From a virus, in the IMG/VR virus record IMGVR_UViG_3300037189_008474, positions 1 to 34,410 of that record: 34,410 bases of DNA, one strand, 5' to 3'. Each line of letters opens with the position of its first letter. The first letter of the stretch is position 1. Positions 1 to 34,410 of this stretch are shown here, one piece after another. The translations under genes were made by a program, and so were the position numbers. The notes beneath the pieces were generated by a model. That model had not been told where the DNA came from. It searched no databases and worked only from the letters and a program-made list of their open reading frames with translations.

Positions 1-213
1 GGTTGGGCCTTGAGCGCCTTGGGCACCTTGAGCGCCTTGGGGTCCTTGTGCTCCAAGGACGTAAGGAAGGGCATTCCATCCAGTTACACCGTCGCCAACC
101 TTAACCTTAGGCGGAGTACTAGTCTCTACACCCACCTCACCAGCAGCCAGCACCGTGTTCGATGCTGCCCATTGAACAGATGAACCTCTTCTTAGACGAA
201 TTCTTGTAGGCAT
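1..213 (-). CDS. Collagen-like tail fibre protein with Mtd_N-type N-terminus (3' truncated)
   Basis: Only the first 71 codons lie in the window; the gene runs off the left edge. The N-terminus has the pattern RIRLRRGSSVQW...VLAAGEVGVET...KVKVGDG...WNALPY. This is the major-tropism-determinant N-terminal (Mtd_N) type that opens many phage fibres and anchors them to the tail. From about residue 55 it changes to Gly-X-Y triplets (GAQGPQGAQGAQGAQGP), a collagen-like trimerising shaft. The ATG at 213 follows an AGGAG about 12 nt upstream. It lies next to replication and small accessory genes rather than with the tail module. Role as a receptor-binding or minor tail fibre is inferred from family resemblance; the missing C-terminus would carry the binding head. 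Confidence 0.85.
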   Translation of the reverse strand, partial: MPTRIRLRRGSSVQWAASNTVLAAGEVGVETSTPPKVKVGDGVTGWNALPYVLGAQGPQGAQGAQGAQGPT

Positions 214-247
214 GTCAGACCAGTACTCCTAGTATAGAATATAGATA

Positions 248-451
248 TTACAGACCTCTTTGACGATTAGCCTGGTCTAAGGCATTATTGCGTTCGCCGC
301 GTTCCACTAAGATAGTAACACCACCGCAGTATCTACACACGGGGTTATTACCTTGCTGATAGAACGGATCTCTCTCAACTCTTCTGGAGTTCTGATCCGA
401 CTTACACTCTATACATACAGCGATGACCTCGCTATCGTGATCTTCTTCCAT
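248..451 (-). CDS. Small zinc-ribbon-like protein, 67 aa, function unknown
   Basis: The protein has two CxxC knuckles, C13-x2-C16 and C39-x2-C42, spaced as in a zinc ribbon that would bind one Zn ion. The rest is charged, with an arginine/asparagine-rich tail and no membrane segment. An AAAGGAG sits 6-7 nt before the ATG. It lies between the 35-aa lysine-rich gene and the fibre gene on the same strand, so it is probably co-transcribed with them. Small zinc-ribbon proteins of phages are often nucleic-acid or RNA polymerase binding factors, but nothing here identifies the partner. Confidence 0.75.
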   Translation of the reverse strand: MEEDHDSEVIAVCIECKSDQNSRRVERDPFYQQGNNPVCRYCGGVTILVERGERNNALDQANRQRGL

Positions 452-468
452 AACAACTCCTTTATATA

Positions 469-485
469 GTTATACAAAGTATAAC
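469..485. repeat. Inverted repeat (7-bp arms, 3-nt loop) upstream of the zinc-ribbon gene
   Basis: GTTATAC-AAA-GTATAAC forms a short AT-rich hairpin just upstream of the ribosome site of the 67-aa gene and downstream of the 35-aa gene's stop. It has no GC-rich stem or U-run, so it is not a convincing terminator. It could modulate translation or mark a processing site. Confidence 0.4.
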
Positions 486-493
486 ATAGCTGT

Positions 494-601
494 TCAGCAG
501 GCTTTTCCGCCCTTCTTCTTTTTCTTCGAAGAAGACATCATCTCTGATGAAGGCTTTGATGGCTTTTTGCTGGCTGTTGGCTTTTTCTTATTGTTCATCA
601 T
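494..601 (-). CDS. Lysine/serine-rich 35-aa peptide ending in GGKAC
   Basis: A 35-codon gene preceded by a near-perfect AAGGAGGT Shine-Dalgarno 4 nt before a doubled ATG (601 or 598). The peptide is extremely basic, with runs KKK, SKKPSKPSS and KKKKKGGKAC, and has a single cysteine as its last residue. There is no hydrophobic segment. It follows the primase gene by 10 nt and precedes the zinc-ribbon gene. The strength of the ribosome site argues that it is translated. Charge suggests nucleic-acid binding, a DNA-condensing role or an anti-host peptide; none can be chosen from sequence. Confidence 0.7.
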   Translation of the reverse strand: MMNNKKKPTASKKPSKPSSEMMSSSKKKKKGGKAC

Positions 602-611
602 TGTTACCTCC

Positions 612-1835
612 TTAAAATGAGGTGTACATCTTATTAGTACCGTAGGCTAGACGAATCGGTGATGGTTGAGAAAACTCTGCGGTTTCCATGTACTTACCAT
701 TTGCCAATCTTTCTACTCTTGGCTTTGGCTCCAGCTTTTCACAACCAGAACAAGAGATACCAACCTGCTGAGCCTTTGTACAGGAGAACGGACGACCACC
801 AATATCTTTTTCTCTGCGACGAATCCAATCGTCTACATGAGCGCTTGATATTTCGAACTGATAGTCAGAGCATTCACTTAGTATCTCGTGTAGATACTTA
901 ATCGCATCTTCGTGATAAGTAAGAATCGAGCAAAGAAATAGTCTTTCGTAATGATCCAAATGATGATTACGCTTTGCTTTTAACTCCAACTCACGAATAG
1001 CTGGACATCCCTTTAGTAACCTAAACTTGTCGAAAAACTTCTGTCCTTCGTCAAAATGCTTGTAACTTCCTGTACCTTGTTCCAAGAAGCGGGCCAGCAT
1101 GTCCGAAGAAGTTCTCTTAGGAGCTAGGCTCTGTTCGTAATCATAAGTAAATTCTCTATACCATTGATTAGCTTTGAAGTTAAAGTTCTGCTCGATCACA
1201 TCAAAAGGATGTGGTTCTCTAGCGTGTTCTATGATTTCAGTTAAGCCAACTCCGTCTTGCAAAAGCTGCATGCACTCGACTTTGTATAGCCCTGTATGTT
1301 GGTGTCGTGTATTTGGAACGCGCCACATTCTTCGTGTATCATAAACATTGAAATCAAGTGAGCTGACTCCCAGTGTTTCTTTAACATAATTTGCAATGAA
1401 TCTAAAAACTCCGGCAAGGTCATCAGACGCGCTGATGCCGAGTGCGATAGCTTCACACTCAATATGAAATCCCTTTTTCCCAGAGAAGAAAACTCTAATT
1501 GCGTCTCGGGATATAAATTGTAGAAGGTAGTCAACGACCTTATACACTTCAGAGAGGACGACTTCCGGCTCTGAGTCAGAATCGAAATCGAAATACAGTG
1601 ACCCCAAAGAGGCTGCTGTATCGATATCTCTGTCGTTATATTGGAAAACGGAAGTGTAAAGACCAGTTTGATCAGACTTAGCAATTTTCGCATTGACTTC
1701 CTCCCACGAAAATAGAATCGCCTTCTTGCTATCATCACGCTGGCGAATCAATTTGTTTATCTTAGGAACGTACACACCGTACTCTACGTACTGAAACTGA
1801 GATGTATACTTATCCTTGTTATCTGGAAGTCTCAT
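612..1835 (-). CDS. DNA primase of archaeo-eukaryotic (AEP/PriS-like) type
   Basis: The 407-aa protein carries the AEP catalytic signatures in order: FDFD with D83 and D85 (first metal site), SGKKGFH at 118-124 (sGxxGxH nucleotide-binding motif), and the DTRRMWRVPNTRHQHTGL block around 166-182 (third metal ligand plus basic substrate-binding residues). The C-terminal half is helical and contains four cysteines, C277 in KGCPAI, then C352, C362 and C365, which could hold zinc or an Fe-S cluster. It would make RNA or DNA primers at the replication fork with the DnaB-like helicase at 3484-4929. Its ATG overlaps the stop of the 53-aa gene (ATGA), so the two are probably translationally coupled. 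Family assignment is firm; the metal centre is inferred. Confidence 0.9.
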   Translation of the reverse strand: MRLPDNKDKYTSQFQYVEYGVYVPKINKLIRQRDDSKKAILFSWEEVNAKIAKSDQTGLYTSVFQYNDRDIDTAASLGSLYFDFDSDSEPEVVLSEVYKVVDYLLQFISRDAIRVFFSGKKGFHIECEAIALGISASDDLAGVFRFIANYVKETLGVSSLDFNVYDTRRMWRVPNTRHQHTGLYKVECMQLLQDGVGLTEIIEHAREPHPFDVIEQNFNFKANQWYREFTYDYEQSLAPKRTSSDMLARFLEQGTGSYKHFDEGQKFFDKFRLLKGCPAIRELELKAKRNHHLDHYERLFLCSILTYHEDAIKYLHEILSECSDYQFEISSAHVDDWIRRREKDIGGRPFSCTKAQQVGISCSGCEKLEPKPRVERLANGKYMETAEFSQPSPIRLAYGTNKMYTSF

Positions 1836-1993
1836 GGCTCTATTTTAGCTCTTCCCTCTGAGTCTCCCAAACGCCATACCACTATTTTCTTATCGTTATA
1901 ATTCAGTCTGTTATCTCTGTGATATACACATTCACTGAGAAACCAATCCATATTATTTAGTAGCCAGAATCTTTTCGTGATTACGTCACTCAT
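1832..1993 (-). CDS. Small 53-aa protein between HD and primase genes, function unknown
   Basis: A 53-codon gene starts at an ATG inside the last codons of the HD protein gene (8-nt overlap) and ends in an ATGA overlap with the primase start. It therefore fills what would otherwise be an unexplained gap of about 150 nt. The product (starts MSDVITKRFWLLNN, contains DNRLNYNDKKIVVWRLGDSEGR) is soluble and mixed-charge, rich in Trp and Asn, with no recognised motif. The coupling at both ends is the main evidence that it is real. A role alongside the primase is only positional inference. Confidence 0.65.
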   Translation of the reverse strand: MSDVITKRFWLLNNMDWFLSECVYHRDNRLNYNDKKIVVWRLGDSEGRAKIEP

Positions 1994-2696
1994 CTGTGCT
2001 CACCTGATAATCCGCAAACAAATCTGGAACTAATACATGTAGATTTTCTGCGGTGTAGTTCGCCATAGCTAAAACCTTTTCCAACTCATTCATAGGCAGG
2101 GTCTCTGGTATAGGAGACCAGACTCCGTGACTGCAGTGTATTAGCCTAATAATGTTGATGATCTGTTCATAGGGTATATCTAGCGTATTACTCTTAGCAT
2201 CGTGACTCTTGCGGGTGTCGTCAGTTCTCATGAAACTGATGAAAGAATCTATGGTATAGAGGTGAAGAGGGTCATGCGTAACATTCAGTTCTTCATCGCA
2301 GTACACTGCCTTAGTTATATCGTGCAACAGAGCAGCAGCTAATAGGGCATCCATCTCGTCGTCCGGAAGACCTATGGATGATCCCATTGCCATAGCAAAC
2401 TTAGCTACTCTTCTCGTATGGATAACCATACCATCGTTATCGTACTCATCCGGTGGATGATCACCTGGAATAAACGACGAAGGTGACTCCCAGAATGCAG
2501 ATCCAGCCACAGACTTGTATAGGTAGGTTCGAAAAAGAATAGAACTCACGAATCTCTTTACATGATCATTCTTTATACACTGGATGATATCAGAGAAGGC
2601 GTCGATAACTATCTGTTCAAGTGTGTTATCCAACCCATCGTCTTGAAGATTTCCTAAAACTACATCGAGTAAGTTCTTCTGTTCGTTCTTCTTCAT
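1986..2696 (-). CDS. HD-domain metal-dependent phosphohydrolase
   Basis: With the start at ATG 2696 (ATGA overlap with the upstream Cas4-like gene) the protein is 236 aa. A GTG 21 nt further upstream is possible but would overlap more and lacks a ribosome site. HD-family metal ligands are visible: H93 in VIHTRRV, the H125-D126 pair in LLHDITKAVY, and later histidines around 187-190 (RLIHCSHG). HD proteins hydrolyse nucleotides such as dNTPs, (p)ppGpp or cyclic dinucleotides. The helical spacing resembles HD hydrolases of the YqeK/HDIG kind more than the large SAMHD1 dNTPases, but the substrate is not determinable. It is embedded in the replication operon. Confidence 0.8.
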   Translation of the reverse strand: MKKNEQKNLLDVVLGNLQDDGLDNTLEQIVIDAFSDIIQCIKNDHVKRFVSSILFRTYLYKSVAGSAFWESPSSFIPGDHPPDEYDNDGMVIHTRRVAKFAMAMGSSIGLPDDEMDALLAAALLHDITKAVYCDEELNVTHDPLHLYTIDSFISFMRTDDTRKSHDAKSNTLDIPYEQIINIIRLIHCSHGVWSPIPETLPMNELEKVLAMANYTAENLHVLVPDLFADYQVSTDE

Positions 2697-3487
2697 TTCT
2701 TTTCCGGGTACCGCCACTTAGAACATGGCTCGTCAAATGGACATTGCTTACAGTAGGCGATCAAGCCTCTCTTTGGAACGAACACATCTGTTTCAGATAG
2801 ACGAGTAGACCAGTGAAGTAGCCCATTCCTATCGTCATCAGAAAGTTCATAATGGATAGGCCCTGGCTGAATAGAACCAAAGTTCCATAGTTTAAACTCA
2901 ACGTCTAATGGCTTGAAATCATTCCTATATCTAAACGCATAGTTTAGTATCGCGAAATCAAACGCCCAGGATTCCATGGTCATCCTCTTCTGATAACCAG
3001 ACCACTTGTATACTGTATACTTATCACCCAAAGGATTCTTTGTTCTTAGAATCAAATCGAAAGAACCTGATAACACCACCTTTCCAAACGGAACCGTGAA
3101 TGGCTCGTTGGAAAGAACCACTTGTGTCTCAGGCTTATTAGCAAAGTCTTCATAAAAGCTGAGCAAAGCCATTGCAGCCTGATTGGTGTAGCTACTCTCG
3201 TTATCCCACATGATCTCATGCTGAGCCGTAGCTATATCAAGTGCAGTTGTCTCAGCACTGAACCATAGTTTCTGCCAACGATTCAACAGGGCTTGATACG
3301 ATGGCTCAGCGAAAGCCTGTTTTTTGTAGAAGAAGAATGAAGCTATCTTCTTAATGGTCGCTTCATAATCCATCTGACGCTGAAAGCGTGGATGAATATA
3401 TTCTACGCTCTCTGGATTAGAACGATACTCATATAAGAGTTCACATGTTCGGTAGTTCTTGAGATCGTTTGCTGTTACAGTGATCAA
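2693..3487 (-). CDS. Cas4/RecB-like Fe-S nuclease family protein with altered active site
   Basis: The 264-aa protein has the Cas4/AddB cysteine arrangement: C15 in the N-terminal helix (LKNYRTCELLYEYR) and C246-x2-C249-x5-C255 near the C-terminus, expected to bind a 4Fe-4S cluster. The PD-(D/E)xK core is seen as GSFDLIL (D144) followed by TVYKWSG with K161. The acidic residue normally two before that lysine is V159, so the metal site looks incomplete. The start is TTG 3487, overlapping the helicase stop by 4 nt (TTGA); the next in-frame ATG is 38 codons downstream and would remove C15. There is no CRISPR array or other cas gene nearby, so a role in phage recombination or end processing is more likely than CRISPR adaptation. 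Confidence 0.82.
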   Translation of the reverse strand: MITVTANDLKNYRTCELLYEYRSNPESVEYIHPRFQRQMDYEATIKKIASFFFYKKQAFAEPSYQALLNRWQKLWFSAETTALDIATAQHEIMWDNESSYTNQAAMALLSFYEDFANKPETQVVLSNEPFTVPFGKVVLSGSFDLILRTKNPLGDKYTVYKWSGYQKRMTMESWAFDFAILNYAFRYRNDFKPLDVEFKLWNFGSIQPGPIHYELSDDDRNGLLHWSTRLSETDVFVPKRGLIAYCKQCPFDEPCSKWRYPEKK

Positions 3488-4929
3488 TATATACCATCCC
3501 CGAATAAGTCTTCGTCAACAAAATCTGTGTCATACCTTGAATCCTCCTTTGCGACCTCATAAGGTACGTAGGATTTAAGGGAGTCAACATATTTTATCAC
3601 AGGTGGAGAATCGCTGAATGCCTGACCAGTGATACGGTTTTTAGGCATCTGTACCTGCATGAGATTCTCATTCAAAGACTCGTCACCAGTAGCCACTTTT
3701 AGTGGGGTGAGTATGAGCGTCACCGTTGCCTTCTGTGCAATAGTAACCGAGCCACCAACGTCGGACTGGTTCATTACTTCACGCTTCTCTTTCAACGCAT
3801 TGTTGTTCTGTTGAGAAGTGATGATGAACACTGCCTCCATGTCTTTGGCCAGCTGCTCAAGTCTGACCATGATCTGCTCGAACTCACCCCACCTTGCCTT
3901 GCCTCCACTCTTGGTAAACAGTGATTGGATGGTATCGATCACCACTACATCTGGTTTGCGATCGTTACCAATAATATCTCTCAACCATTTATCAAGATCC
4001 TCAAAGAACAAGCTGTCAGGGTCATGACGGACCATTAGTCTGTCACCCCATTCACTTAGCTTTGCTCTGAAGGCATTGCTCAGCTTACCCATCTCTACGG
4101 ATGTTAGCTTTTCCGCCTGTTCATACACGTTGGTCTCAGTGATCTGAGTCATCAGCGTGCGCTCCCAGTGGTCGCGTGGCTCTTCAAAATTGATATAGAG
4201 TATTCTGTATCCACTATCTAACCAATAGTTACACAGAGACCTACTGAACACGCTCTTACCTTGACCTGAGATGGCCACCACAGCGTGTACTCCACCACGG
4301 AGAAACCCACCCTTCTCTTCACTATACCCCATGGCACGGTTGAGGTTTTTGAATTGAGTAGGAAGGAAGGGCGGGATCTCCCATAGATCATCAATGTGTT
4401 CCATGATGTCATAAGCTGTAGTAACAGATTCAAGAGGATCATAATTCAAATCACTTTGAAGATCTTTGATCTGCTCCGTAATACTTTGAATCTTATCGAG
4501 ATCATCTATAGAGTGATCAGATTTCTTGGCAATAATCTGTAGTAGCTCTTGAGCCTTGTCAAGCTGTCTACGCTTCTTGGCTCTGAACTTAACTACCTCT
4601 ACAGCAGCATCTAGTTCACAGGTGTCTATCTCTAACAGATGGTCTACAAATTTATCAACACCCTCAAAACCACCAAGGGCTTCATAGATATCGGTCTCAG
4701 TCTGTAGCCAAGACTTGAAAGCTATTGGATCAACTATATCCAATCCAGTCTTGTCATGGTAGTTAAGCATGGACTGGAAGATTTCGTAGATACCACGCTG
4801 ACCATGAACGAGGCCGACATCATCAGGCTTGAGATCGTTTACGAATTTCGTTATCGCCCCCCTCTGCTTCATTGCTAAGCTTAGGAGCTGAAACTCAAAC
4901 GGCTCTTCCTTATTTTCGGCCTCGATCAT
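3484..4929 (-). CDS. Replicative DnaB-like helicase
   Basis: With ATG 4929 (AAAGG 6 nt upstream, 11 nt after the preceding stop) the product is 481 aa. An upstream GTG at 4998 would overlap the neighbouring gene by 58 nt and is disfavoured. The N-terminal ~130 residues resemble the helical DnaB N-domain that contacts primase. The RecA-like C-domain has Walker A SGQGKS at 221-226, Walker B VVVID ending at D332, and downstream TSQQNN and KNRITG segments typical of the family (sensor and arginine-finger region). It would unwind DNA ahead of the fork as a ring hexamer and work with the AEP primase of the same operon. Confidence 0.92.
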   Translation of the reverse strand: MIEAENKEEPFEFQLLSLAMKQRGAITKFVNDLKPDDVGLVHGQRGIYEIFQSMLNYHDKTGLDIVDPIAFKSWLQTETDIYEALGGFEGVDKFVDHLLEIDTCELDAAVEVVKFRAKKRRQLDKAQELLQIIAKKSDHSIDDLDKIQSITEQIKDLQSDLNYDPLESVTTAYDIMEHIDDLWEIPPFLPTQFKNLNRAMGYSEEKGGFLRGGVHAVVAISGQGKSVFSRSLCNYWLDSGYRILYINFEEPRDHWERTLMTQITETNVYEQAEKLTSVEMGKLSNAFRAKLSEWGDRLMVRHDPDSLFFEDLDKWLRDIIGNDRKPDVVVIDTIQSLFTKSGGKARWGEFEQIMVRLEQLAKDMEAVFIITSQQNNNALKEKREVMNQSDVGGSVTIAQKATVTLILTPLKVATGDESLNENLMQVQMPKNRITGQAFSDSPPVIKYVDSLKSYVPYEVAKEDSRYDTDFVDEDLFGDGIY

Positions 4930-4940
4930 GACCAACCTTT

Positions 4941-5603
4941 CTAGTTGTATTTGTTTTGACGCTCCGCCTTCATTCTTATGCGTGCGTCTTTCTCCCACTC
5001 TTTACGTTTACGCTTAGCCTCTTCGTAAACTGGGTTCCCCTTCAAGGAAGCGGGACTCATTTTGTACTTATTGGCTGGAACTTTGTCTTCCAGGTTAGGC
5101 GTAGATTTTATCGCATGAAGGATTCTGTTGAACACGTCATCCTCAGTAAGCCTTTCATTATAGCAGAAGGTCACAAGCGTGATACCCTGCCTTTTGCATA
5201 GCTCTTCTTTGCGAATATCTCTTTCTTGAGCCAGGCGAAAGTCATCATAACTCTTGTAAAAGAAGTTATTGAATTCGAAATGCTGTCTACCATGAAACTC
5301 TATTGCTAACTTATACTTAGGACAATATATATCCAGCATCAGGCGTTCACCAATATGGTGTTCATTAACTACTTCTACACCTGGTAGAAGTCTTGTGACC
5401 ATAGAGGTTAGCGATGCGTGTCCCCGAGACATCTTCCTGCTACCACGGCGTACCCAAGTTAGTCCAAGCTCTCTGATTCGTTTTGAAGTTTCAGCTTGGG
5501 ACCACTCTAAGGTTTCCGCGATTTTAGATACGGGAAGGTTTGATTCGAATAGAAGTTCAATGAGTTGTGAATCTTTTTCCAAGAATTCCTCTTGCATAGA
5601 CAT
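4941..5603 (-). CDS. HTH plus Vsr/EDxHD-like endonuclease (DUF559-type fold)
   Basis: From ATG 5603 (AAGAG upstream) the protein is 220 aa; a TTG at 5654 could add 17 residues. Residues ~20-53 form a helix-turn-helix (LPVSKIAETLEWSQAETSKRI). The central domain shows D91 in LDIYCPKY, then IEFHGRQHFEF with E102, H104 and H108, and D129/K132 in ERDIRKE. This is the pattern of Vsr-related PD-(D/E)xK enzymes, including EDxHD phage homing endonucleases. The C-terminal 40 residues are highly basic. Lying directly upstream of the helicase in the operon, it may be a structure-specific nuclease for recombination, or a free-standing homing endonuclease; sequence alone does not separate these. Confidence 0.78.
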   Translation of the reverse strand: MSMQEEFLEKDSQLIELLFESNLPVSKIAETLEWSQAETSKRIRELGLTWVRRGSRKMSRGHASLTSMVTRLLPGVEVVNEHHIGERLMLDIYCPKYKLAIEFHGRQHFEFNNFFYKSYDDFRLAQERDIRKEELCKRQGITLVTFCYNERLTEDDVFNRILHAIKSTPNLEDKVPANKYKMSPASLKGNPVYEEAKRKRKEWEKDARIRMKAERQNKYN

Positions 5604-5688
5604 GACGTTTCTCTTTCGTAAAGTATGTGGTTTTGTAACATCAGTTTTAAACAACCTGCTGTAAGCACCACCGCCTTACGGAGAGAAA

Positions 5689-6066
5689 TTACTCTATGTC
5701 CTGATCTTCCTTAGACCTTCTAGTACCATGACTTTCCAAAATAATTGCGTGAATCCTCAAAGGACCGATCACTGCATGTTGCTCTTCGGTGTACTCGTCA
5801 GAGGAATCAAGGAATAGATAATCTGGATTATATCCTCTTGTCTTCAAAGAGTCTATACCAAAAAATTTGACTAACTTTCCATTGATTGTTATCTCATTTT
5901 GAGTAATACGCTGACGTTCTGCGCCTTCAATTGCAGCAACCACCTCGGTATGCAAGTGATTAGCTCGCAGCTGTGTTGGTGCACAGGCTAGCATAAGGGT
6001 TCCAGACGGAACCATGTCATCAAGCAGGTGAACTGCTATCGAGTTGGCTAAAAAGTTATGACCCAT
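5689..6066 (-). CDS. Unknown protein, 125 aa, with ATPase Walker-B-like segment
   Basis: ATG 6066 shares one base with the stop of the preceding gene (TGATG), which fixes the start; the longer reading frame upstream would overlap that gene completely. The protein has FGIDSLKTRGYNPDYLFLD, where a hydrophobic strand ends in aspartate followed by SSDEYTEEQHAV. This resembles the Walker B region of helicase/terminase-type ATPases, but no Walker A is present. It may be a domain fragment or a small regulator. It sits between the glycan island and the endonuclease gene. Function not recognised. Confidence 0.6.
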   Translation of the reverse strand: MGHNFLANSIAVHLLDDMVPSGTLMLACAPTQLRANHLHTEVVAAIEGAERQRITQNEITINGKLVKFFGIDSLKTRGYNPDYLFLDSSDEYTEEQHAVIGPLRIHAIILESHGTRRSKEDQDIE

Positions 6067-6299
6067 CACGTTCCTATCTCTGATATTATCGATGACGACT
6101 GCGTAATAAAATGCGGCATTTCTTTTGAAACTTGAGCCTCTGGAGTTTCGGGACCCCAACCACTTATGAAGAATGTCACAGAATTAGAACTATAGTTAGT
6201 CATAGCGCTGGTAATTTCTGCCGCTAACGGAAGTTGTAATAGTTCCTCAAGAACTTCCATAGACATTGTTATGTGACATCTCTTTTTTGTTATGGTCAT
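6066..6299 (-). CDS. Unknown protein, 77 aa
   Basis: Starts in an ATGA overlap with the glycosyltransferase upstream and ends in a TGATG junction with the 125-aa gene, so it is tightly coupled at both ends. The N-terminal half contains a helix (SMEVLEELLQLPLAAEITSA) and a short hydrophobic strand (SVTFFISG). No catalytic motif is visible. It probably belongs functionally with the 125-aa protein because they are co-translated. Confidence 0.6.
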   Translation of the reverse strand: MTITKKRCHITMSMEVLEELLQLPLAAEITSAMTNYSSNSVTFFISGWGPETPEAQVSKEMPHFITQSSSIISEIGT

Positions 6300-7066
6300 C
6301 TTGCTCTCCTTAATGGAGTTGGATCATAGACTAATCCTGGTTGGTTTATGAATTGATTCCACTGTGCCTTTAGTTCCTCTAAAGGAAGATCGCCACGGGA
6401 CCGCCAATGATAACCCTCGCCTTGAGAAAGATCGGTAGCATCGTATGCTTGCTTACCCTGTCTCAGTTTTCTTATCAATTGGTTTTCAGATCGATATTGA
6501 AAATGGCGTACTGCTAAAACATCGTACGTTATATCGCCACTGCGACTAACTCCGTGGTTGCCCTGATGAAGATAGCTACCTTCTTCGTATCGATAGGCAA
6601 CAGATGGCAGGCTTTTGATTCCTGGCTCCCTATAAACAGTATCAACTAATGGATTACCAGTATCAGAATCTAAAGGTTGTGGAACCATATCCCATACCGC
6701 TGCTAAGGTCACTGGGGTTGACATAGTTCTAAGTGCTTCACCTACTGTAGAGAATGGATTAGCTGAGAGCCAACACTCATCGGCGTCCATGGGAAGGATA
6801 ATATCTGCGCCCATAGATGCCGCTCTCTGTGCTAATCCATTCATCTTCGCTGATTGATAATAGCCGGGTTCGTTATCATCCAAGATGGTAAACATACCAT
6901 CATATCTTTCCGCAAAAGAATCTAGAATCAATCTAGTGTTATCGGTGGACATGTTGTCAGCGATGATGAAGTGATCAACTTCTTGAGTCAACATATGATC
7001 AAGGATGTACTGAATGATGTCATCTTCATCTTTGACCATGCTGATCACGAAGATTTTATCAGTCAT
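6296..7066 (-). CDS. Family-2-like glycosyltransferase (GT-A fold)
   Basis: The 256-aa protein begins with a short strand and the KDEDDIIQY...FIIADNMSTDNTRLIL pattern of the nucleotide-binding half of GT-A enzymes. D94-A-D96 (PMDADECW) is the metal-binding DxD. The C-terminal part has RHFQYRS and a basic helix (IRKLRQGKQAYD), as in Glyco_tranf_2_4 proteins. It would transfer a sugar from a nucleotide-sugar donor; acceptor unknown. It is the last gene of the glycan island, with a 4-nt overlap to the methyltransferase upstream. Confidence 0.88.
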   Translation of the reverse strand: MTDKIFVISMVKDEDDIIQYILDHMLTQEVDHFIIADNMSTDNTRLILDSFAERYDGMFTILDDNEPGYYQSAKMNGLAQRAASMGADIILPMDADECWLSANPFSTVGEALRTMSTPVTLAAVWDMVPQPLDSDTGNPLVDTVYREPGIKSLPSVAYRYEEGSYLHQGNHGVSRSGDITYDVLAVRHFQYRSENQLIRKLRQGKQAYDATDLSQGEGYHWRSRGDLPLEELKAQWNQFINQPGLVYDPTPLRRAR

Positions 7067-7566
7067 TTAACCGCCTTGATATACAGATCGTCATTGCCGA
7101 AGTAACCATCAGCTTCAATCACTGTGTAATCAGCAAATTCATTTAGCAGTAGGCAATCGATAATCTCTCCAGCGCTTACGTTACGATAATACTCTCCTTC
7201 ACGAAGGGCACCACCATCAAATGCTGAATGAGCAGGACGGTCACGAGATGCGCAACTGGCTATAAACCAGCCGTCTTCTTTGAGATGCTCGAAGGCATTC
7301 TTGATAATCTTAGGCCACTCTGACGTATGTTCAAAAGCTTCCGCACAGATGACGATATCAAATCTCTTATCTGATTTCCACGTAGTCGCATCAGCTACTT
7401 CATCTACACCATTACCTTCAGCGATATCGATACCCCACCAGGACTTAGCCTGAGGGTATGCGTCTCTCACTGAACCATTAATGTTGTAGCTACCAAACTC
7501 TAATACATCAAGAGGTGGTAGACCTTTTAATGCGCTCTTATAAAAAGCAAATGCTGCGTCGTGCAT
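7063..7566 (-). CDS. Class I SAM-dependent methyltransferase
   Basis: The 167-aa protein is a compact Rossmann methyltransferase. Motif I is VLEFGSYNINGS (residues 21-32), the acidic ribose contact is in WWGIDIAEG, and motif IV-like FDIVICAEAFEHTSEW is followed by LKEDGWFIASC. It overlaps both neighbours by 1-4 nt. In this context a sugar O- or N-methyltransferase is likely, but a small-molecule or protein target cannot be excluded. Confidence 0.85.
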   Translation of the reverse strand: MHDAAFAFYKSALKGLPPLDVLEFGSYNINGSVRDAYPQAKSWWGIDIAEGNGVDEVADATTWKSDKRFDIVICAEAFEHTSEWPKIIKNAFEHLKEDGWFIASCASRDRPAHSAFDGGALREGEYYRNVSAGEIIDCLLLNEFADYTVIEADGYFGNDDLYIKAVK

Positions 7567-8174
7567 TACATCACCTCTCCAATCATCAAACCTCTCGGTG
7601 TCTGAAAATAGATAGCCTTAAGGAATCCTTTGTTTTCTAAATCATGGAGTATAGCAGTTCTCAAGTCCATGTTGTAATCGGCAAACTGTCCACCACCGTG
7701 ACCTGGATGCGTGTCATGAAAAGCCACTATTGATCCCTTTTTCATGTAAGGATAATAGCGCAGAAACTCTGGCACTCGCAAGGTAAAAAGAGAGTCGAAG
7801 AATGCGAAGTGAATTTCTTCTTCCGGCATGAAGTCTAAAGATGCTTGCTTCCTACAATCCACTGGCAATCCCGCACAGCGATTACGAGAGTAGTCTACTC
7901 TCTCTTGATCTACTTCTAGGCTAACCAATCTACCATGACCGTTAGCCTTCAAAGCATTACCGATAGCTTCAGAAGTTTGTCCCCATGCGGAGCCAGTTTC
8001 TACTGCGTACTCAGGCTGCAAACCTCGCACAAGGCCTGCAAGCATCTCGGATACTTCTATCTCAGTAGAGTGATCGTCTGTGCTTGACCAGTACTGAGGA
8101 TTTGGACATAACCAATCTGGGTTACTAAATCTTGATTCAGGCCCGACTGGACCTATTCTACCTTCATCAGACAA
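7566..8174 (-). CDS. Methyltransf_24-type SAM-dependent methyltransferase
   Basis: I start this gene at TTG 8174, which follows AAGGAG by 7 nt; the product is then 202 aa. Starting further upstream would overlap the acyltransferase gene heavily without a ribosome site. Motif I is YAVETGSAWGQTSEAI (about 56-71). LVSLEVD supplies the acidic ribose contact. IHFAFFDSLF and GSIVAFHDTHPG follow, as in class I methyltransferases and CmcI-like enzymes of the Methyltransf_24 group that act on sugars or small molecules. The FHDTHPG segment could bind a metal ion. It overlaps its neighbour by 8 nt. Confidence 0.83.
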   Translation of the reverse strand: MSDEGRIGPVGPESRFSNPDWLCPNPQYWSSTDDHSTEIEVSEMLAGLVRGLQPEYAVETGSAWGQTSEAIGNALKANGHGRLVSLEVDQERVDYSRNRCAGLPVDCRKQASLDFMPEEEIHFAFFDSLFTLRVPEFLRYYPYMKKGSIVAFHDTHPGHGGGQFADYNMDLRTAILHDLENKGFLKAIYFQTPRGLMIGEVM

Positions 8175-8811
8175 TTGAGTTCTCCTTGATAACTTTAGCT
8201 GGCACTCCAACAGCTACGCTGTCGGATGGGATATCATCTACCACCACTGCACCAGCACCCACGATACTATTACGTCCCACATGCATAAGGTTAATAACTG
8301 TCGCGTTGGCACCGAGATAGGTTGTATCACCAACCTGAACATCGCCACATACTCTAGCACCGGGGCTGAGTGTGCAGAAGTCTCCAATATAACTTCCCTG
8401 ATTCACTGAAGCACCTGTGTTGAGGTGTACGTGACGACCAAGGTTAACTAGCGTAGTCAGTACGGAGTAAGGACCCATAACTAAACCAGGCTTATAAAAG
8501 TTTTGGTAGCCGAGATCTGCTGTTCTATGTATAGCCATCCCTGCTCTTGCGTGGATTGAATCCATGTAATCGCACAAGCGTCTACGTTCGTTTGGATCGT
8601 TTATTCCTATGAGATAATAAAGATCCTTACCACGTAGACTCATCAATCTGGTGTAATCAGATATTGGACCAAGAACTTCTACATCATTGGCAATCTTTTC
8701 TTTGTCGTCGTCCAAGAAGCCTAAGAAGTTATAGTCGCCGGAATTATTCAAGATGGCTTTGATATCACGTCCATGACCACCAGCTCCTAAGATTACTATG
8801 CTGTTCATCAT
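8167..8811 (-). CDS. NeuD/PglD-like sugar O/N-acyltransferase
   Basis: The 214-aa product has the two-part architecture of this family. A Rossmann-like N-terminal domain starts with IVILGAGGHGRDIKAIL (sugar-nucleotide pocket) and continues with LGFLDDDK. A left-handed beta-helix of hexapeptide repeats spans about residues 110-205 (VHLNTGASVNQGSYIGDFCTL, then VGRNSIVGAGAVVVDDIPS) and binds acetyl-CoA. NeuD O-acetylates sialic acid and PglD N-acetylates a UDP-4-amino sugar. No sugar-nucleotide dehydratase or aminotransferase is found in this window, so the acceptor is probably made by the host or elsewhere in the phage. The start is ATG 8811 in an ATGA overlap. Confidence 0.88.
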   Translation of the reverse strand: MMNSIVILGAGGHGRDIKAILNNSGDYNFLGFLDDDKEKIANDVEVLGPISDYTRLMSLRGKDLYYLIGINDPNERRRLCDYMDSIHARAGMAIHRTADLGYQNFYKPGLVMGPYSVLTTLVNLGRHVHLNTGASVNQGSYIGDFCTLSPGARVCGDVQVGDTTYLGANATVINLMHVGRNSIVGAGAVVVDDIPSDSVAVGVPAKVIKENSIV

Positions 8812-9446
8812 AATTTAAATCTCTCCTCTACTACACCGTAGTTGCCGTAGTTGTTCGGGTGAATTATATCCCGTACTGTATCAGACCAGTCGGCACGATT
8901 GCGAGAAAATAGAAGGATATTTTGTTTGTACCAAGTTTCCACTTGAGGATCATCCCAGATCTCGTATCTGAAACAGCCATTACAGTAGAACCCCAACTCC
9001 TGAAACTTAGGAACCCAATAACTTGGCCACTGTTCGTTGATGTGGTTGAGACCTCTTTGGCCAGGAACGGCAGCGGACCATAAGATGTTATCGGAGCAGC
9101 GTGCCACGTTAGCCACAAAGGCGTTTGCGTGCTCTTCTGGTAGGTGCTCAGCTACTTCGAGAGTAATCGCCAGGTCATACTTATGAAGCGGCACGTAGGG
9201 CTCACCAAGGTCGAATAGCTCGAACTGATCCTCGGTCAAAAACCGATGACCATCATTAGAACCATCAACGCCATAGATCTCTTTCACTCCACGAATAGAG
9301 AACTCGTGCAGCCAAGCACCAGTGCCGCAACCAAAGTCGATAACGGAATCAGGTAGTCCAAATTCTTGGATCACCATCGGTACGACCACGATAGCTGATG
9401 ACATAGCACCAAGGTCTATCTGATCATAGAACTCTTTGTTATACAA
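8808..9446 (-). CDS. Class I SAM-dependent methyltransferase (Methyltransf_23-like)
   Basis: Preferred start TTG 9446, seven nt after a strong GGAGGA; product 212 aa. A GTG at 9461 is an alternative adding five residues. The SAM site is plain: VIDFGCGTGAW at about 36-46, EIYGVDG, then LAITLEVAEHLPEE and a loop with WPSYWVPKFQELGF. The organisation resembles methyltransferases of polysaccharide gene clusters. It overlaps the preceding stop by 8 nt, the same arrangement as the TTG-started methyltransferase at 7566-8174. Confidence 0.85.
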   Translation of the reverse strand: MYNKEFYDQIDLGAMSSAIVVVPMVIQEFGLPDSVIDFGCGTGAWLHEFSIRGVKEIYGVDGSNDGHRFLTEDQFELFDLGEPYVPLHKYDLAITLEVAEHLPEEHANAFVANVARCSDNILWSAAVPGQRGLNHINEQWPSYWVPKFQELGFYCNGCFRYEIWDDPQVETWYKQNILLFSRNRADWSDTVRDIIHPNNYGNYGVVEERFKL

Positions 9447-10122
9447 ACCAATTTCCTCCACGATAATTACCTATGTGCTCAACAATAGGCGGATCGTCTA
9501 TCATTCCCAGGTAGGCGCAAGCAGATTCCTCGTTAAGAAATACTCTCTCACCGAACTCTTTTTCGCCGCCGCCCTTTGGCCACAGCGGTCTGGTGATATC
9601 AATTGAATAGACACATGGGTTAAGGGTAAAGAAATTCTTGTGCTCCACCCAAACTATATTGGGATCATTAGCCATGTAGTGAGTGAGATAAGACTTTGGA
9701 TTCTGTTGCATGAATCCACCGGCTTCCGCTTCCGCCTGGTTCACTGGTTGGCGCTTGAGAGCTACCTGCCATAGATGTGGTTGTGCTCGGAGAATCATGA
9801 TCATCTGATCTATCTTGTCAGCGATATCAGCATTAAACGTAAAGTCATCTTCGCAGTGAAAGATGTAATCAACGTCTAAGATCTGTGCCGCTTCCCATAG
9901 AGTGCGAATAGATCCTGACAACCCCATGTTCTCCGGGTGTGAGATTACATGGTATTCCCGACCATACTGCTCTTCCATTTTCAAGGCGTAGGAGGGAGCG
10001 TCATTGATCATGATCTTTTTGTAGAAAGGATAGTTTACTTTCTCACAGAGCGAATCCGTAGTTTGCTTTAGAAGATCTTCCCGACCATTACCGATTACTC
10101 CGAGCAGAACCTTGTACATCAT
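9439..10122 (-). CDS. Glycosyltransferase, GT-A family 2-like
   Basis: Start ATG 10122 lies in an ATGA overlap with the upstream gene and directly after GGAGG; an upstream GTG (10146) is less likely. Product 227 aa. The N-terminal VLLGVIGNGREDLLKQTTDS and the KIMINDAPS strand form the nucleotide pocket. HPENMGLSGSIRTLWEAA precedes the metal motif E91-D92-D93 in FHCEDDF. The C-terminal half (PNIVWVEHKNFFTLNPCVY, FGERVFLNEESACAYLG) would shape acceptor binding. Sugar and acceptor not predictable. Confidence 0.85.
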   Translation of the reverse strand: MMYKVLLGVIGNGREDLLKQTTDSLCEKVNYPFYKKIMINDAPSYALKMEEQYGREYHVISHPENMGLSGSIRTLWEAAQILDVDYIFHCEDDFTFNADIADKIDQMIMILRAQPHLWQVALKRQPVNQAEAEAGGFMQQNPKSYLTHYMANDPNIVWVEHKNFFTLNPCVYSIDITRPLWPKGGGEKEFGERVFLNEESACAYLGMIDDPPIVEHIGNYRGGNWFV

Positions 10123-10844
10123 CCCTCCACTAAATGTGTATGCCACTTACTCATGTAAACTTCTTGATCCTTTGCGACCATCTCATTGAACGATGGGGTG
10201 TACAAGACTACTGATTGTGATCCTCCACCAATATGTTCAAACACAGCTAGATTAGACATGGTGGTTCTCTTACCCATCTTGTGAACTGAATGAACTAGGT
10301 CATCATCACCATACCACCAATGATACGCTTCCTCAAATAAAGGAAGGCCATGAATGTACGCTTCAGCCTTAACCGCGAAACAGAATCCGGCAAAGCCTCC
10401 GTCTTTAAACGTACCGTTCACATCTCTAACATAGTCTTCTACATCACGGTACTTGCCCCAAGCATAGCCCTGCATGTCGTAGTTGCCGCAAGTAGCCCAG
10501 ATATCATCATACATATCTAGCGGCTCAACCAACTTGGTAAAGAACTTATCAGAGACAAGTAGTAGATCATCATTCAATATGGCGATGTAATCATTGGGAT
10601 GAGAAGAGAGAACTTCCTTCACTCCCATATTCCACATGCGATAGATACCCTTATCGTATGCGTTGATGATCTGTGCATCAAACATGTTACACAGCGTGCG
10701 AGTCTGTTCATCCATGCCGTTATCGAACACGATTACTTGACGGACTATCTCGTCATCCATCTCGCAGATCTGTTGAAGTAGATCGACAATCATACGATCT
10801 TTACCAATGGTGGGGATAATTACACTGACTTGTGGTAGTGACAT
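10119..10844 (-). CDS. Glycosyltransferase family 2
   Basis: The 241-aa protein opens with the canonical VSVIIPTIGKDRMIVDLL. A strand ending in DNGMDEQTRTL follows, then the NDD metal motif N91-D92-D93 (YIAILNDDLLL). FAGFCFAVKAEAYI and YHWWYGDDDLVHSVHKMGKR match the acceptor side and catalytic-base region (GDDDL) of GT2 enzymes related to rhamnosyltransferases. The ATG at 10844 is followed by a 4-nt overlap with the next glycosyltransferase gene. Confidence 0.9.
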   Translation of the reverse strand: MSLPQVSVIIPTIGKDRMIVDLLQQICEMDDEIVRQVIVFDNGMDEQTRTLCNMFDAQIINAYDKGIYRMWNMGVKEVLSSHPNDYIAILNDDLLLVSDKFFTKLVEPLDMYDDIWATCGNYDMQGYAWGKYRDVEDYVRDVNGTFKDGGFAGFCFAVKAEAYIHGLPLFEEAYHWWYGDDDLVHSVHKMGKRTTMSNLAVFEHIGGGSQSVVLYTPSFNEMVAKDQEVYMSKWHTHLVEG

Positions 10845-10882
10845 TCTGTCATTCCTTATCTATGATGATAGTTTTATTTAAC

Positions 10883-11296
10883 TCACTTGTAAAGAAAAGC
10901 TTCAACTTCCCAGCCATTTGGTTTGATGTGGGAAGTACGAGAAGACCATATCTTAATGCCATAATTAAAATCCATTTCGCTAGTGTAATAAGCGAAAGAT
11001 TCTGGAACCCAAAAAGTCACGTGAGTAGGATCTTGATGAGCAGCGTGGCTGAAGGCGTATGGCGTAAGGATATGCAGCTCACCGCCTGGCTCTAACACGC
11101 GCCAACACTCATTGAACAATGAGATCTTATCCGGCAAGTGTTCGATAATATGCCATGCCACTATATGCGTAAATGTTTCATCAGGAAATGGAATCTCAGG
11201 TAGCTCGGCTACTACGTCCGGTTCCCACTGGGAATTTCTATCAAGATTAATATAACCATCTAGTTTATTCCAACCGCATCCTAAATTCAATTTCAT
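10883..11296 (-). CDS. Small class I SAM-dependent methyltransferase
   Basis: The 137-aa protein is a short Methyltransf_11-like enzyme. It starts almost immediately with the SAM motif LNLGCGWNKLDGYINLD (G6-C7-G8), then FPDETFTHIVAWHIIEHLPD and LEPGGELHILTPYA. Such short forms, lacking N-terminal helices, are common in phage and polysaccharide clusters. An AGGAG stands 7 nt before the ATG. It is followed by a 38-nt gap, one of the few spacers within the island. Confidence 0.85.
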   Translation of the reverse strand: MKLNLGCGWNKLDGYINLDRNSQWEPDVVAELPEIPFPDETFTHIVAWHIIEHLPDKISLFNECWRVLEPGGELHILTPYAFSHAAHQDPTHVTFWVPESFAYYTSEMDFNYGIKIWSSRTSHIKPNGWEVEAFLYK

Positions 11297-11306
11297 TATA
11301 GTTCTC

Positions 11307-11966
11307 CTAAGGTAGGTGATTCCAATGGTTTATATTACGCGCTGCTCGTTCAACGTAATACTCTTCTTCTTCACCCGGATTATTCGAATCCACATACCAC
11401 GGCATATGTCTTGCTATGTAGGGTTCTTTCGTGCGAATTGAAAAACTGATATCTGCAGTGGCATGTTCTTTATACAAAGCAAACGTTGTATCTATTGGAG
11501 CAAACAGTAGATTAGGTTCTGGCCCCCTCCATGCTAGATATTGTGCTTCGTTATCTATTACTTCTTGTTTTTTTCTAAACCAATCTGGAATATCATCAAT
11601 CTTCAAATTGAATCCAGCCTTGGTTCTTTCCTCGTATTTATTGAGTAGGGCATCAAAATAGTCTATCGCATCTAGTGGGCACTCGTCAACTGGAACTACG
11701 TCTGGATCAGTCACGATAAAACGCCGAGGACCTGCCCACTGGTCTATCACACCGCTATGCCAAACCCCGGTGTGACCTCCGTTATGATTGAGATAAATCA
11801 CTCTGTGTGGCTGTTGCTTATACCAATCAAGTAGAGGTTCGTATGTAGACTCATTATCTACAAGATAGATTTCTTCTTGTCCGGCCTTCTCAAGCCAGGC
11901 TACCAGCTGCTTGGTATAGGTGACCCTGTCTCTACAGATAATGAATACTGGGAACTGTTTCACCAT
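11307..11966 (-). CDS. GT-A glycosyltransferase, divergent
   Basis: The 219-aa protein has FPVFIICRDRVTYTKQLVAWL and EIYLVDNESTYEPLLDWY as the donor-nucleotide half, and D87-P-D89 in FIVTDPDVVP as the metal-binding DxD. The remainder (RTKAGFNLKIDDIPDWF, FAPIDTTFALY, YVDSNNPGEEEEYYVERA) is like small hypothetical GT-A enzymes of bacterial and phage surface-glycan loci. Only 7 nt overlap the next glycosyltransferase, so it is part of one operon. Confidence 0.82.
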   Translation of the reverse strand: MVKQFPVFIICRDRVTYTKQLVAWLEKAGQEEIYLVDNESTYEPLLDWYKQQPHRVIYLNHNGGHTGVWHSGVIDQWAGPRRFIVTDPDVVPVDECPLDAIDYFDALLNKYEERTKAGFNLKIDDIPDWFRKKQEVIDNEAQYLAWRGPEPNLLFAPIDTTFALYKEHATADISFSIRTKEPYIARHMPWYVDSNNPGEEEEYYVERAARNINHWNHLP

Positions 11967-12679
11967 GGGGTCTTACCATCCGGGAAGAATTCTCCACGAA
12001 CTATAAGGGCTTGGAGATTGGTCTCATGATATCGCTTAGCGGCAAGTGGTTTTTCATTCGTACCGACTGGGTAGAACTTGTAACCAGCCTCGTTGAGTCG
12101 TCGCCAGAAGTAAGCATCGGCTCCGCCCCAGACTCCTGGTACGTCGTACCATCCTTTTGCATCCTCGAAAGCCTGTCTTGTATGCATAACCATATTGTGA
12201 TCGAGATAGTTGAAGGCCTGAGTTTCTTCAGTAAGTCCATCTAGAATTCCTTTCAGTCCGCGAACGCCACCATTATTACCATCTGCGTCAATGTTCATAA
12301 GCGCATGATACGTTACCTGATGCTCTGGATTGGCGTCCATGTAGTCAACCATGGTCTGTAGTCTATCGGGGAAATACTTATCATCGTCCACTAAGTACGT
12401 AACGTACTCACCGGTGGTTCTTGGAAACGCAATATTGATCAACGTGGCATAACGTGCCGTAGCGTACCGCGTTTCCTCTGAGACACCAGAGAAATACTTA
12501 GTTATCCGAGGATCCTTATATTTGTGGATTATGCGACGAATCTCTGGATCAGGAGAGTTATCCTCCATGATGAATAGTTCCCAGTTCTCGTATGTCTGGT
12601 TCAGGACCGATTCAATACACTCTCTGAGCCACTTGGGCTTGTTGTATACAGTAAGTATTATGCTGACTTTTTTATCCAT
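11960..12679 (-). CDS. Glycosyltransferase family 2
   Basis: Start chosen at ATG 12679, which shares a base with the upstream stop (TGATG); product 239 aa. An ATG 15 nt upstream is an alternative. Signatures are textbook GT2: KVSIILTVYNKPKWLRECIE, SVLNQTYENWELFIMEDNS, and the DDD motif at 98-100 (YLVDDDKYFPDRL). The C-terminal WGGADAYFWRRLNEAGYKF holds the acceptor/base region (equivalent of the ED motif). Sugar specificity is not visible. Confidence 0.9.
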   Translation of the reverse strand: MDKKVSIILTVYNKPKWLRECIESVLNQTYENWELFIMEDNSPDPEIRRIIHKYKDPRITKYFSGVSEETRYATARYATLINIAFPRTTGEYVTYLVDDDKYFPDRLQTMVDYMDANPEHQVTYHALMNIDADGNNGGVRGLKGILDGLTEETQAFNYLDHNMVMHTRQAFEDAKGWYDVPGVWGGADAYFWRRLNEAGYKFYPVGTNEKPLAAKRYHETNLQALIVRGEFFPDGKTPW

Positions 12680-13377
12680 CAGTCCTGATTCCATTCTACT
12701 AACACTGGGTTCTGATCTATTATAGATTCTATATGTGCATTCGCGTGAAATGCTCCACCATCTATCTTAGTATATCTCTCATATTTAGAAGCCTTACCTT
12801 CATCTGTCATGTAGGAAAGATGCTTCATAAGTAGGCCAGTACTGATCAAATACTTATCTTCCATGATCAACCGTCTAACGTAAGTCGGCTCTGAGCCACA
12901 AGCTAGCGCTCTATCCAGAAACTTACCACCTGGATAATACCGGAATAAGCGACTACTGCCGTGCGGCCTCCACGCCTTGTCTACTCTGAAGTGAGTGGGT
13001 GACCACATGTGAAAGAACTCGATAGACAATACATCGAATCTCTTTTGAGCTACGAGATCTCTTAACCTATGCCGAGTCTCATACAACATCTCGTCTGCGT
13101 CGATGGCAAGAACCCACCAGTCTTCGTCCTTGGTGATCTTGGATTCCAAGAATTCCCAGGACAATTGGCGCAGCTTTCCTTCGTCAGTAGCGAAGACCGG
13201 CTCAGACATTCTTTGAACATGAGGTGTGTATTCCTCAGCGATATCAGCTGTTGTGTCGTCAGAACAATCATCAGTAACACAAAGAGCATCGACTTGCGTC
13301 ATCAGCCTATCAAGTACTGGACGTAACCATTTATCCGCTTCGTTGCGAACAACCATGTTCGCCATTATCTTTGTCAT
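12679..13377 (-). CDS. Glycosyltransferase family 2-like (GT-A)
   Basis: 232 aa. IMANMVVRNEADKWLRPVLD and ALCVTDDCSDDTTADIAEEY form the nucleotide pocket, with D93-A-D95 (LAIDADEMLYE) as DxD. The C-terminal part has HLSYMTDEGKASKYERYTKI, a feature of Glyco_tranf_2_4/glycosyltransferase-92-like proteins and similar in layout to the enzyme at 6296-7066. Its ATG is only 17 nt beyond the base of the strong hairpin terminator at 13394-13435, leaving no room for a separate promoter. Expression must depend on terminator read-through or antitermination. Confidence 0.87.
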   Translation of the reverse strand: MTKIMANMVVRNEADKWLRPVLDRLMTQVDALCVTDDCSDDTTADIAEEYTPHVQRMSEPVFATDEGKLRQLSWEFLESKITKDEDWWVLAIDADEMLYETRHRLRDLVAQKRFDVLSIEFFHMWSPTHFRVDKAWRPHGSSRLFRYYPGGKFLDRALACGSEPTYVRRLIMEDKYLISTGLLMKHLSYMTDEGKASKYERYTKIDGGAFHANAHIESIIDQNPVLVEWNQD

Positions 13378-13393
13378 ACGATCTCCTAAATAG

Positions 13394-13435
13394 AAAATGG
13401 GGCCTACCCTAGTATACCAGGATAGACCCCATTTT
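13394..13435 (-). terminator. Strong rho-independent terminator
   Basis: The minus-strand transcript forms a stem of about 17 bp, AAAAUGGGG...CCCCAUUUU with CUA/UAG and CCU/AGG inner blocks and a GUAUAC apex, ending in UUUU. The three positions that would be C-A mismatches in plus-strand RNA are all G-U wobbles in minus-strand RNA, so the structure is built for minus-strand transcripts. It directly follows the 64-aa gene. Confidence 0.9.
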
Positions 13436-13445
13436 GGAAATGAAA

Positions 13446-13640
13446 TCAGCTATTAGCTGAAAGCGACAACTGATGAGCCTCTGTAGCTGGAATGCGATCT
13501 ACATCGACAAAGGTAGCTAGGACTTCACCAGGAACACGGGCCTTAGGTGCGGCGGCTAGTGAGATTGCATCGGCCTGAGTGAGGGCCTTAACAACTCTGG
13601 TCACTGTCACATCGTAGTACCGGAACTTATTGCTGCTCAT
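13446..13640 (-). CDS. Small 64-aa protein in its own promoter/terminator unit, unknown
   Basis: A soluble 64-aa protein (starts MSSNKFRYYDVTVTRVVKAL, ends HQLSLSANS) with alternating beta-like hydrophobics and an Ala-rich helix (QADAISLAAAPKA); no family recognised. It has a good AAGGAG 5-6 nt before the ATG, a consensus-like sigma70-type promoter immediately upstream and a strong terminator 11 nt after its stop. It is thus an independent monocistronic unit inserted in the glycan island and probably transcribed strongly. An early or host-takeover role would fit but is not shown. Confidence 0.75.
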   Translation of the reverse strand: MSSNKFRYYDVTVTRVVKALTQADAISLAAAPKARVPGEVLATFVDVDRIPATEAHQLSLSANS

Positions 13641-13673
13641 TTATTCTCCTTATTGGATTTGCTTACGAACTAA

Positions 13674-13702
13674 ATGTTATCGGATGTTTGTGCGGCTGTC
13701 AA
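13674..13702 (-). promoter_or_regulatory. Sigma70-type promoter of the 64-aa gene
   Basis: Read on the minus strand: perfect -35 TTGACA (13702-13697), 17-nt spacer, -10 TAACAT (13679-13674; 4 of 6 consensus). It begins exactly after the TAG stop of the 42-aa gene and points to the 64-aa gene, whose ATG is 33 nt downstream of the -10. Confidence 0.75.
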
Positions 13703-13831
13703 CTAATTAGCAAGATATTTCTTTACGATATCGTTACCGATGTAGAGTGTTGTCAGACCAAAGCGAACCATCTCTAGCATACGGATAATCTCTGACACGA
13801 GTCTAATCCAGAACTGAAAGAATATGGTCAT
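13703..13831 (-). CDS. 42-aa amphipathic/membrane-associated peptide, unknown
   Basis: The gene starts in an ATGA overlap with the stop of the deoxynucleotidase gene, the usual coupling in this genome. The peptide begins MTIFFQFWIRLVSEIIRMLE and continues MVRFGLTTLYIGNDIVKKYL. It is strongly hydrophobic with periodic Arg/Glu, compatible with a membrane-lying or membrane-spanning helix. No homologue recognised. The following stop abuts the promoter of the 64-aa gene. Coupling plus composition support it as a real small gene, at moderate confidence. Confidence 0.6.
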   Translation of the reverse strand: MTIFFQFWIRLVSEIIRMLEMVRFGLTTLYIGNDIVKKYLAN

Positions 13832-14418
13832 ACCGGGAATCGGTTTCTGATATATAGCTCGAAGTCTTCCCAATCGTAGACTCGGTCCTGATGTTCCACG
13901 TGACGATTCCATGGCTGATCGAATACAACGACACGCTCGTCTACCGCCACAGCATTACCCACCTGGTGAGGTGCATCGTCCAGAAGAATATCTATGCCCC
14001 GATTAGTTTTATCCTCAGCAAAGATAACTCCGTCAAACCAGACCTTATTATCAGCAAGCCACTTAAGAGTGTTCTCTCTGCACTGTTCATACCTTAGCCC
14101 AAAGCCTGAGCGTGATGTGACCAGAATGATTTCGTAATCATGAGACAGGCTACGGATAGCTTCTATGGCACCTGGTATAGCCTCACCTTGACCAAATACT
14201 ACACCGGCATCTATGCCAGAAATAGTTAGGTCTTTATATTCCTGAAAGGTAAGCCCCCACTGATCCGTGAAAAAGTTCCACGTATTGGCGTCTGGCATCT
14301 CGGCCAGTGGCTTACCAGTTTCTGAGTGGATCCAGTTCCTCAGCGTATCTACGAAGTTGTACACGACACCATCGCAATCCAGTCCTAAGCGAAACCTTCT
14401 CGTTTTCCGTGAACTCAT
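13828..14418 (-). CDS. 5'(3')-deoxyribonucleotidase-like HAD phosphatase
   Basis: 196 aa with the HAD motifs in order: motif I D14-C-D16 (LDCDGVVYNF, nucleophile and acid), motif II T101 in ILVTSRSG, motif III K137 (EDKTNRG), motif IV D147-D148 (DILLDDAP). The cap inserted after motif I and the overall length match the NT5C-type 5'(3')-deoxyribonucleotidases, which dephosphorylate deoxynucleoside monophosphates. In a phage with its own RNR and ThyX it could adjust dNMP pools or recycle host DNA. An alternative is a sugar-phosphate phosphatase serving the glycan genes around it. Confidence 0.85.
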   Translation of the reverse strand: MSSRKTRRFRLGLDCDGVVYNFVDTLRNWIHSETGKPLAEMPDANTWNFFTDQWGLTFQEYKDLTISGIDAGVVFGQGEAIPGAIEAIRSLSHDYEIILVTSRSGFGLRYEQCRENTLKWLADNKVWFDGVIFAEDKTNRGIDILLDDAPHQVGNAVAVDERVVVFDQPWNRHVEHQDRVYDWEDFELYIRNRFPV

Positions 14419-15239
14419 ACATGTACATCCTTACACTCGTGCTCAATACCAAGTAGATCGCAAGTAGCAATATACATTTGGCGAGCTTCCCTAAATAATT
14501 CGACGCTTCTTTCATTATGTGAATCTCCTGTGGAGGCATTCCATGTGTGCCCTGCGGTAGGAACTGTACCGTCATACCATACTTCGTATCCGTGCTTCTG
14601 CGCATGAACGGAAAAGAATGTTTCCTCGAAGTATAGTGGAGTAGGTAGGAACGCTCCCTCCGCCTCAGGCACAAACTTTTTATACAGCGGATCAGAAGCT
14701 AACTGATCCCATACTGATCTGCGCATGTAATAGATTGATCCAGATACTGTCCAGCACTTCTGAACATCCTTATACTTTGCGTCAAATGGATCAGGCTCTG
14801 ACCATCCTCTGTGGACGGGATTCCTTATACCATCCCAGAAGATACCACCATGCCTAATTCTAGCTTGTTCATCCATTTGCTTTACACCAATAACAGCTGC
14901 GTTAGGCTTGGATTGAAATGACTCGATGACAGACCTGACATGAGCAGTAGAAAACCATGTGTCAGCGTTTACTGCGCAAAGAAACTCTTGATTATCTGCG
15001 TGTGCCAGTTTATTGATAGCTTTTGCGTAGCCTACATTTTCACCGAACTCAAGAGAATCTATGTGTAGCTCGGGAATAGAAAACATTCTCTCTAGAATTT
15101 CTCTACTACCATCAGTAGATCCATTATCAATTATATGTAACGACCATACTCCAGGCTCCCAATCTTCATTGAGGCAGTGAACTAAACGCTGGATAAGATC
15201 TCTAGTGTTGTAGTTGACTACTAATAGGCTTACTCCCAT
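14415..15239 (-). CDS. Glycosyltransferase family 2, rhamnosyltransferase-like
   Basis: 274 aa, the longest of the seven glycosyltransferases. MGVSLLVVNYNTRDLIQRLV, LHIIDNGSTDGSREIL and FGENVGYAKAINKLA are close to WbbL-type GT2 sequences. The metal motif is N91-A-D93 (AVNADTWF). YFEETFFSVHAQKHGYEV gives the acceptor/base region, and PTAGHTWNAST follows. It overlaps the 109-aa gene by 10 nt upstream and the nucleotidase by 4 nt downstream. It is the first glycosyltransferase of the island in transcription order. Confidence 0.9.
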   Translation of the reverse strand: MGVSLLVVNYNTRDLIQRLVHCLNEDWEPGVWSLHIIDNGSTDGSREILERMFSIPELHIDSLEFGENVGYAKAINKLAHADNQEFLCAVNADTWFSTAHVRSVIESFQSKPNAAVIGVKQMDEQARIRHGGIFWDGIRNPVHRGWSEPDPFDAKYKDVQKCWTVSGSIYYMRRSVWDQLASDPLYKKFVPEAEGAFLPTPLYFEETFFSVHAQKHGYEVWYDGTVPTAGHTWNASTGDSHNERSVELFREARQMYIATCDLLGIEHECKDVHV

Positions 15240-15559
15240 GTAAGTTCCTCTTCTATCTCTTCTGTTTCTTCCGCTTCTTCTGTCACTTGTCTAGCTTGAC
15301 GAGCTTCTTTTCTCGCAAGATACTGCTGCTCTTCTATTTCTAGCTTACGCATTCCCTCATCTATCTGTTCTTCCGATAAGGGAAAAACACATAGCGATTC
15401 TTCATCCGGCATGTACGTTAGAAACAGGATGGTTCTATCTTCCGGCTTAGCGCCTTTTGGTAAGGGATTCTTCAAAGCTGTCTGAAGATTGGTGGCGGCA
15501 AATGGTTGACTTACACCTTTATATATGATGATGTAATTGGCCTTAGATGCCGCCACCAT
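15230..15559 (-). CDS. Unknown protein, 109 aa, acidic C-terminus
   Basis: Start at ATG 15559, nested in the end of the small membrane protein gene; a TTG 9 nt upstream is possible. The N-terminal part (ANYIIIYKGVSQPFAATN, RTILFLTYMPDEESLCVFPL) looks like a small beta domain. It is followed by a long charged helix with EARQAR and then a very acidic tail (TEEAEETEEIEEEL). No motif recognised. Its neighbours are ThyX/membrane genes upstream and a glycosyltransferase downstream. Confidence 0.65.
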   Translation of the reverse strand: MVAASKANYIIIYKGVSQPFAATNLQTALKNPLPKGAKPEDRTILFLTYMPDEESLCVFPLSEEQIDEGMRKLEIEEQQYLARKEARQARQVTEEAEETEEIEEELTWE

Positions 15560-15734
15560 AACCCCCAATCAACACAAAGAGAATCACGCTCAATACCAAC
15601 AAGACAGCGGAAAGAATGTAATAGTTTTTAGACTGCTTCTCATCGTCTGAGAAATGAGCCACAACAGAATAATTCATAGACCAGAACATCAGAGCAGTTG
15701 CTATGACAACTCCAATCATATCAATGATTAACAT
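15543..15734 (-). CDS. Small two-helix membrane protein, 63 aa
   Basis: Two hydrophobic segments, residues ~3-21 (IIDMIGVVIATALMFWSMN) and ~40-57 (ILSAVLLVLSVILFVLIG), are separated by a polar loop FSDDEKQSKN and end in GGYGGGI. The ATG shares one base with the ThyX stop (TAATG). It could be a membrane effector, superinfection factor or auxiliary lysis protein; nothing in the sequence selects among these. Confidence 0.65.
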   Translation of the reverse strand: MLIIDMIGVVIATALMFWSMNYSVVAHFSDDEKQSKNYYILSAVLLVLSVILFVLIGGYGGGI

Positions 15735-16471
15735 TATATCTTCCAGCTTCCAATCAAATGGTTAAAAGATACTGGGAACTTAGAATGCATAAGTCTGAAC
15801 ACAGCCTTTGCATACTCCTGAATCTCTTTCTGGGCATCCTCTTCCAAACGCTGGTTGAGGAAGTGAATAATAGATTGAAGACTAGCGGTCCAACGATAGT
15901 TAACATATAGACCATAAGCAGGTAGGAATAAGCGAGCCTGCTCTGCGCAGATCCCACTCTCCATAGCCCAATGATAATGAGCTAGCTGTCTATCTACATC
16001 CTCCATCAGCATCTGCATAGCCAGAGAGCCCACATCCAGCCCTACAGGCTCTCCAGAGCCCTGCTTCTTATCATCTGGAGCTGATCTCCACTGATCAGGC
16101 TTAGGCACGTAAAACTCTTCGTCAGAGGTTACGTAGCGACGACTAGCTTCGTTCCATCCATCCATTGTATGATCAGATCCAACTACGTACTTCCAGTGCT
16201 GGCGAGCGACCATCAATGGTGCCTTGAACTCCAACGTAGCCATCGCATGTCTGAACGGAGACATATGTCCTTCTTTGATCAAGAAGCCCAATAGTCTTGC
16301 ATCAGCTTGGCCGAAGTCTTTTGACTCCTTAGCAAAGGATGCACGTGCTGCATTGACGATCGATAGATCATTGCCAAGCTTATCTATGTATCTAACGTAT
16401 CCCTTATCTAATACCGGGATAAGATCACTATCTAGTTGAGTTTGGGCTTCCAGTGTTACGCTTCCGGTCAT
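15734..16471 (-). CDS. thyX: Flavin-dependent thymidylate synthase ThyX
   Basis: 245 aa with the ThyX landmarks: VNAARASFAKES at 39-50, EGHMSPFRH with SPF at 71-73, FKAPLMVARQ, and the signature end WNEASRRYV (NEASRRY 107-113). Between them the usual RHRxxS segment reads QHWKYVVGS and carries an extra stretch (DHTMDG), a divergent version. ThyX methylates dUMP to dTMP using methylene-tetrahydrofolate and FAD. It would supply dTMP independently of host ThyA. The ATG is in an ATGA overlap with the 106-aa gene. Confidence 0.92.
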   Translation of the reverse strand: MTGSVTLEAQTQLDSDLIPVLDKGYVRYIDKLGNDLSIVNAARASFAKESKDFGQADARLLGFLIKEGHMSPFRHAMATLEFKAPLMVARQHWKYVVGSDHTMDGWNEASRRYVTSDEEFYVPKPDQWRSAPDDKKQGSGEPVGLDVGSLAMQMLMEDVDRQLAHYHWAMESGICAEQARLFLPAYGLYVNYRWTASLQSIIHFLNQRLEEDAQKEIQEYAKAVFRLMHSKFPVSFNHLIGSWKI

Positions 16472-16788
16472 CCTTCTTCCACCTCTTCTGTAACTATCTC
16501 ACAAAATGATTTCGCTGCGTCAAAGAGCAACGTCAAATAAACTGTAGCCTTATGACTAAAGGCTGGCATCTCCAAGAAGATCTCGTCTGGTACTTCTTCT
16601 TCCTCTGCGACATCTTCAACAGAAGATTGCATCGTACTAAAGAACTCTGCCAGATAATCATTAACATAAAGATTAGCTTCAACAACATTTCTCAAGCCTT
16701 CCAATATATCACTTATTGAAAGTGGCTCTACCAGCTTAAACTCATGGACCATATCATCGAACTGCTTGTCAAAATCTTCCGATGCCAC
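16468..16788 (-). CDS. Unknown acidic helical protein, 106 aa
   Basis: Starts with GTG 16788, four nt after GGAGG. The protein is acidic and mostly helical (FDKQFDDMVHEFKL, ISDILEGLRNVVEANLYVND, an EDVAEEEEVPDE linker, then a helix with LLFDAAKSFCEIVTE). No catalytic motif. It is coupled to ThyX by a 4-nt overlap and lies just after the terminator at 16801-16833, so it may be the first gene of the downstream transcription unit. Confidence 0.65.
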   Translation of the reverse strand: MASEDFDKQFDDMVHEFKLVEPLSISDILEGLRNVVEANLYVNDYLAEFFSTMQSSVEDVAEEEEVPDEIFLEMPAFSHKATVYLTLLFDAAKSFCEIVTEEVEEG

Positions 16789-16800
16789 AATGCCTCCGTT

Positions 16801-16833
16801 AAAAGAAAAGAGGCAGAACCTTTCTGCCCCTTT
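16801..16833 (-). terminator. Rho-independent terminator after the 71-aa gene
   Basis: Minus-strand RNA: AAAGGGGCAGAA, loop AGG, UUCUGCCUCUUU (12-bp stem with one G-U), then UCUUUUA. It lies 24 nt after the stop of the 71-aa gene. Confidence 0.85.
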
Positions 16834-16857
16834 GTGTTTCTTTAATTGTATCAGCTA

Positions 16858-17073
16858 TTAGACCTTCCGCGCAACCCCATAGTCATCATCTACAATTCCT
16901 TCTAGTTCATATCCCATTTCAATAAGCTGCTCGAAGTAGTTGACCTGCTCCTTGGCCATTTCTACTGCGTCCTGCAAGCTGCGCGCACCATCGAGACTCC
17001 AACGACCCTGAATAACCACTGGTCCCATATCATCAAGCTGATCTACATCTTGGTCAAGAACATCTTCAAACAT
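16858..17073 (-). CDS. Small acidic protein, 71 aa, unknown
   Basis: Starts MFEDVLDQDVDQLDDMG, contains VVIQGRWSLDGARSLQDAVE and a long helix (AKEQVNYFEQLIEMGYEL), and ends DDDYGVARKV. The first 16 residues are strikingly acidic. A good AGGAG stands 8 nt before the ATG. Like the 64-aa gene it is flanked by a promoter-like/hairpin element upstream and a terminator downstream, suggesting independent expression. No family recognised. Confidence 0.7.
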   Translation of the reverse strand: MFEDVLDQDVDQLDDMGPVVIQGRWSLDGARSLQDAVEMAKEQVNYFEQLIEMGYELEGIVDDDYGVARKV

Positions 17074-17095
17074 TTGTGTTTCTCCTATTAACGAG

Positions 17096-17127
17096 TTGAT
17101 GCCCCCACTCTACAGCGGGGGCATCAA
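17096..17127 (-). repeat. 11-bp perfect inverted repeat / RNA hairpin
   Basis: TTGATGCCCCC and its exact complement are separated by 10 nt. In minus-strand RNA the stem extends through G-U, C-G and U-A to a GUAG tetraloop, while the plus strand has an A-C mismatch there, so the RNA form favours the minus strand. No U-run follows, so it is either a weak terminator of the RNR gene, a 5'-UTR structure or an operator over the -10 of the adjacent promoter. Confidence 0.7.
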
Positions 17128-17136
17128 GCAAGTCAA
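17107..17136 (-). promoter_or_regulatory. Possible sigma70-type promoter overlapping the hairpin
   Basis: On the minus strand: TTGACT (17136-17131), 18-nt spacer, TAGAGT (17112-17107). The -10 lies inside the loop of the inverted repeat. -35 matches 5 of 6 and -10 4 of 6 consensus bases. It would drive the 71-aa gene. Confidence 0.45.
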
Positions 17137-17151
17137 GTTAATTTGAAGAAA

Positions 17152-19149
17152 TCAGGAAACTTTTCTAAGAGCCGCCAATGCTGGTATTTCACAGGCTTGC
17201 GAGTCACAGAACGTGTCCTGCTGATCATGAGTTGAGTCAGTGCCCCAGGTGATCTTCTTGAGATCTCTAATCATCTCGGTGTACTGATCTTTGGTGATAG
17301 CTTCATACGGCATCTGAGCGTAAGCTCCCATTTCAAGAATGGGTAGGAACGAGATGCTCTTCAAACTCTTCTCATTATTCTTAAGTACCTGATAGATCTT
17401 ATCTTTTTCAGTAGCTGGATTGAATGTGGCAGTGCAAGAGACTTGGTTATCAGCCCAGTACTCTTGCATAAGAATGGCTAGATCAACCTTATCTTCTAGA
17501 GATACCTCTACCTCGGTAGGGACCTTATCGTCACCAGCCACAGGGAACTCTACTACAACAGTCCCTTGGGGATCGTTGACATCTGGTTCCACCTTGTAAC
17601 CAGCATTGACGAACGCAGTGACATCTGGATGCTGGGCGGCAAATCTAATGCGGCGGATGTAATAGCGTTGAGTTGGGTAGTGGACGCCGGGTGTTGCTCC
17701 AGCCAGGAGAGACACAGTTCCTGAAGGCTTAACTGAGGTTTTCTTGATTGATTCACGGACACACAACCATTCTGAGTAAACTCTGTCATAGTGTTCAATA
17801 GTGTTATAGCCAATCTTGGACCAACGAATAAGATTCTTCTCATTACGGTGAGCAACAAACTGAGCTACACCTGACATGGAAGTTCCGATACGACGGTTAC
17901 GCAACATCACAGCGTTAGTCTTGGCCCAGTGCGTTGGGATAAGAGAAACTGCCTTGGCATAGATGAAAGCGTGCTTCAAAGTAGTGCGATACTCTTCTAT
18001 ATTCTTATGATGGAATGGGAATGTTTCTACAAGGTTACAAACCTCATAAGTCTCAAGGCTTTGCTCTGCGCAGGGGTTAGTTCCTACTACACGATGGTCC
18101 TTGTTATCTGGCTTATCTGACATACGGCTATACGCACGCATGTTGTCCAGCCATACCAAACCAGGCTCTCCATTGTCTGCGATGCGATCAGCGATAGCTG
18201 AATAGTCCATGCCTACGTAGGCGTAGAGGCTGTTATTGGAAAGCCAACCATACTCAGCGCGATCGGGATTCATCTCATAGTTCTTAAGATTAATGAAGGC
18301 CTGATCATCTGGTTCACCAATAGCAATCTCAGCACTGCGACGAACATTGCCAGCCACAACACAACGGCCAATCAAGTTCATGATATCCGTAATATCACGT
18401 GAGTTCACATACTCACCGGAGCGATCAATAATGATCTTCTCAAGCGTCTCATGAAGAAGCTTCAAAGGCTCTGGACCTTCTGATACACCACCAAAACCCT
18501 TGATGACTGAGCCCTTAGGACGGATAAGAGAGTAGTCGAAGTCAGGCTTAGGACCGATACCAAAGCCCCATTTGATTACCGCACCGACGCTATCTACCCA
18601 ACCTTCACGGCTATCAGCGATCTGGAAAGGCACTGTGTTCTGGCGTGACGGATCCCAAACGATCTTGTTGGCACCGCGTGTATCAAACCCACAACCGACA
18701 CCCAACATAGAAACATCCATGAGGAATCTAAATGGCTCGTCAAACTCAATGTCGATGTCTTTCGTGCTAACAAAAGCACAGTTGTTCAAAGCCATGCCGC
18801 CAACCTTGCGAACATGGTCTGTCCCCATGACCCATAGACCACGTCCAGGTGGAAGGAACTTGAAGTTAAAAATCAGATCAAACATAGCCTCTGCATCACG
18901 GCGGGCAGTGATGATATCAAAGGGAAGATTGTAATACTTACAATGACTATAGAGAATTTCATACGTGCCCTCTACCACGCGTCTTACCGTTTGCCACCAA
19001 GCTTCTCCCTCGCGAGAATATGTTCTACGGTAAGTAATCTCTCCAAGAGAGTTCGGCCCCGATGCAAATCCCCATTTAGGTTCTACTTCAGAATAGCCAC
19101 CAAGAAATTCTTCCGAGAGGAAATCGACATCTTTTGTTAGATGAATCAT
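17152..19149 (-). CDS. Adenosylcobalamin-dependent ribonucleoside-triphosphate reductase (class II)
   Basis: 665 aa, slightly shorter than the monomeric Lactobacillus-type enzyme. The catalytic set is complete: C124 (LNNCAF), radical C360 and E362 in TNPCAEQSLE, and C371 (YEVCNL). The 11-residue spacing between C360 and C371 is the same as in the Lactobacillus enzyme. SVKPSGTVSLLAGATPGVHYP forms the phosphate/finger loop region. The C-terminal redox pair C648-x4-C653 (FCDSQACE) would regenerate the active site with thioredoxin. It reduces NTPs to dNTPs using coenzyme B12, independent of oxygen and without a second subunit. The ATG follows AAAGGA by 6-7 nt. Cobalamin must come from the host. 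Confidence 0.95.
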   Translation of the reverse strand: MIHLTKDVDFLSEEFLGGYSEVEPKWGFASGPNSLGEITYRRTYSREGEAWWQTVRRVVEGTYEILYSHCKYYNLPFDIITARRDAEAMFDLIFNFKFLPPGRGLWVMGTDHVRKVGGMALNNCAFVSTKDIDIEFDEPFRFLMDVSMLGVGCGFDTRGANKIVWDPSRQNTVPFQIADSREGWVDSVGAVIKWGFGIGPKPDFDYSLIRPKGSVIKGFGGVSEGPEPLKLLHETLEKIIIDRSGEYVNSRDITDIMNLIGRCVVAGNVRRSAEIAIGEPDDQAFINLKNYEMNPDRAEYGWLSNNSLYAYVGMDYSAIADRIADNGEPGLVWLDNMRAYSRMSDKPDNKDHRVVGTNPCAEQSLETYEVCNLVETFPFHHKNIEEYRTTLKHAFIYAKAVSLIPTHWAKTNAVMLRNRRIGTSMSGVAQFVAHRNEKNLIRWSKIGYNTIEHYDRVYSEWLCVRESIKKTSVKPSGTVSLLAGATPGVHYPTQRYYIRRIRFAAQHPDVTAFVNAGYKVEPDVNDPQGTVVVEFPVAGDDKVPTEVEVSLEDKVDLAILMQEYWADNQVSCTATFNPATEKDKIYQVLKNNEKSLKSISFLPILEMGAYAQMPYEAITKDQYTEMIRDLKKITWGTDSTHDQQDTFCDSQACEIPALAALRKVS

Positions 19150-19164
19150 TATAGTTCCTTTATC

Positions 19165-19857
19165 CTAATTATTTATACGAATTTTCTTTACCAATTTAGA
19201 ATCAACTTTGTTCAGCTCGTGCTCTTTAATTCTCAGCATTTGTTCTGGTTTATAAACCTCATAGATTAATCTCTCAAAGAAGTACCCAGTACGCCAGTTT
19301 GGAATCTTATTGATCTTGGTCTGGTACTCGGGCTTTAAGAAGATGTTGCATATGGTCGCTCCACCGTAAGCAAACACCAAGTTCTGCATCTTCGTTTTAG
19401 TTACTTCTCTCGACGCGTTATCTTCTACCCTCTCCATCAACCAGTTGAGCGCTTGTCTGGTCATTGGAACATATTCAACTGGGTAAATAATTCCCATAGA
19501 AAGTAATTGATTTCTATGTGTCTCGATCTTGGCGTCGTGTTCCCATATCTTTCTCAGTTCGAACTCCCAATCCTTTTCTCCGAACTTGGCGAAAGAACTA
19601 CATCCGAACAAGAGTCTGTGGTATGGCTCTTTTATTATAGACGAATCTTCCAGTGGAGCTAAGATAGTAAAGCTTATGTGTTGCTTCACACGCTGCTTTG
19701 CTTCGGTTTCGCTCTTAGTTTTCTTGAGAAGAAGAGCATACAGCTCCCCTATGTAATCCAGCCACTCTATATCGGCATTATAAATCTTCAGATACTGAAC
19801 TGCTTTGTCAGTGAGAAACTCGCTTACTGGGTTTGGCTCCACTGCTACCTCATTCAA
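19165..19857 (-). CDS. Unknown protein, 230 aa, upstream of RNR
   Basis: Starts with TTG 19857 behind a strong GAGGAG at 8 nt. The product is soluble and helical, rich in Lys/Glu, with SFTILAPLEDSSIIKEPYHRL, a segment FGCSSFAKFGEKDWEFEL, VPMTRQALNWLMERVEDN and a basic C-terminus (ELNKVDSKLVKKIRINN). No recognisable catalytic motif. It sits 15 nt upstream of the RNR gene and is probably co-transcribed with it. Confidence 0.65.
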   Translation of the reverse strand: MNEVAVEPNPVSEFLTDKAVQYLKIYNADIEWLDYIGELYALLLKKTKSETEAKQRVKQHISFTILAPLEDSSIIKEPYHRLLFGCSSFAKFGEKDWEFELRKIWEHDAKIETHRNQLLSMGIIYPVEYVPMTRQALNWLMERVEDNASREVTKTKMQNLVFAYGGATICNIFLKPEYQTKINKIPNWRTGYFFERLIYEVYKPEQMLRIKEHELNKVDSKLVKKIRINN

Positions 19858-19876
19858 GTTCTATGCTCCTCGTCAC

Positions 19877-19888
19877 ACTTATATAAGT
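19877..19888. repeat. 12-bp perfect palindrome in the leader of the 230-aa gene
   Basis: ACTTATATAAGT is self-complementary and lies 20 nt upstream of the TTG start. It could be an operator or an AT-rich -10-like element (TATATA), but I find no matching -35. Confidence 0.35.
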
Positions 19889-19901
19889 CTTCGCTGAGAT
19901 G

Positions 19902-19936
19902 AAAAGCATCCCCCCTCCAAAACGGAGAGGGGATGC
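19902..19936 (-). terminator. Strong rho-independent terminator
   Basis: Minus-strand RNA: GCAUCCCCUCUCC, loop GUUUU, GGAGGGGGGAUGC (13-bp stem with one U-G wobble) followed directly by UUUU. It ends transcription coming from the holin gene or from the extended -10 promoter at 19992-20000. Confidence 0.9.
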
Positions 19937-19985
19937 CATTTATAAGTCTATAACCGCACTCAGGCGGTGTATAAGCTAATCTCTA
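19902..19985 (-). ncRNA. Candidate small structured RNA, about 84 nt
   Basis: Between the holin stop and the next gene lie an extended -10 promoter (start expected near 19985), a hairpin at 19973-19949 (UAUA plus ACCGC paired with GCGGU plus UAUA, one bulge, 6-nt loop) and the strong terminator at 19936-19902. No ORF with a ribosome site is present in between. The arrangement promoter-hairpin-terminator is that of a small RNA gene. An alternative is that these are only tandem 3' structures of the holin transcript. Confidence 0.45.
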
Positions 19986-19991
19986 GAAGAG

Positions 19992-20000
19992 ATTATATCA
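19992..20000 (-). promoter_or_regulatory. Extended -10 promoter overlapped by a palindrome
   Basis: TGATATAAT on the minus strand matches the TGnTATAAT extended -10 exactly; the -35 region is poor, as is usual for this class. A palindrome AATCTCT-AGA-AGAGATT (19978-19994) overlaps the -10 and start site and could be an operator. Confidence 0.5.
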
Positions 20001-20008
20001 CAGAAAAT

Positions 20009-20305
20009 TCAGCCGATACCTTTATTTGGAGCAGTCTTTTCGTTAATTCCGAAATTGCTCCAGAGACCGAGGTACGACAAAAGTTGAGCGCCATATACTA
20101 GCGCGAAGTTCATGAGCATCTCGGAGCTAATGAAAGCTGAACCATCGGCTGAGACAGCGTTTTGGATGGTGGCAGCGACGCCAGCTACGACGATACCCAC
20201 AGCGGACTTAACACTCTTAGGGGCGTTTACCTTAGTTAGGAATCCTACCACGAATGGAAGTACCAAACCTAGGGCAACCGCTACAGCCTGAGCTGAAAGG
20301 GTCAT
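20009..20305 (-). CDS. Holin-like membrane protein, 98 aa
   Basis: Three hydrophobic stretches at about 5-25 (QAVAVALGLVLPFVVGFLTKV), 33-53 (VKSAVGIVVAGVAATIQNAV) and 64-83 (LMNFALVYGAQLLSYLGLW), and a polar tail. Size, the GLVLPFVVGFLTK opening and the SVKSAVGIVV helix are like actinophage holins, which form pores at lysis time. A good AAGGAG precedes the ATG. No endolysin is adjacent in this window, so lysis genes would be split if this call is right. Confidence 0.7.
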   Translation of the reverse strand: MTLSAQAVAVALGLVLPFVVGFLTKVNAPKSVKSAVGIVVAGVAATIQNAVSADGSAFISSEMLMNFALVYGAQLLSYLGLWSNFGINEKTAPNKGIG

Positions 20306-20322
20306 TGTATTCTCCTTGTGTA

Positions 20323-20565
20323 CTATACAGTAAATTTATTAATATGTGTTTTAAGTGCTCTTCTCGCATTTTTATTGAAGAAGAGATGGTGCGTTAGTTT
20401 TAGCCATATCAAAGTCACTAACGGTGTCTTGATTGGATGTTCCAATGACCTCCACATAGCGGCGGACATTGTTTCAGCTTTTTTTGTTTTAATAGCTAGT
20501 AAATCATATATCAAGATAGATAAACCCATAATTAACCAGGCGTAATCTCCCTTGATTTTATTCAT
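20323..20565 (-). CDS. Small membrane protein, 80 aa
   Basis: Hydrophobic segments at about 9-26 (AWLIMGLSILIYDLLAI) and 48-64 (PLVTLIWLKLTHHLFF), with a basic C-terminus. The opening MNKIKGDYAWL resembles a small membrane protein often found near lysis and tail genes of actinophages; I recall this only as a resemblance. It is placed directly before the holin-like gene and 3 nt after the 205-aa gene, so an auxiliary lysis role is plausible. Confidence 0.65.
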   Translation of the reverse strand: MNKIKGDYAWLIMGLSILIYDLLAIKTKKAETMSAAMWRSLEHPIKTPLVTLIWLKLTHHLFFNKNARRALKTHINKFTV

Positions 20566-20568
20566 GGG

Positions 20569-21186
20569 TCAGAGAGCCTTAGCCGAAGCTACACCCTGCC
20601 ATACGTTGACCTTCTGTGAACGATAGGCACTTGAACTAGCCGTAGCTGGTTCTGCTTGACCGTAAGTAGCTGGGAAAGCCTTTGTCGAGGTAGCTCCCTT
20701 GTGAACGTATGGACCGAACGACCCAAACGAGTTGATGGGAGACGTGTAACGTACAGCGTGTCCAGTGGTTGCAGTTGGGATAGCCATAGCAGAAGCGATA
20801 CCATCAAAGATATCGTTGCTGTACAAAGCGTAATCATTAGCTCTACCGAAAGCGTGACCATAGCCCGAAGGGAAAGCAGCTGCGCCAGCTAGACCTCTAT
20901 ACTGGAGTGGACGATAACGCATACCGTCGATACGAGCACCGAGTCCTGGAGTTACCATGGGGGCAATGTGCTGTCCACCACGGAAGATGTAGGACATGAA
21001 GTAATCGCCAGGATAAGGACCCGCACCTGGAGATACGTGACGATCTGGACCACCGTCGAGGACGTGGCTTGTGTTCATCAAGCTCCAGTTGGAGTAGACT
21101 TCAGCCTTATTTTTCCACGTATGAATGTTCTGAGCTGAGGTTCTACCCTTAAGAACTGGGCGCGAACCTGTATAGAATGTTGCCAT
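20569..21186 (-). CDS. Unknown Gly/Ala/Tyr-rich protein, 205 aa, probably structural
   Basis: The protein is low in charge and rich in Gly, Ala, Ser and Tyr, with a repeated type of segment (AAFPSGYGHAFGRAND, KAFPATYGQAEPATA) and many short aromatic-glycine turns. It has no signal peptide or membrane helix. A GGAG lies 7 nt before the ATG. It follows the adhesin gene in the tail module and precedes membrane genes, so a minor virion component is likely. No family recognised. Confidence 0.65.
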   Translation of the reverse strand: MATFYTGSRPVLKGRTSAQNIHTWKNKAEVYSNWSLMNTSHVLDGGPDRHVSPGAGPYPGDYFMSYIFRGGQHIAPMVTPGLGARIDGMRYRPLQYRGLAGAAAFPSGYGHAFGRANDYALYSNDIFDGIASAMAIPTATTGHAVRYTSPINSFGSFGPYVHKGATSTKAFPATYGQAEPATASSSAYRSQKVNVWQGVASAKAL

Positions 21187-21259
21187 TTTTATCTCCAGTT
21201 AAGATTTAAGATAGATATACCTAGTGTATTAGTAATTGTTTTTAGCCAAACCCACACTA

Positions 21260-21931
21260 TCATGCTGGCTTATAAGCCACTGAGATTGAAGCCCAAAGAT
21301 CGAACGTAGTCGGCTGATCAAAGTTCGTAACTCCAGTAGAACCAGCTGTAGCCACAGTCTTACTGTACATATACGTTTCTGTCGTATTCGTGTTGAGTGT
21401 CCAACCCGAAATGGTTGAGTTATCCAGCGCTGAACCACCACCAAGGAAACCGATCATCAAGTCGTTGTTCGTTGTGGTAGTCAAGGAAGCAAACTGATGC
21501 TCCAACCAATAGTTACCACTGGATGAAGTCGTATTACTTACATCATGAGGCGATGCGGAAGCTCCGGTGATCCTCGCTGCAATTGCTGAGATTTGTGTAC
21601 CAGTTGTAGGTACGTTGATGGTAAAGGAAGCTCCCTCCGTGCCATCAGCGATTCTCTCAAAGAGTCTAGTTTCCTGGTCGAATCCTCCACCAGTGCTAAG
21701 CGATACGATTCTTTGGGTAAATCCAGTAACTGTAATGGTATTCGGAAGTGATTCATAGTTTACAAAAACCAGTAGAAGATCACCTGTTGATACTCCAGTT
21801 GGTTTTGTTATAGTTGTAGTATCACCTGAAGGTACGAACAGCTTTGCCCTTGTAGAAGTCGAGGCAACGACGGGTGGCGACGATGCCACCGCTTGATATG
21901 CAGATGCGAAAATTCCATATCCACCGCGCAT
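21260..21931 (-). CDS. Beta-rich tail adhesin-like protein, 223 aa
   Basis: ATG 21931 shares a base with the fibre stop (TAATG), which fixes the start. After a Gly-rich N-terminus (MRGGYGIFASAYQAVASS) the protein is a Thr/Ser-rich beta-sandwich: VPSGDTTTITKPTGVSTGD, LLLVFVNYE, TQISAIAARITGASASPHD, ending SISVAYKPA. This VSTGDLLL...GFT pattern occurs in secreted bacterial and phage beta-sandwich domains that bind surfaces. Coupled translation with the fibre suggests a fibre tip or accessory receptor-binding protein. Confidence 0.7.
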   Translation of the reverse strand: MRGGYGIFASAYQAVASSPPVVASTSTRAKLFVPSGDTTTITKPTGVSTGDLLLVFVNYESLPNTITVTGFTQRIVSLSTGGGFDQETRLFERIADGTEGASFTINVPTTGTQISAIAARITGASASPHDVSNTTSSSGNYWLEHQFASLTTTTNNDLMIGFLGGGSALDNSTISGWTLNTNTTETYMYSKTVATAGSTGVTNFDQPTTFDLWASISVAYKPA

Positions 21932-23184
21932 TACGTAGCCGCCAAATCTCCCACAACCACCCATTCATTGGTGCCGATTTTAATCAGGGATAGAGCCGAG
22001 TATTGTGTTCTTGTTTTTAATGTAGGGGTTGATCTAAAAGTTACACCTGAGCCAGCCACGGTAACTTGACCCGATCCATATTGTAGTATATCAATTCTTG
22101 TGCCAACGTTAAATGCCACTGAAGCATTAGTTGGAACTGTCAGCGTGATCGCACCGGCATTGGACAGGGTAATAAGCTTGCCTGCATCACCGATTACCAG
22201 GGTATAAGTTGTACCAGTCTGAGTGTTAATAGTCTGCGCCATAGCATAGACACTAGCGTCGTCTACTCCCAGGTTAGTTCTTGCAGCTGAGGCGGTTGAA
22301 GCCCCCGTACCTCCGTCAGCGACAGTCAAGTCTGTGATACCGGTAACGGAGCCACCGGTAATCGTAACGCTACCAGACGCCTGCGTGGCAATGGTTCCAA
22401 GTCCGAGGTTACCTCTTGCCGTAGCTGCGTCAGATGCACCAGTACCACCATCAGCTATTGCTAGATCTGTAATACCAGTTATTGTGCCACCAGTAATAGA
22501 AACAGCGCTAGAAGCCTGTGTAGCAATAGACCCTACACCCAGGTTTGTTCTTGCTGTAGTAGTGTTGATAAGGTCTGAGAGGTTGTTTGCTCTCAGCATG
22601 TCTCCACCACCAGCGATGGACTGCCAAGTATTGTCACCTCTCAGGAATGTTCCTGAGTTGGCGGTACCAGATCCTAAACGAGCAGTACCTATAGTGCCAG
22701 TAGTAAGATCAGCAGCAGATGCGGACGAAGCAACAGTTGCTAGACCAAGAGTTGTTCTTTGTGCAGCGGCGTCAGCATCGTCTACCAGCGCTCTACCAGC
22801 TGCGGTAAAGTCAGCTAGGGCAGCGGTTCCAGATCCCGTGAAATAAGGAAGTTTGTTAGCAGCAGAGGTTAGTCCAGCGATAGCTGACAGATCTGCATCA
22901 TAAGCTTGAACGTTAGTGCCGATCGTAAGACCCAAGTTCGTTCTGGCTGTGGTCGTATTCGCAAGATCGGAAAGATTGTTCGCTGCAACAAGCAGGGCTT
23001 CTAGTCTCTGCCTTACCGTAGCGAAGGCACCACTGGGAGTAGTACCCAGCTCAGCTTGAATAGCCTCAATTGCATCATTGGCGTTCGTGTGCTGCAGGTG
23101 GTGCGGTACTGTTACCGAATCTAAGTCATCGCTCGCCAAAGGATTAGAGAAGGCGTCTAGCGATGCTGGATATGATGTTGCCAT
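21931..23184 (-). CDS. Tail fibre protein with repeated shaft units
   Basis: 417 aa. After an N-terminal region that contains a trimerising-type helix (HTNANDAIEAIQAELG), the protein has recurrent fibre motifs: NNLSDLxNTTTARTNLG at ~69-85 and ~200-216, GTIATQASxSVxITGGxxTGITDL at ~218-241 and ~263-286, and ADGGTGASxAxxARxNLG at ~244-261 and ~289-306. These are typical of elongated trimeric phage fibres. The C-terminus (VAFNVGTRIDILQYGSGQV onward) is a beta domain that may be the receptor-binding head or assembly tip. Confidence 0.9.
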   Translation of the reverse strand: MATSYPASLDAFSNPLASDDLDSVTVPHHLQHTNANDAIEAIQAELGTTPSGAFATVRQRLEALLVAANNLSDLANTTTARTNLGLTIGTNVQAYDADLSAIAGLTSAANKLPYFTGSGTAALADFTAAGRALVDDADAAAQRTTLGLATVASSASAADLTTGTIGTARLGSGTANSGTFLRGDNTWQSIAGGGDMLRANNLSDLINTTTARTNLGVGSIATQASSAVSITGGTITGITDLAIADGGTGASDAATARGNLGLGTIATQASGSVTITGGSVTGITDLTVADGGTGASTASAARTNLGVDDASVYAMAQTINTQTGTTYTLVIGDAGKLITLSNAGAITLTVPTNASVAFNVGTRIDILQYGSGQVTVAGSGVTFRSTPTLKTRTQYSALSLIKIGTNEWVVVGDLAAT

Positions 23185-23206
23185 AGTTCAAAACCTCTGG
23201 TTTATA

Positions 23207-24460
23207 TTATCGATAACGAATATTCAAGGCATTGAGGGCGGGAGTACCACCCTCTGGTGTCTGGTTCAGGGTTACTTCAAGCCACACCCTCGAAGAAAAA
23301 GGCACTGGGGTAAGTGTGTAAGTACCACTGTTATAAGAAGTTTCCCATATAGTTCTCACAGAGAAACTGTCGTTAACTCTGTGAAGTGGGATGTTCCAAA
23401 TCTTTGGATTGATCTCTTCTACAGAAGATATAGTAGATCCTGAAGGAGCATCGAATCTAATAATCGTTTTGCCGCTTGAGAGAAACTTATCGAATCTGAT
23501 GTCTAGCTTAGATAGACCATAAGAATAGACGTATGATCCACCTTCTGTGAAGTAGTTCTTTTGCTGTAGTTTAACTCTAAATGCTGTTATAGGCTTTGGA
23601 TCGAAATAGAATATCTTTGCCCCTGCGTCGAATATTTCGTCTCCACTCCAGCCACCTGGGGGTAGATATCCAATAGCTTCAGTATCTCCGTCATATCGAC
23701 CGGTGTCATTGATAGGAGTCCAATCCTCTGTGTTGTCCAGCTTCGGATAAGAAGAAGTCGTGTAGTCTATCGACAAGATATCAGTACTCTTCAAAGGAAA
23801 AACATTAAGAAGAAGCGCATTAACGTCAGCTACAATAGAGAGATCACTGGGAACTTTTATGTACAAGAAACATCTCGCACCCTGAACGGAAGGACTAGAG
23901 GCAATAACGTTTCTGTCCCATATCTTTCCTGGAATACCCAACAGGCAGTTGTAGGGCTGAGCGGTATCGATTACTGAGTTGGTTGTATCAATCGAAGTCC
24001 CATCGGAAATAACGTTCATCTCAAGTGAGGCTGGAATGGAGAACGTTCCATCCGAATTAGAATATCTAACCTTTGAGATTGAGCTTGCATCCACTTTGGG
24101 TAGCGTTAATGTTCCATAAGTGTTTTGGTATGTGCAGCGATCTACTTCTGATATGTTGAAAACAGTTGAATTGAATCTATCATTATCGATTTGATTAACG
24201 GAATAGAATCCAACCTTAGAGGCACCAGCCTCTAGCGCATCGAGTCTTGATTCAAAGTCCGAGATGCCGCGAGCTATAGACAATAGTTCTTTAATAAAGA
24301 CTTCAAAGCCCTTGTCCAAGTCATTGTCCAGCGCTGCATACTTATTGTAAAGGAAAACCAAATCCTTATAGTTTTCTTCAACTCTTAAGTTATAGTCTTC
24401 GCTACTCTGAGGCCCACGGAATTGATGGTTTCTCTTCTTGGTATATGGAGTATCTGCCAT
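23207..24460 (-). CDS. Tail/baseplate protein, 417 aa, paralogue family member
   Basis: The N-terminus is charged with a coiled coil (NLRVEENYKDLVFLYNKYAAL to RLDALEAGASK). The middle shows ALLLNVFPLKSTDILSIDY and a W-rich segment (TEDWTPINDTGRYDGD), and the end is LEVTLNQTPEGGTPALNALNIRYR-like. This ending matches the C-terminal TPxVxSYxL signature of the three larger proteins upstream, so I treat it as a shorter member of the same family. Role in the tail tip or baseplate is inferred from position between fibre and large tail genes. Confidence 0.75.
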   Translation of the reverse strand: MADTPYTKKRNHQFRGPQSSEDYNLRVEENYKDLVFLYNKYAALDNDLDKGFEVFIKELLSIARGISDFESRLDALEAGASKVGFYSVNQIDNDRFNSTVFNISEVDRCTYQNTYGTLTLPKVDASSISKVRYSNSDGTFSIPASLEMNVISDGTSIDTTNSVIDTAQPYNCLLGIPGKIWDRNVIASSPSVQGARCFLYIKVPSDLSIVADVNALLLNVFPLKSTDILSIDYTTSSYPKLDNTEDWTPINDTGRYDGDTEAIGYLPPGGWSGDEIFDAGAKIFYFDPKPITAFRVKLQQKNYFTEGGSYVYSYGLSKLDIRFDKFLSSGKTIIRFDAPSGSTISSVEEINPKIWNIPLHRVNDSFSVRTIWETSYNSGTYTLTPVPFSSRVWLEVTLNQTPEGGTPALNALNIRYR

Positions 24461-24858
24461 TAGTTATTCCTCTCTAACCTCTCCGCTCTTGCGTTAAGGG
24501 CGTCCAGCTTAGTCGAAAGTTCAACCAATGAAAGACTATCCAAAACACTTCCCCAAGAAATACCCAGGCTGATAGTGTCAAACTTTTTATCCAACAATAT
24601 TTGTTGTTTACCAGAAATCAATTCTTGAAGTGTAGATGATTTTTTGTATAGCTTTACAATATCAAATCTAAAAGCTGAAGCATCTTGATTGAACTTTAAA
24701 CTACTCATTGGAGTTCTGTATGCAAAGCGCCTACGAATGAATGCAGGTTGGATAATCTCCGATTCGTTACGGGAATTGTATATATCTATATCACCCGCAC
24801 TACCCACGTATGGTGTAGTCGAGTTATAGAATAGAGAACTGTCATCATATGTAGGCAT
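24460..24858 (-). CDS. Small tail-associated coiled-coil protein, 132 aa
   Basis: A polar N-terminus (YDDSSLFYNSTTPYVGSAGD) is followed by RRRFAYRTPMSSLKF, a helix (KLYKKSSTLQELISGKQQ), and a C-terminal coiled coil of LVELSTKLDALNARAERLE. It is coupled to the next gene by a TAATG junction and starts 8 nt after the 722-aa gene. Probably an assembly or adaptor protein of the baseplate; family not recognised. Confidence 0.7.
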   Translation of the reverse strand: MPTYDDSSLFYNSTTPYVGSAGDIDIYNSRNESEIIQPAFIRRRFAYRTPMSSLKFNQDASAFRFDIVKLYKKSSTLQELISGKQQILLDKKFDTISLGISWGSVLDSLSLVELSTKLDALNARAERLERNN

Positions 24859-24866
24859 TTAACACC

Positions 24867-27035
24867 TTAGCTGTATGAGAATCTTAGACGGTAAGAGTTG
24901 ACCAGTGGAGTAGCATTCTGTTGAGAAGAGACTCTAGACAAGTCCGCTCTCAATCTGATAGACTTCGGACCGGCATTGGTAGATCTTGAATACGACAGTC
25001 TGAAATTGTTGGTGGGTTTCTTCCTTGAAATTATTTCACCATTATATATAGTAAACGAATTGGCGTTATTGACCTGGTTATTTTGTAGCTTGAAGAAATC
25101 TACATAACTCCAGGTATCTAATTTCACAGTTCCGAAATTATCCAATGAGCTATCAGTCATCAAGTTAATAGTACCGATGTATGGACTAGGATACTCTAAA
25201 GTTGAATCTGGAATATTGACCAAAAGTGCTACGTGGTTTCTTCCCTTAGAAAACTTCCATGGTACAGAAAGCCTGTCTATACCCACCGGCATGTTCGCAA
25301 TCTCTCTACCGTTGAGGTAAAGTCTTATGTCCCAAGTTCTAGAATTGGGATCACCTTTAAGGCACTGTTTTAGGACGACCGGAATATCATCTTCTACTTC
25401 TACATAGGTTTCAACAAAGACACTCTTACCCGATTCGCCAATATCTCCACCATAAAAGAACTGGTTTCCAGAATCAATCTGTCCATAAGTTGTGAAGTAT
25501 GAACTGGAATCATTTAATTTGTTTTTCCAGAAATCAAATCCATCAGCAACTGCGGTTGTATCCAAATCGGTGTAATAAATCTTAGTGGTATTTATTCCTT
25601 CTTCTAAACTAATAGATCCTGGAATAAAAGTCTCAGGAAATCCTACTAGCCGATACATGTCGGTGGCTGCAATGATGGCCGGACTAGGATTTCTCTTAGC
25701 CAGATCTGGATTAGTGCTATTAATTGGTATCAGTTGAAGATCTGATGCGACTCTCTTTTCATTACGAATCATCTTTACGGTTTTTTGCGCACCGTTGAAG
25801 GAAACGATTCTCTCTTTATTTTCGTTCAGAACTTGACCAACTGGCTTGATTTCTACCCAAGAGAAATCTCCTACTGCCGTACCACCGGTTACGTCTGAAG
25901 CTACATAGTATTTGATATTCGTATTAGTAGGAATGACTTGGTCTGTAACCAAAGAGACCGCATCTATAACGGCGTCTGTACCATAGTCTGAAGGAAGCGA
26001 CAATGGCTTACTTACAAACGTAGCAAACTGATCAAAGACTTGTTCAGTAAGAGAGATCTCTTTGAATCCGAACATATATATGTAGGTAGATCCATTAGCA
26101 GTTTGCTCTATCCTATCGTGTTGGTTCTTCACCAATACAAATTTCATTGAGGAAACGTTTTGATCTATCTGTTCTCCAATGAAAGTCATTTTATCCGCAG
26201 ACTTTTTGATCGCGCTAGTGAAAGGTCTGGAAGTCGTATTGTAGACTTCGTTGTCAAAGGTCGCATTTATTCCAACCTGCACTGGTGAGACACCAAATGG
26301 ATTCAAATCAACCTTGGTTACTTTCGATGATCCGAAGGAACGTGACAATTCTATAGTCACCTCTGCAGAAACTGCCTGGGACACACTCGTTCTTACCTCG
26401 AAGAACCAAGCCGTATTAGTCAATCCGTCTAAGGCGTTGAAGAATGGGGTCTTTATGTCTATAGGTAATTGAGTTCCATTTTCAGCAGTAACAACCACAG
26501 TAGGATCAGATAATCTATCTACGCGTACTGTTGAAGAGTTGTCACTAATAGGAGGTAAAGAAAGCGCTCCCGCTTCTACGTCAACGAATGCCGTAGTTAT
26601 ATCAAAGTCTGTCAAACTACTGTCTGTGAATTGATCTGATATAGAATAAAAATATCCATCAGAGTTATACAGACCTAAAAGGAAATCGTCTATCTTTGAT
26701 TCAAGAACAGTTCTTCTAACCCTTAGACGCTCTAAGTGACTACGCAATACCGTATTAATAGTTAACAATTCTTCAACTTGCTCACTACATGTCTCATACA
26801 GTACGTCGATATTGTTGATGGTTCTTGCCATAAGATCGTTAAGAACAAGTTCATCTGCGGTCGGATTTTCAAACGGATCTCTACTCATCTTCAGTGGGAG
26901 ACCGGGTGGATTTTGCGAAAAGAAATTACTCGTATACTTCAAGATGTCATTAAGCTGAGGATTCACTCCGCCTATGAAATAGGATTGAGAGATAATGTCA
27001 ATTAAGTTTTTCGTTTGTATTTGTCTAATACCCAT
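24867..27035 (-). CDS. Large tail/baseplate protein, 722 aa
   Basis: The N-terminal ~115 residues are helical/coiled coil (INNIDVLYETCSEQVEELL, then LERLRVRRTVLESKIDDFLL). A DQFTDSSLTDFDITTAF segment and GALSLPP follow, then a beta-rich body with VTKVDLNPFGVSPVQVGI and YIYMFGFKEISL. Later there is a likely carbohydrate-type beta-sandwich (DGFDFWKNKLNDSSSYFTTY, DIRLYLNGREIANMPVG). The C-terminus (TPLVNSYRLRFSYS) is the family signature shared with the 417-, 617- and 826-aa neighbours. Likely a peripheral baseplate or tail-tip component. Confidence 0.78.
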   Translation of the reverse strand: MGIRQIQTKNLIDIISQSYFIGGVNPQLNDILKYTSNFFSQNPPGLPLKMSRDPFENPTADELVLNDLMARTINNIDVLYETCSEQVEELLTINTVLRSHLERLRVRRTVLESKIDDFLLGLYNSDGYFYSISDQFTDSSLTDFDITTAFVDVEAGALSLPPISDNSSTVRVDRLSDPTVVVTAENGTQLPIDIKTPFFNALDGLTNTAWFFEVRTSVSQAVSAEVTIELSRSFGSSKVTKVDLNPFGVSPVQVGINATFDNEVYNTTSRPFTSAIKKSADKMTFIGEQIDQNVSSMKFVLVKNQHDRIEQTANGSTYIYMFGFKEISLTEQVFDQFATFVSKPLSLPSDYGTDAVIDAVSLVTDQVIPTNTNIKYYVASDVTGGTAVGDFSWVEIKPVGQVLNENKERIVSFNGAQKTVKMIRNEKRVASDLQLIPINSTNPDLAKRNPSPAIIAATDMYRLVGFPETFIPGSISLEEGINTTKIYYTDLDTTAVADGFDFWKNKLNDSSSYFTTYGQIDSGNQFFYGGDIGESGKSVFVETYVEVEDDIPVVLKQCLKGDPNSRTWDIRLYLNGREIANMPVGIDRLSVPWKFSKGRNHVALLVNIPDSTLEYPSPYIGTINLMTDSSLDNFGTVKLDTWSYVDFFKLQNNQVNNANSFTIYNGEIISRKKPTNNFRLSYSRSTNAGPKSIRLRADLSRVSSQQNATPLVNSYRLRFSYS

Positions 27036-28888
27036 TATCTTCTCTTTATCTTGAGGTTGTAAGACTTAACGATCGGAGTGGTATCAGGCTTATCAGAAGG
27101 TCTTTCTAGTTCTATCTTAACTCTTACTGAGCTAACCTTAACTTCTGGTATATCGACATAGGATATGCCAGGCTCCCTTAGAGCTGCTGGAGTCGGATCA
27201 TTGAAAGCGATGATCTCCGGTATCCCAAGAAAGTCATCTTGAATTCTTGATATCTGATACCAGTTGACACCTTCATTGGGGCTGATAAAGAATCTAACCC
27301 AGGCAGTAGATTGATCAAATCCACTAGGAATAGTAATGTCAGCTTCAAGAGCTACTCTATCTATAATCCCAGGAACGCTAAACTTTTTCGAGATAAGAGC
27401 ACTTTTGCTTTTGTAAGAGGAAGATTTTACTTCTATGTCTCTAATGCCTATAGCCCATCTCTTACCAAAGAAGAATTCTCTTTTTTGAATCAATCCATTA
27501 ACAGCTGTGTTTCTGGCCTGATAGTAGAAATCGGGATTGTTTTGATCTGGTACTGGTCCCTCGACTCTGGCTGCTTCTTCCGCTACGATAGGCACTGGTG
27601 CATTAGTTCCCACTACGGTAGTAAGCTGTTCTGCCACGGAGATATTCGAAGAGTTATTTGCTCCAGTTTTATCACTGACGTAATAGAGATGGCCGATGTT
27701 AGCAGCAACTGGGTTGGGTTGTTCTATCTTAAATCTTATATATCTAGTGATAGATCCATTGGTTACCCAAGTAGCAGACCCAACTGAAGCTTGCTCTAAG
27801 TCTATTATGGAAAGGTTTTTATCAATCGTATTAACGATCCACAAGTTGCCAGGTGTTACCTGCTCCCAAGAAGTGCCATCTTCTGAAACATAAACAGATA
27901 CCACTTTAATGGGATTGTTTTTATTGTCGATAAGACCATAAGGTGACAGCGTTATTGTGCTTATGCTTTGAGCTATATTGAGATCTATCTCAAGTTCCAG
28001 CCTTAGAGTATCCCCGTCAGGACCTTTAGCCCAATCGACCAAACCACTACTTGATAGACTAACGCCAACGATAGTTTCATCTTGGTTGCTTACCTTGTAG
28101 TAAAAGTTGAAGTTCTTTGCAATCTGTCTATCACTGTCGTTGACCTTATAGTACTCGTATTCAATCCAGGTGTTGGGCTCTGAGTCAAGCACCGTTTGAA
28201 GATCTGCAGCTCTATAGTCCTCTGCTATGAATCTAAATTCTTTTTCAGATGTTATGGCGTTTGACGTAGCAACAAGTGGGTCTTGGATCTCTTGGTTATT
28301 ACCCAGAAAGCCATTCGAACTACCAGTTACCTTGATCTTAGCGTTGGCTAAGACATTGTTTTTCGTTTGCTCACTGGCCAGACTAACATATCCTGAGCTT
28401 AATATCGCAGCTCTTTCGGACGCCGATACTAGTTGCCAATCTATAAACTCATCACTGACGAATGAATCACCCAGCTTGATCAAGCTTGCATCACTGGTCT
28501 GAGAATAAATTTGAAGTGTCTTTAGTTTGTTCCTCAATCTCATATTAGCTTGTTGAGATTTAAGGACTTCTGTCTTAGCAAAGTTATGAGCGAACACGGT
28601 GGAAGCTCTTAGTACGTCCATTTGATCTTGTAGTATGTTGACATCACTTTGAAGATTAGACCAGAAGCGATTCATCTTATCGCTTCGAGGTGGCTCTCCT
28701 TTTGCTACTGGCTCAAACTCTGTCAAGGCAAAACCCACACCAGAATCAAACTTAGTGAGAATATCTTTTATCATTTGAGAGATATCGTTAGAATCTTGGA
28801 GTTTATTCTCAGCATACTCTTTGCGCAGTTTTGCTATTAGTTCTATAGCTTGAGAATAGGCCAGATTTGAAGGAGCTGCCTGAGCCAT
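27035..28888 (-). CDS. Large tail/baseplate protein with F5/8-type-C-like domain, 617 aa
   Basis: Begins with a helical region including LQSDVNILQDQMDVLRAST. It then has LGDSFVSDEFIDWQLVSA and a domain with ISTITLSPYGLIDNKNN, VSVYVSEDGTSWEQV and ITRYIRFKIEQPN. This combination resembles discoidin/F5/8 type C carbohydrate-binding folds. The C-terminal domain has WVRFFISPNEGVNWYQI and ends TTPIVKSYNLKIKRR. It is coupled by 1-nt overlaps to the 722- and 826-aa genes. Possibly a glycan-binding baseplate protein; the fold call is from pattern only. Confidence 0.78.
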   Translation of the reverse strand: MAQAAPSNLAYSQAIELIAKLRKEYAENKLQDSNDISQMIKDILTKFDSGVGFALTEFEPVAKGEPPRSDKMNRFWSNLQSDVNILQDQMDVLRASTVFAHNFAKTEVLKSQQANMRLRNKLKTLQIYSQTSDASLIKLGDSFVSDEFIDWQLVSASERAAILSSGYVSLASEQTKNNVLANAKIKVTGSSNGFLGNNQEIQDPLVATSNAITSEKEFRFIAEDYRAADLQTVLDSEPNTWIEYEYYKVNDSDRQIAKNFNFYYKVSNQDETIVGVSLSSSGLVDWAKGPDGDTLRLELEIDLNIAQSISTITLSPYGLIDNKNNPIKVVSVYVSEDGTSWEQVTPGNLWIVNTIDKNLSIIDLEQASVGSATWVTNGSITRYIRFKIEQPNPVAANIGHLYYVSDKTGANNSSNISVAEQLTTVVGTNAPVPIVAEEAARVEGPVPDQNNPDFYYQARNTAVNGLIQKREFFFGKRWAIGIRDIEVKSSSYKSKSALISKKFSVPGIIDRVALEADITIPSGFDQSTAWVRFFISPNEGVNWYQISRIQDDFLGIPEIIAFNDPTPAALREPGISYVDIPEVKVSSVRVKIELERPSDKPDTTPIVKSYNLKIKRR

Positions 28889-31368
28889 TAGAAAACCTTC
28901 CTTGAATCTGCTTTTCTGGTTTTTGATTTAACCTGTATAGAGTCTACGCTGGGAGTAACAAAAGCTAAATCATTTACTCTAAGCACTATCTTGAACCGCA
29001 GGTTGCTTGGGAGATACTGATAGTAAACAGTAAATCTTTGAGTGATTACCTTATTAAAGATGATGTTCTTGCCCGAGTGAATATAATGAATACTTGTGCT
29101 GTCAGCATAATCTTCCAAAGAGTTCTGTAGGAATCCCTTATAGTTGGTTTGATTAGTTGCTATGGTTCCGTCAGCCATTTGAATGACAATCGGCTGATAC
29201 GTTCCAGTGAATCCGTTGGATCCATAAGCGCCGTACTGTTCTACTTGATCATAATCTACATATGGATCGTACGACAAAGAGACCAACCTGTCTTGAGTCG
29301 TACCAATAAATGATTCTCCTGCGCCATTTTGATCGTAAGCAGAAGCTAATATCGATTGACTAAATCCCTGCTTTTCAAAGTTGACCACCGTAGCGTCCGT
29401 GGCTGGAGTGTAACTACAGGTGAGGATGTCACTACTAAGGATAAGATCTGCCGGAATTCTCAGACCGACAACAGACTGTCTGTTAGCTGAGTATGTGTAG
29501 GCACTTTCCGTAGCAAACTGAAGACGCACACCATTTTTATAAATGGCTATATTATCAGTCAACGCAGCAGGGAATCGGAACTTACCAAATCCAGAATCAT
29601 CGACAAAGAATCTTTCTGATTCTACCGAGGTTAAACCAGCAGGTAGAATAGGTACCCAATCCGATTCTTTTCTGGGTGTTGATTTGTTCGTAACTGAATA
29701 CTCTATCGAAGTAACTACCGGATCATTTCTAACAGTGTTTCTCAGTTGATAGTTAACATCTTGCACTTTGATTCTAACCTCACCAGAGTCGCTTGGCGCA
29801 GGTAGAGTTTTCGATATGTAGACTCCATTGTAGATAGAAATACCAGAACCTATCTTTACATTTCTTAACCCCAGATCATATTCATAATTAAGAATAGAAT
29901 CATTACCAGAAAACAATGAATATGGATCGAAGTCTGATTCAGTAGAAGCTAAATCTGAGATATCATGATATTTATAACCTTCGCCCTCTTTGTTTAGAGC
30001 GGGGCTGTTTGCTCCAGAGAAATCAGATCCACGCGAAATCAAGGTTCTTCTAGTTCTTACGTCAAGACTACCAGCAAACAATCTCTGGCTAATCATTCTT
30101 CTCATGATTGATTGGGTCTTTGTTTTCTCTTTCCAGATACTGTCTTGACCCTCGGGAGAATTTCTCTTGAACAACATCTTGTCCAAAGTAAGTGGCCCAG
30201 TCGCTACATCGAAGTCAACGTTTGGAGTTTGAGATCTAAAGAACTCCGGATACTTCGACCTCGCATTTTCTGCTCTTAAGAAGATGTACTTCTGTACTCT
30301 CTTGTTTCTAGCGTACTCTTTGCCCTTGATGAATTTGAAATCATCTCTTTCTTTTTTGATGGTTTCATTTAACGATCTGAACTGAGCCTCGTGCTTGTCT
30401 ACCATCTGAGATCTGCGCTTGTAGATCGGCTGAGAAACTATCATCGATACCTTGGCTACTGCCTGCATTGGAAAGCTGAAGTTGGTCGGCTTGTCTACTG
30501 AAGTTGGTTCGCTTAAAATCTCGAAGTGATTATTATCAGTTAAATTCTTATAGACTTTAATGCTTACAATAGTGCTATTAATATCCGAAAACGGAGTAAC
30601 GACTATGGTGTCGCATGGGGATGGATTCTGCAGGAAAAGCTCAATCAAGATCTGTGCTCCACCACCAGTGGCTCCTGGTATGTTGGAGTTAATAGGTCTT
30701 GGAGACGAAACAGCAACTCTCCAACCTGAGGTTACGTTTTCGTTTAACGCATTTTGCAGTCCTGTGTTAGACGTAGCATAACCAAGGCAGTTTGAATTAT
30801 TAATCAATCCAGTCATCGAATAATTCTTAGTTAAGTAAGGACTTAAGGTAAGTATTCCGGAAGCCGAATTGACCACGGCTTGTTCATTACTTTCGAATAC
30901 CGTCCCATCTCTATCTTCTACCGAGAAATCAAACTTCTCTTTCATTATTTCATCGCTGAATGTCTCGGTGAAAATGTAGTCGTAGAAGCCACCATCGGCT
31001 AAACCGAAGGCGTAATCATTGATCGTCTTTTCCATTGCGATTAACTCGTCTTCAATGGCTTTAATTTCAGAGGTGAGCATGATTGAGTTATTGTACAACA
31101 CGCTCGAAATCATGTTAGAAACTCTATACATATCTGATAGGTTGATGTGTGCGTCTTTAAAGCTGGCTTCAAGCTTAGATGCTAAGACGGGAAGTCCAGG
31201 AACTTCGCTCTTAATTACTACAGGTGCGTTTTTTCTTATATCGTTTAACTTGTTAACGAGACCTTCTACATCCTTTTTGAAGAGCTGGGATTCTTCTAGT
31301 AAAGCATATACTCTGCTAGCTCTACGAGATGAGAGGGTGTTGATGTAATCATCTATAAAGTCTTTCAT
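28888..31368 (-). CDS. Large tail/baseplate protein, 826 aa
   Basis: The helical N-terminus has a coiled coil (SEIKAIEDELIAMEKTINDY), then FTETFSDEIMKEKFDFSVED and SGILTLSPYL, in the same order as in the 722-aa protein. The body has CDTIVVTPFSDINSTIVSIK and a second helical region of Arg/Lys-rich sequence (KYARNKRVQKYIFL-like, around residues 350-370). The C-terminal beta domains end LRVNDLAFVTPSVDSIQVKS. These blocks mark it as the longest paralogue of the array. It is translationally coupled to both neighbours. Confidence 0.78.
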   Translation of the reverse strand: MKDFIDDYINTLSSRRASRVYALLEESQLFKKDVEGLVNKLNDIRKNAPVVIKSEVPGLPVLASKLEASFKDAHINLSDMYRVSNMISSVLYNNSIMLTSEIKAIEDELIAMEKTINDYAFGLADGGFYDYIFTETFSDEIMKEKFDFSVEDRDGTVFESNEQAVVNSASGILTLSPYLTKNYSMTGLINNSNCLGYATSNTGLQNALNENVTSGWRVAVSSPRPINSNIPGATGGGAQILIELFLQNPSPCDTIVVTPFSDINSTIVSIKVYKNLTDNNHFEILSEPTSVDKPTNFSFPMQAVAKVSMIVSQPIYKRRSQMVDKHEAQFRSLNETIKKERDDFKFIKGKEYARNKRVQKYIFLRAENARSKYPEFFRSQTPNVDFDVATGPLTLDKMLFKRNSPEGQDSIWKEKTKTQSIMRRMISQRLFAGSLDVRTRRTLISRGSDFSGANSPALNKEGEGYKYHDISDLASTESDFDPYSLFSGNDSILNYEYDLGLRNVKIGSGISIYNGVYISKTLPAPSDSGEVRIKVQDVNYQLRNTVRNDPVVTSIEYSVTNKSTPRKESDWVPILPAGLTSVESERFFVDDSGFGKFRFPAALTDNIAIYKNGVRLQFATESAYTYSANRQSVVGLRIPADLILSSDILTCSYTPATDATVVNFEKQGFSQSILASAYDQNGAGESFIGTTQDRLVSLSYDPYVDYDQVEQYGAYGSNGFTGTYQPIVIQMADGTIATNQTNYKGFLQNSLEDYADSTSIHYIHSGKNIIFNKVITQRFTVYYQYLPSNLRFKIVLRVNDLAFVTPSVDSIQVKSKTRKADSRKVF

Positions 31369-34300
31369 ATTGTTTCACCCTGCCATAGATTGCCTTCGAG
31401 ATCTTCTATCTGATAGCTGACTCCTGCGGTTATATTACGTTCTATAGCGGCTCTGATTTGACCTTCATTGAGATCGTTTTTCAAGTCTGCAGGTAGTCTG
31501 ATGATAACGAACCCACCCTTTTGATACGAGCCAGCCTGGTTATAGTTCACGTCCCAGTAAGAAGACGCTTCCTGTACAACACGAACTATTTCGTCGTCAT
31601 TCAAACCAACGCTCATACCGCCGCCTCTTCTTCTTGTATCCAAGAGGACAAGGTCGTCAGTGTTGAAGGAGTTCGTGATATAAACCACTCCCAACATCAC
31701 AGCCAATGGATTGTAGTCTGATTGAAGTGGATCGAAGATGGTATTCGTCTCAGTTATATATACGGTCCTCGTTCTAACTGATGAATCAATTACGTTTCCA
31801 TCAGAAGTAGTACAAAACTCTGGGAGTATATAGACATAAAGAGGTTGATTTAACCAGCTTGGATTTTCGTTGATGTAAGGATTGAGATTAACCCTTTGTG
31901 TTCCGTCAGTTTTGAATTGATAAGTAGATCTTAAAGTCGTGTAAGTAGCTCTTACCAAGTTCGGATCATTAGAGTAAAGATCTTCTTTAAGAGTTATAGT
32001 TCCACTGTGAGCGTGGAAGTCTGCGATATCCGCCATGGTGAGAATTTCCCACTCATTGTTAATCGTCTGACGTTTTTGAATCGTCATCACAGGACGCCAT
32101 GGGTCTGCCAAAGAGAAGATAGAACCAGTAGGTTCTTGAACCATTAGGATCGGAGCTTGTCTCAACTTGATAACGTTATCATCTATGATTAATGGTGTTT
32201 CATCTTTGATATCGATGTATGGACGACCATAGATGTCTGACCATATACCAGAGAAAGCTTCAACAACGTTGTAGTATCCGGTGATAGTTTCACCTTGATA
32301 ATCCTTTAAGAAGGTAGTCAATCCACCTTCCGATTTATTTCTAATCTTTACCGGTCTTGAGTAGGAGCCAGTTCTAATCGGCAGAGGCCAGATATCAGTT
32401 ATGCTCAAGTCAGGTGCTAAAGGATCAATTTGAATTCTTGATCTTTCTCCCGTCGAAACTCCATACACCGGCATGGCCCATCTGTATGGGAGCATGGGAG
32501 CATCAAGCGCATCGGGTAGATTCTGAGTAGAGTCAATCTCGTATCTAGAAATTACTCCTACATAGATATTCTCTGGTCCTCTTGTCACATATTCGTAATA
32601 AGAAACCTCATCCAATCCAGACGGACTGGTAATGAATTCTTTGGCGCTCTTGTCATAGAAACCAATATAGACAAAAGAGTCTGTGCCAGCAGAATTGAGA
32701 GATATCTTGGTGAAGTGTGAGTTGAAGTTATTACCCACAGTCCACTGAGTTGGCATGGTCGAAGGGAATCCAAATGGCTTTCCATCTGACGTGCAGATCA
32801 GTCTTAGCCCGTCCTGCTTTGAAACGAATCCATCAGAGCGAGCAAATGGCTCTACCATTCCCTCTGGAGTCATGGTGCGATACTCTGTGGTCGAGTTGTA
32901 TCCGAACTTTGATCCGAACGTGTACTGAGTACCACTAACATCATTGGTGATGGTATTGTGAGTCAGAATGAATCTGGCGTTATTCCAATCGGTTACTGAG
33001 TTGTACCAGGTTGGGTTAGCCGTTATGTTTGTGATCGTTTGAGAAGCAGAAACAAAATCGACTACAACACTGGCGTTGTTTACGCTGAAGTTGCTCCATT
33101 TGATGTTGGACAATTGAGCAGCGGCTTCACCCTGCGTGCCGTATTGAACTACTGGAACGACCTCTACCTTTTGACCGGTATTGATTGTAACCGTTTGAGA
33201 GTAGTTTCCGGTTACCGTTTCTTGTCTAGTGCTGCCTTCGCTATAAACGGGAAGGGATCCAGCGGATGAAACCTGAGCATGGATCGTTACCTCGCGCATT
33301 CCGATAACTCTTGCAGAACCAAATCCAGCTGGCTGATCTTGAGAGATCGCGAACATTACAGCTGAAGAATCAACTGGGAAGATTGGAATGTGCATAGGCA
33401 CGTCGGCCTCTAGAGTTCTAGCTACTAACGTACCTGGTGTCGTAAACTGAACAGAGTAATCAGCTTCAGAGTAGTTGGCAAAGTTGTTGAGGTTAGCTGG
33501 TCCAGCGCCCACGTTAAGCCAGTCTAGCTTTTGAGTTCTAGCCTGGCTATCATGGAGATAAGAGTTCAGCGTAACGCCAACTACCTTATGTTGTCTTGCT
33601 AATTTAATCTCGAAGACATCAGCGATTCTAGACGGAGCTTTTGTAGTACCACCAGCTGCAGTCCAAGACCTCTTACAGAAAGCTGATGTTGGATTGGCAT
33701 CTGAGAAGTGATGCATCGGCATGAACAGCATTGGCCAATCATAGAATTGATAGAAGCTGCCTAGATGAGATGGTGCTGCATCATAGCCGACATCATTACG
33801 TAGTTTCATAATCATGTAACCGATAAGAGCCCAGGTCTCAGCGTCTACTACTCCATCTTTCCATCTTGCTCCAACGTGAGTTTGGAAATCCAAGACAGTC
33901 CTGGCTGTTGCAGGTCCATATACTCCATCGACTATTAGACCATTCTTGGAAGAAGGAATGAAGTTTGTTACTGAGCGCAAGAAGAAAAATCTATTCATCG
34001 CATCTTGTACGAACTGAACCCAGATCCCTGTGGATCTTAATGTCTGGGAAAGAACTTCTTGTGCACCCCAGTAAGGCCAGTTTAAGTTGGCTGATCCGCT
34101 GGCAGTGCTGTAGTAGTTAAATTCGTGAAGACTGTCGATTCCGCCTACAGCTCTGGGCGCTCCGGACTGCCACGGGAATGTGCTAGGTCCAAATGTACTA
34201 CCATTCATACCATGAGTACTCCAGTGTAAGTCTACGTCAACAATAGAGCTTGCTACTCCTGGTACAATCAATTGTCTTTCGACGGTCGTCGTTTTAGTGC

Positions 34301-34410
34301 CGGACCAATCTATCGAAAGGGTAGCGGTTAGAGATGTGCTGCCCTGAGATGTGGTTAAGTACGTGGCACCAACTTGGGCGGTGAATGGTTTTGATGGGTA
34401 TGATTTATAC
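31365..34410 (-). CDS. Giant tail protein with peptidoglycan-binding domain (5' truncated)
   Basis: The reading frame is open to the right edge of the window, at least 1,014 codons. The TTG at 34271 is only an internal codon, because in-frame beta-sandwich sequence (FTAQVGATYLTTSQGS, LSIDWSGTKTTTVERQL) precedes it. A PG_binding_1-type domain follows (NGLIVDGVYGPATARTVLDF, then WKDGVVDAETWALIGYMIM), able to hold peptidoglycan. The rest is long beta-rich segments with TRRRGGGMSVGLNDDEI near the end and a final segment AAIERNITAGVSYQIEDLEG. It is probably a central baseplate or tail-tip protein that contacts the cell wall. A lysin domain is not visible in the part seen. Confidence 0.8.
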   Translation of the reverse strand, partial: YKSYPSKPFTAQVGATYLTTSQGSTSLTATLSIDWSGTKTTTVERQLIVPGVASSIVDVDLHWSTHGMNGSTFGPSTFPWQSGAPRAVGGIDSLHEFNYYSTASGSANLNWPYWGAQEVLSQTLRSTGIWVQFVQDAMNRFFFLRSVTNFIPSSKNGLIVDGVYGPATARTVLDFQTHVGARWKDGVVDAETWALIGYMIMKLRNDVGYDAAPSHLGSFYQFYDWPMLFMPMHHFSDANPTSAFCKRSWTAAGGTTKAPSRIADVFEIKLARQHKVVGVTLNSYLHDSQARTQKLDWLNVGAGPANLNNFANYSEADYSVQFTTPGTLVARTLEADVPMHIPIFPVDSSAVMFAISQDQPAGFGSARVIGMREVTIHAQVSSAGSLPVYSEGSTRQETVTGNYSQTVTINTGQKVEVVPVVQYGTQGEAAAQLSNIKWSNFSVNNASVVVDFVSASQTITNITANPTWYNSVTDWNNARFILTHNTITNDVSGTQYTFGSKFGYNSTTEYRTMTPEGMVEPFARSDGFVSKQDGLRLICTSDGKPFGFPSTMPTQWTVGNNFNSHFTKISLNSAGTDSFVYIGFYDKSAKEFITSPSGLDEVSYYEYVTRGPENIYVGVISRYEIDSTQNLPDALDAPMLPYRWAMPVYGVSTGERSRIQIDPLAPDLSITDIWPLPIRTGSYSRPVKIRNKSEGGLTTFLKDYQGETITGYYNVVEAFSGIWSDIYGRPYIDIKDETPLIIDDNVIKLRQAPILMVQEPTGSIFSLADPWRPVMTIQKRQTINNEWEILTMADIADFHAHSGTITLKEDLYSNDPNLVRATYTTLRSTYQFKTDGTQRVNLNPYINENPSWLNQPLYVYILPEFCTTSDGNVIDSSVRTRTVYITETNTIFDPLQSDYNPLAVMLGVVYITNSFNTDDLVLLDTRRRGGGMSVGLNDDEIVRVVQEASSYWDVNYNQAGSYQKGGFVIIRLPADLKNDLNEGQIRAAIERNITAGVSYQIEDLEGNLWQGETI

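Follow-up and report, generated by a model that had tools for sequence, protein, structure and literature searches.

We report a conserved module at the boundary between the late (structural/lysis) genes and a nucleotide-metabolism operon of a virus, in which a predicted extended -10 promoter is closely followed by a strong intrinsic terminator and the bases on either side of the -10 are complementary, probably as a hairpin in single-stranded RNA. Sequence comparison places the same promoter and terminator at the same position in related large phages, and on this basis we tentatively favour, at somewhat less than even probability, a module acting in cis, whose promoter-proximal terminator would control transcription across the boundary. 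The window analysed is a whole virus record of 34,410 bases, and the module is read on its minus strand (Table 1).

Table 1. Features of the boundary module and its flanking genes (window coordinates)
Feature	Position	Strand	Basis or remark
Upstream gene, 98-aa holin-like membrane protein	20009..20305	-	Open reading frame; last of the structural/lysis block
Upstream arm GTATCGGCTGAATTTT	20004..20019	-	Best inverted repeat around the -10
Extended -10 promoter TGATATAAT	19992..20000	-	Sequence; motif and place common to relatives
Local palindrome AATCTCTAGAAGAGATT	19978..19994	.	Window-specific, not shared by relatives
Downstream arm AGAGATTAGCTTATAC	19969..19984	-	Also 5' end of the predicted short transcript
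Predicted short non-coding transcript, ~84 nt	19902..19985	-	Predicted from promoter and terminator; end in UUUU, 19905-19902
Bulged hairpin, core ACCGC-CTGAGT-GCGGT	19944..19976	-	Window-specific; z -1.5
Intrinsic terminator GGCATCCCCTCTCCGTTTTGGAGGGGGGATGCT, then TTTC	19905..19937	-	RNA fold; relatives have a terminator at the same place
CTTATATAAG element	19878..19887	-	Between terminator and 230-aa gene; counterpart of the relatives' (T)TTTATAGGTTT / TTATATAAGTTT
230-aa protein of unknown function	19165..19857	-	First gene after the module; AGGAG 19870-19866, TTG start 19857
B12-dependent (class II) ribonucleotide reductase	17152..19149	-	PF17975, PF21995, phrog_367

The upstream gene ends 8 nt before the -10 motif (stop codon, 20011-20009). 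Because its 98-aa product had no Pfam or PHROG match, the label "holin" reflects size, hydrophobicity and place; its neighbour (20323-20565) matches DUF7427/phrog_1042. An earlier reading of this DNA, made from the sequence only, had placed the module between holin and nucleotide-metabolism genes; the reductase does lie downstream, and the immediate neighbour is the intervening 230-aa gene, whose product is 38-45% identical to those of relatives. Elsewhere in the window, several glycosyltransferase/methyltransferase genes of one direction (6296-10844 and 14415-15239) lie downstream of the thymidylate synthase gene ThyX.

All elements named by the sequence-only reading were recovered in the window, among them the exact extended -10, the exact palindrome overlapping it (AATCTCT-AGA-AGAGATT), a GC-rich terminator with a U tail, and no coding sequence between promoter and terminator (no Shine-Dalgarno sequence plus start codon in 19985-19902). 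The bulged hairpin that it had also described exists (approximately 19976-19944) but is not unusual by itself and is without counterpart in relatives. No stronger terminator was found in the window: its RNA fold has 14 pairs, one of them G.U, a loop of 5 and the tail UUUUC. Mostly because of it, the 96-nt stretch containing the predicted transcript folds strongly (-40.2 kcal/mol; z -5.5 versus shuffles). A second strong terminator, AAAGGGGCAGAAAGGTTCTGCCTCTTT (16807-16833, minus strand), lies between the genes for a 71-aa and a 106-aa protein downstream of the reductase. By itself the TGNTATAAT pattern is at chance level (2 in the window versus 1.76 expected), and the palindrome is only mildly unusual; such repeats are not rare, the window holding 25 perfect 7-bp ones with loops of 3-8 and order-1 controls 11-19. 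Comparison with relatives was therefore needed, and we regard the feature as real because it is conserved there, not because of single-sequence scores.

When viral contigs were searched directly with the holin, 230-aa, reductase and tail proteins of the window, and phage records with the 230-aa protein, no close relatives came up. Relatives were reached via an alignment of the window's reductase with phage homologues, which gave six loci with the same gene order; the alignment of the 230-aa protein, used as the next query, gave 80 viral loci on contigs of up to 268 kb. The relatives encoding this protein are metagenomic (uncultivated) large phages. Nearly all have one layout: TGNTATANT, 12-45 nt, a GC-rich terminator, the 230-aa gene and then ribonucleotide reductase. 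Of the distinct upstream regions, 54/55 contain the extended -10 with the terminator after it; the distance from the -10 to the protein match is 135-192 nt, and the two most divergent regions have TGGTAGTAT instead. With a 205-aa structural gene as an independent query, 79 loci were obtained in which the 230-aa gene follows, and TGNTATANT stands at its place in 77. The two sets overlap and together comprise 131 loci, 43 of them non-redundant. All 79 of the 205-aa loci with enough sequence carry the 230-aa gene downstream, and the module therefore always stands before the same operon; no locus with a different downstream gene, which would separate action in cis from action in trans, was found among them. 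The gene directly upstream varies (a DUF7427 protein, a holin-like protein, or both), and the distance from its end to the -10 motif is usually 21-54 nt.

Between pairs of relatives of 62-92% identity, the terminator arms are the best-conserved part of the module (0.93 and 0.96), followed by the -10 and the terminator tail (0.88 each), and the RNA body (0.645) drifts like the upstream flank (0.646). Of the small RNA gene that had been proposed, a dedicated promoter, a close terminator and non-coding character thus hold over about 130 related loci; its RNA body evolves as fast as the flank, although a G-rich box is kept in the first bases. The sequence-only reading had also tied its proposal to hairpins being kept along with the flanking genes, and here the outcome is mixed: promoter and terminator are kept, and the middle hairpin (19949-19973) is not, the relatives' spacer measuring 12-45 nt. 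The window escapes a covariance model built from its relatives, so its membership in the group rests on place and layout.

A further conserved signal lies around the promoter. Bases before and after TATANT are complementary far beyond mismatched combinations of arms (z 8.5 for 31 loci of mutual identity below 75%; z 8.3 over the 43 non-redundant loci), and the arm sequences diverge freely among relatives while the pairing is kept. No such repeat was found at 85 other sense promoters taken together (z 0.56). The window's own arms (20019-20004 and 19984-19969) form 10 Watson-Crick and 4 G.T combinations, no A.C and 2 others, and the RNA fold of 20022-19966 reaches -13 kcal/mol (z -2.1). Under a scoring that treated G.T and A.C alike, cognate arms had 40 G.T versus 9 A.C mismatches, compared with 19.9 versus 12.7 in mismatched combinations (Fisher p 0.004, an optimistic value, as all hairpin counts treat related loci as independent); the first set of 36 loci had 36 versus 7. 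In 30/35 loci the better fold is that of the coding strand and not of its complement, a bias shared in part by upstream coding DNA. A double-strand operator should be symmetric, so the asymmetry points to pairing within a single strand; an RNA hairpin of the coding-strand sequence would be its simplest form. Because one arm lies upstream of the short RNA's predicted start, this hairpin could form only in late mRNA reading through from upstream. To our knowledge, and in a limited literature search, a hairpin built around a -10 in this combination has not been described.

The motif itself marks a wider set of sites. In seven large relatives TGNTATANT occurs at 85 sense versus 33 other intergenic sites (controls, 27/35 and 19/38), including sites shortly before the starts of other genes, and this intergenic, sense-direction enrichment indicates a real promoter class in this phage group. 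At three such promoters (L177:14135, plus strand; L198:10449, minus strand; L212:16091, plus strand) about 200 nt of conserved, highly structured leader separate the motif from the downstream gene; this leader ends GGTTTCGCAACCTGCG ... GAAAGGAGCGA ... ATG and has no Rfam match. L212 also has matches at gathering score to a Pistol ribozyme and a short tmRNA (9273-9340 and 11515-11592).

From this promoter and terminator, a short, self-terminated non-coding transcript is predicted, with good support from conservation. Its first bases are G-rich (G 34% versus 15% at other promoters; p 2e-9), with a box of consensus ~RGGCGGA at a fixed distance from the -10, and in most relatives the transcribed part would be little more than 10-30 nt plus the terminator hairpin. 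A Shine-Dalgarno sequence plus start codon is lacking in 26/29 loci; with one in only 3/29, a leader peptide was rejected. An Rfam search of the window and relatives gave nothing at threshold. The best sub-threshold match, the PyrR attenuator leader (RF00515), shares a hairpin-hairpin-terminator topology, and membership was rejected (25.1 bits versus a gathering score of 54; E 0.16; several broken pairs). Nascent RNA from the module's own start pairs with the terminator arm slightly more than shuffles do (p 0.048) and read-through RNA less (p 0.003). An antiterminator formed by the 5' box and the terminator arm is not supported, however (no covariation; z -0.58). For the arm preceding the -10, covariation extends to strictly transcribed bases as well (z 2.6).

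Two further elements bear on how the module is read. Between terminator and 230-aa gene, (T)TTTATAGGTTT or a variant of it occurs in 46/54 loci (e.g., L102 and L163). It was rejected as a general phage promoter, since no genome record holds the exact 12-mer more than once and the looser TATANSTTT is without sense bias (30 versus 49); possibly it is an unusual promoter or separate start site, and the operon would then be independent of the module. A second unit of the same layout, in the two genomes whose neighbouring genes were fully checked, follows an endolysin gene and precedes one for a large secreted protein, the neighbours being only partly checked elsewhere (sites L169:11524, minus strand; L195:17281, plus strand; L234:7464, minus strand; L251; L253), and similar units occur in further genomes. 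Most second units share the 5' sequence ACGGARRCCGRYGC, found also at the main module of L080 and L154.

Several known systems resemble the module in part. The leader of the lambdoid late promoter PR' goes by the name of lambda 6S RNA. PMC6606751 describes the lambdoid elements (PR', terminator tR' and antitermination by Q). The likeness lies in an intrinsic terminator a short distance after a promoter, ahead of a phage operon, with a short RNA; a hairpin spanning the -10, as seen here, does not figure among the elements described there. Q protein (PF06530 and PF03589) was found in 0/9 genome records, which may be incomplete and in which unrelated Q-like proteins would be missed, and a -10-like sigma-pause element in the first 25 nt occurred in 6/29 loci versus 4.8 expected, without enrichment. 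Because neither of these two defining features was found, the module is not filed under the lambda Q system. An AlpA-type promoter with a bypassed intrinsic terminator, as outlined in PMC9371919, is alike in having the terminator just downstream of the promoter and in read-through control, which is here proposed. Phage-derived small RNAs are reviewed in PMC12197685; those at mRNA 3' ends with promoters of their own are alike in that promoter, a shared terminator and non-coding character, and the module differs in its non-conserved RNA body and in the promoter-spanning hairpin of the longer mRNA.

We favour regulation in cis, followed by a small RNA acting in trans and then by a plain operon boundary. 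In the cis reading, host RNA polymerase would start at about 19985 from the extended -10 and mostly stop at 19902, so that the short non-coding product would measure about 84 nt in the window and less in relatives. Late mRNA arriving from upstream would be ended cleanly by the same terminator, and only there would the bases flanking the -10 pair into a hairpin covering the start of the short RNA. Leakage or licensed passage past the terminator would then set expression of the 230-aa/reductase operon. We prefer this reading because promoter and terminator are kept while the RNA between them drifts, because the 230-aa gene always follows, and because only a single lineage (L155) was seen to have a further TGNTATANT promoter between terminator and that gene. 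Against it stand the (T)TTTATAGGTTT element as a candidate separate start of the operon, the missing antiterminator covariation, the lack of a Q-type protein and of sigma-pause enrichment, the failure of the relatives' model to find the window, and the G-rich first bases at a fixed distance, which a purely passive boundary would not need.

Those G-rich bases speak for a trans-acting small regulatory RNA, made from a promoter of its own where the late operon ends and stopped by that operon's terminator; the late-mRNA hairpin would hide the seed so that only the short RNA is active. We consider this possible, at lower probability than regulation in cis. Its own promoter and terminator, non-coding character and strong fold are consistent with it, as are the covariation of the upstream arm with strictly transcribed bases and the similar 5' ends (ACGGAAACCGACGC) of the module before the 230-aa gene in L080/L154 and of the second unit in G010. 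However, the RNA body has changed as much as the DNA beside it, little beyond the first bases and the terminator hairpin would be transcribed in most relatives, and no Rfam family was matched.

The drift of the RNA body beside well-kept terminator arms would also suit a plain boundary, which we consider unlikely: a strong late terminator with an adjacent constitutive promoter. Leakage or a separate start would then serve the operon, the short RNA would arise as a by-product, and the hairpin would do no more than strengthen the late mRNA 3' end. Tandem hairpins are indeed common at mRNA 3' ends. This reading leaves unexplained why the -10 always lies so close before the terminator, why the hairpin around the -10 is found only here, and why the first bases are G-rich. 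Finally, the operator that the sequence-only reading had suggested on the promoter, a palindrome to which a phage repressor would bind, is very improbable: an exact 7-bp palindrome overlaps the -10 in the window and inverted repeats surround it in relatives, but AATCTCT/AGAGATT is not shared, the relatives' arms differ freely, and the repeat is centred on the -10, rich in G.T, poor in A.C and biased to the coding strand, whereas a double-strand site should show both mismatches alike.

Returning to the cis boundary module, one further suggestion, which we regard as rather doubtful, is an RNA 3' end that senses origin, the terminator region taking one fold in read-through mRNA from the late genes and another in the short RNA that starts within it; if so, the phage could treat the two transcripts differently. 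Gene boundaries in phages are usually annotated as empty intergenic gaps, and this one appears to hold a promoter, a terminator and an RNA-level hairpin kept over deep divergence, an unusual case of RNA structure conserved through a promoter. For phages known only from metagenomes, the module offers a concrete, testable regulatory element before the reductase operon.
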